From positions 992,001-1,056,000 of the forward strand of contig NZ_CP093362.1 in assembly GCF_023380225.1 (NCBI RefSeq): a stretch of 64,000 nucleotides of DNA, given 5' to 3'. Made by a program: the position numbers and the translations under genes. The notes beneath the pieces were generated by a model. That model saw nothing but the letters and a program-made list of their open reading frames with translations, did no database searches and had not been told where the DNA came from. Source of the DNA: Apilactobacillus apisilvae. GTDB taxonomy: Bacteria > Bacillota > Bacilli > Lactobacillales > Lactobacillaceae. Shown here piece by piece: positions 1 through 64,000 of the stretch (the first letter of the stretch is position 1; every line of letters starts with the position of its first letter).

Positions 1-313
1 ATTTACTTCACCAAGAATTAGCCAAATGGGTGTTTCAGTTGATGAAGCAGCAGCTAGTGATCAATATACGATTGAAAAACATGAAATGGCTAGAAGTTGG
101 TTTAGACAAGCAACTAAAGAAAAGATTGCTGAAAATGCATACATCTTTGATCAAGAACATCGATTAGTTGGATTTACTGAGATTTCTGATCAAGCTGATA
201 ATGCAATCGATACAATTGTTCCAGCTGTAAACATGCATATGAATGAAGAAGAAATTGAACGTAATGTTCACCTCTTCCCTTCAATTGGTCATGACACTTG
301 GAAAAATCTATAA
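1..313 (+). CDS. C-terminal part of a pyridine nucleotide-disulfide oxidoreductase (5' end outside window)
   Basis: The frame is open from the left edge, so this is the last ~103 residues of a longer protein. The segment FTSPRISQMGVSVDEA is typical of the start of the C-terminal dimerisation domain of glutathione-reductase/mercuric-reductase-type flavoenzymes. Later 'DTIVPAVNMHMNEEEIERN' and an F-P-S-I-G element match the family's last helix and C-terminal loop. These enzymes use FAD and NAD(P)H to reduce a disulfide or a related substrate. The active-site cysteine pair and nucleotide folds lie outside the window, so the substrate cannot be told. A terminator follows directly. Confidence 0.72.
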   Translation, partial: FTSPRISQMGVSVDEAAASDQYTIEKHEMARSWFRQATKEKIAENAYIFDQEHRLVGFTEISDQADNAIDTIVPAVNMHMNEEEIERNVHLFPSIGHDTWKNL

Positions 314-320
314 TACGGTA

Positions 321-357
321 AAAGACTCTTTAGCTAGAAAGGTTAAAGAGTCTTTTT
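321..357 (+). terminator. Rho-independent terminator
   Basis: AAGACTCTTTA and TTAAAGAGTCTT form a stem followed by a T-run. It closes the oxidoreductase transcript before the DUF975 gene. Confidence 0.85.
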
Positions 358-402
358 ATATATAGTATAATGTAAACAATTATTATATCAGGAGGGATTT
401 TC

Positions 403-1065
403 GTGAATCGTCAACAATTAAAGGGAGAATCACATCAAATCCTAAGTCAACATTTTGGATTCTTCTTTATGCTATTTATTCCATATTTTATTTTAAGATG
501 GATTGCATCATTTACCAGTAGTAGAAGTGTTATTTTAGAACCAAATTATAATTACCCATTTAGTTATGATTATCACGCACTAACTGCATCGTATATTTTT
601 ATTTTTATTGCAGTATTATTTACTTTAAGTGCATTCTTTAATCTACTAGATGTATGGCGTAATCAAAGTGATTTTGAAAATGGCTTTGGTAAATCATTTA
701 ATATATTGAACAGTCAAAGAGTATTTTGGGGTTCAATTGGAATTATGATTGTAACATTTATCTTAGTATTTCTTTGGTCATGTTTATTATTTATTCCTGG
801 CATCATTAAATCATTTTCATATTCTCAAGCAATTTATATTTATCGTGATGCTGCTAAGAATGGTAAGCCAATCGGGATTATGGATGCCATCACTAAGAGT
901 CGTAAATTAATGGATGGTTATAAAGTTGATTACTTCGTTCTACAACTAAGTTTTATTGGTTGGTGGTTACTATCATTTATCACATTAGGACTTGCTGCTA
1001 TCTATGTAACCCCTTACTACTATCTAACAATGTCCAATTATTATATAAAATTACTGAATAAGTAG
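403..1065 (+). CDS. DUF975 family integral membrane protein
   Basis: A 220-residue membrane protein starting at GTG, with an RBS GGAGGG at 391-396. The N-terminus MNRQQLKGES resembles the basic 'R..LK..A' opening of DUF975 proteins. The C-terminal stretch 'WWLLSFITLGLAAIYVTPYYYLTMSNYY' carries the family's conserved proline-tyrosine end. About five hydrophobic segments are visible (around residues 20-40, 62-85, 108-135, 185-205). The family is widespread in Firmicutes and has no established function. It stands alone between two terminators, so it is probably monocistronic. Confidence 0.78.
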   Translation: MNRQQLKGESHQILSQHFGFFFMLFIPYFILRWIASFTSSRSVILEPNYNYPFSYDYHALTASYIFIFIAVLFTLSAFFNLLDVWRNQSDFENGFGKSFNILNSQRVFWGSIGIMIVTFILVFLWSCLLFIPGIIKSFSYSQAIYIYRDAAKNGKPIGIMDAITKSRKLMDGYKVDYFVLQLSFIGWWLLSFITLGLAAIYVTPYYYLTMSNYYIKLLNK

Positions 1066-1071
1066 ACAAAA

Positions 1072-1107
1072 GCACCACTAAGAAATTACTCTTAGTGGTG
1101 TTTTTTG
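1072..1107. terminator. Bidirectional terminator between DUF975 gene and uspA-type gene
   Basis: AGCACCACTAAGA and TCTTAGTGGTG pair around a short loop and are followed by T6 on the plus strand. The convergent minus-strand gene ends at 1131, so the hairpin can serve both. Confidence 0.8.
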
Positions 1108-1130
1108 TACTAATAATTTATTATTACAAA

Positions 1131-1577
1131 TTATCTGATAACCATAACTGATACTGGTGAGTATTTAGCCATATATGCAGCTTGACTACCAAAATGTCTA
1201 GATAATCCCTTTTTGGATTCTGATCCAACAATTAATAGATCTGGATTTACCTTAGGGATAACATCTTTAACAATTGTTTCTCCTGCTTCACCTTGTGATG
1301 CGATAACTTCAACGTTTTTTACGCCAGCAGATTCAGCGGTTTCTTTATATTTATTAATATGCTTTTCTAAATCTTCATATTTACCGTGAACATATTTACC
1401 AGATAAAGCTTGGTAAATATTAATATCCTCATCTTCAAGGACTGAAACGATTGTTAATTTAGCATCTTCTTGCTTAGCACGCGCAATCGCATACTTAAAG
1501 GCTAAAATTGCATCGTCTGAGTCATCTACAGCAACAAGAATATTTTTGAAATCGATATCCATATCCATGTTTTTCAT
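1131..1577 (-). CDS. Universal stress protein, UspA family
   Basis: A 148-residue single UspA domain. 'NILVAVDDSDDAILAFKYAIARAKQEDAKLTIVSVLE' is the classic first strand and helix with the Asp that contacts nucleotide. 'LLIVGSESKKGLSRHFGSQAAYMAKYSPVSVMVIR' is the C-terminal glycine/serine loop of the ATP-binding subtype. The start is supported by AGAAGG seven bases upstream. It lies 30 bp downstream of mntH on the same strand. UspA-mntH pairing is common in lactobacilli and suggests co-transcription and a link to metal or acid stress, but the biochemical role of the protein is unknown. Confidence 0.9.
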   Translation of the reverse strand: MKNMDMDIDFKNILVAVDDSDDAILAFKYAIARAKQEDAKLTIVSVLEDEDINIYQALSGKYVHGKYEDLEKHINKYKETAESAGVKNVEVIASQGEAGETIVKDVIPKVNPDLLIVGSESKKGLSRHFGSQAAYMAKYSPVSVMVIR

Positions 1578-1607
1578 ATTTATGCCTTCTATTCTTTAAT
1601 TATTTTA

Positions 1608-3167
1608 TTATGAACGAGAATTAATAAAACGCTTGTTGCCACGATGTAGTTCAGTAAGCGTCCAGATTAATAATAGAACTATTAAAATATTAATAATCCA
1701 AGCAAGAATTCCAGCTTGACTTTCTTGTGCAGCAGTAGGATTATCGCCGTAAAAACCAGCAATTGAATCCTTCATATTATATAAGTTCAAGAAAGTTAAT
1801 GTTAAGACTGAAACCCAGCCACAAATTTTAACCCAAACAGTATTTTTAAAACGATTACCCATTTCCCATTTACTGTTAGTCATCATTAATAATGGAAGCA
1901 TTGAGAATGGTAAAGCAAACGCTAAGAAAATTTGTGAGTTTTCGATTAAATCATTAATAGCAGCATGTTGTTTCAAAGTAGATTCGCCAGAAGTCATAAG
2001 TACACAAATCAATACAGGAATAACTGAAATTAGACGAGTAATTAAACGACGTGCCCATAGTGGAACCTTTAGGTTAATAAAGCCTTCCATAATAACTTGT
2101 CCAGTTAAAGTACCAGTAATGGTGGAATTTTGACCAGAAGCAAGTAAAGCAACAGCGAATAATGTTGATAAAACACCAGATTTAGCAACACTAATTAAAA
2201 TAGGGTTGGATAACATCTTAGTATTATTCAAAGCATCAAATAATCCAAAGAATGAAGTATCTTGAACGGCACCTGATTTAAATACCGCAACCCCCATAAT
2301 TAGTAGTAAAGCATTAACAAAGAATGCAAAGGTTAATTGAATATTGGAATCCCATGTTGTAAAACGAATCGTTCTTGCAACATCTTCTTCATCTTTACGA
2401 TTAATCTTACGAGTTTGTGAAATAGCTGAATGTAAGTATAAGTTATGTGGCATAACTGTTGCACCAATAATACCTAAAGCACCAGATAATGGTGTCATAC
2501 CAGCAACTTCATGACCAGTTGAAATAGTCTCGGGAACTGGGAGTAAGCCCTTCATTGCACCGACCCAATCAGGATTAGATAATACAACTTGATATACGAA
2601 AACTAATAAAATAACAATAATCAAGCATACAACAATTGCTTCGATTTTTCTAAAACCAATTTTTGTTAATAATAGCAAAATCAATACATCAAAAACGGTT
2701 AAGAAAACAGCAACAGTTAGCGGAATATTAAATAATAAATATAACGCAATCGCTCCACCAATAACTTCGGCGATATCAGTGGCCATAATAGCTAATTCTG
2801 TCATAATCCATAAAACAATACCTAATGTTTTACTAGTTCTGGCACGGATTGCTTGTGCCAAATCCATCTGACTCACGATTCCAAGTTTAGCTGCCATGTA
2901 TTGTAATAACATCGCAATCAAACTTGAAATTAAGATAACAGACATTAATAGATAACCAAAGTTTTGACCTCCGGTAATTGAAGTCGCCCAGTTACCTGGA
3001 TCCATGTAGCCAACAGCTACTAAAGCTCCTGGTCCAGAATATGCGAATAAAGTTTTCCAAAAACTCATATTCTTAGGAACGGAAATTTTTCCGTTTATTT
3101 CATCTAAAGAAGGACCATTTGCGTACTTTACAAACCCCTTCTTGTCGTGTGAATTATTTTCACTCAC
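1608..3167 (-). CDS. mntH: NRAMP-type divalent metal (Mn2+)/H+ symporter
   Basis: A 519-residue multi-pass transporter. The unwound TM1 metal-binding motif D56-P57-G58-N59 and the TM6 motif M239-P240-H241 are both present; together they form the Mn2+ site of the NRAMP family. It imports manganese, driven by protons, across the cytoplasmic membrane. The start is GTG with AAAGGGTG just upstream. The long hydrophilic N-terminus (about 38 residues) before TM1 is usual for lactobacillar copies. Manganese supply fits the manganese catalase at 25.9 kb. Control by MntR is expected from the family, but I could not pick out a convincing operator in 3168-3436. Confidence 0.93.
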
Positions 3168-3341
3168 AAAAATTCACCCTTTCCATAAATTAAAAGAAGT
3201 CTTCCATAAGACAGATAATATTATAGCATACGTTTCAATAAGTTGAAAAGGTTTTTTAGGCAAAGCTAATCTTTTTGACAATTTAACTTAAAATGTTAAT
3301 CAATGATAGTTTAATGATTATTTTCAATTATGTATACTACA

Positions 3342-3354
3342 AAATACGAACTAT
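3342..3354 (+). promoter_or_regulatory. Candidate PurBox upstream of adenine deaminase
   Basis: AAATACGAACTAT at this place differs from the lactococcal PurBox consensus AWWWCCGAACWWT at one position. It sits about 30 bp before the -10 element of the ade promoter. PurR control of a purine salvage gene is plausible, but the site is single and the spacing is not the classical one. Confidence 0.3.
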
Positions 3355-3362
3355 TATCAAAT

Positions 3363-3391
3363 TTGACAAATTATAGTTAATGTTTCATAAT
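3363..3391 (+). promoter_or_regulatory. Promoter of adenine deaminase gene
   Basis: TTGACA at 3363-3368 and CATAAT at 3386-3391 are separated by 17 bp. Transcription would start near 3398, about 40 bp before the ade start codon. Confidence 0.55.
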
Positions 3392-3436
3392 GTTTGATAA
3401 TTTTACTCGTAAAAAATAAAGGATGGAATTATCATA

Positions 3437-5110
3437 ATGCAAACAATCGATTTAGTAATTAATAATGGTAAAGTGTTAAATGTTTTTAGCAAAAAATTTG
3501 AAAAAGAAAATTTATTTATAAATCAAGGTAAAATTATTGATGAACCTAAAAATAATTACAAAGCTATCAAAAGTATTGATGCTAAAGGTCAATATTTAGT
3601 CCCTGGTTTCATCGATTCACATGTCCATATCGAAAGTTCATTAGTAACCCCTTCTGAATTAGGAAAGGTTATTGTCCCAATGGGGGTGACTTCTGTAGTG
3701 ACTGATCCGCATGAAATAGCTAACGTTGAGGGAACTAATGGAATTAAATATATGATAAAAGATGCTGAACAATCACCATTAGATGTATTTGTTATGTTGC
3801 CATCAAGTGTTCCAGCAACTTCATTTGAACATAATGGTGCTACTTTAGATGCAAAATCATTACGTCCACTTTACAAAGAAACTTCGGTTATCGGTTTAGC
3901 TGAAGTCATGGATTACCCAGCTGTCCATAATCGTGATAAAGATATGATGACTAAAATAAATGATGCCATCAATAACGGATACCAAGTTGATGGTCATGGT
4001 GCTGGTTTATCAGCTGAGCAACTACGTGAATACAAAGAAGTCGGTATTTCAACTGATCATGAATCAACAAATATAAATGAAATGTATGACCGATTAGATG
4101 TTGGAATGAATATATTTTTGCGTGAAGGAACCGTTGAACGTGATTTACAAAATACCATTCAAGCAGTTAATAAAGATAATATTGATAAGTTCTCTTTTTG
4201 TACTGACGATAAATTTATTAATACAATCGTCAAAGAAGGTAGCATTAATTTTAATATTAAATTAGCAATCAAATATGGAATTTCACCTGAAGATGCTTAT
4301 GTTATGGCCAGTTTAAATGCAGCTAAAGCTCATAAAATTAAAGACCTAGGAGCACTTAGCCCTGGATATAAGGCCGACCTTGTAATGGTATCTAATCCAG
4401 CAAAAGTTGATGTAAAGCAAGTAATTAAAAATGGACAAGTTATGAATGAAGATAATTTTAAATCTACGCCAATTATTTTTACTAAAAACACCGTACATCA
4501 AAGTTTAAAATTAGAAGATTTAAATTTACCACTAGAGGAACATAAAAAGTGTCATGTTATTGGTATTCAACCTAATCACATTGAAACAGATCATTTAATG
4601 TTAGATGTGCCTGTTAATAATGGTAATTTCAAAGCTGACTTAGATAATGATGTTCTAAAAATGGTTGATGTTGAACGCCACCATAATTTAGGAACTTTTG
4701 GCATTGGTCTAGTCCATGGTTTTAATATAAAACATGGTGCTGTCGCAACAACCGTTGCTCATGATTCACATAATATTGTAGCAGTGGGGACGTCCGACAA
4801 AGCTATTTATAATGCAATTCAAGCAATCACCAAAGTGGGCGGTGGAATTGCCGTTGTGGATGATAATAAAGAATTAGCAGTTATGCCACTTCCAGTTGCT
4901 GGCTTAATGTCTGATAAGTCTTGGCAAGCAGCTAGTGAAGATTTGAATAGTATTACTGATGCTTTTAAACAAATTAGTGATGACATTGATTTTAATCCTT
5001 TTATTACTTTATCGTTCTTAACCTTACCAGTAATTCCAACCATTAAATTAACAGATCAAGGCTTATATGACTTTAATCAACAACAATTTATTGATGTTCA
5101 ATCTAAATAA
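3437..5110 (+). CDS. ade: Adenine deaminase
   Basis: A 557-residue amidohydrolase that converts adenine to hypoxanthine and ammonia in purine salvage. The metal-binding motif H62-x-H64 lies in 'GFIDSHVHIESS', followed by 'DPHEIANV' and 'GHGAGLS', all characteristic of the AdeC type. The Fe/Mn-dependent enzyme family is about 550-600 residues long, so this copy is full length. It is transcribed divergently from mntH. The promoter at 3363-3391 and the terminator at 5111-5143 make it monocistronic. It is clearly distinct from the adenosine-deaminase-like adenine deaminases, which are shorter. Confidence 0.95.
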   Translation: MQTIDLVINNGKVLNVFSKKFEKENLFINQGKIIDEPKNNYKAIKSIDAKGQYLVPGFIDSHVHIESSLVTPSELGKVIVPMGVTSVVTDPHEIANVEGTNGIKYMIKDAEQSPLDVFVMLPSSVPATSFEHNGATLDAKSLRPLYKETSVIGLAEVMDYPAVHNRDKDMMTKINDAINNGYQVDGHGAGLSAEQLREYKEVGISTDHESTNINEMYDRLDVGMNIFLREGTVERDLQNTIQAVNKDNIDKFSFCTDDKFINTIVKEGSINFNIKLAIKYGISPEDAYVMASLNAAKAHKIKDLGALSPGYKADLVMVSNPAKVDVKQVIKNGQVMNEDNFKSTPIIFTKNTVHQSLKLEDLNLPLEEHKKCHVIGIQPNHIETDHLMLDVPVNNGNFKADLDNDVLKMVDVERHHNLGTFGIGLVHGFNIKHGAVATTVAHDSHNIVAVGTSDKAIYNAIQAITKVGGGIAVVDDNKELAVMPLPVAGLMSDKSWQAASEDLNSITDAFKQISDDIDFNPFITLSFLTLPVIPTIKLTDQGLYDFNQQQFIDVQSK

Positions 5111-5143
5111 AAAGTTCAGTGCTATAATGCACTGAACTTTTTT
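5111..5143. terminator. Bidirectional terminator after ade
   Basis: AAAGTTCAGTGC and GCACTGAACTTT pair around TATAAT, with T-runs on either strand. It separates ade from the convergent cation transporter gene. Confidence 0.88.
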
Positions 5144-5741
5144 AATCACCTCTAACACCTTCTAGCCCTTCACTAAAAATAAAGTAAACTAATATCAGCG
5201 CAGCGACCGAATCTGCCCACCATAGACCAAATAAAGCATTCAAAACAACACCTACTAGGACAGTTCCAGCAATATAAGCACAAGTAACATTACAATAACT
5301 ATCTTCAATTAGTGCTTTTGAATTCAATGCTTTACCGTATTGACGCTTTTTAATAATAAAGAATGGCATTATTATCAAAGATAAAATTGCGATTATAATA
5401 CCTGAAAATGAATCATCAGCCACACCATGGCCAAATAAATTCATTAATGAAGTAATCGTTACATAGATTGATAATAAGATTAAAATTATGCCTACCAAAA
5501 TAGAAGTAATTCTTTCAGCCTTTTCAATTGATTCATTAGATGCACCATTAATTTGTTTTTTTAGTCGCCAAATTAACATTGATCCAGCAATAATTTCTAA
5601 AAAACTATCTAAACCAAAAGCAATTAGTAAGATAGATTTAGCCATAATACCTGAATATAAAGCAATTACAAATTCAATTGCCATCCAAGCAGTGGATAAA
5701 TATTCAATTTTAATACTTTTATTTACTAAATCATTCTCCAT
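5142..5741 (-). CDS. Cation transporter (CDF-like), metal efflux candidate
   Basis: A 199-residue membrane protein with about six hydrophobic segments and no obvious C-terminal cytoplasmic metal-binding domain, so it is shorter than classical cation diffusion facilitators. The second segment carries 'FGLDSFLEIIAG', with acidic residues placed as in the CDF TM2 metal site. A later segment begins 'EDSYCNVTCAYI', where CDF proteins have their TM5 metal-ligand region. The start at 5741 (MENDLV) follows a GGGGGGG ribosome site seven bases away and overlaps the end of the ArsR-family gene by 11 bp. Coupling to that metal sensor suggests Zn/Co/Cd efflux; the substrate is inferred. Confidence 0.72.
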   Translation of the reverse strand: MENDLVNKSIKIEYLSTAWMAIEFVIALYSGIMAKSILLIAFGLDSFLEIIAGSMLIWRLKKQINGASNESIEKAERITSILVGIILILLSIYVTITSLMNLFGHGVADDSFSGIIIAILSLIIMPFFIIKKRQYGKALNSKALIEDSYCNVTCAYIAGTVLVGVVLNALFGLWWADSVAALILVYFIFSEGLEGVRGD

Positions 5742-6054
5742 GATGTTTCCCCCCCATAACGTGACTAGAATGTTGAACTGCTTCATTAACAATATCTAAA
5801 ATATGTGGATCATTTAATTGATAATAAATTGATTTACCATTTCTATTGGCATCAACTAGTTGATGCTTTTTTAATACAGACAATTGATGAGAAACCGCTG
5901 ATTGTTCCATATTCAATTGATTACTTAATTCATTCACATTCATTGATTTATTTTCTAAATTAACTAACATTTTTAATCGATTAGGATTACTTAATAATTT
6001 AAAAATAAGGCTGGCCTCGTCAATATAATCATTATTCACTTTTTTCACTTCCAT
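5731..6054 (-). CDS. ArsR/SmtB-family metal-responsive repressor, CzrA type
   Basis: A 107-residue winged-helix protein. 'NVNELSNQLNMEQSAVSHQLSVLKKHQLV' is the recognition helix-turn-helix. The C-terminal helix reads D-P-H, then a histidine eleven residues after the first and a fourth three residues later (DPHILDIVNEAVQH-SSH). This is the exact alpha-5 metal-ligand spacing of zinc/cobalt sensors such as CzrA. There is no alpha-3 cysteine motif of the ArsR/CadC kind. It is expected to release DNA when Zn(II) or Co(II) binds and so turn on the overlapping transporter. The ATG at 6052-6054 has no ribosome site; a GTG at 6037-6039 preceded by GGAAG is a credible alternative start. Confidence 0.85.
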   Translation of the reverse strand: MEVKKVNNDYIDEASLIFKLLSNPNRLKMLVNLENKSMNVNELSNQLNMEQSAVSHQLSVLKKHQLVDANRNGKSIYYQLNDPHILDIVNEAVQHSSHVMGGKHHGE

Positions 6055-6095
6055 ATGAAAATATTTACATATGAATATTTTATCATATATAATTC
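6052..6095 (-). promoter_or_regulatory. Probable operator/promoter of the metal-efflux pair
   Basis: CATATGAA occurs twice (6052-6059 and 6068-6075), 16 bp apart, in very AT-rich dyad-like sequence just upstream of the ArsR-type gene. ArsR/SmtB operators are AT-rich imperfect dyads in this position, so autorepression is likely. The exact boundaries are not determined. Confidence 0.4.
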
Positions 6096-6100
6096 AAAAT

Positions 6101-6122
6101 AAAAGGATGATTTATTCATCCT
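6101..6122 (-). terminator. Terminator of first TauE/SafE gene
   Basis: On the minus strand GGATGA-loop-TCATCC is followed by TTTT, just after the stop at 6125. Confidence 0.65.
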
Positions 6123-6124
6123 AA

Positions 6125-6955
6125 TTAAAAAATACCAAAAATTTTAACATTATATGCTGATGAAAATTGCGTGTAAGCAAGAATTAAAGCTAACACACCA
6201 GTCGTAATTCTAATATATTTAACCGGTAACACTCTAACAATCTTAGGTCCTATGTAACCGCCGATAAAAAATCCAATTCCTAATGGTAATACCAAGATCC
6301 AAACAATATGTGCCATAAATGCATAATAAACGGTTGCAACAATATTAGCAGCTCCCATTGCAACATTTCTAATTGCATTACTTACTGTATATTCATTAGA
6401 ACTAGTTCTTGTTAACAAAACCAAAAGTAAAATTCCAGAAGCAGCACCAAAATAACCACTGTAAGCACCAATCAAGTAAACTAACACGACAATTAAAATA
6501 TTTTTTAGCCATGAATGTTGATTAACCTGACCTTTTTTTGGTTCAAAGTTATTAGCACCTTCATGATTTGCCTCCTGTTTAGAAGGAATTAAAATCATAA
6601 TTCCTCCAGCAGCAATAAAAACAGGAACAATATGTGTAAAACTAGATGATGGTAAAGCGGTTAATAAGATAGCTCCAGTAATTCCACCAAAAAATATAAT
6701 TAACATGGTCTTAAAAAGTTCTTTCCAATGTCCACGTAATTCTTGTGTAGATGAAACAGCTGATCCAATCGAATTAAACATCAACGCTGCCTTATTGACA
6801 ACATTTGCTGATACAGCAGGTAATCCTGCAAAATATAATAAAGCCGGATAAGATGCGAGTGATGCTAAGCCTGTCACAGTTCCCAAAATTCCAGCAACAA
6901 TCCCAACAGGAATAAATAATAAAATCACCCATATACTAACACCAAAAATAGTAAT
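6125..6955 (-). CDS. TauE/SafE family membrane transporter (paralogue 1, apparent AUU start)
   Basis: An eight-helix-type membrane protein of the TauE/SafE family (COG0730), whose members export sulfite, sulfoacetate or other small organosulfur anions; the substrate here is unknown. Glycine-rich 'IPVGIVAGILGTVTGLASLASYPALLYF' near the N-terminus and its echo 'LIGAYSGYFGAASGILLLVLL' in the second half show the internal duplication of the family. No ATG, GTG or TTG has a ribosome site. AGAAGG lies nine bases before an ATT codon at 6953-6955 that begins I-T-I-F-G. The paralogue at 7094 has the same arrangement. A TTG at 7007-7009 would add 18 residues but lacks any Shine-Dalgarno sequence. Confidence 0.8.
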   Translation of the reverse strand: MTIFGVSIWVILLFIPVGIVAGILGTVTGLASLASYPALLYFAGLPAVSANVVNKAALMFNSIGSAVSSTQELRGHWKELFKTMLIIFFGGITGAILLTALPSSSFTHIVPVFIAAGGIMILIPSKQEANHEGANNFEPKKGQVNQHSWLKNILIVVLVYLIGAYSGYFGAASGILLLVLLTRTSSNEYTVSNAIRNVAMGAANIVATVYYAFMAHIVWILVLPLGIGFFIGGYIGPKIVRVLPVKYIRITTGVLALILAYTQFSSAYNVKIFGIF

Positions 6956-7055
6956 TTGAATCGACCTTCTTTTTTTATTTAAATATAATCCTAAATTCAA
7001 TTTTAACAATTTTATATCAAAAGCCCAAATTGAATGATAATATTATATAAAATAT

Positions 7056-7087
7056 AAAAAGCATACATCACTTGGATGCATACTTTT
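7056..7087 (-). terminator. Terminator of second TauE/SafE gene
   Basis: As minus-strand RNA, AAAAGUAUGCAUC and GAUGUAUGCUUUU pair fully if G-U pairs are allowed, and a U-run follows. The plus-strand version has mismatches, so it acts leftward. Confidence 0.75.
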
Positions 7088-7093
7088 GAGAGT

Positions 7094-7933
7094 TTAAAAG
7101 AAATAGAATAAATGAATATCATAAGCTGAAACAAATTGTGAATAAGCCAAAGCTAAGGCTAAAATACCGGTCACAATCTTAATTAGTTTAGTGGGTAGGA
7201 CACGTACTAATTTAGGTCCAACATATCCACCAATTAGAAAACCAATCCCTAATGGAATTGCAAGCTCCCAGTAAATATGGGTATCACCATGTTGTCCATA
7301 TTTAAATGAGTACAAGATTGTACCAATTACATTAGCGGAACCCATTGCAACATTACGAATTGCATTATAAACAGGGAAAGGCTCTTTACTAGTTCTTGAT
7401 AATACCGCTAATAAAATAACTCCGGCAGCAGCACCAAAATAACTTCCGTAAATACCAATTACAAAGTAACCTGCAATTAATAAAATATCACTTAACATTT
7501 TTTTAGAATGAACTTTAGGTTCTTGAACATCAGTTTCTTGATTATGTTTCTTTTCAGGTAATAAAATACCAATTCCAGCAGCAGCAATAAATACTGGAAC
7601 CGCATATTCAAAATCTTGTGAAGGTAAATAAGTTAGTAAGATAACTCCTACAATTCCACCAAAGAAAATAATGGTCATAACCTTCATAAGTTCTTTTCCA
7701 TGGCCTTTTAGTTCTTGTTTAGATGATAGGCCTGAACTAACAACATTAAAAAGTAATGCTGATGTGTTAGTTATATTTGCTGAAATAGGATTTAAAGCCC
7801 CACCCGTAAAATATAATAGTGCTGGATAAGATGCTAATGATGCCAAACCAGTAACTGTACTTAAAATTCCAGCAACTATTCCGACTGGAATGAACAACAA
7901 TAGTGTCCAAACACTAAAACCAAAAATAGTAAT
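7094..7933 (-). CDS. TauE/SafE family membrane transporter (paralogue 2, apparent AUU start)
   Basis: This is a close paralogue of the gene at 6125-6955, with the same order of motifs (IPVGIVAGILSTVTGLASLASYPALLYF, then 'GIYGSYFGAAAGVILLAVLS', then 'LAIPLGIGFLIGGYVGPKLVRVLP'). The two genes are about 140 bp apart, so they look like a tandem duplication with separate terminators. A TAA stop lies about ten codons upstream of the conserved coding start. Between it and the TTG at 7898-7900 there is no ATG, GTG or TTG in frame. A strong AAGGAG (7943-7948) points at ATT codons at 7931-7936. Translation from the TTG would cut into the first membrane helix. Confidence 0.82.
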   Translation of the reverse strand: MTIFGFSVWTLLLFIPVGIVAGILSTVTGLASLASYPALLYFTGGALNPISANITNTSALLFNVVSSGLSSKQELKGHGKELMKVMTIIFFGGIVGVILLTYLPSQDFEYAVPVFIAAAGIGILLPEKKHNQETDVQEPKVHSKKMLSDILLIAGYFVIGIYGSYFGAAAGVILLAVLSRTSKEPFPVYNAIRNVAMGSANVIGTILYSFKYGQHGDTHIYWELAIPLGIGFLIGGYVGPKLVRVLPTKLIKIVTGILALALAYSQFVSAYDIHLFYFF

Positions 7934-8016
7934 AATAAAAAACTCCTTAATATATATAAATTAACAACATTTATATATATTATTACTTTCAAAACAAAAA
8001 TCAACCAACACAAACT

Positions 8017-8055
8017 AAAAAAGTACTGATAATATAATAATTATCAGTACTTTCA
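8017..8055 (-). terminator. Terminator of htrA
   Basis: AAGTACTGATAAT and ATTATCAGTACTT pair, with A/T runs on the outer sides. It lies between htrA and the TauE/SafE genes and ends the wal-htrA transcript unit. Confidence 0.85.
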
Positions 8056-8058
8056 AGT

Positions 8059-9300
8059 TTATTGATTCACTTTCAACTGTGATGTATTTTCACTCAACTT
8101 AATATTACCTGTATTTAAATGACCTTCACGATAATATTGAACCTGAATACTAGAACCAACCTTTTGGTCATAAAGGATGCTTCTAATCTGATCCTGACTA
8201 GTAATCTTCTTACCAGCTAATTCAGTAATTACATCGTATTTCTTTAATCCCGAATTAGCAGCAGGACCATTTTTGGTAACATCAAAGACCACAACACCAT
8301 TTTCAACTGATGATGGTAGTTTCAATACAGATTTTTGTTGACTGACAGAAATATTAGATAAATTAATATATCTAATTCCTAGTGCAGGACGTTCAATCTT
8401 ACCATTCTTAACTAATTCATTGATAATCTTAGTAACTTCATTACTTGGAATTGCAAAACCAATTCCTTCAACACTAGTACCTTGGCCATCTGATGATAAT
8501 TTCATTGAGTTAATCCCAATAACTTGGCCAGCTAAGTTAATTAGTGGTCCACCAGAATTACCAGGATTAATAGCAGTATCAGTTTGAATAACTGAAGCCG
8601 TATTACCTGTTTGTTGACCATTAGAACCGGTTAATTGCACTTCACGTTTCTTGGCAGAAATAATACCTTGAGTTAATGAAGAAGCATAAGCTGATCCTAG
8701 CGGAGAACCAATAGCTAATGAAGTTTCACCAACATTGATATTATCTGAATTACCAAAACTAGCAATGTCTTTAATTTGGCTACCATTAATTTTCAGTACC
8801 GCTAAGTCAGTAACTGAGTCACGACCAACAAGTTTGGCTTCTAATTGTTTACCGTTACTTAATAGAATTTGTAATGCTGAAGCACCGGCAACAACGTGAT
8901 TATTAGTAACAATATAAGCGGCATCACCGCTCTTTTTATAAATAACTCCTGAACCTTCACTATTAGCTTCTAGTTCACCAGAATTTTTACTACTATTATT
9001 GTCACTATCTCCAAACATGGATGCAAATGGATTCTCATTAGTTTGTGCGTGTTTTAAATTAATAACTGATACAACTGAATCCTTAACGGCTTTATATGCC
9101 TTTTCAGATTGATTTTGAACATTCACTTTGATGTTAGATGTACCAGTAGTCCCTCCATCATTAGAACCTGTAGGTACAGACGTATCCATCCCTGAATTTT
9201 GGAACATTGAAATTCCACCATAAGTAATTCCACCACCAAGTAATCCTGCAACTAATGCTGCAATCACTACTTTGGGAATCAAGTGATTATTATTTTGCAT
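8059..9300 (-). CDS. htrA: HtrA/DegP-type surface serine protease
   Basis: A 413-residue membrane-anchored serine protease that degrades misfolded exported proteins. One N-terminal membrane segment (residues 9-30) is followed by a Ser/Gly/Asn-rich linker, the trypsin-like domain with catalytic H135 (TNNHVVAGA), D165 (TDLAVLK) and S249 (NPGNSGGPL), and a C-terminal PDZ domain (about 310-400). The start at 9300 is set by GGGAGGATT upstream; a GTG 15 bp earlier overlaps that ribosome site and is rejected. It follows walJ by 75 bp, the usual htrA position at the end of the wal operon in Lactobacillales. Confidence 0.95.
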   Translation of the reverse strand: MQNNNHLIPKVVIAALVAGLLGGGITYGGISMFQNSGMDTSVPTGSNDGGTTGTSNIKVNVQNQSEKAYKAVKDSVVSVINLKHAQTNENPFASMFGDSDNNSSKNSGELEANSEGSGVIYKKSGDAAYIVTNNHVVAGASALQILLSNGKQLEAKLVGRDSVTDLAVLKINGSQIKDIASFGNSDNINVGETSLAIGSPLGSAYASSLTQGIISAKKREVQLTGSNGQQTGNTASVIQTDTAINPGNSGGPLINLAGQVIGINSMKLSSDGQGTSVEGIGFAIPSNEVTKIINELVKNGKIERPALGIRYINLSNISVSQQKSVLKLPSSVENGVVVFDVTKNGPAANSGLKKYDVITELAGKKITSQDQIRSILYDQKVGSSIQVQYYREGHLNTGNIKLSENTSQLKVNQ

Positions 9301-9375
9301 AAATAATCCTCCCACATTTTAACTATATATTTTTATTATAACTTTAAAACTTAAAATTAGCTAAAAAAAGCCTTT

Positions 9376-10188
9376 TTATAAATTATAAATTGGTGATGCT
9401 TTCTCGACGTCAGTATCCAATAAATCAAAATCGTTTCCAACACCAAAATCATTTTCTTCTAACATTGAACTTACTGTTAAATGAGCTAATTCCTTCACAT
9501 TATTATGATGGCTACGATGTCCAATAAAAATATGCTGAGTATCATTACCAATACAATTCATCAAAGCATTGGCACCAGACTCATTAGATAAATGCCCTTC
9601 ATCCCCCATAATTCTTTGTTTTAATGACCATGGGTATTCACCACTTCTAAGCATTTCTAAGTCATGGTTACATTCAAAAACATAAGCATTAGCATCTTTA
9701 ATTACACCTAAGATTTTATCAGATACATATCCGACATCAGTAATTACAACAAAACTACTATTATTATGATGAAAATTATAGAATTGAGCTCTAGCAGCAT
9801 CGTGTGAAACGGCGAAGCTTTCAATATCTAAGTCGCCAAATGAAATTGTCATATTAGGTGGAAAAATATTTTTTTGTGAGCTGGAAACTTTTCCAATTGT
9901 TGAAGCCATCGCATCCCACGTTTCTTGATTAGCATAAACATTTATTTGGGGATATTTTCTAGCCAAGATTCCAACACCCTTACTATGATCGGTGTGTTCA
10001 TGACTAACCAATAGCATATCAACATCAGCTAAATCGCGGTTAATAGAATTCATTAACTTTTTGATTCGAATGCCACTTAAACCAGCATCCAATAAAACTT
10101 TATGCTGATTAGTTTCAATATAGGTAACATTTCCACCACTTCCACTGGATAGGACACTAATTTTCATAGAATCAGCATCATTTTTCAT
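9376..10188 (-). CDS. walJ: WalJ (YycJ) metallo-beta-lactamase-fold hydrolase
   Basis: A 270-residue MBL-fold protein with the metal motif H63-E-H65-T-D67-H68 and later 'FAVSHDAA', 'LLDAG' and 'HRSHHN' ligand regions. The family acts as a nuclease in cell-wall/DNA-replication coordination and is always coupled to walRK. The start at 10188 is chosen because GAGG lies eight bases upstream; an earlier TTG overlapping the walI stop has no ribosome site. It is fourth after walK in the gene order K-H-I-J. Confidence 0.93.
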   Translation of the reverse strand: MKNDADSMKISVLSSGSGGNVTYIETNQHKVLLDAGLSGIRIKKLMNSINRDLADVDMLLVSHEHTDHSKGVGILARKYPQINVYANQETWDAMASTIGKVSSSQKNIFPPNMTISFGDLDIESFAVSHDAARAQFYNFHHNNSSFVVITDVGYVSDKILGVIKDANAYVFECNHDLEMLRSGEYPWSLKQRIMGDEGHLSNESGANALMNCIGNDTQHIFIGHRSHHNNVKELAHLTVSSMLEENDFGVGNDFDLLDTDVEKASPIYNL

Positions 10189-10217
10189 TCGCAAGTCCTC
10201 ATTTCTATAATCTAATC

Positions 10218-11054
10218 TCAATTAACACTCTCACTAGCAGATTTGGTACTACCACTACCGTCCAAAATCGCTCCAGTATAAGCATTAATTCTTTTAATGG
10301 TTTCATTTGAAGAATTGTCAGTATTAAAAGAAATCACCCAAGTTGGAATTAACACCTGGTTGTCCTTAATTGATAATAACCTAGTGTAATACAAATGAAT
10401 CCAATTAATTTTAGAATTATTAGGAATTTCATTATACTGATACAACCAAACTAATGATCTTGTTTTAGAAATAACATCGGATTTTTCACGAAGAATCTTA
10501 ATATCATCCAAGTAACTTTGAGTATAACCAGTTAGTAAATGATCGTCACTAATATCAAATTGAATTTTTCCACGAGTACTTGAATAAACATGCCTATCCT
10601 CAGCTTTTTGCAGATAAACAATTGCATTACTATTGGACAAACTCTTACTATATTCATAATCATTTCCATGAGAAACGAAGCTAGATTGCTTAATTAATTG
10701 ATTTAATTTATCAACCGTATCATCAATATTGTCAGATATATAAATTTGACGTTTAAAGTTACTTCTTAAAATATTATTACTATAAGATGTTTTTTGATTA
10801 TCTAAGTTCTTAGCATCTTTTTCTAAACTATTGTTTAAAGTGGCGGATAAATAATACCCAGTTAATTTATTTTCTGATAAATTGGGTTTGATATTAATTT
10901 GATCATTCTGCATCTGTTTAACAATATCACTATCATTACCCTGATTAATATTTTCACTTTGTAGTGAAGCATTTTGATGAAACATTGAAAACAAAAAAAT
11001 ATCAATCATTACAAAAATAACCAAAAATATTAGCTGAATCTTTTTAAAATCCAT
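10218..11054 (-). CDS. walI: WalI (YycI) regulatory membrane protein
   Basis: A 278-residue protein with one N-terminal membrane helix (residues 7-24) and an extracytoplasmic YycI domain. The C-terminal part 'IPTWVISFNTDNSS...RINAYTGAILDG' is the typical ending. Together with WalH it contacts the membrane segments of WalK and tunes the kinase. It lies 19 bp after walH and is preceded by a GGGGTGAG ribosome site. Confidence 0.9.
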   Translation of the reverse strand: MDFKKIQLIFLVIFVMIDIFLFSMFHQNASLQSENINQGNDSDIVKQMQNDQINIKPNLSENKLTGYYLSATLNNSLEKDAKNLDNQKTSYSNNILRSNFKRQIYISDNIDDTVDKLNQLIKQSSFVSHGNDYEYSKSLSNSNAIVYLQKAEDRHVYSSTRGKIQFDISDDHLLTGYTQSYLDDIKILREKSDVISKTRSLVWLYQYNEIPNNSKINWIHLYYTRLLSIKDNQVLIPTWVISFNTDNSSNETIKRINAYTGAILDGSGSTKSASESVN

Positions 11055-11073
11055 TTAAAGCTCACCCCAATCA

Positions 11074-12378
11074 TTAATATCCGCCTTTGGTAATCATTTG
11101 ATTATAATTCTCCCAATGTCCGTAATAACTAACAAACCATGTTGGCTGTAAAGTTACTAATATATTCGAAGATTTAGAATTGTTCCATTGATAACCTAGC
11201 TCAATTGAGCCAATTTTATCAGTATCAAAGCCTCTATCTTTCAAATTTTTAAACACATCTTTAGTAGATGGAAGTTTAATTTCATCCCTACCTGTAGGAA
11301 CCGGTATTTGTAAACTATTAGTCGAGAAGTTATATCTTAAAGATGTATTATCGACTAATTTCATTTGGATTGCACCATATTTATTTTGATTAAATATTGG
11401 AAAACCTTCAACATAGTTACGATATGTTACAGATGATGATTTATTATCATAAGCAAAATATCTAAGGTTACTCAAATTATCTGCAGAATTCATTTTAGCA
11501 ACATTTTTATAGGCATCAGTCAAAAATTGAGTGAAATTAGTTGAAATTGAATTGGAATGGCTATCAAAGTAAGATGCATCCCCATTATTATTAAAAGTTA
11601 ATTGCTTGGAAGACTGATTACCATAAACAATCGAATTACGGTGGCGCCTTGTACTAAAGTTTTGTGAGTCAGATAATAAACGGTTAACATAATAACTTTG
11701 TTGAATCTTATTAATTAAATAACCATACTGTGGCATCTTAAATGATTGATCAAAACTAATAAAAGGACTATTTTTACGCAAACCAATTGTAATTGGAATT
11801 TGACCGACGTTATTTTTAATTGCATTTTTAATACTATCAACATTAGTATCTTTGAAATGATACTTATATATTGAATAATCACTATCTCTCAACAAATAAA
11901 TATCATTACTATCATCCAAAGGAATTATAATGCGATTAATATCATAATTATCGGAGCTCTTTAAAGAAGTTCCTAAAAACTCACTAAATATTTTTAATGA
12001 GATCTTATCTGGATAATTTAACAGAATTGAATCTTTATACTGAAGCATTTTCATATAATTAAGCTTATTATTATGTGAAGTTTGTTCATAAGAAGTATTT
12101 TTATAATGCTTAATTTGATTTCCAATTTCAGAAATTAAATTGACCGAGTGATTAGTCAACATATATTGGTTACTATCGCCATCAGTTTGAATCACTTGAG
12201 TTGGTGAATAAACATTCGAAATTTGTTTATTATCTATTGCTGGCTGACCGTTAGTAACTTTATTAGACTGTTTAGTCTCATAATGGGCTGGATTAATCCA
12301 AATTGAAGATGACAATACTACACTGATAACCACTGCAATCGTTAGTAGTCCAGGTAAAATTAATTTTTTAATTTTCAT
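11074..12378 (-). CDS. walH: WalH (YycH) regulatory membrane protein
   Basis: A 434-residue protein with one N-terminal membrane helix (about 5-25) and a large Asn/Ser-rich external YycH region. It is the WalK partner encoded between walK and walI. The start at 12378 (MKIKKLILPG) follows AGGAGG nine bases upstream and overlaps the 3' end of walK by 11 bp, which implies translational coupling. A TTG upstream overlaps the ribosome site and is not used. Sequence conservation in this family is low, so the call rests on position, topology and the PTGRDEI-type C-terminal region. Confidence 0.9.
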   Translation of the reverse strand: MKIKKLILPGLLTIAVVISVVLSSSIWINPAHYETKQSNKVTNGQPAIDNKQISNVYSPTQVIQTDGDSNQYMLTNHSVNLISEIGNQIKHYKNTSYEQTSHNNKLNYMKMLQYKDSILLNYPDKISLKIFSEFLGTSLKSSDNYDINRIIIPLDDSNDIYLLRDSDYSIYKYHFKDTNVDSIKNAIKNNVGQIPITIGLRKNSPFISFDQSFKMPQYGYLINKIQQSYYVNRLLSDSQNFSTRRHRNSIVYGNQSSKQLTFNNNGDASYFDSHSNSISTNFTQFLTDAYKNVAKMNSADNLSNLRYFAYDNKSSSVTYRNYVEGFPIFNQNKYGAIQMKLVDNTSLRYNFSTNSLQIPVPTGRDEIKLPSTKDVFKNLKDRGFDTDKIGSIELGYQWNNSKSSNILVTLQPTWFVSYYGHWENYNQMITKGGY

Positions 12379-14218
12379 CCCATAAGTCCTCCTCAATTGG
12401 TTCGTATGGTAAAGCGATATAGAAAGTTGATCCTTTATTTTCGGTACTTTCTACCCAAATACGGCCACCCAATGCTTGAATAACTTCTTTAGAAATTGCC
12501 AAACCTAACCCAGTTCCACCTTGTGCTCTAGAACGAGCTTTATCAACACGATAGAAACGGTCAAATATATGAGGAATTGAACTACGTGGAATTCCTAAGC
12601 CTTGATCTTTAACACTTAAAATTACATTATTATGAGTTTCATATAAAGAACAGATAATTGATCCACCATCAGGAGAATACTTAATTGCATTGTTCATTAA
12701 ATTATCAATAACTTGGGTGAACCTATCAGTATCAACCTCGACCCATAAATCAATCTTAGTAAATTTGCGAATAATATTGTAGTTTTTTGTATTTTGCTTA
12801 TCATCATCATTTTTTATAATCATATCAAAGCGGTCTAGGATATAGTTAAATAACTCTTTTATATTAACTAGTTCTTTATTAATTTTTTGTGTGTTGGAAT
12901 CCATACGAGATAGTGTTAGCAAGTCGTTAATCATTCTAATCATTCGATCAGTTTCATCTTGAGTAACTTTTAAAAATTTAGGCGCAATTAATTCATCTTT
13001 CCAAGCACCGTCTTGTAGTGCTTCAATGTATGAATGAACACTAGTTAGTGGAGTTCTTAACTCGTGTGAAACATTAGAAACGAATTGTTTTCGGTCATTA
13101 TCAATTTTTTGTTGTTCAGTAACATCATGCAAAACACAAACTAATCCGGAAACAAAACCAGATTCTCGTTGAATTAATGAAAAATGAGCATGCAAAATCA
13201 AATCGCGTTGATTATCAGAACGATCAATAATAGTTTCATCTGGATTTTCAATAATTTCTCTCAAATTATATTCATCCGCAATACCTAAAACATCCAAAAT
13301 AGATCTATCAATTGCTTCAGATTCAGTAGTTTCAAGTGAAGCAGCAGCTTCATCATTCATGATAATGACTTTTCCACGACGATCAGTAGCAATAACTCCA
13401 TCAGTCATGTTTGTTAATACTGAATCTAATCGTTGTCGTTCAGATTCAGTAGACTCCTGAGACTCCTCAACTTTGATTGATAAATTATTAACAGCATTGG
13501 CTAACTGTCCCAATTCGTCACGACCATAAACATGAACTTGACCGGAGTAGTCACCTTTTGCAATTTGTAATGTTTGTTGTTTCATTTCATCAATTGGCTT
13601 AGTAATTGCTCTAGAAATGACAATCGAAATTAACAATCCTGCTAAAATAGCTACTAAAGCAGCTGCCACATAAATCAAAGTAATTTGATTAATTTCTTTA
13701 TAAACCGAATCTAAATTAGCATGAACATAAACAACCCCTACTAACTCATTATTACTACTTTTAATTAGAGGTGTAATAACAGTATAGTATCGAGAATTAT
13801 TGCTAAGGTCACCTTTAATTGCATTATAAGGTTGACGACTAACTAATGCATTTTTAATATCTGGATTAAAGTTTTTTTGGCCAACATGACTTTGATTACC
13901 ACTCTCGTTAGTTCCACGAACCGTATTCTTAGCATCAACTACTTCAACTTCAGTTGAATTCTTATTATCAATATCTGATAGTAAAGAGCTAATTCCTAAA
14001 TTGGCTTTACTTGTGTTGGTTTTTGACAGTTCATTAATTAAGGTTGTATTTACATATGTTGGAAGTTGAACTTGTTTTTTGTATGAATCAACATTTTTAT
14101 TTTCTAATTGATTAACAAATACAGCTCCAACAATTTCTAAAGTTACTAATAAAATTAACGCTAAAACCAGCGCAATCTTAAAATGAATTGATTGGAAATA
14201 CTTAATTTTATTATTCAC
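12368..14218 (-). CDS. walK: WalK essential cell-wall sensor histidine kinase
   Basis: A 616-residue kinase that controls peptidoglycan turnover with WalR. In order: TM1 (14-36), an extracellular Cache-like domain (37-178), TM2 (181-203), HAMP (204-256), PAS (262-370), HisKA with the phosphorylated H385 in 'SNVSHELRTPLTSV', and HATPase with 'NAIKYSP', 'DQGLGIP' and 'GGTGLGLAIS'. The start is GTG with GGAG nine bases upstream. In the PAS domain the staphylococcal zinc ligands are partly kept: the HDVTE motif (H364, E368) and D273 are present, but the residue matching the fourth ligand (His271 in S. aureus) is N270. Confidence 0.97.
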   Translation of the reverse strand: MNNKIKYFQSIHFKIALVLALILLVTLEIVGAVFVNQLENKNVDSYKKQVQLPTYVNTTLINELSKTNTSKANLGISSLLSDIDNKNSTEVEVVDAKNTVRGTNESGNQSHVGQKNFNPDIKNALVSRQPYNAIKGDLSNNSRYYTVITPLIKSSNNELVGVVYVHANLDSVYKEINQITLIYVAAALVAILAGLLISIVISRAITKPIDEMKQQTLQIAKGDYSGQVHVYGRDELGQLANAVNNLSIKVEESQESTESERQRLDSVLTNMTDGVIATDRRGKVIIMNDEAAASLETTESEAIDRSILDVLGIADEYNLREIIENPDETIIDRSDNQRDLILHAHFSLIQRESGFVSGLVCVLHDVTEQQKIDNDRKQFVSNVSHELRTPLTSVHSYIEALQDGAWKDELIAPKFLKVTQDETDRMIRMINDLLTLSRMDSNTQKINKELVNIKELFNYILDRFDMIIKNDDDKQNTKNYNIIRKFTKIDLWVEVDTDRFTQVIDNLMNNAIKYSPDGGSIICSLYETHNNVILSVKDQGLGIPRSSIPHIFDRFYRVDKARSRAQGGTGLGLAISKEVIQALGGRIWVESTENKGSTFYIALPYEPIEEDLWDEN

Positions 14219-14250
14219 TGTAAAATACTCCTTATCGAATAATCAAAAGA

Positions 14251-14958
14251 TTATTCATTTTCTGAATTTCTTAGGTAGTATCCCACTCCACGTCTAGTTA
14301 TTAACCAGATTGGATGACTAGGACTATCTTCAATTTTTTCTCTTAATCGACGAACAGTGACATCAACAGTTCTTACATCACCAAAGTAATCGTAACCCCA
14401 TACAGTTTGCAATAAATGTTCACGGGTCATAACTTGACCAATGTGCTGTGCTAAATAGTGTAGTAATTCAAACTCACGGTGAGTTAATTCAATATTTTCA
14501 CCACTTTTAGTTACAGTATAAGCTTCCGGATGAATAACTAAATCACCAATTTTAATATCTTTATTTTCATCATCTTTAGATTGAGCATTTTCATTGCTAG
14601 ATTGTCTTCTTAAATTAGCTTTTACTCGCGCTACTAATTCACGGTTAGAAAATGGTTTTGTAACATAATCATCAGCACCCAATTCTAGTCCCAGTACCTT
14701 ATCCAATTCGGAATCTTTGGCTGTTACCATAATGATAGGCATATCATGATTTTTTCTAACTTCCCTAGCCACTTCAAGACCATCAACTTTAGGTAACATT
14801 AAGTCTAAAATGATTAAATCAGGGGCATCATCTTCAACTTTTTGAATAGCTTCTTCACCATCGTAGGCTACAGAAACTTCATAACCTTCTTTTTCCAAAT
14901 TAAATTTTTCAATATCTGTGATCGGTTTTTCATCGTCTACTACTAATATCTTTGTCAT
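14251..14958 (-). CDS. walR: WalR essential response regulator
   Basis: A 235-residue OmpR/PhoB-type regulator. The receiver domain has acidic D8-D9, phospho-acceptor D52 (LILDLMLPK) and K81. The C-terminal winged helix ends '[36 protein letters not shown]', which is near-identical across Firmicute WalR proteins. It is the first gene of the leftward walRKHIJ-htrA unit. AAGGAG lies 10 bases before the ATG, and a TATAAT-like element is visible about 110 bp upstream (minus strand). Confidence 0.98.
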
Positions 14959-15153
14959 AATAATACTCTCCTTTTACAGGAATAATTTTTTATTTTAAAT
15001 TTGTAAATTTATATTTTAATTTTCAATATAGCTAAGTATTAATTTAGCTAATATTAATTATAACACGCAACCCAAATTCATTTCTTCCAAGTAGGGTTAT
15101 TAAACCAATATGTTATAATTTTAAACTTTTTGTAATATTTTTTATGAAAATGC

Positions 15154-15182
15154 TTGTCAAAATATTTTCTACATGATATTAT
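15154..15182 (+). promoter_or_regulatory. Promoter of tRNA-Lys gene
   Basis: TTGTCA (15154-15159) and TATTAT (15177-15182) are 17 bp apart. Predicted initiation is near 15189, about 30 bp before the tRNA. Confidence 0.6.
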
Positions 15183-15218
15183 ATTATTTGTTGAGTTGAT
15201 AACGACTTACATAGATTT

Positions 15219-15291
15219 GGGCAGTTAGCTCAGTTGGTAGAGCAACGGACTCTTAATCCGTGGGTCCAGGGTTCGAGCCCCTGACTGCCCA
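15219..15291 (+). tRNA. tRNA-Lys (anticodon CTT)
   Basis: A full cloverleaf: acceptor GGGCAGT/ACTGCCC, D-arm AGCTCAGTTGGTAGAGC, anticodon stem ACGGA/TCCGT with loop CTCTTAA (anticodon CTT, reads AAG), and T-arm CAGGG-TTCGAGC-CCCTG. CCA is not encoded; the 73rd base is A. It marks the left edge of the accessory region. No second copy of its 3' end was found in the window. Confidence 0.97.
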
Positions 15292-15301
15292 TAACTGATA
15301 T

Positions 15302-15349
15302 AAAAGCTATTGTAATAAGGACATTAAATCCTGTTGTAATAGCTTTTTT
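15302..15349 (+). terminator. Terminator after tRNA-Lys
   Basis: AAAAGCTATT and AATAGCTTTTTT form the base of an imperfect long hairpin ending in a T-run, 10 bp after the tRNA. Confidence 0.7.
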
Positions 15350-15440
15350 CTTTGTTATAAATATAATATAAACACATATAACTAATTTAAATGGTAACCA
15401 CAAATTTATTAATATATTGTCATGTGGGGCGGGATGACTA

Positions 15441-15465
15441 AGCTACTCTATTGAGTGGCTTTTTT
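15441..15465 (+). terminator. Terminator-like hairpin at the start of the non-coding tract
   Basis: AGCTACTC-TATT-GAGTGGCT (one G-U pair) is followed by T6. No recognisable gene precedes it. Confidence 0.5.
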
Positions 15466-15486
15466 ATTTTGTATAAAAATAGAAAA

Positions 15487-17093
15487 TATTTGTAAAAAGT
15501 TGAACATTTTTACAAATAGCTTATTTTTAAAATACCTTTTATTGCTATTATATAGACGTTTAAAGTAATTATAATGATCTAATAACTTAATAAAAGTTCA
15601 ACTTTTTTCAACCTTTTTAGATAAAAATATGTATATAAGACTCACAAAATACCTTAATTGCAGTATTTCACATTTTTGTGAATAACGTAGCTCTCAAAAT
15701 CAATAAAGAATAATATAACCAGTCTGCCCTATTTAAGGGTCAACCAAAATTAATCGCTTGCCCTAATTTAGAGAAAGCCCATGATATTAGTTATTTAGGT
15801 GCCCTATGTTAGGGCTATCGCATTAAAACAACGTTCAAAGCTCAATGTTTAGCCCTGATTATTGTACAGCTCAAGACTGAGCTCGTTAGGTAATATTGAC
15901 CTTATCGTTGGTTCATACTATCAAAAGTACTAAAACAGTACTCTAGGTCTTAAATACATGCTATAAAGTACGTTGTTGTCTACTTCTCATTGGTATAGAT
16001 AAGCGAAACCACTTTTGGTTTGGGCTAACGGACGCAATTTTGCGTCGGGCTATTCATAATTAACTAATTTGTTAAACAAGACAATAGCAATAAACTAAAT
16101 AACAATGTATTATGGGATTATCCAACATAATTCATATGTTTACGATTCATTGGCTACTGGTTTAATTATCAGTAGCTTTTTTTAGTATCTAACAAGCCAA
16201 TTTAATTCCGCAGCTAAAATTAAGGGGGTGGAGATTTGGCACCCCGCTAATTATCGACCCCCTGCGTACCTATTTTGGGCACATAGATAAAAATATATGA
16301 GGAGTAACTATTCGTTCCTACCTACCGTATTCCACATTTTTGAGGATAACCTGTAAAAGTACGTAGTTATGGGCTTGTTCTATTTTGGAATAATCCAATT
16401 AAGGAGTGTCTAAAACGGACACCCCTTTAATAATTACAATGATCCATAGAACTAGGTAGCAAAGTACGACCTAGAATAACGATTCGTTCTCCCAGTTGCC
16501 CATTTGGGGAACTTGGTAAGGAGTATGTAACTTAAATACACCCTAATAAAATACAAAGGGGGTCTCCATTTTGGTGACCCCTTAATACAGTCGTAAAACA
16601 CGACACAATTACATAAAATCAAGCCGTAATTATCCGTAGTAAAAGTTGCATTCATGTATGCACTCATATATTTAATGTATACACAAATAGAAACCTATAT
16701 AAAGGCAATCATGGTCAATATATTAAACAGTTGCACCTAAAATTCAAACGAGGTTTATCGCTATTTTTATGTATGCAATGAAGTACCAATTTAGTACCCC
16801 ATTAAAATTACTAAAACGGACAACAACAAATTATCAGAAACCCATTTAGGATTATGACTAAAACTACAAAGGACAAAAATGTCCGCCACGATATAAAATG
16901 GGTCTGCTCAATTTTACGCATACCCACATAAACATTAATCTAATAGCATTCTGACCGTTTCTTGATTATCCAATAACGGTGAATTAAACTACTTTGAATT
17001 ATACAAAAACAGGCTGGCTTAATTTTCAGCTACCCTATGGCAACCAACTGGCAACCAATAGCGATATAAATTCTGATAACGCACTTTTGCGTT
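15487..17093. other. Hairpin-rich non-coding tract between tRNA-Lys and the toxSAS-Panacea pair
   Basis: About 1.6 kb without a believable gene on either strand. It holds many short inverted repeats with small A/T-rich loops: 12-bp arms at 15487-15518, and arms of 5-8 bp at 15667-15682, 15801-15815, 15869-15882, 15926-15942, 16006-16021, 16031-16046, 16225-16245, 16401-16427, 16452-16474, 16496-16513, 16558-16581, 16590-16604, 16647-16662, 16871-16884, 16954-16980 and 17078-17093. Several stems are GC-rich (GACGCA/TGCGTC, GCCCTA/TAGGGC), unlike the flanks. A few such hairpins are expected by chance. It may be a structured RNA, a DNA-level element, or decayed mobile DNA. Confidence 0.5.
16153..16183 (+). 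terminator. Terminator-like hairpin inside the non-coding tract
   Basis: GCTACTG and CAGTAGC pair around a 10-base loop and run into T7. It would end a plus-strand transcript covering the first half of the tract, if one exists. Confidence 0.55.
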
Positions 17094-17159
17094 TTCTAAA
17101 TTAATAAACAAAAAGGCATACTCAAAATTGAATACACCCTTTTATATTTATATAAAATT

Positions 17160-17858
17160 TTAGTTACCTATTTTCTCAACATTATGATACTTTAATATAT
17201 CACTATCTGAAATACGTTTATTTAGCCCTTTTACATAATTTTTTTGCCATGGGGACCCATTCTTATGTGTAAGATCTATTAATTCCTTGGTACTTTTATT
17301 ACCATATATCTTTATAATTTTTTCTAATGAAGAAAAAATATCATTGGAATTATCAGAAAACAATAATTTGTCAATTGATTCATTTATATTTGGTAAATCA
17401 GAACGAATGCGACAATATCTAGATTTAGGTTCAACTGGTCCATATTGCCATGCATCAAATTTTTGTGGAAATAGACTTTTGTGAGTCATTTCTAAAAAAT
17501 CAGAATAAACAAAGTATAATAATTTTTCCATTTTTTTAAAGTCTGAAGAAAATCCTATCTTACCTAAAAGATAACTACAAATATCTGATGATGAGATTTT
17601 TGTTTCTTTAGATAGAAATTCACCAAATTCATCAATATTCTCAATACATTTTACATTAGAAAAATAAGGATCCATATCAATAACAGAAGACCAACTTGCA
17701 TAATCTGTAGATAAAACATGCGTACTTATTTCATAATTAGAAAATCTTTCAAATATATCATTATGGTGTTTTTTTAATAACTCGACATTTGAAGATGAAA
17801 AATGGTAAGCAAAAGGTTCTTTATTGCGTAATTTAACCAGTTCTATTAAATGAAACAT
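17160..17858 (-). CDS. Panacea (DUF4065/SocA-like) antitoxin, partner of toxSAS
   Basis: A 232-residue protein. The first ~95 residues are an unrecognised N-terminal region. The rest matches the Panacea domain: 'MEKLLYFVYSDFLEM...FDAWQYGPVEP' (W-x-Y-GPV core) and 'KELIDLTHKNGSPWQKN' (TH...PW signature). Panacea proteins neutralise many unrelated toxins, with the variable extra region giving specificity; small alarmone synthetase toxins are among the known partners. It lies 50 bp downstream of such a gene, with its own ribosome site AAAGGTGGGG. It is a cytoplasmic antitoxin by family knowledge; the pairing is inferred from adjacency. Confidence 0.82.
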   Translation of the reverse strand: MFHLIELVKLRNKEPFAYHFSSSNVELLKKHHNDIFERFSNYEISTHVLSTDYASWSSVIDMDPYFSNVKCIENIDEFGEFLSKETKISSSDICSYLLGKIGFSSDFKKMEKLLYFVYSDFLEMTHKSLFPQKFDAWQYGPVEPKSRYCRIRSDLPNINESIDKLLFSDNSNDIFSSLEKIIKIYGNKSTKELIDLTHKNGSPWQKNYVKGLNKRISDSDILKYHNVEKIGN

Positions 17859-17907
17859 TTAATCCCCACCTTTCTAGAGATAGATTAACATAAATAATTT
17901 ATTTTTT

Positions 17908-18525
17908 TTAGTACTTAGTTCTATTTTTTTCATGTTTAGAATGTTCTTTTTTATTATTTTCAACTGAATTTGGATCCCATAATTGTATTTCCCAAGGAAA
18001 GTGCTTATTATCATCTTTTAAATAAAAATGAATTGCACAATAACTACTATTAGACTTATTTTTTATATAAGGTCTGTATATGTTACTAAAAATTGTATTT
18101 TTTAGTTCTTCTAAAAACTTTATATAGTCATCTAAATTATTATTTAAGTCGTATACTAAAAATCTAACTCCAACAAGATCATTAATTGACTTATTTACTA
18201 TAACTTTTCCATGTGTTTTAGGATTAGATATATATTGAGAAATTTTTTCATGAAAAGAACCTAAGCTTTTTACTCTTGATCGAATACGTTTTTCAATTAA
18301 TTGAATCATACAATCATCCAGAGAGTGATTAGACATAAATTTCATATATTCAATAGCTTCTAATAGAAACTTTGTAGAACTAGAAGCTTCAATTAATTCT
18401 AGTTTTTTATAATTCATTGAGCTATGAGTACCGCTTTTATAATAAATTGAAGTCAACTCATTATATGTTTCATTAACTAGTTTAATAATTTGTTTTAATT
18501 CAGTTTTATTTTGTACTGTAAACAT
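17908..18525 (-). CDS. Toxic small alarmone synthetase (toxSAS) of a Panacea toxin-antitoxin pair
   Basis: A 205-residue protein with a RelA/SpoT nucleotidyltransferase fold: 'RIRSRVKSLGSFHEK' (R84, K86), 'INDLVGVRFLVYD' (D116, G119, R121), 'YCAIH' (Y162, H166), 'WEIQLWD' (E179, Q181) and a late 'KEH' (H195). There is no hydrolase, TGS or ACT domain, so it is not the housekeeping Rel. Known toxSAS enzymes either make (pp)pApp or attach pyrophosphate to the tRNA 3' CCA end and stop translation; which applies here is not visible. The start follows GGAG eight bases upstream, and a TATAAT (minus strand, 18554-18559) lies just upstream. The antitoxin gene follows on the same strand. Confidence 0.85.
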   Translation of the reverse strand: MFTVQNKTELKQIIKLVNETYNELTSIYYKSGTHSSMNYKKLELIEASSSTKFLLEAIEYMKFMSNHSLDDCMIQLIEKRIRSRVKSLGSFHEKISQYISNPKTHGKVIVNKSINDLVGVRFLVYDLNNNLDDYIKFLEELKNTIFSNIYRPYIKNKSNSSYCAIHFYLKDDNKHFPWEIQLWDPNSVENNKKEHSKHEKNRTKY

Positions 18526-18599
18526 ATAATTGCTCCATTAGTATAATAATTTAATTATATCACAGTGAATAAAATAATAAAATAACAGAAAAGCTTAAC

Positions 18600-18713
18600 A
18601 AAAACCTGAACATTTCGGCACCTAATTGAATATAAAAAGTCTTATAAGCGCTATTAAATCAGTACATACAAGGCTTTATTTGTATACTTATTTAAATAAA
18701 AGTTCAGGTTTTT
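18600..18713. repeat. 12-bp inverted repeat enclosing further hairpins
   Basis: AAAAACCTGAAC (18600-18611) and GTTCAGGTTTTT (18702-18713) are perfect complements about 90 bp apart. Inside, AGTA-C-ATACAA and TTTGTATACTT (18661-18691) form a second stem. T-runs flank the outer stem on both strands. It lies just upstream of the toxSAS gene and could be a branched RNA, a bidirectional terminator or a DNA cruciform. Confidence 0.6.
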
Positions 18714-18898
18714 ACAGGTTCTTAATAAAAATAAACTGCTTTTTCAAATGGCACTTCATGATCCAATATATTCAAAACTTATTAATTCTTAATATCAACC
18801 TGAGTATATCCGAGCATATCGGAGTAAATTATGCGAGCAAATGCTAGTAAAATTTCAATCATTTGCCATAAAAATATGTTTATAATTGCAATGATTAA

Positions 18899-19313
18899 CC
18901 CTAACATTTCCTAACAATTTATAGCCTATAAAGTAGCTATCAGCAATGGAAACGATAGTGGAAAAAGTACCGTGAACAGTACGCTAAAAGTTTCCAATTT
19001 GTTCACGCTTTTTGTGTGCACCCATAAATAAAAAAGTATGCACTAAGGTTGCACCTATTATGCACCCTAAAATATGCAACAAATGCAACGCTGTTACGTC
19101 CCACAATATGCTTTAATTCGATCATTCATTAATAACAAAAGCTAACACACAAGCCTATTTTAAGCCTTGACATACCTCAACATTTCTCAACAAATTATCC
19201 TAGTATTTTATCTTAGTAATTATTAGTCATATACCTTAACAATTCTTAACATTTTACTCTAGCAATTCCTAGCATTTTAGATTCATATAACCTTAGCATT
19301 TCTTAGCATTTTA
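18899..19313. repeat. Family of 10-bp-spaced direct doublets (YTNARCA type)
   Basis: Five places carry the same short word twice, exactly 10 bp apart: CTAACA (18901, 18911), CTCAACA (19176, 19186), CTTAACA (19235, 19245), CTAGCA (19259, 19269) and CTTAGCA (19292, 19302). A looser TAGTA pair lies at 19201/19214. The two words of a doublet always share the same variant. From 19175 on, the doublets sit in roughly 58-bp tandem units. Between 19017 and 19089, TGCAMY occurs six times (19017, 19039, 19050, 19061, 19075, 19084). The layout resembles iterons or helix-turn-phased protein sites. No gene is seen in 18526-19437. Confidence 0.65.
18947..19007. other. Interleaved inverted repeats (pseudoknot-capable segment)
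   Basis: TGGAAAC (18947-18953) pairs with GTTTCCA (18990-18996), while CGTGAAC (18971-18977) pairs with GTTCACG (19001-19007). The order A-B-A'-B' is that of a pseudoknot. It hints that the tract is transcribed into a folded RNA, but no expression evidence can be read from sequence. Confidence 0.4.
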
Positions 19314-19437
19314 AATATAAAATTGTCCTTATATTTTGTTACATTTTTCTATGTTTCTGTTACATCTATAAGTAACTTTTATAATAAAATCAAGAATGAT
19401 AACCTAAATATAAGAATTAAATTTATAAGGAGTTATT

Positions 19438-19680
19438 ATGCAAATAAGAAGTATAAGAAAAATAGCAAAATACATATCTATTAGTTACTTAATCATCCCT
19501 TTATTATCAATTCTATTTCCTATATTCAAAGCACCATTACTATTTATATTTATTACTGAAAACATAATATTTACTATAATTTACATGTTTAATATTAAAA
19601 AAATCAGACAAAACAAAAAGCTATGGAACTGCAACTATTATTTTGAACAAATAAATAAAAGCAGCTTTCTAATTATTTAA
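19438..19680 (+). CDS. Small two-helix membrane protein, 3' end altered by IS insertion
   Basis: The reading frame begins with AAGGAG five bases before ATG and codes for two hydrophobic helices (residues about 12-30 and 33-50) ending in a basic tail KKIRQNKKL. At 19625 the IS3-family element starts, and the last ~19 residues of the present frame come from the IS end. If the IS and one target copy are removed, the frame would read K-K-L-F-F-R and stop, giving a 65-residue protein 16 bp before the next gene. It probably formed one unit with the coiled-coil genes at 20949 and 21651. The function is not recognised; size and topology would suit a holin-like, immunity or toxin peptide. Confidence 0.6.
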   Translation: MQIRSIRKIAKYISISYLIIPLLSILFPIFKAPLLFIFITENIIFTIIYMFNIKKIRQNKKLWNCNYYFEQINKSSFLII

Positions 19681-20520
19681 TTGGGCAACTGATTTCCTGT
19701 ACTCTACAGGTGATTGGTTGCCTAATTTTGTTAATATTCGTGTATTATTCCAAAATTTGATATAATTATTCACACACCTAATGGTATCTGCTAAACCTTT
19801 TGGTTTAGCTTGTGTGTATATCATTTCAGTCTTTAGGCTTGAGTGAAATGATTCAATGATGGCGTTATCAGCTGGCGTTCCTTTACGGGACATACTTCTG
19901 ATGGCGCCTTTTTTGCGTGCTAGTTCAAAGAATTCACGTGAGGTATAAGTTGATCCTTGATCACTATGAATAATAGCTCCATCTAAATAACCTAATTGAT
20001 TTAATGTATCTAATGTCAATTTGGTATTTGGATGATTAGAAATTTTATGAGCAATAATTTCTGAATTAAAGCTATCCATAATTGTAGAAAGATACAACAT
20101 TCTATTTCCGCAAGGAATATAGGTGATATCAGTTGTTAATTTACGCTTAAGAAAATTAATTGCCCAATCACGATTGATTATATTTTCGAATTGTTTAAAT
20201 GGATTGCCAGGTCGATGAGATCTTTTACGTTTAATACGACAACTCCAACCATACTTAGCCATAATTCTTTGAACCTTACTAACACTACATTTTAATTTTT
20301 TATTAACTAAAGCATGAATTTTACGATAACCATATAAAAACTTCGTTTTTATACATATTTGTTGAATCTCCTGTTCAATCTGACTTAAAGTAAAATTATC
20401 TGCATGTGTTTTATGATAGTAATAAGTACTTCTAGATATATTGAGATACTGACAAATTCTAACTAAAGGTATTTTGGATGTGAAAGTATCGATTAATTTA
20501 ATAGTAGCTTGATTTACCAC
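19669..20520 (-). CDS. IS3-family transposase OrfB (DDE integrase core), copy 1
   Basis: A 283-residue frame. The N-terminal HTH_21-like region 'YLNISRSTYYYHK' and 'YGYRKIHALVNKKLKCSVSKVQRIMAKYGW' precede the integrase core. The core has D in 'LTTDITYIP', D in 'IIHSDQGSTYTS' and E in 'DNAIIESFHSSLKTEMIY', giving an intact DDE triad. It opens at GTG (20518-20520), overlapping orfA. An A7 run in orfA (about 20540-20546) is a likely -1 frameshift site that would produce the OrfAB transposase. It appears functional, unlike the copies at 51 kb and 58 kb. Confidence 0.93.
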   Translation of the reverse strand: MVNQATIKLIDTFTSKIPLVRICQYLNISRSTYYYHKTHADNFTLSQIEQEIQQICIKTKFLYGYRKIHALVNKKLKCSVSKVQRIMAKYGWSCRIKRKRSHRPGNPFKQFENIINRDWAINFLKRKLTTDITYIPCGNRMLYLSTIMDSFNSEIIAHKISNHPNTKLTLDTLNQLGYLDGAIIHSDQGSTYTSREFFELARKKGAIRSMSRKGTPADNAIIESFHSSLKTEMIYTQAKPKGLADTIRCVNNYIKFWNNTRILTKLGNQSPVEYRKSVAQLNN

Positions 20521-20819
20521 AGCCCTTCCATGATTAAATATTTTTTTATAACTTCAAGTTCTTCCTTCATTTGTTTAATTTCCATATCTTTTCTGACGTC
20601 ACTAGGTAGTTCTAAATTGCCTTTATTATATTTATATTGTTTGCCAGGCTTTTGATTCAAACGATAATAATCACCATTTCTTACATATTTCCGCCATGTA
20701 TAAATTAAGCCGTCACTCTTTAAACCAAGTATTTTACAAATCTTTCTACCAGGAATACCTTCATTAAGAAGCCGAACGGCTTCTAGTTTAGTTTCATATG
20801 AATATTTATTATTAGTCAT
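20514..20819 (-). CDS. IS3-family transposase OrfA (helix-turn-helix), copy 1
   Basis: 101 residues. 'YSYETKLEAVRLLNEGIPGRKICKILGLKSDGLIYTWRKYV' is the HTH that binds the terminal repeats. The C-terminal 'KDMEIKQMKEELEVIKKYLIMEGLW' is a leucine-zipper-like helix. It starts after GGAGGTG and overlaps orfB by 7 bp. Confidence 0.92.
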   Translation of the reverse strand: MTNNKYSYETKLEAVRLLNEGIPGRKICKILGLKSDGLIYTWRKYVRNGDYYRLNQKPGKQYKYNKGNLELPSDVRKDMEIKQMKEELEVIKKYLIMEGLW

Positions 20820-20948
20820 ACAAAAAACACCTCCGAATTATATTATTTTACCAAATTAAAATAATACTTTTATCGAAAGTGCTTTTATTTATCTGTTCAA
20901 TATTATAACTTCAGTTCCTATTTTTTCGATAAACAAAATAAAAAAAAT

Positions 20949-21563
20949 ATGGAATTAGAGAATAAAGAGCATAAAGACAATATAAATGCTGGCTTTGCAC
21001 AGAGCTTTTACATTTACCAATATGATGATTTAAAAAAGATAAGCAAAGATTTAATATACACACGTAAGGATATATATAATATAAAAGAAAAATTGATTAA
21101 TCTAGAAAGAACTTTAAATCCAATAATAATGCATATTATTAATACAGAATCAAAAACTACTGAAAGAGAAAAATTAATAGCCAGGCATAATCAATATGAC
21201 GAACAAAGTAACACTATAAAGATTCAAATGAAAGAATTAGAAAATATAACAATAAAATCTATGGATACATTTTCAACAATAAAAGATACACTAGAAGTAT
21301 CAGATATAGATTATAAAAATCTATTAATTTCATTTATAAATGGTTTAATAGAAGATAATAAACGTCTAAAAATGTCATTTTACAAAAGTTATAAAATTCT
21401 AGAACAGCAAGACAAAGAAATTATAAATAATAATCTAGATAGAAATTTCGAAAGTATAGAAGTAGATTTAAAAGACATAGATTGGTATTATTCAAAGTGT
21501 ATAGATAAAATAAATGAAATTAAATCAGAGATTAAAAATAGTCATATAAAATCAAGTAAGTAA
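20949..21563 (+). CDS. Unknown soluble coiled-coil protein
   Basis: A 204-residue, lysine- and glutamate-rich protein with no signal peptide or membrane segment. Long heptad-like stretches occur at about 30-60 and 70-110, and acidic-basic helices continue to the end. No family is recognised. The ATG at 20949 lacks a ribosome site. Before the IS arrived, the upstream small membrane gene would have stopped 16 bp away, so translation may have been coupled to it; the IS may have lowered expression. ATA codons are heavily used, unlike housekeeping genes in the window, which suggests acquisition from elsewhere. Confidence 0.6.
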   Translation: MELENKEHKDNINAGFAQSFYIYQYDDLKKISKDLIYTRKDIYNIKEKLINLERTLNPIIMHIINTESKTTEREKLIARHNQYDEQSNTIKIQMKELENITIKSMDTFSTIKDTLEVSDIDYKNLLISFINGLIEDNKRLKMSFYKSYKILEQQDKEIINNNLDRNFESIEVDLKDIDWYYSKCIDKINEIKSEIKNSHIKSSK

Positions 21564-21650
21564 TTAATCTAATTAAGTAGCGTTTATAAAGAATTTAGTA
21601 CTTTTAATAGATATACTACTAAAATATAAATAAAAGGTAAGATATATTAC

Positions 21651-22244
21651 ATGTCAATTATAATAAATATAATAATAACAATAATAACACTATGTATTAG
21701 TCAATATTCAACATTTTACATAATGACAAAACGGGTAGAAAAGGACAGACAAGAAAAAATTAGAGAAGATAGGATTGAGAATATTAACGATATTTGTTTT
21801 AACTTATCATTAGCAAAACAAGAAATGTTTCAATTAAAAAATAAATTATTAAATTTAGATAGAAATATTTATTTCTATAATAAAAAATTAAATAAAAATA
21901 TTGATGAGATGTTATCTATTTCAAAAAAATTACCAAAAATAATTTCAGATATTAATGAAATTAGCAATGATACAATAAAACCAATAAATCATATTCAGTT
22001 TGCATATGATAAATTAAAATATACACATATAGATCTTCCATTTGTAATAAATGACAATATAAGATCATGTATTTTCGAATTATATGAAATAAATGATATT
22101 AATCATGTAATAGATAAAAGTTTATATTCAATAATATATAATTATGAAAATAATCAATTCTTTAATACTTCTTACATATCCAACATTTCATATATAGAAA
22201 AACAGTGTGATGAAATAATTAGTTTTATAAGTAAAAATAATTAA
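21651..22244 (+). CDS. Unknown membrane-anchored coiled-coil protein
   Basis: 197 residues. One N-terminal membrane helix (residues 2-25) is followed by a basic, charged segment (KRVEKDRQEKIREDRIE) that would stay in the cytoplasm, then by helical, coiled-coil-prone sequence with many Asn/Ile/Lys residues. AAAGGTAAG upstream supports the start. It follows the 204-residue coiled-coil gene by 87 bp on the same strand and shares its ATA-rich codon use, so the two may be partners. No known domain was recognised. An inner-membrane effector plus soluble partner would be one reading, but this is speculation. Confidence 0.6.
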   Translation: MSIIINIIITIITLCISQYSTFYIMTKRVEKDRQEKIREDRIENINDICFNLSLAKQEMFQLKNKLLNLDRNIYFYNKKLNKNIDEMLSISKKLPKIISDINEISNDTIKPINHIQFAYDKLKYTHIDLPFVINDNIRSCIFELYEINDINHVIDKSLYSIIYNYENNQFFNTSYISNISYIEKQCDEIISFISKNN

Positions 22245-22424
22245 TCTTATAACAAAATTAATGTTAAACATTTAATTTATAAACTAAAAAATAACTAAAA
22301 TAAAAAGGTATGATTCAAATAATTATAGAAGTAATTTTTCACATCAAATCATATGATTAAAAGGCATTTTCCACTGCCCTTCATAAATTAAATACGAAAA
22401 AGATAAAAGTATTATTTTTTATTT

Positions 22425-22803
22425 TGTAGCACTTTTTTATTTTTCTGCTACACGTCGACAATATAAGTACTAGCATAGATCAAATTATATTGTAGCAGGT
22501 CATAATCATTAAGTACTACAGATGTAAAGATTGATATAACAACAACCAATAACATTTTGTAGTAGATGTAGCAGGTATTTTTAACTTCTTCTATATATTA
22601 CATACTCATATTATAATCAAAATGTTTCTACACGTTAGATGTTAATTTTATGTACTACAAGTACTACATTATTAAGCTAAGTGCTTATATAACAATATAT
22701 AATGGATGTAGCAGATAATAATTAAGCCTGCTACGTTAATAGCAATTATGATTGATATAACAATAATTATAAAGATTGTAGTACTTTTTACATTTCTGCT
22801 ACA
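22425..22803. repeat. Mirror-symmetric array of TGTAGYA sites
   Basis: TGTAGYA or its complement TRCTACA occurs exactly eleven times: plus orientation at 22425, 22491, 22558, 22567, 22707, 22777; minus at 22446, 22514, 22653, 22662, 22797. Near-copies are at 22729 (TGCTACG) and 22626 (TTCTACA). They form six modules: four inverted pairs 20-23 bp apart and two direct doublets 9 bp apart in opposite orientation. Module midpoints (about 22438, 22505, 22565 | 22660, 22721, 22790) are symmetric about 22613 to within roughly 1 bp. A 12-bp direct repeat TTGATATAACAA also occurs at 22531 and 22752. There is no gene in 22245-22860. Confidence 0.85.
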
Positions 22804-22860
22804 AAATGACATTGAAAAAAATAAATATTAAATTAAAATATAATTAGGAGATGGTTATAT

Positions 22861-23397
22861 ATGAAAAAATATTATAGATTGTTATTATTAAGTTTAAGTT
22901 TTATTACGTTGCTTTTTACATTCCAGAGTTTCAATGCACATGCATCTCATTTAAAATATCTTAATAAATTTCCTAATGAAATAAAGGGAACATGGTATAC
23001 ATATACTAATGATAGTGGGTTAAGTAAACATAAAAAAATAGAAAAAATGGTTGTTAATAAGAAAACATTCAATTTTCATCCTTATCGTAAACATGATGTT
23101 ATAGAAGGAGCAAATTTAACAAAAAAACAAGAAAATGAACTTAATAAAACTTCTAGATGGTCATACGCAATGGAATTTAACTATAAGGGGCATAAATGGT
23201 TTAATTTCATGGGATGGCAACAAGGAGCAGGTGATGGTTCATTCTTCAACATCCATAATTTTGACGGGCACAAGGTATTAATGAGCGCTGGTGGAGCAGG
23301 AATCAGTGTTGATGGTCAATATTATAAGAGCAAAACTTTGGCTAAAAAATTTAGTAATAAAAGATTTAAAGGATTCAATTACTATGATAATTATTAA
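22861..23397 (+). CDS. Small secreted protein of unknown function
   Basis: 178 residues. The signal peptide is residues 1-28 (MKKYYRLLLLSLSFITLLFTF...NAHAS, cleavage after A-x-A/S). The mature part begins 'HLKYLNKFPNEIKGTWYTY', a 'P..IKGxW' opening seen in many lactobacillar secreted proteins of lipocalin-like character, and ends in an aromatic, glycine-rich region. It is preceded by a good ribosome site (AGGAGATGG) and by the TGTAGYA array. The protein at 23515-24063 opens in the same way, so the two may be distant relatives. No enzymatic motif is visible. Confidence 0.72.
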   Translation: MKKYYRLLLLSLSFITLLFTFQSFNAHASHLKYLNKFPNEIKGTWYTYTNDSGLSKHKKIEKMVVNKKTFNFHPYRKHDVIEGANLTKKQENELNKTSRWSYAMEFNYKGHKWFNFMGWQQGAGDGSFFNIHNFDGHKVLMSAGGAGISVDGQYYKSKTLAKKFSNKRFKGFNYYDNY

Positions 23398-23445
23398 TTA
23401 AACAACTTTAATATAAACAAGGATAAAACCTTTGTTTCGCAAAAG

Positions 23446-23476
23446 TAAAGGCAGTAGAAAATCGCTACTGCCTTTA
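23446..23476. terminator. Hairpin between convergent secreted-protein genes
   Basis: TAAAGGCAGTAG and CTACTGCCTTTA form a perfect 12-bp stem with a 7-base loop. The T-run after it is weak. It could serve both convergent genes. Confidence 0.65.
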
Positions 23477-23514
23477 TTTGCTCAAGTAATTATAAGATCA
23501 ATGTTTATAATACA

Positions 23515-24063
23515 TCATTCCAAAATTTCACCATGTATTCTATTAAATTTTCCTAGATAAGTCCATTTATGAAAAGCTGGTTCATATTTATTACCCTTTA
23601 TCCAGATTTTCAATAAGTTTTTACCAACATACTTAATAGAATAAATTGATCTGTTTGGTGCATCCTTAGTAAATTTAGTTGAACCTTTTACAAGATATTT
23701 ATTATGAGATAATACTTGATATATAGGTTCAGTAGCAACTCCTCTAGCATCGTTAGTAACCTGACGATAATTATACTTAGACATGAAGCCCATAGGACCC
23801 TTGGAAGAATATTTATGTTGTAATCTTGCAAGCACGGTATATCCAAGATAACTTTTATTTATTAATACAACAAATTTAACAGGAACTTTTTGGACTTTAG
23901 AATATGTATTTTTTCTTTCATAGCCACTTCTCCAATTACCTTTAATAGTACTAGGTATTCCTTTATTCCATGTTGATGCACTGGCATTTAAAGATGATAT
24001 CGAAAAAACAAATATAAAAGATAATAACGCAACTAAGTATACTGATACTTTCTTAAAATTCAC
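23515..24063 (-). CDS. Small secreted protein of unknown function
   Basis: 182 residues from GTG at 24061-24063. A longer in-frame extension to 24165 exists, but the signal peptide begins here (VNFKKVSVYLVALLSFIFVFSISSLNASAS) and GAAG lies eight bases upstream. The mature protein opens 'WNKGIPSTIKGNWRSG', like the neighbour at 22861. Its later part is rich in Lys, Tyr and Trp. It probably acts outside the cell. No known catalytic motif was found. Confidence 0.7.
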   Translation of the reverse strand: MNFKKVSVYLVALLSFIFVFSISSLNASASTWNKGIPSTIKGNWRSGYERKNTYSKVQKVPVKFVVLINKSYLGYTVLARLQHKYSSKGPMGFMSKYNYRQVTNDARGVATEPIYQVLSHNKYLVKGSTKFTKDAPNRSIYSIKYVGKNLLKIWIKGNKYEPAFHKWTYLGKFNRIHGEILE

Positions 24064-24224
24064 TACAAAGACTTCTTTCTTTTGATATAAGTACATAATA
24101 ATACTAATACTCTCTATACACAAAAAGCACTCAAAATGAGTACTTAAATCGACACCTGTAAACAAATTTACTGCAAGAAGTTGATGAGTATTCTCAATAC
24201 AATAACAAGTGTTATCAATATATA

Positions 24225-24248
24225 AAGCCTGTCTTGTCCTAGCAAGAC
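24225..24248 (+). terminator. Left part of a terminator split by the IS at 24249
   Basis: AAGCCTGTCTTG (24225-24236), loop TCCTAG, then CAAGAC (24243-24248). The rest of the 3' arm, AGGCTT plus the T-run, lies beyond the IS at 25664 onward. Joined, they form a perfect 12-bp stem with a T-rich tail. The IS duplicated AGAC from inside the arm. Confidence 0.8.
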
Positions 24249-25659
24249 TGAAGTGAACCCCTAAAGTGAAACAACACTTTAGGGGTTTTTGTATGACAAA
24301 ATTTAGTTTTGAGTTAAAGAAAAAAATAGTTAAAGAATATTTTTCAGCAGGAATTGGTTCTACTAGTCTTGCTAAAAAATATAATATTAAAAGCAGAACA
24401 ACTATTTTAAATTGGATTCATATGTATAATGCCTTCGGCATTAAAGGATTAATTGTCAGGCACCCAATCAAAGTATATTCTGGATATTATAAACGAAAAG
24501 TGCTGCATTGGATGCACACTAACCACAGTTCGTATCCAGAAACAGCACTTTTCTTCAACATATCAGCCCCAAGTACCATCTTTGCTTGGGAGCGAAGATT
24601 GGAGACTAAAGGCCTAACTGGATTATACACTAATCGTGGCCCTAAAAAAATGAAATCAAATAAAACTAAAATTAAATCACCTAACAAGTCATTAAGAGAA
24701 AAAGTTAATTATTATCTAATCAATTATCGTTATGAACAAATAAAACAAGAATGTGGATCTACTATGGATCACATAAAGAAATTGATTACTTTCTTTAAAA
24801 GATTTTCTATATCATTCATTTTAAAAAGTATCGGTATAAGTAGAAGTTATTATTATCGACATTTCAAAGAAGATGATAAAGATGATAACTTAAAAAAGAT
24901 GATCACTAAAATAAAGCATTTTAATCCTAATTATGGGTATCGCCGTTTAACCTTAGCTTTAAGAAATAACAACGTAGTTGTTAATCATAAAAAAGTATTA
25001 AGGATAATGAAAACATTAAATTTAACGACCAATCAATATAACAAAAAAAGAAGAAAATATAATTCTTATATTGGACAAGTTGGACATATAGCCAAAAATA
25101 GGATTCATAGAAAATTTAAAACTGATCGTCCTTATCAAAAATTAACAACTGACGTCAGTGAATTTAGATATGGTAATCAAGATATAAATCACAGGGTTTA
25201 TTTATCACCAATTATGGATCTATTTTCTGATGAAATATTAAATTTTTCCATTAGCGAACATCCAAATGTCGACTTTACTATTAAGCCAATGAAAGAATTG
25301 ATTAAAAAATTACCAAAATTAAGCTATAGAACCACCGTCCATAGTGATCAAGGCTTTCAGTATCAAAATAATAAATGGCAAAAATTATTAAAGAATAATC
25401 ACATCTTTCAATCCATGTCCCGTAAAGGGACATGTCTAGATAATGCACAAATGGAATCATTCTTTCATATCATGAAAATAGAAATTATGAGTAATCATTA
25501 TGAAACAAAGTCTTCATTAATTAAAGCGATGAAAAAATGGATTAAATATTATAATAATTATAGAATTAAAACAAAACTAGGAGGTAAAGCTCCGAAAGAA
25601 TATCGGAAACTTTACCTCCTAGAAAATAAATAGTTGTTTCGATTTAAGGGTTCACATCA
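24249..25659 (+). mobile_element. IS3-family (IS150-like) element with fused transposase, inserted in a terminator
   Basis: The ends read TGAAGTGAACCCCTAAA (left) and, inverted, TGATGTGAACCCTTAAA (right). The 4-bp target duplication AGAC is at 24245-24248 and 25660-25663. It encodes one long transposase. A related but distinct element has left fragments at 50371-50752 and around 50 kb. Confidence 0.92.
24293..25633 (+). CDS. IS3/IS150-family transposase, single fused frame
   Basis: 446 residues. An N-terminal pair of HTH regions ('FSAGIGSTSLAKKYNIKSRTTILNWIHMY' and 'YPETALFFNISAPSTIFAWERRL') is joined in frame to a DDE integrase core: D in 'LTTDVSEFRYG', D in 'TVHSDQGFQYQ', E in 'DNAQMESFFHIMKIE'. 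Most IS3 relatives need a -1 frameshift between OrfA and OrfB; here both are in one frame. The ATG at 24293 with AGGGG seven bases upstream is preferred to a GTG at 24266. The frame looks intact. Confidence 0.9.
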   Translation: MTKFSFELKKKIVKEYFSAGIGSTSLAKKYNIKSRTTILNWIHMYNAFGIKGLIVRHPIKVYSGYYKRKVLHWMHTNHSSYPETALFFNISAPSTIFAWERRLETKGLTGLYTNRGPKKMKSNKTKIKSPNKSLREKVNYYLINYRYEQIKQECGSTMDHIKKLITFFKRFSISFILKSIGISRSYYYRHFKEDDKDDNLKKMITKIKHFNPNYGYRRLTLALRNNNVVVNHKKVLRIMKTLNLTTNQYNKKRRKYNSYIGQVGHIAKNRIHRKFKTDRPYQKLTTDVSEFRYGNQDINHRVYLSPIMDLFSDEILNFSISEHPNVDFTIKPMKELIKKLPKLSYRTTVHSDQGFQYQNNKWQKLLKNNHIFQSMSRKGTCLDNAQMESFFHIMKIEIMSNHYETKSSLIKAMKKWIKYYNNYRIKTKLGGKAPKEYRKLYLLENK

Positions 25660-25891
25660 AGACAGGCTTTTTTATTTTTTCAAAACTTCCGAGTCTTTAT
25701 ATTAGACTTATTTTTACATCGTAGTATATTAAATCGTGCAAGATATTTTGTATATAAAAACAACGTTGTCCTTGCATTTTAAGTTGCTATCACAACAGAT
25801 ATGAAAATTATATATCTAGTCATACATAGTCTTTGTATTTCAGCATATCTAATTCCCTCATTTTCTCAGCATTCAAGGAAGAAGGATTTTT

Positions 25892-26698
25892 ATGTTTAAA
25901 CACACTCGTAAATTACAATACAATGCTAAACCAGATCGTCCAGATCCAGTCATGGGTCGCCGTTTACAAGAATCACTAGGTGGCCAATGGGGTGAAGTAA
26001 CAGGAATGATGTCATACTTATCACAAGGTTGGTCATCAACTGGTGATGAAAAATATAAAGATCTACTATTAGATACAGGAACTGAAGAAATCGCTCACGT
26101 TGAAATGATTTCTACTATGATTGCTTATCTTTTAGAAGATGCTCCATTAAATCCTAGCGATGAAGAGCTAAAGAAAGACCCTTCATTAGCTGCAAAATAC
26201 ACTGGTATGGATCCAGAACATTCAATCGTTCATGGAATGACTGCTAGTCTTAATAATCCTAATGGTGGAGCATGGAATGCTGGCTACACAACATCAAGCG
26301 GTAACTTAGTAGCTGATATGCGCTTTAATGTTGTACGTGAATCAGAAGCTCGTTTACAAGTAAGTCGCTTATACTACATGACTGAAGATGAAGGAGTTCG
26401 TGACATGTTGAAGTTCCTACTAGCTCGTGAAACTCAACATCAACTACAATTCATGAAGGCTCAAGAAGAATTAGAAGAAAAATATGGTGTAATTGTTCCT
26501 GGTGATATGAAGGACATTGAACACGATGAATTTGCACATGTTCTAATGAACTTCTCAGATGGTGAAGGTTCACGTGCATTTGAAGGTCAAGTAGCTAAAG
26601 ATGGTGAAAAGTTCACTTACCAAGAAAATCCAGAAGCAATGGGTGGTATTCCAAAAACTAAGCCTGCTGACAAACGCCTTCATAACGACCAAGGTTAA
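25892..26698 (+). CDS. Manganese catalase (non-haem)
   Basis: A 268-residue dimanganese catalase that splits hydrogen peroxide without haem, suiting a haem-poor lactic acid bacterium. Metal ligands by family pattern: E35 (GGQWGEVTG), E66 and H69 (TEEIAHVEM), the E150-x-E152 region (VVRESEARL) and H183 (ARETQHQLQF). It is the same length as the L. plantarum enzyme. GGAAGAAGG precedes the ATG, and a terminator follows at 26741. Its manganese demand fits mntH at 1.6 kb. It lies immediately right of the IS-disrupted terminator, so loss of that terminator could let upstream transcription reach it. Confidence 0.95.
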   Translation: MFKHTRKLQYNAKPDRPDPVMGRRLQESLGGQWGEVTGMMSYLSQGWSSTGDEKYKDLLLDTGTEEIAHVEMISTMIAYLLEDAPLNPSDEELKKDPSLAAKYTGMDPEHSIVHGMTASLNNPNGGAWNAGYTTSSGNLVADMRFNVVRESEARLQVSRLYYMTEDEGVRDMLKFLLARETQHQLQFMKAQEELEEKYGVIVPGDMKDIEHDEFAHVLMNFSDGEGSRAFEGQVAKDGEKFTYQENPEAMGGIPKTKPADKRLHNDQG

Positions 26699-26740
26699 AC
26701 ACAAACAATAATAAGCAAATCCAATATATTTTTAATAACA

Positions 26741-26780
26741 AAAACTCCTCAATAGATTTTAGCCTATTGGGGAGTTTTTT
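26741..26780. terminator. Bidirectional terminator after manganese catalase
   Basis: AAAAACTCC-CAATAG and CTATTG-GGGAGTTTTTT pair; the convergent YbhB gene ends at 26780. Confidence 0.85.
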
Positions 26781-27289
26781 TACGCTTTCACTGGAATATT
26801 AATCGTAGTTTGATCTAAAATATGATCTTTCATTGCATATATCATTTCATTATACCAAAAGCCATCACTCAAAGATAAATTATCATCTAGTGCATAAATG
26901 GTTAAAGTATAGTTATGAACGCCAGATGGTGGTGCTGGACCAACATAACCACGACTCATTGGATCTTCCTTCAATCCTAGGTATTTACCAGCTAAAGAAT
27001 TATTACCACGGGTCCATTTAAAAGGATTTTCTTTAGCCGCATTAGCCGGAATAACATTATTTTTAGGATCAATATTGGCAACTAACCAGTGAATCCATTC
27101 AAATCCAGCTACCGGTACAGAATCCAAATCCGTCAGTGATAATGATAAAGATTTAGTCCCTTCTGGAATGTCAGAAATATCAATTGGAAATGAGACGTAT
27201 GGAAAGCCATTTTCTTTATATTCATTACTTGTATGTTTGTCGTATTTATTTTCTAAATATCCATCAATTATTGGTACATTAATTTTCAA
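26780..27289 (-). CDS. YbhB/YbcL-type phosphatidylethanolamine-binding (PEBP) family protein
   Basis: 169 residues, the usual size of bacterial PEBP proteins. 'SLSLSLTDLDSVPVAGFEWIHWLVANI' contains the conserved D-x-D and HW pocket, and 'GYVGPAPPSGVHNYTLTIYALD' is the second signature. It has no signal peptide. The biochemical role of bacterial members is unclear. The frame opens at TTG (27287-27289); GGAAGGG lies 10 bases upstream and an in-frame TGA separates them from anything earlier. Confidence 0.88.
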   Translation of the reverse strand: MKINVPIIDGYLENKYDKHTSNEYKENGFPYVSFPIDISDIPEGTKSLSLSLTDLDSVPVAGFEWIHWLVANIDPKNNVIPANAAKENPFKWTRGNNSLAGKYLGLKEDPMSRGYVGPAPPSGVHNYTLTIYALDDNLSLSDGFWYNEMIYAMKDHILDQTTINIPVKA

Positions 27290-27365
27290 TTCAATTCATC
27301 CCTTCCGCAACTTAGAATATTTTAAAATAATCAAATAAGATGGTCAATTACATTGATTAACAAAT

Positions 27366-27396
27366 AAAAAGTTCTCTATATGATATAGAGAACTTT
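27366..27396 (-). terminator. Terminator of ADP-ribosyltransferase gene
   Basis: AAAGTTCTCTATA and TATAGAGAACTTT pair; the minus strand continues with TTTTTA. Confidence 0.85.
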
Positions 27397-27401
27397 AAAT
27401 A

Positions 27402-28385
27402 TTAATCCACTAAATTCATTGTCACTAATTTGTAGTTGAATTTTTCATTAGTTTTACTACTATTCTTAACCTTGTCAGAATTCTTTTGTTGATATGAGTT
27501 ATATTTAACATTTGCATTCACAGTCTGGATTCTTGTGATTACCATTTTTTTGCCTGAGTTTAATAAATATTCTTTTTCATTCTTACTCTTAGAAATAGAG
27601 TTGATGTATGCTCCATGGTATCCAGCTGGAACATTTAATTTAATAAGGATGTTATTATTTGCATTCTTTTCACTACTGTTTAAAAACTTCACAGCTGCAC
27701 TTTGATCAACACTAGTTGATTGAAATGCTGCATCAGAATAAACCGATCCAACTTGATTTTTTTGACCGTTTAATCCTTTAGAATAACCAACACCGTTTAA
27801 GCCACGGTAGACAGTCATTGGTTTTTTCAAATTAAACTTCTTTAAAGCAGCTTGAATATTTTTCACTTCAGCTTTGGTCTTGGTAATTTTTTTAGATTTT
27901 CCTGTACGTAGATAAGTATTATCGTTGTTATATCCAGAAAGACTGTAGTCACCAACAGCTTTATATTGGGTCTTACTTAATCCTTTTGACCACTTAGCTC
28001 CTTCAGCATATAAATTATCATAATCTTTCTTACTATAATAATAGCTCTTATTTGGATAAGAAACACTATTAATATTATTAACTTCTAAAGTTGCAGAATT
28101 ACCAGGAATAGTTACTAATCTGTTATTGCCATCTTTAATCGTCATAACAGTTCCCTTTTTAATCGTAACTTGATTGGAACTATTCTGTTCATTAACAGTT
28201 AAATCTTGGTTAGCTACTCTTTGAGTAACCGGCGCATCAGAAGTATTAAAATTTGATTCCTTATTAGTCACAGTAGATACATAATTTGTATTATTTTTTT
28301 GTTTGGCATTAGCAACTTGTCCAGATGTAATTGTAAAACCAATTGCTAAAGTCGACAAAAGTGTAATTAAACTTGCACGTTTCAT
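27402..28385 (-). CDS. Secreted ADP-ribosyltransferase (ADPrib_exo_Tox family)
   Basis: 327 residues. The signal peptide is 1-27 (...GQVANA). A ~100-residue N-terminal region of unknown fold is followed by a catalytic domain with all three landmarks of R-S-E class toxins: R194 in 'TVYRGLNG', S223-T224-S225 in 'DAAFQSTSVDQ', and the E270-x-E272 pair in 'SKNEKEYLLNSGKKM'. This class moves ADP-ribose from NAD+ to a protein; an E-x-E pair usually marks arginine as target. No translocation partner is next to it. GGGGGAAAATT precedes the ATG and its own terminator follows. The target cell (host, phage or rival bacterium) is unknown. Confidence 0.83.
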   Translation of the reverse strand: MKRASLITLLSTLAIGFTITSGQVANAKQKNNTNYVSTVTNKESNFNTSDAPVTQRVANQDLTVNEQNSSNQVTIKKGTVMTIKDGNNRLVTIPGNSATLEVNNINSVSYPNKSYYYSKKDYDNLYAEGAKWSKGLSKTQYKAVGDYSLSGYNNDNTYLRTGKSKKITKTKAEVKNIQAALKKFNLKKPMTVYRGLNGVGYSKGLNGQKNQVGSVYSDAAFQSTSVDQSAAVKFLNSSEKNANNNILIKLNVPAGYHGAYINSISKSKNEKEYLLNSGKKMVITRIQTVNANVKYNSYQQKNSDKVKNSSKTNEKFNYKLVTMNLVD

Positions 28386-28466
28386 AATTTTCCCCCATTA
28401 GTAAATACATATTAAATAGATTATATCTTTTATAATCAAAAATTAAACTATTTTGCTCAAAAATAA

Positions 28467-28506
28467 ATAAAGCATTGAGATAATTCAAATCCCAATGCTT
28501 TATTTT
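28467..28506 (-). terminator. Terminator of the 160-residue unknown gene
   Basis: AAAGCATTG-GAT and ATC-CAATGCTTT pair, with T-rich sequence on the minus side. Confidence 0.8.
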
Positions 28507-28989
28507 TTATAGATTTTTATTATTGATTCTGTATTCCAAATATTCATCGAACTCTGGACGGTCTTCCAATTTATCAAAGTTCTTGTAAATGAACTTATCC
28601 ATAGCATGGCCCATACCTTCTAATTCTGGAGCAGAAAAACTTTCATCTAGTTCATCTTGAATTTCTTGTAAATGTTCGTTGTAGCCATCTAAAAATTCTT
28701 TAAGTAAACTAATTTTGTCTTCTGATGCATTTTGTTCAGTTAAATCATCGATTTTAACTTTAATTAATTTTTGTAACTTGTAATAATGATTAAAACGTTT
28801 TGCATAAGTTTGTAGCTCTCTTAAGTTAGCAACAAAAGTATAACGTTCATCGAATTGACCATCTAAGGCAATTCTTGAAAAACGATTGATCATTCTTACC
28901 ATTGGATCATATTTAGGATCTAATTTGCTGAAAGTAATTTGTCTTTCTGGTAATTCAATTACCGGTAATTTACGTTGTTCATCTGGCAT
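28507..28989 (-). CDS. Conserved-looking cytoplasmic protein of unknown function
   Basis: 160 residues from ATG at 28987-28989, with AAAGGAAG ten bases upstream; a TTG 21 bp earlier overlaps that site and is rejected. The protein is hydrophilic and mostly helical, with a charged middle ('LQKLIKVKIDDLTEQNASEDKISLLKEFLDG') and an acidic C-terminal half with 'LEGMGHAMDKFIYKNF'. It has no membrane or signal segment. Ordinary codon use suggests a core gene rather than an acquired one. No family was recognised. Confidence 0.7.
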   Translation of the reverse strand: MPDEQRKLPVIELPERQITFSKLDPKYDPMVRMINRFSRIALDGQFDERYTFVANLRELQTYAKRFNHYYKLQKLIKVKIDDLTEQNASEDKISLLKEFLDGYNEHLQEIQDELDESFSAPELEGMGHAMDKFIYKNFDKLEDRPEFDEYLEYRINNKNL

Positions 28990-29107
28990 AATTAAAAATC
29001 TTCCTTTCAATTATATATTGTTTAATATATTTGATAGTTCTGTTACTAACATTAATTCATAGTTATCTATTAGTCAATTAAAAGATTATCACATTAAGTA
29101 AATCAAC

Positions 29108-30400
29108 CTAACTTATTATCTTAGACGACTTAAACATTCTCAATAATGATGGTAATAGTATCATGAAATAAACAAGTAGGATTAAACCACTAATAACAAA
29201 AATCATCGAAGTATTAGACACTATCTTAAACATTATAGAGAAAAATAAAGCACCAAGCGGCATCGTAGACATGTTCAAAGCTATAATCAAAGACATTACT
29301 CGCCCTAAAAAGTCATTTTCAACGTTTTTTTGAATAAGAACTTGAGTTGTAATATTAAGAATAGCAAGTAAAAACATCAAGGCAATCATAATAACACCTA
29401 CAAAAATAGAAACAGTTATTGGTGTATGGAAAAATGCAATCCCACTAATACTAATTAACATAAAGATTCCCAATAATGTCGGTAAAATAAATTTAATCAT
29501 ATAGCCAGCTTTTTTAGGCATAATGCTCATAGTTAATCCGCCGAGTAACATACCAACAGAAGCTGCTGATTCATAAACACTAACTGGTCCATTTCCTAAG
29601 TGCATTTGAATTTTAGTAATGTATGGAACCCCGATGGTTATCGATGTAAAACAAAAGTTAAAAACAGCACCAATCATAATAATATATCTAACAAATTTAA
29701 ATCCTTTAATGTAGTTAAAGCCTTCTTTAAATTTATCGAGCGATGACTGCTTAGAATTTTCACTTGATACTTGCTTAATTTTATAAAATTTCATTGAAGA
29801 GGTAATTAATAATGAAAAAATGCTAGAAATGATCTCAATTAAAATAAATAAATCAAAACCAATTATTGAATATAAAGCTACTCCTAACATCGGAGCAAAG
29901 ATTGATGAAATTGAACTAGCAATCTGCGTTAAAGAACTTAATTTTTCAATTTTTTCATCATTAACCAACTCATGAACTGAAGCATCATATGCAGTACTAC
30001 TAAAATTAGTTGAAACGGAATTAATAGATAAAAAAATTATAACTGGAATAAGCTTACCGTTACCGTTAAACATGTTAATGGTAAAATAGAATATAGTCAT
30101 TGTGATGATTCTAATCATCATACTAGTCAAAATGATATTTTTGTGTCGATATGTATCTACAATATTTCCGATTGGGACCAAAAACAATAAACTCATAATG
30201 GGACCAATAATCATTCCAAGACCAGAACTAATTGGTGATTTAGTTTCAGATAATAGCATTAAACCCATTGCAAAAGAAAGCATCCCACCACTAAAAGATC
30301 CAATTATATTACTAGCAAAATCTTTTACAATTTGTAAATTAGAAGCATGATTAGAAATATTTATCTTTGTTTTGGCGATAGTTCCACCATTAGAGTCCAT
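29108..30400 (-). CDS. Major facilitator superfamily transporter (MFS_3, drug-exporter type)
   Basis: About 430 residues with twelve predicted membrane helices. 'LVPIGNIVDTYRHKNIIL' between TM2 and TM3 is the degenerate form of the MFS loop motif G-x-x-x-D-R-x-x-R. The general pattern is that of the macrolide/enterobactin exporter subgroup. It begins at ATG 30398-30400, 11 bases after AGGG; the GTG at 30410-30412 lies on top of the ribosome site. The substrate is not predictable. No regulator adjoins it. Confidence 0.82.
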   Translation of the reverse strand: MDSNGGTIAKTKINISNHASNLQIVKDFASNIIGSFSGGMLSFAMGLMLLSETKSPISSGLGMIIGPIMSLLFLVPIGNIVDTYRHKNIILTSMMIRIITMTIFYFTINMFNGNGKLIPVIIFLSINSVSTNFSSTAYDASVHELVNDEKIEKLSSLTQIASSISSIFAPMLGVALYSIIGFDLFILIEIISSIFSLLITSSMKFYKIKQVSSENSKQSSLDKFKEGFNYIKGFKFVRYIIMIGAVFNFCFTSITIGVPYITKIQMHLGNGPVSVYESAASVGMLLGGLTMSIMPKKAGYMIKFILPTLLGIFMLISISGIAFFHTPITVSIFVGVIMIALMFLLAILNITTQVLIQKNVENDFLGRVMSLIIALNMSTMPLGALFFSIMFKIVSNTSMIFVISGLILLVYFMILLPSLLRMFKSSKIIS

Positions 30401-30507
30401 AACATTGAACACCCTCTAGCTTTTATTAGTTAATGAAAAGTATAGTTTAGTTATATATAATGTCAATAGATTAAAATAAGATTAAAAAATAATGAGGATA
30501 ATATGTA

Positions 30508-30864
30508 ATGAGTTTTATATCCAATATTTTAACTATCCTAGTGGCCATTGAATTTTTATTTATCATGGTTATTCAAACTTTTCAAACCACTTCAGATAAT
30601 ACAAGCCGTGTATTTAACATTCCTAAAGATGTTTTAAAAAATAAATTTAATAAAACTTTAATGAAAAATCAAGGCATCTATAACGGATTAATTGGTATTT
30701 TATTACTATATAGAACTCTTTTCGCCAACCATCCTAAAGAAATTGTAATCCCAATCTTAATATATACAATAATTGTAGCGATTTATGGTGCTTTTACTAG
30801 TCAAAAAAGTATCATTATCAAACAGGGATTGTTACCAATTATTACTCTAATTGTTATTATATAA
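30508..30864 (+). CDS. DUF1304 family membrane protein
   Basis: 118 residues and four hydrophobic helices. 'MKNQGIYNGLIGILLLY' matches the conserved N-Q-G-x-Y-N-G motif of DUF1304. It is divergent from the MFS gene, with only ~100 bp between them. The family has no known function. A terminator follows. Confidence 0.8.
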   Translation: MSFISNILTILVAIEFLFIMVIQTFQTTSDNTSRVFNIPKDVLKNKFNKTLMKNQGIYNGLIGILLLYRTLFANHPKEIVIPILIYTIIVAIYGAFTSQKSIIIKQGLLPIITLIVII

Positions 30865-30865
30865 A

Positions 30866-30902
30866 TAATAGTCGAACCACAAAAAGTGATTCGACTATTT
30901 TT
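30866..30902. terminator. Terminator after DUF1304 gene
   Basis: AATAGTCGAA-CAC and GTG-TTCGACTATT pair around A5 and are followed by T-rich sequence. Confidence 0.82.
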
Positions 30903-30963
30903 AATTTCTGAATATAATCCAAGCAACAAATAGTGGTGCAAAAATAAACATTAAAAATTACAA

Positions 30964-31644
30964 TTATTGTATTGCCACAGCATAACGTTTGTAGTTATAA
31001 GCTTTTGCTAGTAATTTAGATTTAACCCAATACTTACCACGATTAGGATCTGAAATATGATAATAACCACGTTCATAACCATCCATCAATACAACATGAC
31101 TATTAACAATACCATTTCCCCATTTATAATGTTGATATTCTGGAGTCTCACTATAATGGCTAACAATATAAACAATTACAGGGTTACCTATTTTAATTTG
31201 ATGTTTTAAATCTTTCACAATTGAGCCAGTCATATCTTTAACATGATGATATAGATTGCCCCAACTAACCAATGCTTTCGGATATATTGACTGAAATTTA
31301 TTATCTTGATCCTTAATATATGGGGAACCAGCATAACCATTATTAGGATTATCACTTTTACTGTAAGGCATTTGTTTTAAAAAGGTTGATAAATTAGTTT
31401 TCGAAAGGATTCCTTTTTCATGAAAGCCTTCTAGTAAGCTAGCCGCTTCACATCCATTCCAAGCTTTTGAAGATTTTTGATTAATATATGGTGCATCCAA
31501 ATTAATAGCATGTGCATTTGCTTCAATTGGCCGATTAATATAAGTACCTGGAATTTTGTTATTGCTAATGTATAAATTGATGGAGAATATAATGACTAAG
31601 AATAAGCAACCAGTTAATATGAATTTCTTTTTATATTTTAACAA
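30964..31644 (-). CDS. Exported C39-type (papain-like) cysteine protease, paralogue 1
   Basis: 226 residues with one N-terminal membrane segment (8-27) and an external Peptidase_C39-like domain. 'LDAPYINQKSSKAWNGCEAASL' holds the nucleophile C65, 'VNSHVVLMDGYE' the catalytic H183, and 'ISDPNRGKYWV' D199. Members cleave or bind peptides at the cell surface, sometimes as bacteriocin or signal processors, but no ABC partner is fused or adjacent here. A similar gene lies 150 bp upstream on the same strand. The start is TTG, matching the paralogue's L-x-Y-K-K opening. Confidence 0.85.
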   Translation of the reverse strand: MLKYKKKFILTGCLFLVIIFSINLYISNNKIPGTYINRPIEANAHAINLDAPYINQKSSKAWNGCEAASLLEGFHEKGILSKTNLSTFLKQMPYSKSDNPNNGYAGSPYIKDQDNKFQSIYPKALVSWGNLYHHVKDMTGSIVKDLKHQIKIGNPVIVYIVSHYSETPEYQHYKWGNGIVNSHVVLMDGYERGYYHISDPNRGKYWVKSKLLAKAYNYKRYAVAIQ

Positions 31645-31757
31645 ACTACTAAACCACCCGTTTTATTTAATAATACATACATTTTAGCTTAACATATGGT
31701 TAATAGATATGATAAAAGATAGTCCTTAAGAAAAACGTAATATCTAAATTATTGGAT

Positions 31758-31793
31758 AAAAAAATGCCCTACAATTTTTGTAAGACATTTTTT
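31758..31793 (-). terminator. Terminator of C39 paralogue 2
   Basis: As minus-strand RNA, AUGUCUUACAA and UUGUAGGGCAU pair with G-U pairs and lead into U7. The two C39 genes are therefore separate transcripts. Confidence 0.7.
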
Positions 31794-31794
31794 A

Positions 31795-32481
31795 TTATTG
31801 AACTGCTACTGCATATTTTTTATAGTTATATGATTGTTCAAATGAACTAGCTTTAACCCAGTATTGTCCATGGTTAGGATCTGAAACATGATAATATCCG
31901 CGTTCATATCCATCTAATAATACAACATGACTGTTATCAATTTCAGTCCCAAAAGAATATTTTTTATATTGAGGTTTTTGATAACCACTTACAATATAAG
32001 TTAATACTGGATTACCAGCATCAATTTGTTTTTTCAAATCATTAATTGATGAACCAGTCATATCTTTTACTTTATGATACTGGTTACCCCATTTATCCAG
32101 TGCTTTAGGAAAAATAGATTCAAAATATTTTCCACTACTGGAATATGGAGAACCAGCAAATCCGTTGTTAGGATTGCCATCCTTAGAGATGGGCATTTGT
32201 TTTAAGAATTCTTTTAAGTCGGTATTTAATAAAACACCTTTAGAATGAAAAGCTTCTAGTAAACTAGCCGCTTCGCAGCCATCCCAAGCTTTAATTGCTT
32301 TTTGACTAATATATGGTGCATTTAACTCAACTGCGTTAGCATTTTTTTCAGCCGGCCTAATTGAATACGTTCCAGAAATTGGATCTTCATCATTCATAGA
32401 ACCAAATGTTGTATAACTTGCTCCAAAAATTGCCAAGGCTAAAAATCCAATGAATAATATTATTTTTTTATAATTAAGCAA
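31795..32481 (-). CDS. Exported C39-type (papain-like) cysteine protease, paralogue 2
   Basis: About 228 residues and a tandem relative of the gene at 30964. Nucleophile: 'AWDGCEAASLLEAFHSKG'; histidine: 'DNSHVVLLDGYERGYYH'; aspartate: 'VSDPNHGQYWV'. The single N-terminal membrane helix lies near residues 5-24. The TTG at 32479-32481 is the chosen start because AAGGTGG is eight bases upstream and the protein then opens like its paralogue; earlier GTG codons overlap the ribosome site. Catalytic residues are kept in both copies, so neither looks decayed. Confidence 0.84.
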   Translation of the reverse strand: MLNYKKIILFIGFLALAIFGASYTTFGSMNDEDPISGTYSIRPAEKNANAVELNAPYISQKAIKAWDGCEAASLLEAFHSKGVLLNTDLKEFLKQMPISKDGNPNNGFAGSPYSSSGKYFESIFPKALDKWGNQYHKVKDMTGSSINDLKKQIDAGNPVLTYIVSGYQKPQYKKYSFGTEIDNSHVVLLDGYERGYYHVSDPNHGQYWVKASSFEQSYNYKKYAVAVQ

Positions 32482-32493
32482 TGACAACACCAC

Positions 32494-32823
32494 CTTGAAT
32501 AGTTAATTAGACATAACATCTTAATGTTAATACTATTATCTTGAATTAATTCATAATTAATTCATTTGAAAACAAATATTAACATTAATGAAATGTTTAT
32601 TGACTATAAGTTTATGTTTAATTACTTAAAATAACCTTAATATAATAAAATAAGCAGTTATATTACTATATATTAAAAACCAAGACTGGTATAGTGTAAT
32701 TGAGCTGGGCAAGACTTTTAGGTTAAAATATCACTTTTCATTTACTTACAACACAATTTCGTACTATATAAACTTTTTAATTTTGACAATAAAATTATAT
32801 TAAAATATTTTGGAGGTAAACTT
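32494..32823. other. Gene-free AT-rich divergent promoter region
   Basis: 330 bp separating the leftward C39 gene from the rightward 130-residue gene. It contains AT-rich direct words (AATTAATTCAT twice around 32545-32565) and a TTGACA at 32783-32788, but no complete convincing promoter or RNA structure was found. Confidence 0.4.
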
Positions 32824-33216
32824 ATGTACAATATTCTTGATATAAATATAAATGGTAATATGTTAGCTTTACCAGCAGATGATAGATTAATAAAAATGGC
32901 AATACAAGGTAAGGATAACGAAAATTACAAAAATATATCTAATGATAATGGTGATACATTAAGTGCAGATAAGTCAACTGATGAATACATAAACGCTTTT
33001 ATTGAACTAAATCATTTCATAAAAACTTATCACAAATTCTTTATATATTCAAAATTATTTGAAGACGCTAAAAATTCAAATGATACAGAAAGTGCTGCTA
33101 AATTTAAAAAAATAGCGATTGATAATAAACCTGCCCTAGCAAAAGTTAATGATAAATATGTCAAAAACGATCTAGTATTAGACTTATTTAAACAGCAATC
33201 AGATAAACTAAAATAA
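32824..33216 (+). CDS. Unknown small acidic cytoplasmic protein
   Basis: 130 residues, hydrophilic, with no signal or membrane segment. The ribosome site is GGAGG seven bases upstream. The middle 'YINAFIELNHFIKTYHKFFIYSKLFEDAKNS' is helical, and the first 60 residues are Asn/Asp-rich. A hairpin terminator follows directly. No family was recognised. It begins a run of three small same-strand genes (to 34339), perhaps a local accessory group. Confidence 0.6.
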   Translation: MYNILDININGNMLALPADDRLIKMAIQGKDNENYKNISNDNGDTLSADKSTDEYINAFIELNHFIKTYHKFFIYSKLFEDAKNSNDTESAAKFKKIAIDNKPALAKVNDKYVKNDLVLDLFKQQSDKLK

Positions 33217-33247
33217 AAAAATGTATCAAAATTAAGATACATTTTTT
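33217..33247 (+). terminator. Terminator after the 130-residue gene
   Basis: AAATGTATC and GATACATTTTTT pair around AAAATTAA. Confidence 0.82.
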
Positions 33248-33285
33248 CTATGAATTATATACTATCATAAAAAGAGTGGATTAAC

Positions 33286-33840
33286 ATGGCTAAAAAGAAG
33301 CGATTCAAAGACTCATCATTTGCTTTCTGGTTAATTATAAATATAGCATTATTCGTAGTAGTTTTTCTTTCGACAATATCTTTAATTGTATCAGCTATTG
33401 CAGTTATATTATTAAATATTATTTGGCTCATTAGAAAATTATTTGTTATGTTTGGTAAAGGTAATTCATTTGATGATGTTGTTTTAAATATAATTAATAC
33501 TTTTGGAAATTTTAAAAAAAGTATTAATAAATTTTTACGTTATAATCCATTAACTGAAGCTACTTTTCATTTTTTCAGTAAACTTAATAGCTTATTAATG
33601 AAAATGTCTATTACAAAAAGATTCTTTATTGTCAAAGTGTTACAAATAAATCTTCTTATTATTGAATTTTACACACAAACACTTAATATATGGGAGATTA
33701 TATGTTTCATTTTATTACTAAGATTTATCAAAGTAGTCCAAAGGATGGACGATAATACTAATGATAGCGCCATTGAATTGATTATATGGATAATGATGGA
33801 TTTAATAGCAATTGTTCAATTATTATTTTATATTAGATAG
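33286..33840 (+). CDS. Unknown membrane protein
   Basis: 184 residues. Hydrophobic segments lie at about 14-48 (two helices), 125-142 and 160-182. The basic start MAKKKRFKDSS would stay in the cytoplasm. A long amphipathic middle part (55-120) separates the helices. GAGTGG upstream is a weak ribosome site. It resembles no family I can name. Confidence 0.55.
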   Translation: MAKKKRFKDSSFAFWLIINIALFVVVFLSTISLIVSAIAVILLNIIWLIRKLFVMFGKGNSFDDVVLNIINTFGNFKKSINKFLRYNPLTEATFHFFSKLNSLLMKMSITKRFFIVKVLQINLLIIEFYTQTLNIWEIICFILLLRFIKVVQRMDDNTNDSAIELIIWIMMDLIAIVQLLFYIR

Positions 33841-33934
33841 TTTATTTGAATTTATATTAATTAGCGATATATTTAACATAGCTTTATTTAAAAAATAACA
33901 CCTATTAAATAATTAAAAAGGAGCAGTGAATAAA

Positions 33935-34339
33935 ATGAACTTAGATGATGCAAGCAAAGATCAAATTCTGGAAATTGTGAACCAATATAAAAGATATTAC
34001 TATATTAAAATGGATATGCTACAACAGATTCGACAACTACAACAACAAGCAAATGTTTCATTACATACTGAATTACACAATGACAGTCAAAATTTTCAGG
34101 ATGACTTAAATAATTCAATCAATATTAATCTATCAGGTGATAAAAATAATATTGAAAAAAATATCATCAATGAATTTACTCAAAACATTGCTGATGATGC
34201 TTTTAAAATCATTATGAAAGATGAATCATCAAAAAGTGCTTCAGAACTAGCAAAATATATTCATGGTGAAGATATTTTTCTTGGTTTCAGTAATATTGGT
34301 AGTATTTTTAAAGATATTAACCGTTGGATGAAAAATTAA
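33935..34339 (+). CDS. Unknown small helical protein
   Basis: 134 residues from ATG at 33935, with GGAG 11 bases upstream; a GTG at 33926 is an alternative two bases after the same site. It is hydrophilic, with a Gln-rich stretch 'LQQIRQLQQQANVSL' and an Asn-rich middle, and has no membrane segment. It ends in '...IFKDINRWMKN'. No family was recognised. Confidence 0.55.
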   Translation: MNLDDASKDQILEIVNQYKRYYYIKMDMLQQIRQLQQQANVSLHTELHNDSQNFQDDLNNSININLSGDKNNIEKNIINEFTQNIADDAFKIIMKDESSKSASELAKYIHGEDIFLGFSNIGSIFKDINRWMKN

Positions 34340-34350
34340 TCAAAACGCTA

Positions 34351-34387
34351 AAAAGTATCCTAAATTTTTAGGATACTTTATTTTTAT
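34351..34387. terminator. Bidirectional terminator
   Basis: AAAGTATCCTAAA and TTTAGGATACTTT pair; the convergent XRE gene stops at 34384. Confidence 0.85.
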
Positions 34388-34923
34388 CTAAAATGTGGAT
34401 GATTTCCCGCATTAAATCCTGAAATAATTGTGGGTAGAATTGATAAACAAAAGGCTACAAACAAAACAATCATCAAAATATTAATCCATTTATTTTTAAT
34501 TTTAATTCCAAATTTCTTCATCAATTTATCTATTTTCATAACAGCAACGAAATTAATAATACATATAACCATTATAAACATCTCTGCTGTATCATTTAAT
34601 TTAACAATATTTAAAGCATCGATAATTAAAATAACTAAAAATAATATATTAGTTGTTACCAATAATTGACTAATTGGCTTCATTCCACTTATAACATCTT
34701 TCTTTTTTAAATATTCCTTCATTCCGTTATCCTCCTTTAATAGTAAGTTTAGTGATATATCATAATATTCACTCAACTTAATCAAGCTTGTAATGTCAGG
34801 ATATGTTTTTTCATTTTCCCAACTAGAAATGGTTTGTCTTGAAACAATCATATATTTTGCGACTGTTTCTTGAGTTAAAATTTTGTCTTGGCGAGCTTTT
34901 TTCAATCGTTCTCCAAATTGCAT
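34384..34923 (-). CDS. XRE-family regulator with C-terminal membrane helices
   Basis: 179 residues. The N-terminal Cro/CI-type HTH (residues 4-60) reads 'LKKARQDKILTQETVAKYMIVSRQTISSWENEKTYPDITSLIKLSEYYDISLNLLL'. Three hydrophobic segments follow (about 87-107, 113-130, 147-170). Such membrane-tethered HTH proteins are common in lactobacilli, and their signals are mostly unknown. It has its own short leader and no partner on the same strand. Confidence 0.8.
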   Translation of the reverse strand: MQFGERLKKARQDKILTQETVAKYMIVSRQTISSWENEKTYPDITSLIKLSEYYDISLNLLLKEDNGMKEYLKKKDVISGMKPISQLLVTTNILFLVILIIDALNIVKLNDTAEMFIMVICIINFVAVMKIDKLMKKFGIKIKNKWINILMIVLFVAFCLSILPTIISGFNAGNHPHFR

Positions 34924-35223
34924 ATATTTATCACCTCTTGTTGTTTAAAATATTAGTTTAAATTTTAATGAAATACTAGCAATGATTCCTTGCAACATTG
35001 ATTTAACAGCATTTTAAATATAAAAAGCAATATAAAAATAAAATCATTTAAGATAATAATAAATTTTACTTAGTTAATAATAAGATTGAACAATTCTTAT
35101 ATAAATTTTTAAAACATTAAGTTTTTTAAACAAATAATTACCATTTCTACGGCTTTATGAGAAAATTAAAAGTTTATAATGGTTCGCTATACACTATTTG
35201 AATTACTTTTCAAGAATGTAATT

Positions 35224-35270
35224 ACACTATATCTATGTGTTAATCTGGAAACAGACACAATTTATAGTGT
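35224..35270 (+). promoter_or_regulatory. Paired NrdR boxes upstream of nrdD
   Basis: Box 2, ACACAATTTATAGTGT at 35255-35270, differs from the NrdR consensus (acaCwAtATvTwGtgt) at about one place. Box 1, ACACTATATCTATGTGT at 35224-35240, is one base longer. Box starts are 31 bp apart, three helical turns, the usual NrdR arrangement. NrdR represses ribonucleotide reductase genes when dATP is high. The rest of 34924-35298 is AT-rich with no gene. The two boxes could also pair with each other as a hairpin before the T-rich leader. Confidence 0.75.
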
Positions 35271-35298
35271 ATTTTTTATTTTGAAAGGTTCTGTATAA

Positions 35299-37473
35299 AT
35301 GTTAGACACTCTATTCAACCATTTAAATGTTATCAAGAACACTGGAGACAAAACTCCATTTTATAAATACAAAATTGATTATATTTTTGATCAGTTTAAA
35401 TTTTCTGATGAAACTAGAACTAAATTTTTTGAAAAATTAAACTTATTGACAAAAGATACAAGTGAAATCACAGCAGTACATATTCATGATTTTATAATTC
35501 AATTTCTAGAAGAAAATAATCTTTTAGATAATAAAAAACAATATTTAGATTTTCAAAAAAAGGATCAAGAAAAATTTGCAAAAGCCACTGATGTTGAACA
35601 CAAAATTAATCAATTATTTGGTCGTGAAGATCGAGTTGTTCATGAAAACGCCAATAAGGATAGTAATGTTTTCAATACGCAACGGGACTTAGAAGCTGGT
35701 GCTGCTAGTAAAGCAATTGGTCTAAAAATGCTGCCAGGAATAGTAGCGAAAGCTCATTTACGCGGTGATATCCATTGGCATGATTTAGATTATTCACCTG
35801 CAACTCCTGAAACGAATTGTTGTTTAGTCGACTTTAAAGAAATGCTAACGAATGGTTTTAAGATTGGTAATGCTGAAGTTAAATCACCTCGTTCGATTCA
35901 AACTGCCACTGCGCAAGTTTCACAAATCATTGCCAATGTTGCTTCACTACAATATGGTGGACTATCGTTTGATCGTGCTGATGAAGTTTTAGCACCATTT
36001 GCTGAAATTAATTATAAAAAACATTTAGAAGTAGCTAAAAAATGGGTGCCAAAAGATGAACAAGCTGCTTATGCCAAAGATAGTACGAAGCAAGATATCT
36101 ATGATGCCATGCAATCACTAGAATATGAAATTAACACTTTGTATTCATCCCAAGGTCAAACCCCATTTACCACCGTTAGTTTTGGCTTAGGAATTAATTG
36201 GATTGAAAAAGAAATTCAAATCGATATTTTAAAAATTAGAATTAAAGGTTTAGGAAAAGAACGTCGTACTGCTATCTTCCCCAAGTTAATTTATACCTTG
36301 AAGAAAGGTCTTAACTTAAAACCAAATGATCCTAATTATGACGTGAAAGAATGGGCAATTGATTGTGCCACAAAACGGATGTATCCAGATATTTTAATGT
36401 ATGACAAACTTTGTGAAATCACTGGTAACTTTAAGGCTCCCATGGGGTGTCGTTCATTTGTTCCCAAATGGGTTAGTCCTGAAGGTAAGGAAGTCAATGC
36501 TGGTCGTATGAACTTAGGAGTAGTTACTGTTAATTTACCAAGAATTGCTTTATTTGCTAAAGGAAACAAAGAACTATTCTGGAAGATTTTTGATGAAAAA
36601 TTACGCATTGTCCATCAAGCCATGGCATATCGAATTGAACGCACTAAACAAGCCAAGCCCGACAATGCTCCATTACTTTATAAATATGGTGCCTTTGGTA
36701 AACGCTTGAATTCTGATGATGATGTTGACCAATTATTCAATAATGAACGAGCAACTGTCTCATTAGGATACATTGGACTTTATGAAGTTGCGACTTCCAT
36801 CTATGGACCTGATTGGGAAAACAATGATGAAGCACATGAGTTCACGGTTAGCATTGTGCGTGAACTAAATAATTTATGTAAGAAATGGTCAAAACAAAGT
36901 GGTTATCACTATAGTTTATATTCAACTCCTGCTGAATCATTAACTGACACCTTTGCTCAAGATGATATTGAAAAGTTTGGCAAGATTACTGATATTACTG
37001 ATAAAGAATACTACACTAACAGCTTTCACTATGATGTTAGAAAACGCCCTAATCCATTTGAAAAATTAACTTTCGAAGAAGCATATCCTCATTATGCCTC
37101 AGCTGGATTCATTCATTACTGTGAATATCCTAACTTAAAACAAAATCCGAAAGCTTTAGAAGCAGTATGGGATTGGGCATATGATCACGTCGGTTATTTA
37201 GGTACTAATACTTCGATTGATAAATGTTTCAAATGTGGCTTTAAAGGTGATTTCAAGTCCACTGCACGTGGCTTTGAATGTCCACAATGTGGAAACCATA
37301 ACCCTAAATACTGTGATGTGGTTAAAAGAACTTGTGGTTACCTAGGTAATCCTCAAGCACGACCAATGGTCCATGGTCGTCACGTTGAAATTTCATCACG
37401 TCAAAAGAATATGTCGAAAGGAATGATTAAAGATGTCGCAAAGGAAGAGACAGCCAAACAATCCAAAGCCTAA
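35299..37473 (+). CDS. nrdD: Anaerobic ribonucleoside-triphosphate reductase, large subunit
   Basis: A 724-residue class III glycyl-radical enzyme that makes dNTPs from NTPs without oxygen. The C-terminal zinc site C-F-K-C...C-P-Q-C and the glycyl-radical segment 'VKRTCGYLGNPQARP' are both present. Conserved 'RGDIHWHDLDYSPATPETNCCL' and 'PFTTVSFGLG' lie in the catalytic barrel. It has no clear N-terminal ATP-cone beyond the first ~100 variable residues. It leads the operon, overlaps nrdG by 41 bp, and is controlled by the NrdR boxes just upstream. Confidence 0.97.
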   Translation: MLDTLFNHLNVIKNTGDKTPFYKYKIDYIFDQFKFSDETRTKFFEKLNLLTKDTSEITAVHIHDFIIQFLEENNLLDNKKQYLDFQKKDQEKFAKATDVEHKINQLFGREDRVVHENANKDSNVFNTQRDLEAGAASKAIGLKMLPGIVAKAHLRGDIHWHDLDYSPATPETNCCLVDFKEMLTNGFKIGNAEVKSPRSIQTATAQVSQIIANVASLQYGGLSFDRADEVLAPFAEINYKKHLEVAKKWVPKDEQAAYAKDSTKQDIYDAMQSLEYEINTLYSSQGQTPFTTVSFGLGINWIEKEIQIDILKIRIKGLGKERRTAIFPKLIYTLKKGLNLKPNDPNYDVKEWAIDCATKRMYPDILMYDKLCEITGNFKAPMGCRSFVPKWVSPEGKEVNAGRMNLGVVTVNLPRIALFAKGNKELFWKIFDEKLRIVHQAMAYRIERTKQAKPDNAPLLYKYGAFGKRLNSDDDVDQLFNNERATVSLGYIGLYEVATSIYGPDWENNDEAHEFTVSIVRELNNLCKKWSKQSGYHYSLYSTPAESLTDTFAQDDIEKFGKITDITDKEYYTNSFHYDVRKRPNPFEKLTFEEAYPHYASAGFIHYCEYPNLKQNPKALEAVWDWAYDHVGYLGTNTSIDKCFKCGFKGDFKSTARGFECPQCGNHNPKYCDVVKRTCGYLGNPQARPMVHGRHVEISSRQKNMSKGMIKDVAKEETAKQSKA

Positions 37474-38014
37474 AGAATGGCTTGCTGATGATTTAAGTTT
37501 ACAATATATTGCCGATTACAAGCCCTTTAACTTCGTTGATGGTGAAGGTATTCGTTGTAGTATTTATGTTAGTGGCTGTAATTTTCATTGCCCTGGTTGC
37601 TATAATGTGGCATCGCAAAACTTCCATTATGGACAACCATATTCAAAAGACTTAGAAGATCAAATCATTGAAGATATGAAAGCCGATTATGTTCAAGGAT
37701 TAACGCTTTTAGGTGGTGAACCCTTCTTGAATACCCAAGTTTGTTTACAATTATGCAAACGAGTTCGGAAAGAATTTGGCAATAACAAGGATATTTGGTC
37801 ATGGTCAGGTTACCGCTGGGAAGAATTAATGAAGGAATCTTATGATAAATTAAAATTATTATCGATGATCGATATTTTAGTTGATGGGCGTTTTATGGAA
37901 GATAAAAAAGATTTAACTTTGCAATTTCGCGGTAGTTCTAACCAACGAATTATTAATGTACCAAAATCATTAGAACAAGATAAAGTTGTGATTTGGGACA
38001 AACTAGTTCATTAG
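37433..38014 (+). CDS. nrdG: Anaerobic ribonucleotide reductase activating protein (radical SAM)
   Basis: 193 residues. The radical-SAM cluster motif C-x3-C-x2-C occurs in 'SGCNFHCPGCYN', followed by 'LTLLGGEPF' for SAM binding. It generates the glycyl radical on NrdD using a [4Fe-4S] cluster. It starts inside the end of nrdD, with AAAGGA about ten bases before the ATG. Only 14 bp separate it from sufC, so Fe-S assembly is probably co-transcribed with its client enzyme. Confidence 0.96.
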   Translation: MSQRKRQPNNPKPKEWLADDLSLQYIADYKPFNFVDGEGIRCSIYVSGCNFHCPGCYNVASQNFHYGQPYSKDLEDQIIEDMKADYVQGLTLLGGEPFLNTQVCLQLCKRVRKEFGNNKDIWSWSGYRWEELMKESYDKLKLLSMIDILVDGRFMEDKKDLTLQFRGSSNQRIINVPKSLEQDKVVIWDKLVH

Positions 38015-38028
38015 AAGGAGGCCCTACT

Positions 38029-38802
38029 TTGTTAGAAATTAAAAATTTGCACGTTAAAATTAACGAAAATGGTAAAGAAGTTATCAAGGGATTGAACCTA
38101 ATAATTCCAGATGGTGAAGTCCATGTGATTATGGGACCTAATGGAACTGGTAAATCCACCCTTTCACAAACAATCATGGGGTCCCCCAAATATAGGATCA
38201 CCAGTGGTGAAATCTATTTTAATGGGACCGAATTAAATGAATTGGCCACTGATGAACGCGCTCGATTAGGTTTATTTATTGGAATGCAATATCCAACTGA
38301 AATTAGTGGAATTAAAAATGTTGATTTTATTCATGCAGCTATGAATGCAATTAAACCGGATGATGAAAAAGTTAGTGTTTTAGAATTTATGCAACGTTTA
38401 GATCAGGTAATGGAATTTTTAGATATTCCAGAAGACTATACCAATCGTTACTTAAATGAAGGCTTTTCTGGTGGTGAAAAAAAGCGCAATGAAATTCTTC
38501 AGATGATGATGATTCAACCCAATTTAGCAATTCTTGATGAAATCGATTCAGGCTTAGATATCGATGCATTAAAAGTCGTTTCAAAGGGAATTAATAAAAT
38601 GCGTGATAATCAGTTCAGTTCATTAATTATCACGCATTATGATCGGATTTTAAAATATGTTCGACCCGACGTAGTTCACGTTATGATGGATGGTCGGGTT
38701 GTTACCAGTGGTAATTATCATTTAGCTGAGCAATTAGAAGCTGGGGGATATGCAACATTACGTGATAAATTAGGAATTGATGCAAAGTTGGTGGATGACT
38801 AA
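38029..38802 (+). CDS. sufC: Fe-S cluster assembly ATPase SufC
   Basis: A 257-residue ABC ATPase of the SufBCD scaffold. Walker A is GPNGTGKST, the signature is 'GFSGGEKKRNEI' and Walker B is 'LAILDEIDSGLD'. An ATG upstream (37993) lies inside nrdG without a ribosome site. AAGGAGG sits seven bases before the TTG at 38029-38031, giving 'LLEIKNLHVKI', the normal SufC opening. It ends in a TAATG overlap with sufD. Confidence 0.96.
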   Translation: MLEIKNLHVKINENGKEVIKGLNLIIPDGEVHVIMGPNGTGKSTLSQTIMGSPKYRITSGEIYFNGTELNELATDERARLGLFIGMQYPTEISGIKNVDFIHAAMNAIKPDDEKVSVLEFMQRLDQVMEFLDIPEDYTNRYLNEGFSGGEKKRNEILQMMMIQPNLAILDEIDSGLDIDALKVVSKGINKMRDNQFSSLIITHYDRILKYVRPDVVHVMMDGRVVTSGNYHLAEQLEAGGYATLRDKLGIDAKLVDD

Positions 38803-39959
38803 TGAGTCTTTCGATTCAAGAATTTACACAACAAAATAACGAACCACAATGGTTATCAGTTAAAAGAATGGTAGCAGCTAAAATCGCTCCAACTCTTTCC
38901 ATTGAAAACCAGCAACGATCATTCAATTTTAATCAGCCAGAATTAAATTACTCGGAACTTAACACTAATAACCAAGCCAATTTAATTCATAAAAATGATC
39001 GAGTCATTGCTATGGATTTATTTGTAGCTGCCAGCAAATATCCTGAATTAATCCAAGAAAACTTAATGGAAAAAGCAATCCCATGGCGTGAAAACCAATT
39101 GAACGCTAACCATTTGGCTTATTTACAATCTGGTGGATTTGTATTTATACCTGATAATAAAGACATTAAAACACCCATTAACGTCAGCAGACTAGTTAAA
39201 CATCACGATCAAGAAAAACATTTATTAATTATTGCAGCTGCTGGTTCAAAAGCTAACCTTATTTTTGAAGATGAAACAAATAATTCTAATAATGATCGAA
39301 TAATGATTGAAGTACTATTAGGTGACCACGCTAAAGTTAATTTTTATGATGCTGCTTTATCGAAAGCTAAAAATTCACATCGAGTTTTAAATGCTTATTT
39401 AGCACAAAATGCTGAATTAAATACTTATGTTGGATTGTTTAATCATTTTAATAGTCGGTATGATAGTAATATTGATTTAGATGGGATTGGCAGTTCAGCA
39501 AATATTAATTTAATTAGTCTAGCTGATAAGCAACAAAAACAATTTATTAAAACCAAAATTACTAATCAAAGTGAACATACTAGTGGCATCATCACTGAAC
39601 GCGGCATTGTTGCCGATGATGCTAGAACGATTTGTGATACAACGGGGCAAATCAAACAAAATGCTCCTAATAGTTATTCTGATCAAAGCAGTCGCTTATT
39701 AACATTATCATCAACTAGTAAAGGTAAAATTGACCCAATTTTACTAATTGATAATCATGATGTTGTTGCTGGACACGCTGCTAGTGTGGGACGCGTAAAT
39801 GCTGACCAATTATATTATTTAAAAACTCGTGGCATTCCAGCAAAAGAAGCTCGTTTATTACTAACTCGTGGATTTTTAACTCCATTAATAAACAAATTTC
39901 CTGATGAAGATATTCGACAAAAAATGATTGTTAATTTAGAGGAGCGAATCAATGGATAA
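38802..39959 (+). CDS. sufD: Fe-S cluster assembly protein SufD
   Basis: A 385-residue beta-helix scaffold subunit that pairs with SufB. The C-terminal 'HAASVGRVNADQLYYLKTRGIPAKEARLLLTRGFL' is the SufB/D family signature including the conserved histidine. It overlaps sufC by one base and sufS by 8 bp, which points to translational coupling. Confidence 0.95.
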   Translation: MSLSIQEFTQQNNEPQWLSVKRMVAAKIAPTLSIENQQRSFNFNQPELNYSELNTNNQANLIHKNDRVIAMDLFVAASKYPELIQENLMEKAIPWRENQLNANHLAYLQSGGFVFIPDNKDIKTPINVSRLVKHHDQEKHLLIIAAAGSKANLIFEDETNNSNNDRIMIEVLLGDHAKVNFYDAALSKAKNSHRVLNAYLAQNAELNTYVGLFNHFNSRYDSNIDLDGIGSSANINLISLADKQQKQFIKTKITNQSEHTSGIITERGIVADDARTICDTTGQIKQNAPNSYSDQSSRLLTLSSTSKGKIDPILLIDNHDVVAGHAASVGRVNADQLYYLKTRGIPAKEARLLLTRGFLTPLINKFPDEDIRQKMIVNLEERING

Positions 39960-41163
39960 TCAAAAGATTAGAACAGATTTTCCAATGTTAGTTAAACATC
40001 CCAAATTTATATATTTTGATAACGCTGCAACAACCCAAAAACCACTTTCAGTAATTAAAGCAGTGACTGATTATTATGAAAATGATAATTTCAATGTCCA
40101 TCGCAGTGTTTATTCAGCGGCTGAAAAAACCACCCAAATGTTTGAAGAATGTCGTAATAAAGTAGCTAAATTTATCAATGCTAAAACCAATCAATCAATT
40201 GTTTTTACTGCTGGAACAACCCAAGGAATTAATCAAGTCGCAAATGGTTATTATAAATATAATTTAAGTCGTGGTGATGAAATTGTTGTCTCCATTGCTG
40301 AACACCACAGTAATTTATTACCCTGGCAAAATCTTGCTAAAGAAAAAAATGCCAAATTAAAATATATTGATATCAACAATGATGGAACTTTAAATCTAGA
40401 ATCTGCCAAAAAGATAATTACACCTAAAACTAAACTGATAGCAATTACCGCAGTATCTAATGTTTTAGGCAACATTAATAACTTAAATACATTAATTAAA
40501 ATTGCACACCAAAATAATACTGATGTATTGATAGATGCTGCACAAGCCGCACCCGAAATTCCAATCAATGTACAAAAGATAGATGTAGAATGGCTTGCCT
40601 TTTCTGGTCATAAAATGCTAGCACCTACTGGGATTGGTATATTGTATGGTAAGAAAAATTTGTTAGAAACAATGAAGCCGACTCAATTAGGTGGTGAAAT
40701 GATTGAGCATGTCGAAAAAAACAATTTTTCCACTAAGGAGATTCCATATCGCTTAGAAGCTGGTACCCCCAACGTTGAAGGTGTCATTGGATTATCAAAG
40801 GCGGTCGATTATCTAAATAATATTGGTATGATGAATATCCAAAATTATTGTAAAAGCTTAGGTCAATATCTATATGATCAACTATCCAAAATTACTGATG
40901 TAAATGTCTATGGACCAAAAATTCGTCAAACTGGAATTGTCGCTTTCAATATAAAGAATATTCATCCTCATGATGCTGCAACTTATCTAGATTTTAATAA
41001 TATTGCAGTGCGTGCTGGTCAACATTGTGCCGAACCACTAACAAAAAAATTAGGGGTGAATGCTACGTTACGTGCTAGTATATATTTTTATAATAATCAA
41101 GCTGAATGCGATCAATTAGTTAATCAGGTTATTGAAATGAGGTCATTTTTCAATGGAAATTAA
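39952..41163 (+). CDS. sufS: Cysteine desulfurase SufS
   Basis: A 403-residue PLP enzyme that takes sulfur from cysteine. The PLP lysine is in 'AFSGHKMLAPTGIGILYG'. The catalytic cysteine is in 'AVRAGQHCAEPL', in a short loop typical of group II desulfurases. 'YFDNAATTQKP' near the start and 'EHHSNLLPWQ' are family marks. It hands persulfide to SufU, encoded next with an 11-bp overlap. Confidence 0.96.
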   Translation: MDNQKIRTDFPMLVKHPKFIYFDNAATTQKPLSVIKAVTDYYENDNFNVHRSVYSAAEKTTQMFEECRNKVAKFINAKTNQSIVFTAGTTQGINQVANGYYKYNLSRGDEIVVSIAEHHSNLLPWQNLAKEKNAKLKYIDINNDGTLNLESAKKIITPKTKLIAITAVSNVLGNINNLNTLIKIAHQNNTDVLIDAAQAAPEIPINVQKIDVEWLAFSGHKMLAPTGIGILYGKKNLLETMKPTQLGGEMIEHVEKNNFSTKEIPYRLEAGTPNVEGVIGLSKAVDYLNNIGMMNIQNYCKSLGQYLYDQLSKITDVNVYGPKIRQTGIVAFNIKNIHPHDAATYLDFNNIAVRAGQHCAEPLTKKLGVNATLRASIYFYNNQAECDQLVNQVIEMRSFFNGN

Positions 41164-41578
41164 AGATTTATATCAACGGGTAATTTGGGAAAATGCTAAA
41201 AACTGTCCTAATGACCAAGTCGAAAATGATTCTATTCATCTACATAACCCCACTTGTGGTGATGATATTTTAATTAGTGGTGAATATGAGCATAATATTT
41301 TAACTGATATGAAAATCAAAGCAGATGGCTGTATTATTTTTAAGGCCGCAACTAGCTTTATAAAATCACTTTGCATGAATAAATCTAAATCAGAAATCGA
41401 ACAAATTGTTTTAACTTTTTCTGAATTTATGACTAATAATCAAAATGCTGACAAAAATATATTGGGTGATGCCTTCGTTTTACAATCAGTTAGCCAATTA
41501 CCCATGCGAATTAAATGTGCAATGCTTCCCTTCAAAGCAATTTATCAACTAGTAAATGGAGATGATAGTAATCGATGA
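41153..41578 (+). CDS. sufU: Zinc-dependent sulfurtransferase SufU
   Basis: A 141-residue IscU-like protein of the Gram-positive type, with the three cysteines in 'NPTCGDDI', 'ADGCIIFKAATS' and 'RIKCAMLPF'. SufU receives sulfur from SufS at a zinc site. The second motif departs from the usual G-C-A-I-S-K-A-S-x-S form (CIIFKAATS), so activity is probable but the protein is somewhat divergent. It overlaps both neighbours. Confidence 0.92.
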   Translation: MEIKDLYQRVIWENAKNCPNDQVENDSIHLHNPTCGDDILISGEYEHNILTDMKIKADGCIIFKAATSFIKSLCMNKSKSEIEQIVLTFSEFMTNNQNADKNILGDAFVLQSVSQLPMRIKCAMLPFKAIYQLVNGDDSNR

Positions 41579-42971
41579 TTCAATTAAACATTTAAATGAT
41601 GATTATCAATATGGATTTAAGGATGATTTTAATCCACTCTATTCAACTGGCGATGGATTAAACGAAGATATCATTCGAGCAATTTCTGCCCACAAAAATG
41701 AACCAACGTGGATATTGGATATTAGATTAAAGGCATTTAAAATTTATCAAAAATTACCCATGCCTGATTTTGGACCGGATTTATCTGATTTAGATTTAAG
41801 TAAAATTAGGTATTTTCAAAAAGCTGCTGATCATGTTTCAAGAGACTGGGATGATGTTCCCGACCAAATCAAAAACACTTTTGAAAAAATTGGCGTTCCA
41901 GAAGCAGAAAGAAAATATTTAGCTGGTGCCGAAGCCCAATATGAATCAGAAGCGGTCTATGCAAATATTAAAAAAGAGTTTAAAGAAATGGGCATTATTT
42001 TTAGTGATACCGATACCGCTTTAAAAGAACATCCTGATTTAGTTAAAGCCTATTTTGGTAAATTAGTAACCCCACAAATGAATAAATTCGCAGCTTTAAA
42101 TACCGCTGTTTGGTCTGGTGGCGTCTTTTTATATGTACCTAAAGGTGTTCACGCTAAGATTCCAATTCAAGCTTTCTTTAGAATTAATGCTGGTCGGACT
42201 GGTCAATTTGAAAGAACTTTAATTATTGTGGATGAAGATGCCAGTGTGAATTATGTTGAAGGATGCACTGCGCCTAGTTACTCAGAAGACAGTTTACATG
42301 CTGCCAATGTCGAGGTTTTTGTCAAAAAGAATGCTTTTTGCCGTTATACAACCATTCAAAACTGGTCGGATAATGTTTATAGTTTAGAAACAAAACGAGC
42401 ATCTGCTGATGAAAATGCAACGATGGAATGGGTTGATGGAAATTTAGGATCAAAAGTAACCATGAAATATCCTAGTATTGATTTAAATGGTCCTAATGCA
42501 ACTGGTACCATGCTATCAATTGCTTTTGCTAACAATGAAATTTATCAAGATACTGGATGCATCATGCGTCATCATGCTCCACATACTTCTTCTAATGTGG
42601 TTTCTAAATCAATTTGCAAATCTGGTGGAATTTGTAATTATCGCGGAACCATTCGGATGAATAAAGAAGCCCATTATTCGAAATCACATATTGAATGTGA
42701 CACGATTATTATGGACGATGAATCTGCTAGTGACACAATTCCGCATAATGAAATTAATAATGGCGATTCTGAAGTTGAACATGAAGCCAAAGTTTCCAAG
42801 ATTTCTGAAACTGACTTATATTATTTAATGAGCCGCGGATTGTCAGAAACTGAAGCTACTAAAATGATAATTATGGGATTTATTGAACCCTTCTCCAATC
42901 AATTACCAATGGAATACGCTGTAGAACTAAATAAACTAATCGATTATCAAATGGAAGATTCAGTGGGTTAG
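41556..42971 (+). CDS. sufB: Fe-S cluster assembly protein SufB
   Basis: A 471-residue main scaffold subunit. 'EAVYANIKKEFKEMGIIFSDTDTALKEHPDLVKAYFGKLV' and 'NVVSKSICKSGGICNYRGTIRMNKEAHYSKSHIECDTIIMDDES' are the family's core. The C-terminal region has the conserved E and C residues. The exact start is uncertain: the ATGs at 41556 and 41562 both lie on the only GGAG near the sufU stop. It ends the nrdDG-suf operon. Confidence 0.95.
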   Translation: MEMIVIDDSIKHLNDDYQYGFKDDFNPLYSTGDGLNEDIIRAISAHKNEPTWILDIRLKAFKIYQKLPMPDFGPDLSDLDLSKIRYFQKAADHVSRDWDDVPDQIKNTFEKIGVPEAERKYLAGAEAQYESEAVYANIKKEFKEMGIIFSDTDTALKEHPDLVKAYFGKLVTPQMNKFAALNTAVWSGGVFLYVPKGVHAKIPIQAFFRINAGRTGQFERTLIIVDEDASVNYVEGCTAPSYSEDSLHAANVEVFVKKNAFCRYTTIQNWSDNVYSLETKRASADENATMEWVDGNLGSKVTMKYPSIDLNGPNATGTMLSIAFANNEIYQDTGCIMRHHAPHTSSNVVSKSICKSGGICNYRGTIRMNKEAHYSKSHIECDTIIMDDESASDTIPHNEINNGDSEVEHEAKVSKISETDLYYLMSRGLSETEATKMIIMGFIEPFSNQLPMEYAVELNKLIDYQMEDSVG

Positions 42972-42975
42972 TTAT

Positions 42976-43016
42976 AAATCATAATGTTTCATGTGAAACA
43001 TTATGATTTTTTTGTC
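42976..43016. terminator. Long perfect palindrome with T-run, end of the suf operon
   Basis: Arms 42976-42991 and 42994-43009 are perfect 16-base complements around a TG centre, and T7 follows. It is very strong as a terminator hairpin. Its middle also contains a near-consensus parS. Confidence 0.75.
42985..43000. promoter_or_regulatory. Candidate parS (Spo0J/ParB binding) site
   Basis: TGTTTCATGTGAAACA differs from the bacterial parS core TGTTTCACGTGAAACA at one central base; both 7-base half-sites are perfect. ParB proteins load here to segregate the origin region. The window is oriC-proximal by its gene content, which supports the call, but the site also forms part of a terminator stem. 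Confidence 0.5.
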
Positions 43017-43128
43017 TCATATTTATTGAAAATTATACGTATAGTGGTAAAGTGTACTTGTAGAAATGTTACAGGAAGTTTATGGATATATTACATAGAG
43101 ATTACAGTAAAGAAGAGAAGGTATAATT

Positions 43129-43836
43129 ATGAACAAAAATATTAAAACAATTTTATACTCATTAATAGCTACATTTACTGTTACAACAGCCATCGGCTCA
43201 ATCAACGCAAATGCTAATACTAAAAAATATAATCATTTTGATAAAGCCGAAACTAGTGCTAAAACCATTACTAAAAATCAAAATTGGGCTGATCGTTTAA
43301 ATAAGCATGGTTATACTTTTAGAATTCAAAAACACCAAATGGATTCTTTTAGTGGTGAATTTACTCGTAATTTAAACCGCAAAAAGCCTTCTAACTATAG
43401 CTTAAAAGATGTTGAAAAGTTTGCTGATAGTAACATGAATTTTCGTGTAAATCATATTTGGAGCTACAAAAATGGTTTAGAAGCCAATGTCGTTTCACAA
43501 TCCGGTAAGGTTAGTGGATGGATTCAATACAATAGTCTATATAATAAAGAACAAGCTAATAAATCATTGAAACCACTTATTAAAATTGAAAATCGAATTG
43601 CCGATAAAGCAGAAGATGTAACCTTTTACCAATATGAAGGTAAGAAAATACATGAAAATAAAATTAATAAAGCTAAAGCTTCAATTAATAATGATTTAAA
43701 ACAAGCACAAACAGAAGCTAACAAATTAACCGGTAACAACAAAAAATTAGCTGATAAATCAATTAAAGAAGCTAAAGTATTCGCTAAAAATAGTGATATT
43801 AAAAATCTTCCAGCATTATTAGTTGGTCGGATGTAA
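43129..43836 (+). CDS. Secreted protein of unknown function
   Basis: 235 residues. The signal peptide is 1-29 (...GSINANA). The first half of the mature protein is basic and aromatic ('FRIQKHQMDSFSGEFTRNL', 'VVSQSGKVSGWIQYNSLYN'). The last ~90 residues are lysine/alanine-rich helix ('KIHENKINKAKASINNDLKQAQTEANKLTG'), like the tails of many lactobacillar surface proteins. It has no LPxTG, WxL or catalytic motif. AGAAGAGAAGG precedes the ATG, and a strong terminator follows. Confidence 0.72.
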   Translation: MNKNIKTILYSLIATFTVTTAIGSINANANTKKYNHFDKAETSAKTITKNQNWADRLNKHGYTFRIQKHQMDSFSGEFTRNLNRKKPSNYSLKDVEKFADSNMNFRVNHIWSYKNGLEANVVSQSGKVSGWIQYNSLYNKEQANKSLKPLIKIENRIADKAEDVTFYQYEGKKIHENKINKAKASINNDLKQAQTEANKLTGNNKKLADKSIKEAKVFAKNSDIKNLPALLVGRM

Positions 43837-43837
43837 T

Positions 43838-43882
43838 AAAAAATAGGAAACTGAAAATATCATTTCAGTTTCCTATTTTTTT
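43838..43882. terminator. Bidirectional terminator
   Basis: AATAGGAAACTGAAA and TTTCAGTTTCCTATT pair with T-runs on both sides, between convergent genes. Confidence 0.88.
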
Positions 43883-43885
43883 GCA

Positions 43886-44443
43886 TTAATCTTCAATTTT
43901 TTTAATTAATTTAGCAGGAACGCCACCAAAAATAGAATCATCAGGAACATCTTTGGTTACAACAGCACCAGCAGCAATCACAACATTATTGCCAATTGTG
44001 ACTCCTGGCAGGATGGTTACATGACCACCAATCCAAACATCACTACCAATATGGACTGGTAATGCCTGACCCATTCCTTGATTACGCTGTTTGGCACTGA
44101 TTGGATGATTAATCGTATAGATGCCAACATCCGGGCCAATCATAACGTTATTACCGATAACGACATCATTGATGTCCAAAATTGTTAAATTATAGTTAGC
44201 GAAAAAACGAGATCCTACATAAATGTTTTGCCCATGATCAAAATTAAATGGTGGTTCCACAGAAACATGTTCACCATATCCACCTAACATTTCTTTCATC
44301 TTGTTATTTCTGGATTCTTCATCTGATTTAGGAATTGCATCATATTCAAGACATAAGTCCTTATAATGCTTCTTTCTTTCAGTGAAGACTTTGTCGCCAA
44401 GGAAAAACAGTTCGCCCTTTCTCATTTTTTCAAGTTCAGACAT
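43886..44443 (-). CDS. Maltose/galactoside-type sugar O-acetyltransferase
   Basis: A 185-residue left-handed beta-helix acetyltransferase of the Maa/LacA group. The N-terminal Mac domain is 'EKMRKGELFFLGDK...LCLEYDAIP'. Hexapeptide repeats follow with the catalytic histidine region 'IYTINHPISAKQR' and the 'GSDVWIGGHVTILPGVTIGNNVVIAAGAVVTKDVPDDSIFGGVPAKLI' ending. It transfers acetyl from acetyl-CoA to a sugar hydroxyl, probably for detoxification; the natural substrate is unknown. Confidence 0.92.
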   Translation of the reverse strand: MSELEKMRKGELFFLGDKVFTERKKHYKDLCLEYDAIPKSDEESRNNKMKEMLGGYGEHVSVEPPFNFDHGQNIYVGSRFFANYNLTILDINDVVIGNNVMIGPDVGIYTINHPISAKQRNQGMGQALPVHIGSDVWIGGHVTILPGVTIGNNVVIAAGAVVTKDVPDDSIFGGVPAKLIKKIED

Positions 44444-44466
44444 AAATAATCGTCTCCTTTAAATGA

Positions 44467-45708
44467 CTAACGATATTTAATTCCATTCATAAAACTACGA
44501 ATCCAACCAGAATCATCACTTCTTAACATTAATCCCTTATAGACTTTCGAAATCCAATAAGTTAATCCAACAATGAACGCGATTAAAATAATCAATGAAA
44601 TTAGTTGTTCTAATATGCCTACTTGACCGTTAATAGCTCTAATTGGCATAAAATACATTGATGATAATGGGAAATATGATAACACTTTAGAAATAATCCC
44701 ATTACTGTTATTCTGTAATGCATTTGAGGCCAAAAACATAATAAGCGTTAAAAGAACAATTGGTTGAGCAGCTTTACCAGCATCTTCTTTTCTAGATACT
44801 AATGCTCCAGAAACAGCTGATAAAATAATACCTAAAGCTAATCCTAAAATAATGAATATTAAGTTAAAATTCATAAAATTAGTAAAAACATCATGTAATA
44901 CCGGTTGAATTTCATTAAATACTGATTTCATTGAATTCATATTAGCTAAAACTTGATATCCAATTGTTAACAAAATTGCATAACATAAAACTTGGGTTAA
45001 AAGCGTTAGAATAATGCCAATAATTTTACCAACAAAATATTTCGAAGCAGTTGTACTACTAAAAATAACTTCTATGATTTTGGAACCTTTTTCTTGAGCA
45101 ATTACACTGGCAGTTACCCCTGAATACATAAGTAAAAAGAAGTACATAACATATATTAGTGTTGTTAAGGAGCCCACTTTAGCAGTATTAGAATTATTTT
45201 TATCATCCGCAACTTTATTAGCCTTAACTTTACTACTAAATACTGGTTGAACTGACAAATTTTTAATTTGTTCAGCTGATAATTGACTGTTTTTTAAATT
45301 CATTTTAGATTGACTATTTTTTAAAACCTGTATTAGATCCGTTTTAACATCATCATCAATATCTGAATTTCCTACGTAGTTAGCAACTAGTTTACCATTT
45401 TTATTAGTAATTTTTACATATCCATAAATATCACCTGACTTTACACTACTTTTAGCTTTACTTTCATCATTAATGGAATGATTGATTGAATCATTATCCA
45501 ATTTAATTAATGATTTTTTGACATCAGAATTTCCCAATAAGGCAATTTTATCTTGATTGTCAGAAGAGGATGCATTATTGGCTGCGAAATATCCAATTCC
45601 TAGAGTAAATAAAATTCCAATGATTGGTAATAACACCAAAAAAATAAAACTTTTACTTTTTACTTGTTTTAAATATGTATCTTCAACAATTGTCATAAAT
45701 TTACGCAT
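44467..45708 (-). CDS. ABC transporter permease (NatB-like, ABC2 type)
   Basis: About 413 residues. TM1 lies near residues 18-40. A large external loop follows (about 45-180, Asn/Ser/Lys-rich), then five helices including 'VYVMYFFLLMYSGVTASVIAQEKGSKIIEVIFSS', a typical ABC2 element. It is the partner of the upstream ATPase, overlapping it by 8 bp at the chosen ATG (45706-45708). The NatAB-like family exports Na+ or small toxic compounds. The set belongs to an XRE-DUF3278-ATPase-permease operon. Confidence 0.88.
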   Translation of the reverse strand: MRKFMTIVEDTYLKQVKSKSFIFLVLLPIIGILFTLGIGYFAANNASSSDNQDKIALLGNSDVKKSLIKLDNDSINHSINDESKAKSSVKSGDIYGYVKITNKNGKLVANYVGNSDIDDDVKTDLIQVLKNSQSKMNLKNSQLSAEQIKNLSVQPVFSSKVKANKVADDKNNSNTAKVGSLTTLIYVMYFFLLMYSGVTASVIAQEKGSKIIEVIFSSTTASKYFVGKIIGIILTLLTQVLCYAILLTIGYQVLANMNSMKSVFNEIQPVLHDVFTNFMNFNLIFIILGLALGIILSAVSGALVSRKEDAGKAAQPIVLLTLIMFLASNALQNNSNGIISKVLSYFPLSSMYFMPIRAINGQVGILEQLISLIILIAFIVGLTYWISKVYKGLMLRSDDSGWIRSFMNGIKYR

Positions 45709-46654
45709 GGTCTTCACCAACCTTTTCTCTAAAGATTTCATCTAATGATGGTGGTTGTTGACTAAATTCTTCAATATATTTTCCATTACTAATTAAATTA
45801 AATAATTTAACTCCATCTTCGGGATGATTTAAAATAATTTTATATTTGTTTTCGCCACGAACATATAACGACTTAACCTCAGCTAATTGTTCCAGTTCTG
45901 ATTGTTTCATCGGTGTGGTAACGTATAGTTCATTTTTACCAAATTGGTTTCTAACATTTTGTACTGAACCATTCAAAACAACTTTACCATTTCTAAGCAT
46001 TACTAAATCATCACAAATTTCTTCAACATTATTCATGTTATGACTTGAAAAAATAATTGTGGCACCTTTAGCTTTAGCTTCCAAAATTGCTTTTTTCAAT
46101 AAATCAGCATTAATTGGATCTAGCCCACTAAAAGGTTCATCCAAAATAATAAATTTAGGTTCATGAATTAATGTACTAATTAATTGAATTTTTTGTTGGT
46201 TACCTTTCGATAATGATTTTAATTTAGAATTTACATTTCCCTTAACATCAAATCGTTGCATCCAACCCTTAATTCGCGACTTAGTCCATTTAGCAGAACG
46301 ACTTTTTAGTTTTGCAAAATATACAATTTGTTGTTGAACGGTCGCTTTTTCCATTAAACTACGTTCTTCTGGCAAATAACCAATTTCGTCAAACGTTGGC
46401 TCACTAATTGGCTTGTCATTCCATTTAATTTCACCATTGTATTTAAGAAAATTTAAAATACTGTGAAATGTTGTGGACTTACCTGCTCCATTTTGTCCAA
46501 TTAATCCTAAAATACGACCATCCTTAGCATCAAAGCTAACTTGGTTTAAAGCGTGAACGTTATCAAAACGTTTATCTAAATTACTAATATGTAAGATAAG
46601 ATCATCTCCTATTTCATTTTTTTCATACGCATCCTGTATACCAAATACATACAT
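45701..46654 (-). CDS. ABC transporter ATP-binding protein (NatA-like)
   Basis: An ABC ATPase with Walker A GQNGAGKST, signature 'LSKGNQQKIQLIS' and Walker B 'FIILDEPFSGLDP'. The length to the ATG at 46654 is 317 residues, but this gives ~19 unusual residues and a 46-bp overlap with the previous gene. The normal opening (L-H-I-S-N-L-D-K-R-F) begins after an AGGAG whose best-spaced codon is ATC at 46595-46597. The true start may therefore be the ATC. It energises the permease encoded next. Confidence 0.88.
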   Translation of the reverse strand: MYVFGIQDAYEKNEIGDDLILHISNLDKRFDNVHALNQVSFDAKDGRILGLIGQNGAGKSTTFHSILNFLKYNGEIKWNDKPISEPTFDEIGYLPEERSLMEKATVQQQIVYFAKLKSRSAKWTKSRIKGWMQRFDVKGNVNSKLKSLSKGNQQKIQLISTLIHEPKFIILDEPFSGLDPINADLLKKAILEAKAKGATIIFSSHNMNNVEEICDDLVMLRNGKVVLNGSVQNVRNQFGKNELYVTTPMKQSELEQLAEVKSLYVRGENKYKIILNHPEDGVKLFNLISNGKYIEEFSQQPPSLDEIFREKVGEDHA

Positions 46655-47139
46655 AATCCAAATACAAATCCTCCGACAATAAATCCTAAGAATCCACCAT
46701 CCGGATTTTTTAATAAATCTATATAAGATTTATTGCTAGATGATAATTGCATAAGCGGTGTTATTAAATACATTGCTATAGCAAAATAAATTCCAAACCC
46801 AATCCCCTTAAAGGCTGCTTTTCTTTTTGCTTGTTTATAATTATCTACAAAAACTTCATTAGTGGTTAATTTGGCTTTTTTAGTTGCAACGATTATAGAT
46901 ATACTTAAAATCATTAAAAATATAAAATTAGAAGCGATGCAGACTGTGACTGAAATTTTAGGATTTTCCATCCCATAATAAATCAAAAATAGTGATAAAA
47001 ATGCCATATACAACCAACAGGCAATAAAAGATTTATTACCAATTCGATTCATTGTTTGTGTTTTATATTCATCTAATGGTCCTGAAATTCCATAAAACAT
47101 TTTAAGATATTTAGTAAATAACGATTCCTTATTTTTCAT
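46609..47139 (-). CDS. DUF3278 family membrane protein
   Basis: About 176 residues with four hydrophobic helices (about 35-55, 60-85, 115-135, 150-170). The N-terminal 'YLKMFYGISGPLDEYKTQTMNRIGNKSFIACWLY' resembles DUF3278 proteins, which are typically encoded next to a small XRE regulator as here. The ATG at 47137-47139 or 47140-47142 overlaps the regulator stop. The function is unknown; it may sense membrane stress for the operon. Confidence 0.72.
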   Translation of the reverse strand: MKNKESLFTKYLKMFYGISGPLDEYKTQTMNRIGNKSFIACWLYMAFLSLFLIYYGMENPKISVTVCIASNFIFLMILSISIIVATKKAKLTTNEVFVDNYKQAKRKAAFKGIGFGIYFAIAMYLITPLMQLSSSNKSYIDLLKNPDGGFLGFIVGGFVFGLCMYLVYRMRMKKMK

Positions 47140-47332
47140 CATCTTCCCCTTCCCAGAATAATCCATTCAAATCAGTTCCCAACTCTTTTGCCAGACTAAT
47201 ACATAAATTCAATGATGGATTATACTTATCGTTTTCAATCAAATTAATGGTTTGCCTCGCGACACCAATCTTTTGTGATAAAGCAAACTGTGAGAGCCCT
47301 TGCTGCTCTCGATACTCGCGTACACGATTCAA
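47129..47332 (-). CDS. Small XRE-family transcriptional regulator
   Basis: 67 residues, almost entirely the HTH: 'VREYREQQGLSQFALSQKIGVARQTINLIENDKYNPSLNLCISLAKELGTDLNGLFW'. This is the YozG/YvaO-type mini-regulator usually coupled to DUF3278 or ABC genes. It is first in the leftward operon, and its stop is overlapped by the next gene. Confidence 0.88.
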   Translation of the reverse strand: MNRVREYREQQGLSQFALSQKIGVARQTINLIENDKYNPSLNLCISLAKELGTDLNGLFWEGEDDEK

Positions 47333-47422
47333 AAATAAGCCTCCTTATTTTTCTGTCACATATATGTTACACATAACGTACTGCTAATTAATACATTTGT
47401 CAAATATATATGACAAAATAAA

Positions 47423-47450
47423 AGAGTAATTCTTTAATTAGAATTACCCT
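47423..47450 (-). terminator. Terminator of ldhD
   Basis: On the minus strand GGGTAATTCT and AGAATTACTC pair (one G-T), followed by TTTT. Confidence 0.75.
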
Positions 47451-47457
47451 TAAATGT

Positions 47458-48450
47458 TTACTTATTAACTAAATGCAATGGTTCTTCCCCATTCAAGATT
47501 TTGAAAGCATCCCTCACTGAAATCAAATCCATATTTTTAACTGCAGCATCGGTATAAAAACCAATATGTGGAGTAACAATTACATTTGGCATCTTTAATA
47601 GTTCGGCTAAGTTTTCATTATCAAAACCTGATTTCGATAAATCAACACCGGTAATGCCAGCTTCACCTTCAAAGGTATCAATGGCTGCACCAGCAATTTG
47701 TTGATCATTTAAAGCAGTAATTAATGCTTTGGTATCAACAACTGGACCTCTAGATGCATTAATAAAAATAGCATCGTTTTTCATTTGTTCAAATCGTTCA
47801 GCATTCATAAAATGATTCATAAATTCAGTCATTGGAGTATGCATTGTCACTACATCTGCTTGTTTGAATAGAGTATTGTAATCAACATATTCCACTGTAT
47901 CGAATAACTCTGGTCGTTTAATTGGATCAGCTACCAAAACTTTAGCACCAAGTGCTTTAAAAATTCGAGCCACCGCACTACCAATTTTTCCGGCACCAAT
48001 AATTCCAACTGTTAAATTATGAATCTCGCGGGCTTGTAAACCATCCCAGGCAAAGTCACCACGATCTTCGCGTAAGTGAGTTTCGCGTAAATGACGTAGC
48101 AATGACATTACATCAGCAAGCACTAATTCACTGACTGACCTTGGTGAATATGCGGGAACATTAGTTATTTTAATATCATATTTATTAGCAAATTTAAAAT
48201 TAATAATATCGTAACCAGTAATACGTAATGAAATTTGTTTAATGCCAAAATCAGCTAACTTTGCATAAATCATTTCATCATCGATAGCACCATGTTGCTG
48301 AACTGTGATACCATCAAAACCTCTTGCTAATGATACCGTATCTTTATTTAATCCCTTATCAGTAGTTTTAATTACTATCTTATATTCATCTTCCAGGACT
48401 TTAAAGTTAACCATTTCGTCAGGACGAGCGTTGTACATTAATAATCTCAT
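47458..48450 (-). CDS. ldhD: D-lactate dehydrogenase
   Basis: A 330-residue NAD-dependent D-2-hydroxyacid dehydrogenase that reduces pyruvate to D-lactate. The Rossmann motif 'TVGIIGAGKIGSAVARIF' is present. Catalytic residues are R in 'INASRGPVVD', E in 'AIDTFEGEAG' and H in 'VTPHIGFYTDAAVKNM'. It fits a lactic fermenter making D-lactate. AAGGAG precedes the ATG at 48448-48450 by nine bases. Confidence 0.94.
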   Translation of the reverse strand: MRLLMYNARPDEMVNFKVLEDEYKIVIKTTDKGLNKDTVSLARGFDGITVQQHGAIDDEMIYAKLADFGIKQISLRITGYDIINFKFANKYDIKITNVPAYSPRSVSELVLADVMSLLRHLRETHLREDRGDFAWDGLQAREIHNLTVGIIGAGKIGSAVARIFKALGAKVLVADPIKRPELFDTVEYVDYNTLFKQADVVTMHTPMTEFMNHFMNAERFEQMKNDAIFINASRGPVVDTKALITALNDQQIAGAAIDTFEGEAGITGVDLSKSGFDNENLAELLKMPNVIVTPHIGFYTDAAVKNMDLISVRDAFKILNGEEPLHLVNK

Positions 48451-48580
48451 CAAATATCACTCCTTACTTAAATTAGCATTATTATAACACTTTTAATAAT
48501 CTAGATTGACTTTTCAAAAAAATGGCCTATACTCTTATGTAAGGTTTTATAACAAAGATACATTTTAGGAGATGGCTTTG

Positions 48581-49942
48581 ATGAGAATTGAAGAAGATTG
48601 TGTTGGTAAAATGGAAGTTCCTGAAGATGCTTTATATGGCATCCACACCCTTAGAGCAGCAGGTAATTTCCCAATCACTAAGGAAATGGTGCACCCTGAT
48701 TTAATTGAAAGTTATATTCAAATTAAAAAAGCAGCAGCAAAAACTAATTGCGAAGCACAAAAATTAGATGTTAAAAAATGTGACGCGATAATTCAAGCAT
48801 GTGATGAATTATTAAGCTCTGGTGATCAATCTGGATTTATCACCCCTGCAATTCAAGGTGGTGCCGGTACTTCTACCAATATGAATACTAACGAAGTAAT
48901 TGCTAATATGGCAATGAAATTACGTCCTAAAGTATTTATTCATCCTAATGATGATGTTAATCAAGCTCAATCAACTAACGATACTTATCCAACTGCCGGT
49001 AAAATGGCGATGCTAAAATTAATGCCCAATCTTCTAAATGAAATTGAACGCTTAGTAGCTACTTTTGAAGAATTAAGTCGTAAATTTAAAAATACAATTA
49101 AATTAGGTCGCACTCAACTGCAAGATGCTGTTCCTACTACATACGGAAAGAGTTTTCATGCATATGCTTCACTATTCAAACGTGATTTAAGAAGGATTAA
49201 AACTGCCAGTGAAGAATTAAAAACGATTAGTATGGGCGGAACCGCTATTGGAACTGGCATGAATGCTTCAAAATATTATCAAGAACATATTGTAAAAAAT
49301 ATTAACAAGTGTTCTGGGATGAATTTAAAATCAGATAATGATTTAATTGATGCTGTCCAAAATACTGATCATTTCGTAACTTTCTCAGCAGCATTAAAAA
49401 CATTAGCAGTCGATTTATCAAAAGTCAGCAATGATTTAAGACTTTTGGCAAGTGGACCACAATCAGGATTAAATGAATTACATTTACCTAAGCGTCAAGC
49501 TGGATCATCCATTATGCCAAATAAGATTAATCCAGTGATTCCAGAAGTCGTCAATCAAGTGGCATTTGAAATAATTGGTTTTGACGCAACTGTGACTGCT
49601 GCATCAGAAGCTGGACAACTAGAATTAAATGCTTTTGAACCCATTATGTTTAAGAGTATTCTAACTAGCGAAGAACATTTAACTCGTGCGATTAAAACAC
49701 TAATTGATCACTGCTTAACCGATATTGAAGTTAATAAAGAAAAATGTGCTGATGATGTTAGAAAATCAGCCGTAACCGCAACCATCTTATCCCCAGAATT
49801 GGGATATGTTAGAACCACTAAGATAATAAAGGAATCTTTAAAAGAAGATAAAAATGTAAAAGATATTTTAATTAGTAAACATATTTTATCAAAAGATAAA
49901 ATTGACGAATTGTTTTCACCAAAACATTTGGTAAATGGTTAA
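48581..49942 (+). CDS. aspA: Aspartate ammonia-lyase
   Basis: A 453-residue fumarase/aspartase superfamily member. The signature 'GSSIMPNKINPVIPEVVNQ' and the 'GGAGTSTNMNTNEV' and 'STNDTYPTAGKMAML' regions favour aspartase over fumarase C (P-T-A after NDTY). It converts aspartate to fumarate and ammonia. The start at 48581 (MRIEED) is nine bases after AGGAG. The 3' end abuts an IS remnant at about 49975. Confidence 0.9.
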   Translation: MRIEEDCVGKMEVPEDALYGIHTLRAAGNFPITKEMVHPDLIESYIQIKKAAAKTNCEAQKLDVKKCDAIIQACDELLSSGDQSGFITPAIQGGAGTSTNMNTNEVIANMAMKLRPKVFIHPNDDVNQAQSTNDTYPTAGKMAMLKLMPNLLNEIERLVATFEELSRKFKNTIKLGRTQLQDAVPTTYGKSFHAYASLFKRDLRRIKTASEELKTISMGGTAIGTGMNASKYYQEHIVKNINKCSGMNLKSDNDLIDAVQNTDHFVTFSAALKTLAVDLSKVSNDLRLLASGPQSGLNELHLPKRQAGSSIMPNKINPVIPEVVNQVAFEIIGFDATVTAASEAGQLELNAFEPIMFKSILTSEEHLTRAIKTLIDHCLTDIEVNKEKCADDVRKSAVTATILSPELGYVRTTKIIKESLKEDKNVKDILISKHILSKDKIDELFSPKHLVNG

Positions 49943-49974
49943 AGCAAATAAAAAATATCTATATAAAGCACCTA

Positions 49975-50158
49975 CAAATATTGGAAAATTAAATGTTAGA
50001 TTTAAACTAATATTATATGCAATGATTTGAGCGAAATAAAGATCCACTACTGGTGATAAATAAAACCTTTGTTTTATTGAATTATTACCATATCTAAATT
50101 CACTGAAATCAGTAGTTATTTTATGGTCAAAACGTTGTGACTTGAAATTTACATTCAA
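49975..50158 (-). pseudogene. Decayed IS3-family transposase OrfB fragment
   Basis: The frame 'FDHKITTDFSEFRYGNNSIKQRFYLSPVVDLYFAQIIAYNIS' corresponds to the first part of the integrase core of the transposase at 24293-25633 ('LTTDVSEFRYGNQDINHRVYLSPIMDLFSDEILNFSIS'). It lacks both ends and the rest of the catalytic triad. Nothing else is visible in 50160-50370. Confidence 0.8.
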
Positions 50159-50370
50159 TACATTAGGTGCTATATGTCAAATTATATTTGCGTTTTATTT
50201 TAATAAACACATTACATTGTAAACTATATTTATACATATTTTTTGTATAAATTTATGATTTATATGTTTTCCATTATTTAAATATTCAGTAATTATGAGA
50301 TATTCATAGATTTTAATTTTATTTACTGCTTCCCTAACTTATAATTCAACAGTTTTAAAAAAAGAAAGTG

Positions 50371-50752
50371 TGAAGTGACCCCCAAAAGTTGGACAAGAAA
50401 TTGTTCGATATTTGGAGGTCATTTTTTTGGTTAAATTTAATAGCGAGTTTAAATTAAAATTAGTATTAAAATATTTATCAGGAATAGGTTCAACTTCGTT
50501 GAACCATGAGTATAGTATTAAAGGAAGTGCAACATTACTTTCATGGGTACAAATGTATCAAAAATATGGATTTATATTTAAATAAAATAATATAATGATA
50601 TTCAATTCATATTCCACGCAACCTGCCATATTTAGACAATGAACAAACGGATTAAGTATTACAATAGTAATAGGAAAAAAGAAAAACTAGGATACAAATC
50701 AACATTGGGGAATAATATCCTAGTAAAAGTTATCTAAATTTTGGAGTTCGCA
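50371..50752 (+). mobile_element. Internally deleted IS150-like element
   Basis: The left end is TGAAGTGACCCCCAAAAG. It is followed by a short orfA remnant ('FNSEFKLKLVLKYLSGIGSTSLNHEYSIKG...LLSWVQMYQKYG', stopped at 50585), and then by the last codons of an orfB ('RIKYYNSNRKKEKLGYKS'). The right end reads GGAGTTCGCA. Most of the element is missing. Confidence 0.7.
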
Positions 50753-50821
50753 TAATATAAGTATTTATCCTTTAACTAAAAATAATTTTTTATATAAAAA
50801 TTCATAAAATATTATGTTACC

Positions 50822-51533
50822 GGAACTGAAGTTATAATATTGAACAGATAAATAAAAGAACTTTCGATAAAAGTATTACTTTAATTTGATAAAATAATAT
50901 AATTCGGAGGTGTTTTTTGTATGACTAATAATAAATATTCATATGAAACTAAACTAGAAGCCGTTAGGCTTCTTAATGAAGGTGTTCCTGATAGAAAAAT
51001 TTGTAAAATACTTGGTTTAAAGAGTGATGGCTTAATTTATACATAGCGGAAATAGAATGTTGTATCTTTCTACAATTATGGATAGCTTTAATTCAGAAAG
51101 CATTGCTCATAAAATTTCTAATCATCCAAATACCAAATTGACATTAGATACATTAAATCAATTAGGTTATTTAGATGGAGTTATTATTCATAGTGATCAA
51201 GGATCAACTTATACCTCACGTGAATTCTTTGAACTAGCACGCAAGAAAAGGCGCCATCAGAAGTATTTCCAGTAAAGGAACGCCAGCTGATAACGCCATA
51301 ATAGAATCATTTCACTCAAGACTAAAGACTGAAATGATATACACACAAGCTAAACCCAAAGGTTTATCAAACACCATTAAGTGTGTGAATAATTATATAA
51401 AATTTTGGAATAATACACGAATATTAACAAAGTTAGGCAACCAATCGCCTGTTGAATACAGGACATCAGTTGCCCAATTAAACGATTAGAAAGCTGCTTT
51501 TATTTATTTGTTCAAAATAATAGTTGCAGTTCC
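50822..51533 (+). mobile_element. Internally deleted copy of the 19.6-kb IS3-family element
   Basis: A 712-bp element with both terminal repeats intact (GGAACTG...CAGTTCC) and flanked by TACC on each side. orfA (from 50921) runs only to ~51046 and then jumps into the middle of orfB (51057 on). About 580 bp are gone, and a further frameshift lies near 51250. It cannot make transposase, but its ends could still be moved by the full copy at 19625-20918. Confidence 0.88.
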
Positions 51534-51566
51534 TACCTTAGAAATTCACTTAATTTTGTATTTTAG

Positions 51567-54500
51567 TTAATTAATTCCATAAGTTACGCTCCAATTTAAT
51601 AGGGTATAAAAATCATTTCCTTCTCCTTCGTAGTTTTGTAATGGCTTTAAATATAATGGAGTACTATTGGAAATGTACATATTGTCATTACCATCTGTAC
51701 TGAACAACATTACTGGACTTTGATTTAAATTTTGACCATTATAAATTAAATCTCCTTTAATTTCACTAGACGAATTATCTTTAAATTCTTCGCTTGGTTG
51801 TTGAACCTGTATATCGGCATAAGAATTACCGCGCATATTGTTTTTTACATTACTCATAACTGGCGTAGAACTATTAGTAGGTAATAATAGACTGTCTTTT
51901 ACAATACTACTATAATCATAGTCAATGTTACTAATAGGAGTGAAGTTGAGTTGATTATCAGAAAAGTTAATTTCGTTAACATTATCGGCTTCACCAGAAT
52001 ATTCAGTAGAATCTATATTATATTTAGGTTTAATACGGATATCAGAATTATCGACTGTAGCGTTATCATTCTTTAATGTTCCTCGAACTTTTAAATTGAG
52101 TGTAGAATTACTTTTTAAATTTTTAATTGGTATTTTTAGTATTTTAACTCCATTGTTTGACTTAATAACATTAGGTTCATGAATGACATTAAAATCATTA
52201 TTATCATAAGAAACCTTTAGTGTACTTACATCAATATTATTAGGTAATGGTTGATCATAAGTAGCTGAAGAATTAACTGAAATATCAGAATTGTCAGAAG
52301 TATTATTAATTGTAGAATCAAATTCTAAAGTATCTCCTTGAGAACTATAACCCTGTCCACCTTGAAAAACCTTACTCAAAGAAAATCCATCAGATGAATC
52401 GGCATTGGAATAAGTGATATCTTTAATTTTATTGTTAATATTCAATTTAGGATTATATGCTAAATTTACAGTTTTTGTGTTACCAGGAGAAAAATTATAA
52501 TATGGGGTAATATTCAGTTTATGATTATTATTATTGTTATTAATTTCATTCCATAAAACATTTGGAATATTAAAACTAAAATTACCATTATTGTCAGTGA
52601 TTGCCACATAATGTTCCATTCCCACTTGCAATCCTTGATCTCCAACATTTCCCGAATAAAATTCATCTTTGGAAGAATCTTTATTAATAGTTGTTCCATC
52701 TCTAGAATAAAGTGTAATATCTTGATTTAATGTATTAGCGTCTCCCATATTATAACGATTATAAAAATAGTCATGAGCTAAGCCAAATTGTCCATCAGTA
52801 GAACCGATAGTTCCAGCAATATTATTATAAAAATTAGATGTATTACCGTTATCTTGTATAATCGTTGAAGCTGAAGTACTAGGCATGTATTGCTTCACTG
52901 GGCTGAACAATACTTCATTAGAAGCAATATACTGATTATAATTTTTATTAACTGGTCTTGTATCTGGATCAATAAATTTACCTTTGTCGTTATCAAGTGA
53001 TATATTTATATAACTATTTTTCAAAGGATTGCCGTTATCATCAATAACTTTACCCGTTACTTTATTATTGTTTTTATTATAATCATTATAATTAGTATAT
53101 GATATCGTTGCCATTGGTGAAGCTGTGAATTTAATTGAATTATAGTTTTTTGCTTGAGCTTTCAAATAAACATCGCTGGACTTAGAATCAACTAGCTGTC
53201 TATCTAGTTTTGTTACCATATCAGAAACTTCAAAATAGGAACCATATAATCTAACACCACCAACAAAAATAGTACTTTTGCCATAACTACTATCGCTACG
53301 AAGTGGCAAAAATAAGGATTTAACCAATTGATTATCAATAGAAGGTGTTTGATTATCACCTAACCAACCAGTAACACGCGTATTACGTGCATAAATATAA
53401 CCATTGTTACTAACATTAGAAGTTCCAGAATAAAACATATGATTATTTTGATTAGAATTATATGTTTTATTACTAATCTCAACATCTGTAGGTCGATCTA
53501 AATTAATATTAGTACTACTATCAGAATTAATCTGATAATTGGAAGTTGATGTTTGAGGAATATTTTTTATATTTAATTTAAATGATCCTAAATTATCAAC
53601 ATTAATGTTATTACCAGATCCATTAAATTCAACAACTCCATTAGAGGGTATATACGAATTATTTGCATCTGAAGATACATTAAATTCATTTCCTACACCA
53701 GATACATTAGCATTAACATAACTAAAGTATACTAATGCAGCTTGAGATTTCACCTGACCATTAGAATAAATATTAAATTTAGAATTAGTTCCATTATTCA
53801 TATACATGTTAGCGGGAACAGAACTACTTGCATTGGCATAAATAGCAATTGAAATATTATAAGGATCCTCTGGAATACGTGATGATCCATCAGAATCCGT
53901 TAAATTATTAGAATCACAATAAATATTAAATTTATCATTCGAACCGAAATTAATTTCAGGTTTATAATTTCCACCAGGGTATAAATATAATCCATAGGAA
54001 TTAAACCAAGCATCCTCAGCATAAGTGCCATGAGGATGTAAATCAATATTTACATTGTTATCAATTTTACAGCTTCCCTCTAACTCCAAACAATTACCGT
54101 CATATGTTTCACCATAATAGTTAGAATTTTTATGAAATTCAATATCACCAGTCTGTAAATTCTGTTGATTTTGCCCTTCAGAAATTTGAGATTGACCACT
54201 ACTATCTTTATAGTAGTCTAAACTGTGAACAGAAACATTTCCATAAATATTAATTTTACAATTATTCTGCCTACTACCCCAACTTAATTGCGCACCATAA
54301 TAATCAATATTACGATAGTTAAGTGTAGTTCCTCCGTTAGGAGTATATGAACTAATAGGTCCAAAATAGGAATAACCTAAAATTTTCATATTTTCTATTG
54401 TCCAATCTTCACTACTTGTTAAAGCTTCAATAGAAATATCACCTTTTGACATATCTAGAGTATGATAATTTCCATTTGAATAACCATCTATAACTAATTT

Positions 54501-54977
54501 ATCATGTTCTGCATAATTAGCAGTATAATCGCTAGATCCAAATCCATTTATTTTTGATCCACTAGTGCCATCCAGGTTAATATCGTTTTCTAAAACCACT
54601 TTATGAATATTAGATACAACTCCAGAAGAGTCATTATGACCATCAATGCCGTTGCCATAGCCTTGTTTAAAAATAGCGTTATAAAAACCTTCATAGTCAT
54701 AAACATATGCAGTAGTTCCTTTATAAATAGCACTAATTTTATTGTTGGAATTATAATCTGTACGATTACATAAACTGGTGTCCGTATTAATATCGCTGGG
54801 TTCTTTCCATCCATCATTCAATACTGGATTTTTATAACTATATCCAGATAAACCATTATTCCAAGATTGAAAGGGCTGACTGGAATTAATATCAGCTTTG
54901 ACAACGTTATTATTAAATATTAATATACCAATAAATATTAACATTATAGGTATACATATTTCCAAAATTTTTTTCAT
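51567..54977 (-). CDS. Large secreted surface protein of the WxL cluster
   Basis: 1136 residues. The signal peptide is 1-29 (...NNNVVKA). Residues ~90-600 have repeated Asn/Ile/Asp-rich strands ('NVNIDLHPHG', 'DKFNIYCDS', 'SKFNIYSNG', 'NEFNVSSDA') typical of a parallel beta-helix, pectate-lyase-like fold. Then follow a carboxypeptidase-regulatory-like repeat (~665-730, 'VTGKVIDDNGNPLKNSYINIS') and a C-terminal part ending 'YTLLNWSVTYGIN', possibly a divergent WxL-type end. It likely binds wall or host material together with the DUF916 proteins encoded upstream. A 129-bp gap with an imperfect hairpin (55073-55105) precedes it. Confidence 0.8.
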   Translation of the reverse strand: MKKILEICIPIMLIFIGILIFNNNVVKADINSSQPFQSWNNGLSGYSYKNPVLNDGWKEPSDINTDTSLCNRTDYNSNNKISAIYKGTTAYVYDYEGFYNAIFKQGYGNGIDGHNDSSGVVSNIHKVVLENDINLDGTSGSKINGFGSSDYTANYAEHDKLVIDGYSNGNYHTLDMSKGDISIEALTSSEDWTIENMKILGYSYFGPISSYTPNGGTTLNYRNIDYYGAQLSWGSRQNNCKINIYGNVSVHSLDYYKDSSGQSQISEGQNQQNLQTGDIEFHKNSNYYGETYDGNCLELEGSCKIDNNVNIDLHPHGTYAEDAWFNSYGLYLYPGGNYKPEINFGSNDKFNIYCDSNNLTDSDGSSRIPEDPYNISIAIYANASSSVPANMYMNNGTNSKFNIYSNGQVKSQAALVYFSYVNANVSGVGNEFNVSSDANNSYIPSNGVVEFNGSGNNINVDNLGSFKLNIKNIPQTSTSNYQINSDSSTNINLDRPTDVEISNKTYNSNQNNHMFYSGTSNVSNNGYIYARNTRVTGWLGDNQTPSIDNQLVKSLFLPLRSDSSYGKSTIFVGGVRLYGSYFEVSDMVTKLDRQLVDSKSSDVYLKAQAKNYNSIKFTASPMATISYTNYNDYNKNNNKVTGKVIDDNGNPLKNSYINISLDNDKGKFIDPDTRPVNKNYNQYIASNEVLFSPVKQYMPSTSASTIIQDNGNTSNFYNNIAGTIGSTDGQFGLAHDYFYNRYNMGDANTLNQDITLYSRDGTTINKDSSKDEFYSGNVGDQGLQVGMEHYVAITDNNGNFSFNIPNVLWNEINNNNNNHKLNITPYYNFSPGNTKTVNLAYNPKLNINNKIKDITYSNADSSDGFSLSKVFQGGQGYSSQGDTLEFDSTINNTSDNSDISVNSSATYDQPLPNNIDVSTLKVSYDNNDFNVIHEPNVIKSNNGVKILKIPIKNLKSNSTLNLKVRGTLKNDNATVDNSDIRIKPKYNIDSTEYSGEADNVNEINFSDNQLNFTPISNIDYDYSSIVKDSLLLPTNSSTPVMSNVKNNMRGNSYADIQVQQPSEEFKDNSSSEIKGDLIYNGQNLNQSPVMLFSTDGNDNMYISNSTPLYLKPLQNYEGEGNDFYTLLNWSVTYGIN

Positions 54978-55106
54978 AGCAAAAGCCCCATATATTAGAT
55001 AATTATTTTGCTGTTATAACATTTACATTTTATATGTTATTCCAATAGACAAATACATTCAATACATATAATCAATATCCTCATCTTTTTTGATGAAGAT
55101 ATTTAA

Positions 55107-56084
55107 TTATTTTAAAAATTTTAGAATTAAATAACAAATTAATATAAACAATAAGAAAACGGAAATAAAACATGTATAAATAAACCAATTAATTGATTTA
55201 TCTGATTTATAAACACTCAAACTCTGGTAAGCATTATTGATTAAAACATTTTTATCAAACTCTTCACTTTGGCCCTTATTATTAGTAACTTTAACTATTA
55301 CTTTATATATATTAGGCTTTAGATTAAATAAATCTACATCATAATTACCAATAGAGTTAGGAGCTAAACTATATCTATTACTATTTTTACGGGCATATAT
55401 CTTGTTTTCTTTTCTTACCTGAACCGAAATTTTATAGTTATGCACAATTGATGGTTGATCATTATGCATCTTAATTTGAAGATTATTATTCTTAGCATCA
55501 ACTGATAACAAATTGATTTTTTTGATATTGTCAACAGGTGCATTTTGATTTAACAACACTGTCGTTGAATACTGGAGTCTATTTTTAATTGATGGATTAC
55601 CACTTTCAGTTATATTTTTATTACTAATACTAGTAATCCCACCCAAAATACTACCCTGAAATGGTTTGTCAGGAACTTTAATAGTAAATGATGTTTTTTT
55701 CATTTCATTTGGTTTTAAATTCACTTTATTGAAGCGATGTCTCAAAGTAATATTACTAAGTCTAGGAACACTGTCTTTTAATAAACCAAAAGGTTTAAAT
55801 AAATCATAACCAATATTACCATTATCATTGCTATATCCATCATTTAAGTAACTAGTAATGGTAGTATCTTGATTAGAAAAATTTGCTAGAATGATTGGAA
55901 GTTTTAATATTTCATTAGGCTTAACATTATATTTGAAATAACCAATTTTTTGCATAGCTTTAGGTAAATCTGGACGAGCTTGATAGTTCAAACTACTTGC
56001 GGCAAAAACATTTATATAATTAAAATTCATAATTAATAAAATTATAAATGATAAAGATAATAAAAATTTAATTAATAATTTCAT
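55107..56084 (-). CDS. WxL-interacting DUF916/DUF3324 membrane protein, paralogue 2
   Basis: 325 residues. The signal peptide is 1-28. A DUF916-type (WxL peptidoglycan-binding) domain follows ('YFKYNVKPNEILKLPIILANFSNQDTTI'), then a DUF3324-like domain ('NLQIKMHNDQPSIVHNYKISVQVRK'), and a C-terminal membrane helix (~300-322) with a short basic tail. Its start codon overlaps the stop of the previous gene by one base. These proteins anchor WxL proteins to the wall and are encoded beside them. Confidence 0.88.
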   Translation of the reverse strand: MKLLIKFLLSLSFIILLIMNFNYINVFAASSLNYQARPDLPKAMQKIGYFKYNVKPNEILKLPIILANFSNQDTTITSYLNDGYSNDNGNIGYDLFKPFGLLKDSVPRLSNITLRHRFNKVNLKPNEMKKTSFTIKVPDKPFQGSILGGITSISNKNITESGNPSIKNRLQYSTTVLLNQNAPVDNIKKINLLSVDAKNNNLQIKMHNDQPSIVHNYKISVQVRKENKIYARKNSNRYSLAPNSIGNYDVDLFNLKPNIYKVIVKVTNNKGQSEEFDKNVLINNAYQSLSVYKSDKSINWFIYTCFISVFLLFILICYLILKFLK

Positions 56085-57139
56085 TATTTAAAATGACTCC
56101 CTGAACTTTCTCTAGATATAGTTGATTTATCATTACTTTGCGATAATAAATTTTTCTTATGTTTTTTATAAATAAGATAGCCGATAAACGAAACAATTAA
56201 TAATATTATAATAATAATAAACAACCAAAGCCATTGATTATTTTGAAAAATTGTTCCTAAATATTGCCCAACACTAACAGTAAAACTTTTTTGCAAAATC
56301 CATTTACCTTCAGGACTTTTTGCAATGATTTTAATATGATATGTACCTGGTTGTAAATTATCCTTATTGGGAATCGTATTAACATAATTAAAACTACTAT
56401 TAGGCGCTACACTATTATCATTATTATAACTATGAAAAATTAATTTATTATTGTCATCTTTAATGGTTGTATCCATTTTTAATTGATCAATCATAGCTGG
56501 TTGTTTGTTATATATTTTACTGGAAATAATTGGTGCTTTAAAAGACATGCCATTTGTAACGGTACCTAACTTTAATTCAGGCAATGATTTTTCTTTATTT
56601 TCACGCATAATAACTGGCATTGCATAAGTATACTTATTATTAATTGATGTTCCACTGTCATTATTATAAGAAGTTTGATTTGTATCAATGTAGAAACCAC
56701 CCATTAACAACCCCTTAAATTCTTTTTTAGGAATTTTAGCGGTAAAGGTTACTTTTGTTGGGGTATTAGGTTTAACATCCAATTTTATTTTTTTAGGAAA
56801 GAAAATATCACTGAATTTATACTTCAAAGAAGAATCATATTTATATTTGGACTGACTATAATCAATAGATGGTCCATTAGAAGTAATGGCCGTATTGGGA
56901 GAAATAGTTAACTTTTGTGATTGATTAGAAAGATTAATAATATTAAAAGAAAGTGTTTGAGTACTCCCAGGTGATACCATTGGGTATAAAATTCCATTTT
57001 TAGTTATTTGATTATTAGGATAGATTGGTTCCATTGCTAGTCCATTAACATCACTAGCTTGAGCTCTTTGAGCGCTTATAAATACAAAACTTAATAATAT
57101 CGCTATAGAATATAGGAATATTTTAAATTTTTTAGACAT
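56084..57139 (-). CDS. WxL-interacting DUF916/DUF3324 membrane protein, paralogue 1
   Basis: 351 residues. The signal peptide is 1-28 (...AQRAQA). DUF916 spans about 35-155 ('ILYPMVSPGSTQTLSFNIINLSNQSQKL') and a DUF3324-like domain about 170-290. A membrane helix (~300-325) and a lysine-rich cytoplasmic end 'YKKHKKNLLSQSN' follow. It is the nearest relative of the next gene. A hairpin between it and the WxL gene would lower its expression relative to WxL. Confidence 0.9.
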   Translation of the reverse strand: MSKKFKIFLYSIAILLSFVFISAQRAQASDVNGLAMEPIYPNNQITKNGILYPMVSPGSTQTLSFNIINLSNQSQKLTISPNTAITSNGPSIDYSQSKYKYDSSLKYKFSDIFFPKKIKLDVKPNTPTKVTFTAKIPKKEFKGLLMGGFYIDTNQTSYNNDSGTSINNKYTYAMPVIMRENKEKSLPELKLGTVTNGMSFKAPIISSKIYNKQPAMIDQLKMDTTIKDDNNKLIFHSYNNDNSVAPNSSFNYVNTIPNKDNLQPGTYHIKIIAKSPEGKWILQKSFTVSVGQYLGTIFQNNQWLWLFIIIIILLIVSFIGYLIYKKHKKNLLSQSNDKSTISRESSGSHFK

Positions 57140-57156
57140 ATAAATACCTCCACATA

Positions 57157-57194
57157 AAATAATAAGAGAGCAATAATGCTCTCTTATTAATTTT
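57157..57194 (-). terminator. Hairpin between WxL gene and anchor genes (attenuator)
   Basis: AATAAGAGAGC and GCTCTCTTATT pair around AATAAT, with T-rich sequence after it on the minus strand. It likely lets only part of transcription pass into the DUF916 genes. Confidence 0.8.
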
Positions 57195-57233
57195 ATTCAA
57201 TTATTAGTTATTTATCAAGAAAGAAAGAAATAA

Positions 57234-58148
57234 TTAATTACCATTTGGAGTATCAACATCACCATTAGCTGTTGGTGCCAAAGTCCATGTAATTGGTGCA
57301 GCATATTGTCCACCAGGAACATTTGTAGGTACTGTTAATGTACTCTTTTTATTAAAGTTAACATCAGTTGTACCACTACCTATTGTATTATTACTCAAAA
57401 CTAGTAAACTATTGTCTTTATTTTTAGAGGCTGAAACAATACCATTATTAGAACTACCATCTGACTTCAATGAACCATCATTGGTAACAGAAGCATTATT
57501 ATCATCTGACTTAGAAATTTGACCATTTAGATTTAAAGTGAAACCACTACCAGCGTTAGAAGATAAATTACCACTCATAGCTGCTCCCTTTTGATCTTTC
57601 ATACTATTGTCAGGACTATCACCATTAGAACTATTATAAGTGTTAAATTGACCTAAGTTAGCTGTAACAGCGTATCCACCACCCTGCTGATTGGAAGGAG
57701 CTCCACCTTGAGTTCTAGCATCCAAAACTTCTAGATTTTCAGGTTCTCGATCGTTATTCCAAAATGTATCAGTATTTAATACATTATGATTATCAATCAC
57801 TGAATTGGAAATATGTGATTTAGTATTAGTAGCGCTAACATCTTGGAATCCCAAACTAGGAACTGTTTCTAGAACTAAATAACCTTGGACTACTTTAATG
57901 TGTGCATCTGAATTAGAAGTTCCACTTCCATAAGTATTACTTCCAGTACCTTGAGTCGAACTAATACCATTACTAAAGCTACCATTATTTACATTTTTAC
58001 CACTTTCATCAATATTTACAGGACCATTACCTGATGTATCCTTACCAGTATAATCATCAGCAAAAGCTGTAATACCACTAGCAGATGAGGCTGATAGTAA
58101 TGCAACACCTGCGAAAACCGTTAACATTGTCTTTTTATCAAAGAACAT
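57234..58148 (-). CDS. WxL-domain cell-surface protein
   Basis: 304 residues. The signal peptide is ~1-29 (...SGITAFA). A Gly/Asn/Ser/Thr-rich middle precedes a C-terminal WxL domain. The first hydrophobic signature is 'IKVVQGYLVLETVPSLGFQDV', and the end is 'YAAPITWTLAPTANG' with the W-T-L motif. WxL domains bind peptidoglycan non-covalently and need DUF916 partners, encoded downstream. The ATG at 58146-58148 follows AAGGGG by nine bases; a TTG nearer the ribosome site is rejected. An IS copy lies 147 bp upstream. Confidence 0.9.
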   Translation of the reverse strand: MFFDKKTMLTVFAGVALLSASSASGITAFADDYTGKDTSGNGPVNIDESGKNVNNGSFSNGISSTQGTGSNTYGSGTSNSDAHIKVVQGYLVLETVPSLGFQDVSATNTKSHISNSVIDNHNVLNTDTFWNNDREPENLEVLDARTQGGAPSNQQGGGYAVTANLGQFNTYNSSNGDSPDNSMKDQKGAAMSGNLSSNAGSGFTLNLNGQISKSDDNNASVTNDGSLKSDGSSNNGIVSASKNKDNSLLVLSNNTIGSGTTDVNFNKKSTLTVPTNVPGGQYAAPITWTLAPTANGDVDTPNGN

Positions 58149-58339
58149 ATAAAACAACCCCTTTTAATTTAAATATGTAATTAGAGCTTGCAATTAAATG
58201 TATCCCTTCTTTATTACAAATATATTATAAAATTATAATTTTAATAAACAAAGAATTTGGCTTGGAAAATAAAAATTAAATTTTGTAGAGCATAGGGAAC
58301 TGCAACTATTATTTTGAACAAATAAATAAAAGCAGCTTT

Positions 58340-59191
58340 CTAATTATTTAATTGGGCAACTGATTTCCTGTACTCTACAGGTGATTTGTTGCTTAATTTT
58401 GTTAAAATTCGTTTATTATTCAAAAATTTGATATAATTATTCACACACTTAATAGTATCTGCTAAACCTTTAGGTTTAGCTTGTGTGTATATCATTTCAG
58501 TCTTTAGGTTGGAGTGAAATGATTCAATGATGGCGTTATCAGCTGGCGTCCCTTTACGGGACATACTTCTGATGGCGCCTTTTTTGCGTGCTAATTCAAA
58601 AAATTCACGCTAAGTATAAGTAGAACCCTGATCACTATGAATGATAGCACCACTTAAATAGCCTAATTGATTTAGTGTATCTAATGCCAATTGGGTATTT
58701 GGATGATTAGAAATTTTATGAGCAATAATTTCCGAATTAAAACTATCCATAATTGTAGAGAGGTACAAAATTTTATTTCCGCAAGGAATATAAGTGATAT
58801 TAGTGGTTAATTTACGATTTGGTAAACTAATGTTCCAATCACGATTAATTATATTATCAAATTGTTTGAACGGATTACCAGGTCGATGAGATCTTTTACG
58901 TTTAATACGACACCCCCAATTGTATTTAGCCATAATTCTTTGAACTTTACTAACACTGCATTTTAAGTGCTTATTAATTAGTGCATAAATTTTACGATAA
59001 CCATATAAAAACTTTGTTTTTATACATAGTTGTTGAATCTCCTGTTCAATCTGACTTAAATTAAAATGAGCTGCATGTGTTTTATGATAGTAATAGGTAC
59101 TTCTAGATATATTGAGATACTGACAAATCCTAACTAAAGGTATTTTGGATGTGAAAGTATCGATTAATTTAATAGTAGCTTGATTTACCAC
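58340..59191 (-). pseudogene. IS3-family transposase OrfB, copy 3, broken by a stop codon
   Basis: Relative to copy 1, the Ser codon in 'SDQGSTYT-S-REFFEL' is TAG (58608-58610). This splits the frame into 193 residues (58610-59191) and a downstream piece (58340-58564) that holds the catalytic Glu region. Several other substitutions are present. Confidence 0.9.
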
Positions 59192-59490
59192 AGCCCTTCC
59201 ATGATTAAATATTTTTTTATAACTTCAAGTTCTTCCTTCATTTGTTTAATTTCCATATCTTTTCTGACGTCACTAGGTATTTCTAAATTGCCTTTATTAT
59301 ATTTATATTGTTTGCCAGGCTTTTGATTCAAACGATAATAATCACCATTTCTTACATATTTCCGCCATGTATAAATTAAGCCGTCACTCTTTAAACCAAG
59401 TATTTTACAAATCTTTCTACCAGGAACACCTTCATTAAGAAGCCGAACGGCTTCTAGTTTAGTTTCATATGAATATTTATTATTAGTCAT
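59185..59490 (-). CDS. IS3-family transposase OrfA, copy 3
   Basis: 101 residues, near-identical to the OrfA at 20514-20819. The HTH and C-terminal zipper-like helix are intact. It can only make the regulatory OrfA product, because orfB here is broken. Confidence 0.9.
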   Translation of the reverse strand: MTNNKYSYETKLEAVRLLNEGVPGRKICKILGLKSDGLIYTWRKYVRNGDYYRLNQKPGKQYKYNKGNLEIPSDVRKDMEIKQMKEELEVIKKYLIMEGLW

Positions 59491-59594
59491 ACAAAAAACA
59501 CCTCCGAATTATATTATTTTACCAAATTAAAATAATACTTTTATCGAAAGTGCTTTTATTTATCTGTTCAATATTATAACTTCAGTTCCATATT

Positions 59595-60038
59595 TTATCT
59601 TTTTATAATTTTAAAATTATCAACTTCAACAGTGGGCACTAAGAAATTATTTCGATATCTTTGAGTAACAACTAAATTAGTGGATCCTTTAATCGATAAT
59701 GGATTTAGTCTAAATATATCTTGTCCTTCATGTCTAAACTTATAGATATATTTTTTATCATAAACATAATCAACTTTTGAGCCTGATATTAAATTAATTG
59801 ATAACGGAATCGTGTTATCCGGGTTAGTATATAAAGATGAATGATTATTAACATAGTTGGAATTAAGTGAAACTATAAAAATTATAATTAAACCTAAAAT
59901 TAATCCAATAATTGGAACATACATTTTTTTTAAATAAAACTGCTTTTTAAGAATAAAGCTAATTAAAGTAAAAATCAGGACAATAATTGATAATAAAATT
60001 AAAAACATTCCTAAAACATTCATAATATTAAGTAACAT
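59595..60038 (-). CDS. Unknown small membrane protein
   Basis: 147 residues with two N-terminal membrane helices (about 5-30 and 38-60), joined by a short basic loop (KKQFYLKKM), and an external C-terminal part of ~85 residues rich in Asn, Tyr and Lys ('KVDYVYDKKYIYKFRHEGQDIFRLNPLSIKGSTNLVVTQRYRNNF'). It sits 14 bp after the MFS gene, so probably the same transcript. An IS inserted five bases past its stop. No family was recognised. Confidence 0.62.
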   Translation of the reverse strand: MLLNIMNVLGMFLILLSIIVLIFTLISFILKKQFYLKKMYVPIIGLILGLIIIFIVSLNSNYVNNHSSLYTNPDNTIPLSINLISGSKVDYVYDKKYIYKFRHEGQDIFRLNPLSIKGSTNLVVTQRYRNNFLVPTVEVDNFKIIKR

Positions 60039-60052
60039 ATTAAAACCATCCT

Positions 60053-61231
60053 TTATTTAGAATATTTAGTTATTTTTTGTTTTTTTAATCTTACAATACA
60101 CTTTGTAATAATCACCAGAAATAAGCAAATCATTGCGCTAATCACAAATAATGAACGATATGATGTCATATCAATCACAATTCCACCAACTAATGGCCCA
60201 ATTGCCTTCCCAACTGAAGCCCAAGCATTAGTTAAGCCTTGATACTTGCCTTTGACTTCAATCGGTGTCAGTTCGTTAACTAATGCGGGAATTGAGGGAA
60301 TTACCGATGCCTCGCCTAAAGTTAAAACAGTCATCGAAATGACAAATCCTAAATAAGAGTGCATAAAAATTAAAGTGAAGAACGATAGTCCAATAAAGAA
60401 AATCCCAAAGTAAATTTGAAAATAAAGGCTATCATGATATTTAGATATCCAATTAATTAGTAATTGAAAAACTACTAATAAAAAGGCATTCAATGTCCAT
60501 AACAAACTATACATACTCATTGGAATGCCCATTCCAGTAATATAGACTGACATATTTGATACCCATTGTTCATAAACAATCCAAATAACCGCTAAGCTAA
60601 CAAAAAAAGTCATAATGATTGTTAGTTTTGGTTTAGGTAACTTAACCTTTTTGACCTTTATTTGAGCTTTCGATGGATGAATTGAATCAGGCTTATTATA
60701 AGTAAAAATTGCATTAATGCCATATATGATTAGAATCACTGTCGAAAGTAGAAAAACTGAGCTAATTCCAATTGGATATAAAAGCCCCACTGCCATCGTC
60801 CCAAAAACGACGCCCACATTTTGGGCCAAGTACAGCATATTAAAAATATAGCGACCAGATTTTAATTTAACGGTCGTGCCCAGTGAATTAATCATCGTTA
60901 GATTCCACCCAGTGGCAAAACCAAATAACACTAAACCAATTGGATAAGCTGGCCAACCATTAAAGAGAATTAGGCCTGCTGAAACTACTATTGAAAAAAT
61001 AATCCCCAAAATAGTTAATATGTATCGATTATGGCGATCAAACAATTTACCACCGATATAATTACCAAATACATTAGAAGCTGAATACATAAACAGAATA
61101 ATTCCCACTTCAGTTAAACTTTTACCAAGGGCATTATGCATGTAAACAGTCGTTAAGGGCCAAACTGTACTAACTGCAATATTATTAATTAACGAACCTA
61201 AAAACAACCAATGTAATTTTATTTCTCGCAT
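60053..61231 (-). CDS. Major facilitator superfamily transporter (MDR type)
   Basis: About 392 residues and twelve helices. 'YIGGKLFDRHNRYILT' is the TM2-3 loop motif, and 'GKYQGLTNAWASVGKAIGPLVGGIVID' resembles motif C of drug/H+ antiporters. The start at 61231 (MREIKLHW) has AAGGTG well spaced; an ATG 33 bp earlier lacks one. The substrate is not predictable. It lies downstream of dnaB's terminator. Confidence 0.85.
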   Translation of the reverse strand: MREIKLHWLFLGSLINNIAVSTVWPLTTVYMHNALGKSLTEVGIILFMYSASNVFGNYIGGKLFDRHNRYILTILGIIFSIVVSAGLILFNGWPAYPIGLVLFGFATGWNLTMINSLGTTVKLKSGRYIFNMLYLAQNVGVVFGTMAVGLLYPIGISSVFLLSTVILIIYGINAIFTYNKPDSIHPSKAQIKVKKVKLPKPKLTIIMTFFVSLAVIWIVYEQWVSNMSVYITGMGIPMSMYSLLWTLNAFLLVVFQLLINWISKYHDSLYFQIYFGIFFIGLSFFTLIFMHSYLGFVISMTVLTLGEASVIPSIPALVNELTPIEVKGKYQGLTNAWASVGKAIGPLVGGIVIDMTSYRSLFVISAMICLFLVIITKCIVRLKKQKITKYSK

Positions 61232-61269
61232 TGCATCACCTTCATTTCTTTTATTTATACTCATTATAC

Positions 61270-61302
61270 AAAAAATCCTTAGCTAAAATAGCTAAGGATT
61301 TA
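61270..61302 (-). terminator. Terminator of the rplI-dnaB transcript
   Basis: AAATCCTTAGCTA and TAGCTAAGGATTT pair; the minus strand continues with TTTTTT. Confidence 0.88.
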
Positions 61303-61305
61303 ATT

Positions 61306-62673
61306 TTATTCATCTTGATTATACGCAATTGACGAAAACTTATTATGCGACTTAATGAAAAGTAGCTTAACCGTTCCACGTGGACCAGAACGATTTTTTT
61401 CAACAATTACTTCAACTTCACCAACATCACTGTCTTCTTGATCATCATCGTCGTCATCTTCGCGTTCGTAATAGTCATCACGATATAAAAATGCAACAAT
61501 ATCAGCATCTTGTTCGATTGAACCAGATTCACGAATATCAGATAATACTGGGCGTTTGTCTTGGCGTTGTTCAACCCCACGAGAAAGTTGAGATAGCGCA
61601 ATTACTGGCACTCCTAATTCCTTCGCAATTTTCTTCAATTGTCGAGAAATATAAGATACTTCTTGTTGACGATTTTCTTTATTTCCACCATCAATTAATT
61701 GAAGATAATCCACTACAATCAAACCAAGATTACCAGTATCTTTAGCTAAACGACGGGCCTTAGCGCGAATTTCAGAAATTTTAGTTCCAGCCGTATCATC
61801 GATATAAATACTAGCATTGGCTAAACTTCCCATCGCAATCATCATGTTGTTCCATTCCTCATCTGATAATTGACCAGTTCGCAAATGATTGGCATCAATA
61901 CTACCTTCAGCACAAATCATCCGATTAACTAGTGATTCAGCACTCATTTCCAAACTGAAAATGGCAACTGTCTTGTCAGTTTTAGTTCCAACATTTTGTG
62001 CCAAATTCAATGCGAAAGCTGTTTTACCAACAGCTGGACGAGCAGCTAAGATAATTAATTCATCTTCATGTAAACCAGTCGTCATCTTATCCAAAGCAGG
62101 ATATCCAGTCGATAAACCAGTTACATCTGAAGTACTTTCTGATAAATCTTCAATATTGTTTAAAGCATTTTTTAAAACTTCACCAATTTCTTGAAAACCG
62201 GTATTATTCCGATCTTCAGAAACATTCAAAATTGACCGTTCAGCTTCATCCAATAAATCATCGATATTATCATTATTATTGTAACTTTCCGTTACGATGT
62301 TAGTGGCGGTTTTAATTAAGCGTCTTGCGACTGATTTTTTACGAACGTTTTTAGCATAGTACATTGCGTTCGCAGCGGTGGGCGTTGAAGAAGCGAGCTC
62401 TGCTAAGTAGGCAATTCCACCAGCATCCTCTAACTTCTTTTGACCATCCAATTCAGATCTCAACGTCGATGCATCGACCGGTTGATCTTCGTCTGATAAC
62501 TTCACCATTGCTGCATAAATCAATTGATGCGCATGATGATAAAAATCAGCCGGCTCTAAATACTCCTGTGATTCTGCTAATTGATCATTATCTAGTAAAA
62601 TCGCACCCAAGACCGCTTTTTCAGCTTGCACGTCTTGCGGAGGAGTTTGGGTATTTAAATAATCATTACTCAT
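61306..62673 (-). CDS. dnaB: Replicative DNA helicase
   Basis: A 455-residue hexameric helicase of the chromosomal replisome (called dnaC in Bacillus). The N-terminal domain 'PPQDVQAEKAVLGAILLDNDQL' is followed by the RecA-like motor with Walker A 'ARPAVGKTAFALN', 'GLIVVDYLQLI' (Walker B), and 'SGSIEQDADIVAFLYRDDYY'. An acidic run 'EREDDDDDDQEDSD' lies near the end. GAGG lies seven bases before the ATG. It follows rplI, as in most Firmicutes. Confidence 0.97.
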   Translation of the reverse strand: MSNDYLNTQTPPQDVQAEKAVLGAILLDNDQLAESQEYLEPADFYHHAHQLIYAAMVKLSDEDQPVDASTLRSELDGQKKLEDAGGIAYLAELASSTPTAANAMYYAKNVRKKSVARRLIKTATNIVTESYNNNDNIDDLLDEAERSILNVSEDRNNTGFQEIGEVLKNALNNIEDLSESTSDVTGLSTGYPALDKMTTGLHEDELIILAARPAVGKTAFALNLAQNVGTKTDKTVAIFSLEMSAESLVNRMICAEGSIDANHLRTGQLSDEEWNNMMIAMGSLANASIYIDDTAGTKISEIRAKARRLAKDTGNLGLIVVDYLQLIDGGNKENRQQEVSYISRQLKKIAKELGVPVIALSQLSRGVEQRQDKRPVLSDIRESGSIEQDADIVAFLYRDDYYEREDDDDDDQEDSDVGEVEVIVEKNRSGPRGTVKLLFIKSHNKFSSIAYNQDE

Positions 62674-62703
62674 ATTAATCCTCTATATTAGAAATTCAGA
62701 GAA

Positions 62704-63156
62704 CTATTTTTCACTAACATGAACACGCATAGTTGCAGTTACTTGCTTGTGCAATTTAACTGGGATATTTGTGTATCCTAGTGACTTAATAGGTTCTTTT
62801 AGTTCGACCTTTCTTTTATCAATCTTAAGGTCGTGTTGCTTTTGCATTTCATTAACAATTTGTTTAGATGATACTGAACCAAATAAACGACCATCAGCAC
62901 CAACCTTAGCAGAAACTTCAACCGTATTTTTATCAGTTTCTAATTGTTTTTTTAAATCTTTAGCTTCAGCTAGTTCAGCATCTGCTTCTTTCTTTTCTGC
63001 TTTCTTTTCACCATTTAACTGACTAACAGCTGAGTTAGTAGCGGCTTTTGCTTTACCACGTTTAATCAAGAAGTTTTGTGCATATCCATCAGGTAAGTTT
63101 TTAATTTCTCCACGTTTACCTTTTCCGCGTACATCTTCTAAAAATATAACCTTCAT
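62704..63156 (-). CDS. rplI: Large ribosomal subunit protein bL9
   Basis: 150 residues. The N-terminal '[36 protein letters not shown]' is the family's rRNA-binding domain. A long helix (45-75) and the C-terminal domain with '[15 protein letters not shown]' follow. AGAGGAGTG precedes the ATG. It lies between gdpP and dnaB, the standard order. Confidence 0.98.
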
Positions 63157-63218
63157 ACAATATCACTCCTCTTATTATTCTTCATACAATTATAAACTTA
63201 AATTATGATTTTTGAAAA

Positions 63219-64000
63219 TTATGTTTCTTGATTTTCATCAGAAGATTCTTCAGATTTAGCTTTTTTAATTGCTTCATCTAACATTTGATCGACTTCATCA
63301 ATCTTCTTATCAGATATTTGAGTAGCGCCACTAGATAAATGACCACCACCACCTAATTCTTCCATGATTCTTTGAACATTAACTTCACCGTCACTTCTTG
63401 CAGAAATTCCGATTAAGTTATCAGGACGATGGGTAATTACAAATGAAGCATTAACTCCCGACATATCTAATATAGAATCAGCAGCTTGAGCAGCCGTAAC
63501 TGGATCATAAACTCTATCTTGTTCACCAGAAACTACCATCATATTATTTTCATCGCTAATAAAACGAGCTAATGAAATTAAATGCATTCTAGCCATATAA
63601 CTTTCTGGATTTTCTTCCATAAAGTCTTGCATTTCACTAGAATCAGCCCCAGCTGAACGTAAATAACTAGCAGCATCGAAGGTTCTAGTTCCCGTTCTTG
63701 AAGTAAACGATTTCGTATCAATAAAGATTCCCGTTAACATCGCTGTAGCTTCTAATTTACTAATTGGTTCCGCATCTTGAGATTGATATTCGAACATTTC
63801 AGTAATTAATTCACAAGTTGAAGAAGCATATGGTTCAATATAAACCAGCACTGGATTTTCAGGGAATTCCTCTCCACGACGATGGTGATCAATAATCATT
63901 ACTTTATTTTCTAAACGTTTATATAAGTCATTAGAAATACTCATTGATGGTTTAGAATGATCAACCATTACTAATAAACTATTATCAGTGGCTTTTTGCA
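63219..64000 (-). CDS. gdpP: Cyclic-di-AMP phosphodiesterase GdpP, C-terminal part
   Basis: The frame is open to the right edge, so the membrane, PAS-like and degenerate GGDEF parts lie outside. What is visible is the DHH phosphodiesterase: 'NSLLVMVDHSKPS', 'KVMIIDHHRRGEEF' (DHH motif), 'TAMLTGIFIDTKSF', and the DHHA1 end 'VQRIMEELGGGGHLSSGATQI'. It hydrolyses c-di-AMP and so affects wall stress and osmolyte balance. It is followed by rplI-dnaB. Confidence 0.95.
   Translation of the reverse strand, partial: QKATDNSLLVMVDHSKPSMSISNDLYKRLENKVMIIDHHRRGEEFPENPVLVYIEPYASSTCELITEMFEYQSQDAEPISKLEATAMLTGIFIDTKSFTSRTGTRTFDAASYLRSAGADSSEMQDFMEENPESYMARMHLISLARFISDENNMMVVSGEQDRVYDPVTAAQAADSILDMSGVNASFVITHRPDNLIGISARSDGEVNVQRIMEELGGGGHLSSGATQISDKKIDEVDQMLDEAIKKAKSEESSDENQET

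Follow-up and report, generated by a model that had tools for sequence, protein, structure and literature searches.

PICI/SaPI replication origins are described as two sets of iterons that flank an AT-rich region just 3′ of a helicase gene (PMC6092414, PMC7581432). One of these reports also describes the SCCmec helicase Cch2, which recognises short direct repeats downstream of its own gene via its C-terminal domain (PMC7581432). In S. thermophilus, an origin-like element of phage Sfi21 is reported to give phage resistance (PER), an effect that is described as dependent on copy number (PMC6356513).

We analysed a 64,000-nucleotide stretch of the Apilactobacillus apisilvae chromosome (the window), in which an interval between genes holds an array of the short word TGTAGYA. 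Like the PICI/SaPI origins as these are described, the array consists of two opposed sets of short iterons around an AT-rich segment, so that the initial annotation, which had found no named element with this architecture, has to be amended; an origin of an integrated element was nevertheless among its candidates and is the one that fits best. The window differs from PICI/SaPI elements in its iteron, TGTAGYA, and in that searches for a rep/helicase gene, an integrase and a right att site found none. Its array does not lie immediately 3′ of an initiator gene, and the integrase and flanking att repeats of a complete PICI are missing, whereas the sister genomes G008 and G013 have all of these. 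Short direct repeats are also a feature of the putative Cch2 origin as described, which differs from the window in its 5-nt AAGTG iterons, in its helicase and in the presence of the partner gene. As with PER, a bare phage origin would reside in a bacterial host, but here in one chromosomal copy and with a resistance effect that is hypothetical. We conclude that the array is very probably a replication origin of the type found in PICI/SaPI elements and VapE phages, orphaned in a decayed satellite at a tRNA-Lys gene. An orphan origin of this sort is a known kind of element in an unusual state.

Eleven exact TGTAGYA words lie within 379 bp (22425–22803), compared with nine more across the rest of the 64 kb, a density outside the array of 0.054 per 380 bp. 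In 5,000 dinucleotide shuffles of 22250–22860 the mean was 0.33 words and the maximum 4, in agreement with the initial estimate of fewer than one word by chance, although TGTAGYA was chosen as the test word post hoc. Since the total for the whole window is ordinary (20 words; shuffle mean 15.7, with 19 of 100 shuffles reaching 20), it is the clustering of the words that makes the array unusual. Among exact 7-mers with at least two G/C, TGCTACA/TGTAGCA is joint top in the window with six copies in 400 bp, a count shared by CTGCTAC, which belongs to this array too, and by CAATTGA at 5524. The interval is free of genes, as had been proposed, with no ORF of at least 60 aa in 22245–22860, and the array is present as a single chromosomal copy in the genome. 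Its modules, taken from the word list, are as follows.

22425–22452 (words at 22425 and 22446), unstranded: outer left inverted pair, TGTAGCA words
22491–22520 (words at 22491 and 22514), unstranded: inner left inverted pair, TGTAGCA ... TACTACA
22558–22573 (words at 22558 and 22567), plus strand: left direct doublet, TGTAGTA-GA-TGTAGCA, 9 bp period
22574–22652, unstranded: central segment of 79 bp, 78% A+T, candidate unwinding region (putative role)
22653–22668 (words at 22653 and 22662), minus strand: right direct doublet in the opposed orientation, 9 bp period
22707–22735 (words at 22707 and 22729), unstranded: inner right inverted pair, second word imperfect (CGTAGCA)
22777–22803 (words at 22777 and 22797), unstranded: outer right inverted pair, TGTAGTA ... 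TGCTACA

The two opposed direct doublets with a 9-bp spacing are thus found where the initial annotation had placed them. Of its four inverted pairs, three are exact on both sides; the second word of the fourth, at 22729–22735, has one mismatch to TGTAGYA and constitutes a twelfth site. Spacings are 9 bp within doublets, 20–23 bp within pairs and 44–48 bp between modules. The mirror symmetry of the modules was likewise confirmed: all 12 sites (10 of the 11 exact words) have a mirror partner on the opposite strand no more than 2 bp off, compared with an average of 4.9 (4.3 for exact words) when the gaps were shuffled, and none of 1,000 shuffles scored as well. However, the outer modules are alike in direct and not in inverted orientation (22402–22437 versus 22754–22789, 72%), indicating that the mirror order is one of modules and not that of one long inverted repeat. 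Direct likeness is also seen between 22434–22452 and 22785–22803 (89%) and between 22491–22506 and 22707–22722 (88%). The A+T content of the central segment is barely above the 76% of 22400–22830.

The layout of the array recurs elsewhere. With a loose pattern (+ − +; one pair at 17–27 bp and one gap of 27–57 bp, no 9-bp doublet required), at least 118 loci were obtained from a collection of genome contigs and at least 120 from a viral one, and among the matches listed many have 6–12 words laid out like the window array. In 35 distinct arrays among these matches, 93 of the 147 same-strand spacings were 8–11 bp, 21 of 57 plus-then-minus spacings were 23–27 bp and 31 of 53 minus-then-plus spacings were 41–50 bp; four loci that are regular repeats (L038, L141, L209 and L255) were left out of the spacing and symmetry counts. 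One of them, in Paenibacillus glycanilyticus (L038:4105–4373), consists of tandem TGTAGCA-N11-TGCTACA hairpin units every 61 bp and is unlike the origin arrays. A strict core pattern, in which two direct doublets face each other across 62–92 bp with 28 fixed positions, was found in 12 viral contigs, which we count as three sequence groups since ten of them are alike around the core. The same pattern with a permuted word matched two viral contigs. This control is not a pure null, since both contigs show the same facing-doublet layout with a word of their own, GTATGCA (L286:3030–3128 and L287:4299–4397).

The initial annotation had proposed that clusters with these spacings be sought in relatives. 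Facing doublets and spacings do recur in viral contigs, but within the family the strict core was found in the window's own genome only (1 of 397; reversed control, 0). The three-word pattern (+ − +) was rejected as a guide within the family, where it matched at chance level (5 of 301 genomes versus 5 for the reversed control); beyond the array itself, its matches comprised one with letters identical to those of a parA-like region of A. ozensis, two groups of three words, and sites that look like operators. DNA similarity searches with 22250–22860 (E 0.01) gave matches in 33 of 100 genomes, the window's own included; those in the other 32 are all short and weak (best, 28 bp), and none of these loci has a TGTAGYA cluster of three or more. 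There was no DNA match in the plasmids or phages searched. Strict mirror symmetry reached p ≤ 0.05 in 8 of 34 distinct arrays with at least eight words and is strongest in the window. The features that recur are facing doublets and spacings rather than near-perfect mirror symmetry.

Many of these arrays adjoin helicase genes. Among the matches listed, a VapE/D5-like primase-helicase gene lies within 1 kb of 31 of 59 loci with at least six words and of none of 68 three-word loci, as counted with search profiles whose seeds included proteins encoded at some of the counted loci. By number of words, the counts among the matches listed are 16 of 27 (at least six), 6 of 13 (five), 3 of 35 (four) and 0 of 43 (three) for genome contigs and 15 of 32, 1 of 14, 1 of 48 and 0 of 25, respectively, for viral loci, L255, with 27 words, being the only one of the four regular repeats outside these bins. 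About half of the loci with at least six words, among the matches listed, have no such helicase within 1 kb. The contrast is weaker in a third scan for one doublet facing one word, in which, among the matches listed, a helicase was near 3 of 23 new loci with at least six words and 0 of 29 three-word loci. When neighbouring proteins were compared with Pfam, eight of ten had VapE-like, PriCT_2, Prim-Pol, BT4734_N or DUF3987 domains and the other two were terminases. A Leucobacter protein ∼1.2 kb from its array (L152) has DUF5906 and Pox_D5 domains, with D5_N just below the cut-off. VapE was present in 5 of 12 loci searched as whole records; all five are among the nine core-pattern contigs searched, and the four of these without VapE are records of 6–23 kb.

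Arrays built from other words accompany VapE in phages. In 8 of 13 named VapE phages, one word occurs 7–10 times on both strands within 400 bp, a level that 0 of 65 shuffles reached (seven or more copies); the remaining five had no such word cluster. The array immediately follows the helicase gene in the two Streptococcus phages SMP and Javan399, in Paenibacillus Bob, in Latilactobacillus TMW 1.1397 P1 and in Flavobacterium lotta8-1, whereas Flavobacterium mumin6-4 has one more gene between the two; the arrays of Escherichia ECO1230-10 and of Vibrio 1.009.O are elsewhere and not behind the helicase. These arrays resemble that of the window in a word of ∼7–9 bp, 7–10 copies and the use of both strands, and doublets are seen in the Bob and lotta8-1 sequences. 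They differ in their words (TTGCAGT, TGATGTAAC, TTAGTGTA and TGGAACA) and in their position just downstream of the helicase, whereas the window has no phage replication gene alongside; their origin function is putative. Named VapE phages were rejected as users of TGTAGYA itself, since in all 13 there were never more than two such words close together. Two-strand word clusters of at least five copies were also found in 19 of 30 Lactobacillaceae VapE loci (0 of 300 shuffles), in one of which (L301) opposed TGTGAG doublets stand on either side of AT-rich DNA; TGTAGYA itself never exceeds two neighbouring copies in any of the 30 loci. The clusters in these loci (L288–L317) are of various 7-mers, and matching each word to the C-terminus of its helicase could reveal the specificity of the enzyme. 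Sequence comparison thus suggests that phages, too, have arrays of this sort and that TGTAGYA recurs across several phyla, the array loci among the matches listed spanning 30–67% G+C; the window locus has 24%. In the open-access literature, the word was not found together with a replication origin and phage, nor with iteron.

The array resides in an island, the features of which are listed here.

15218–15292, plus strand: tRNA-Lys (ctt), the 3′ end of which is repeated at the far end of two sisters' insertions (attachment site)
15293–25671, unstranded: island, from tRNA-Lys to the flank of the Mn-catalase gene, absent in sisters G010 and G009
17160–18525, minus strand: Panacea (antitoxin) domain gene and RelA/SpoT domain gene (Pfam)
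19669–20819, minus strand: IS3-type transposase orfA/orfB, assigned by eye, between the G008-homologous left part and the array
20949–22244, plus strand: two genes, of 204 and 197 aa, which matched only themselves among 5.8 billion proteins searched
22861–23397, plus strand: 178-aa protein, predicted to be secreted (by eye, N-terminus), where the helicase gene would lie
24266–25633, plus strand: IS3-type transposase gene, assigned by eye, ending beside the right chromosomal junction

In the near sisters G010 and G009 the Mn-catalase gene follows tRNA-Lys after ∼320–330 bp, which defines an empty site, and the window carries some 10.4 kb of additional DNA between tRNA-Lys and the Mn-catalase flank; homology to the G010 empty site resumes at 25672. 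WalR was found in all 16 genomes of the genus and its flank was compared in 7 of the 15 sisters; four (G003, G005, G013 and G015) had no catalase match within the sequence piece compared. A second copy of the tRNA-Lys end (11 bases or more) was looked for in the window island and not found, nor was a right att repeat. The Panacea and RelA/SpoT domain genes are likely a toxin–antitoxin pair. The 178-aa protein has one relative (67%). Right of the array there are two genes for predicted secreted proteins and then the second IS3-type element. The copy at 19669–20819 is related to one at 58610–59490, which has a shorter transposase frame.

When ORFs of seven sister loci were compared with the window island (tblastn, E 1e-3), no helicase or integrase match was obtained, and no VapE, D5_N or DUF5906 family (PF05272, PF08706, PF19263) was found at E 1e-3 in the whole genome, which is estimated to be 98% complete. 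No phage structural family was detected among six island proteins with Pfam or five with PHROGs. Two further contigs of the window's genome, C2 (42.7 kb) and C3 (38.6 kb), are phage- or phage-plasmid-like as judged by eye from their ORFs (L325–L329); they were rejected as resident partners of the array, having at most two TGTAGYA words close together. Outside the island, a gene at 27402–28385 (minus strand) codes for an ADP-ribosyltransferase exoenzyme domain (PF03496, E 1.9e-24) in a protein predicted by eye to be secreted, and relatives of it are present at the same place in G008, G009 and G010.

Two sister genomes carry more complete elements at this site. G008 and G013 both have an insertion at this tRNA-Lys, at the borders of which at least 14 bp of the tRNA end are repeated, and each insertion contains a tyrosine integrase (PF00589), a primase-helicase and a Rha-regulator-like gene (below the Pfam cut-off in G013); none of nine satellite proteins matched a structural family in Pfam. 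In both, the array is directly behind the helicase gene, as in PICI/SaPI elements, with the word TGTTACG in G008 and GTGTACC in G013. Read from the core, the G008 layout is ++ (9), 91, −− (9), 43, + 24 −, compared with ++ (9), 86, −− (9), 45, + 22 − in the window, whereas G013 follows the window's layout in part only, with one doublet and four single words. In a comparison of AT-rich DNA searched without a filter, five collinear segments connect the window island (16119–19624) with the G008 satellite, the first ∼180 bp after the tRNA are 77% identical, and the further matches are two that are short and off the diagonal and three that repeat the ∼19.2 kb region. The Panacea-domain gene is common to both (tblastn E 5e-4). 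Since the window's word differs from those of the sisters, the array and the left part of the island may derive from different elements.

Our reading is based on the array, its recurrence beside helicases, and the satellites of two sisters, which occupy this tRNA and have an array following the helicase gene. Since only the sisters have the array next to a helicase gene, we call that of the window an orphan of origin type and not a working replicon; neither a helicase gene nor the remains of one were found in the island, so that the partner is one that we infer. In a complete element, a self-loading primase-helicase of the VapE, D5 or DUF5906 type would be encoded directly beside the array and would recognise the TGTAGYA words, its C-terminal domain probably making the contact. 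Two helicase rings would assemble on the facing doublets and melt the 79-bp AT-rich centre between them, and replication would start there, with the flanking inverted pairs serving as possible extra loading sites. The window island presumably once carried such a helicase, and since no matching one was found in the genome, the origin should now be silent.

Several other explanations were considered. The orphan origin might be kept as a natural decoy that either titrates out the initiator of infecting phages or is itself fired by such phages and so lowers phage yield, as happens with cloned phage origins in dairy bacteria, which we regard as unlikely; on the same account, equally unlikely in our estimation, the host lineage would have kept the intact origin together with the toxin–antitoxin pair after the loss of the satellite's replication and integration genes, the benefit being that it captures or misfires the helicase of phages using the widespread TGTAGYA word. 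Eleven of the 12 words are intact even though the searches for a helicase, an integrase and a right att site were negative, a likely toxin–antitoxin pair is in the same island, and the Sfi21 element as reported provides a precedent (PMC6356513). However, a recent loss of the helicase accounts equally well for the intact words, the single chromosomal copy contrasts with the copy-number dependence described for PER (PMC6356513), a search of 16 genomes of the genus gave no prophage that carries this array, and padloc gave no match among five island proteins. It is less likely still that the array is a used origin of a helper-dependent satellite, to which a phage gives the helicase in trans so that the island replicates upon infection. 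The nearly intact array and the satellite-like island would be in keeping with this, but the sister integrases gave no match in the island, its right end showed no att repeat and two IS3-type copies lie within it; excision is not expected.

That the array serves a regulator of the 178-aa protein gene as its operator or partition site, or is a set of integrase arm sites, is in our judgement very improbable. The gene begins 57 bp past the array and the inverted words look operator-like, as do palindromic TGTAGTA sites beside a regulator-like gene in G057 (by eye), whereas arrays elsewhere often adjoin primase-helicase genes. These G057 sites, TACTACA-N3-TGTAGTA (L320:1501–1562), lie between regulator-like genes, again by eye, and are operator-like and not origin-like. 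Arm sites are not the rule either and were rejected, since an integrase-like motif (broad regular expression, within 3 kb) is near only 8 of 88 listed loci with at least five words. The structured RNA that had been listed among the initial candidates can be given hardly any credence: both strands fold better than shuffles (z −3.3 and −3.7), but the gain is about equal on both, as inverted DNA repeats would give, and Rfam had no match in 22200–22900 even at E 5.

Taken as an orphaned origin of the PICI/SaPI and VapE-phage type, the array gives a place to a striking non-coding pattern that an earlier reader could not name. It also provides a rule for finding others: two doublets of a single ∼7-bp word, each with a ∼9-bp period, that face each other 60–90 bp apart near a VapE/D5-like helicase gene. 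Orphan origins would serve as a test bed for natural phage decoys.
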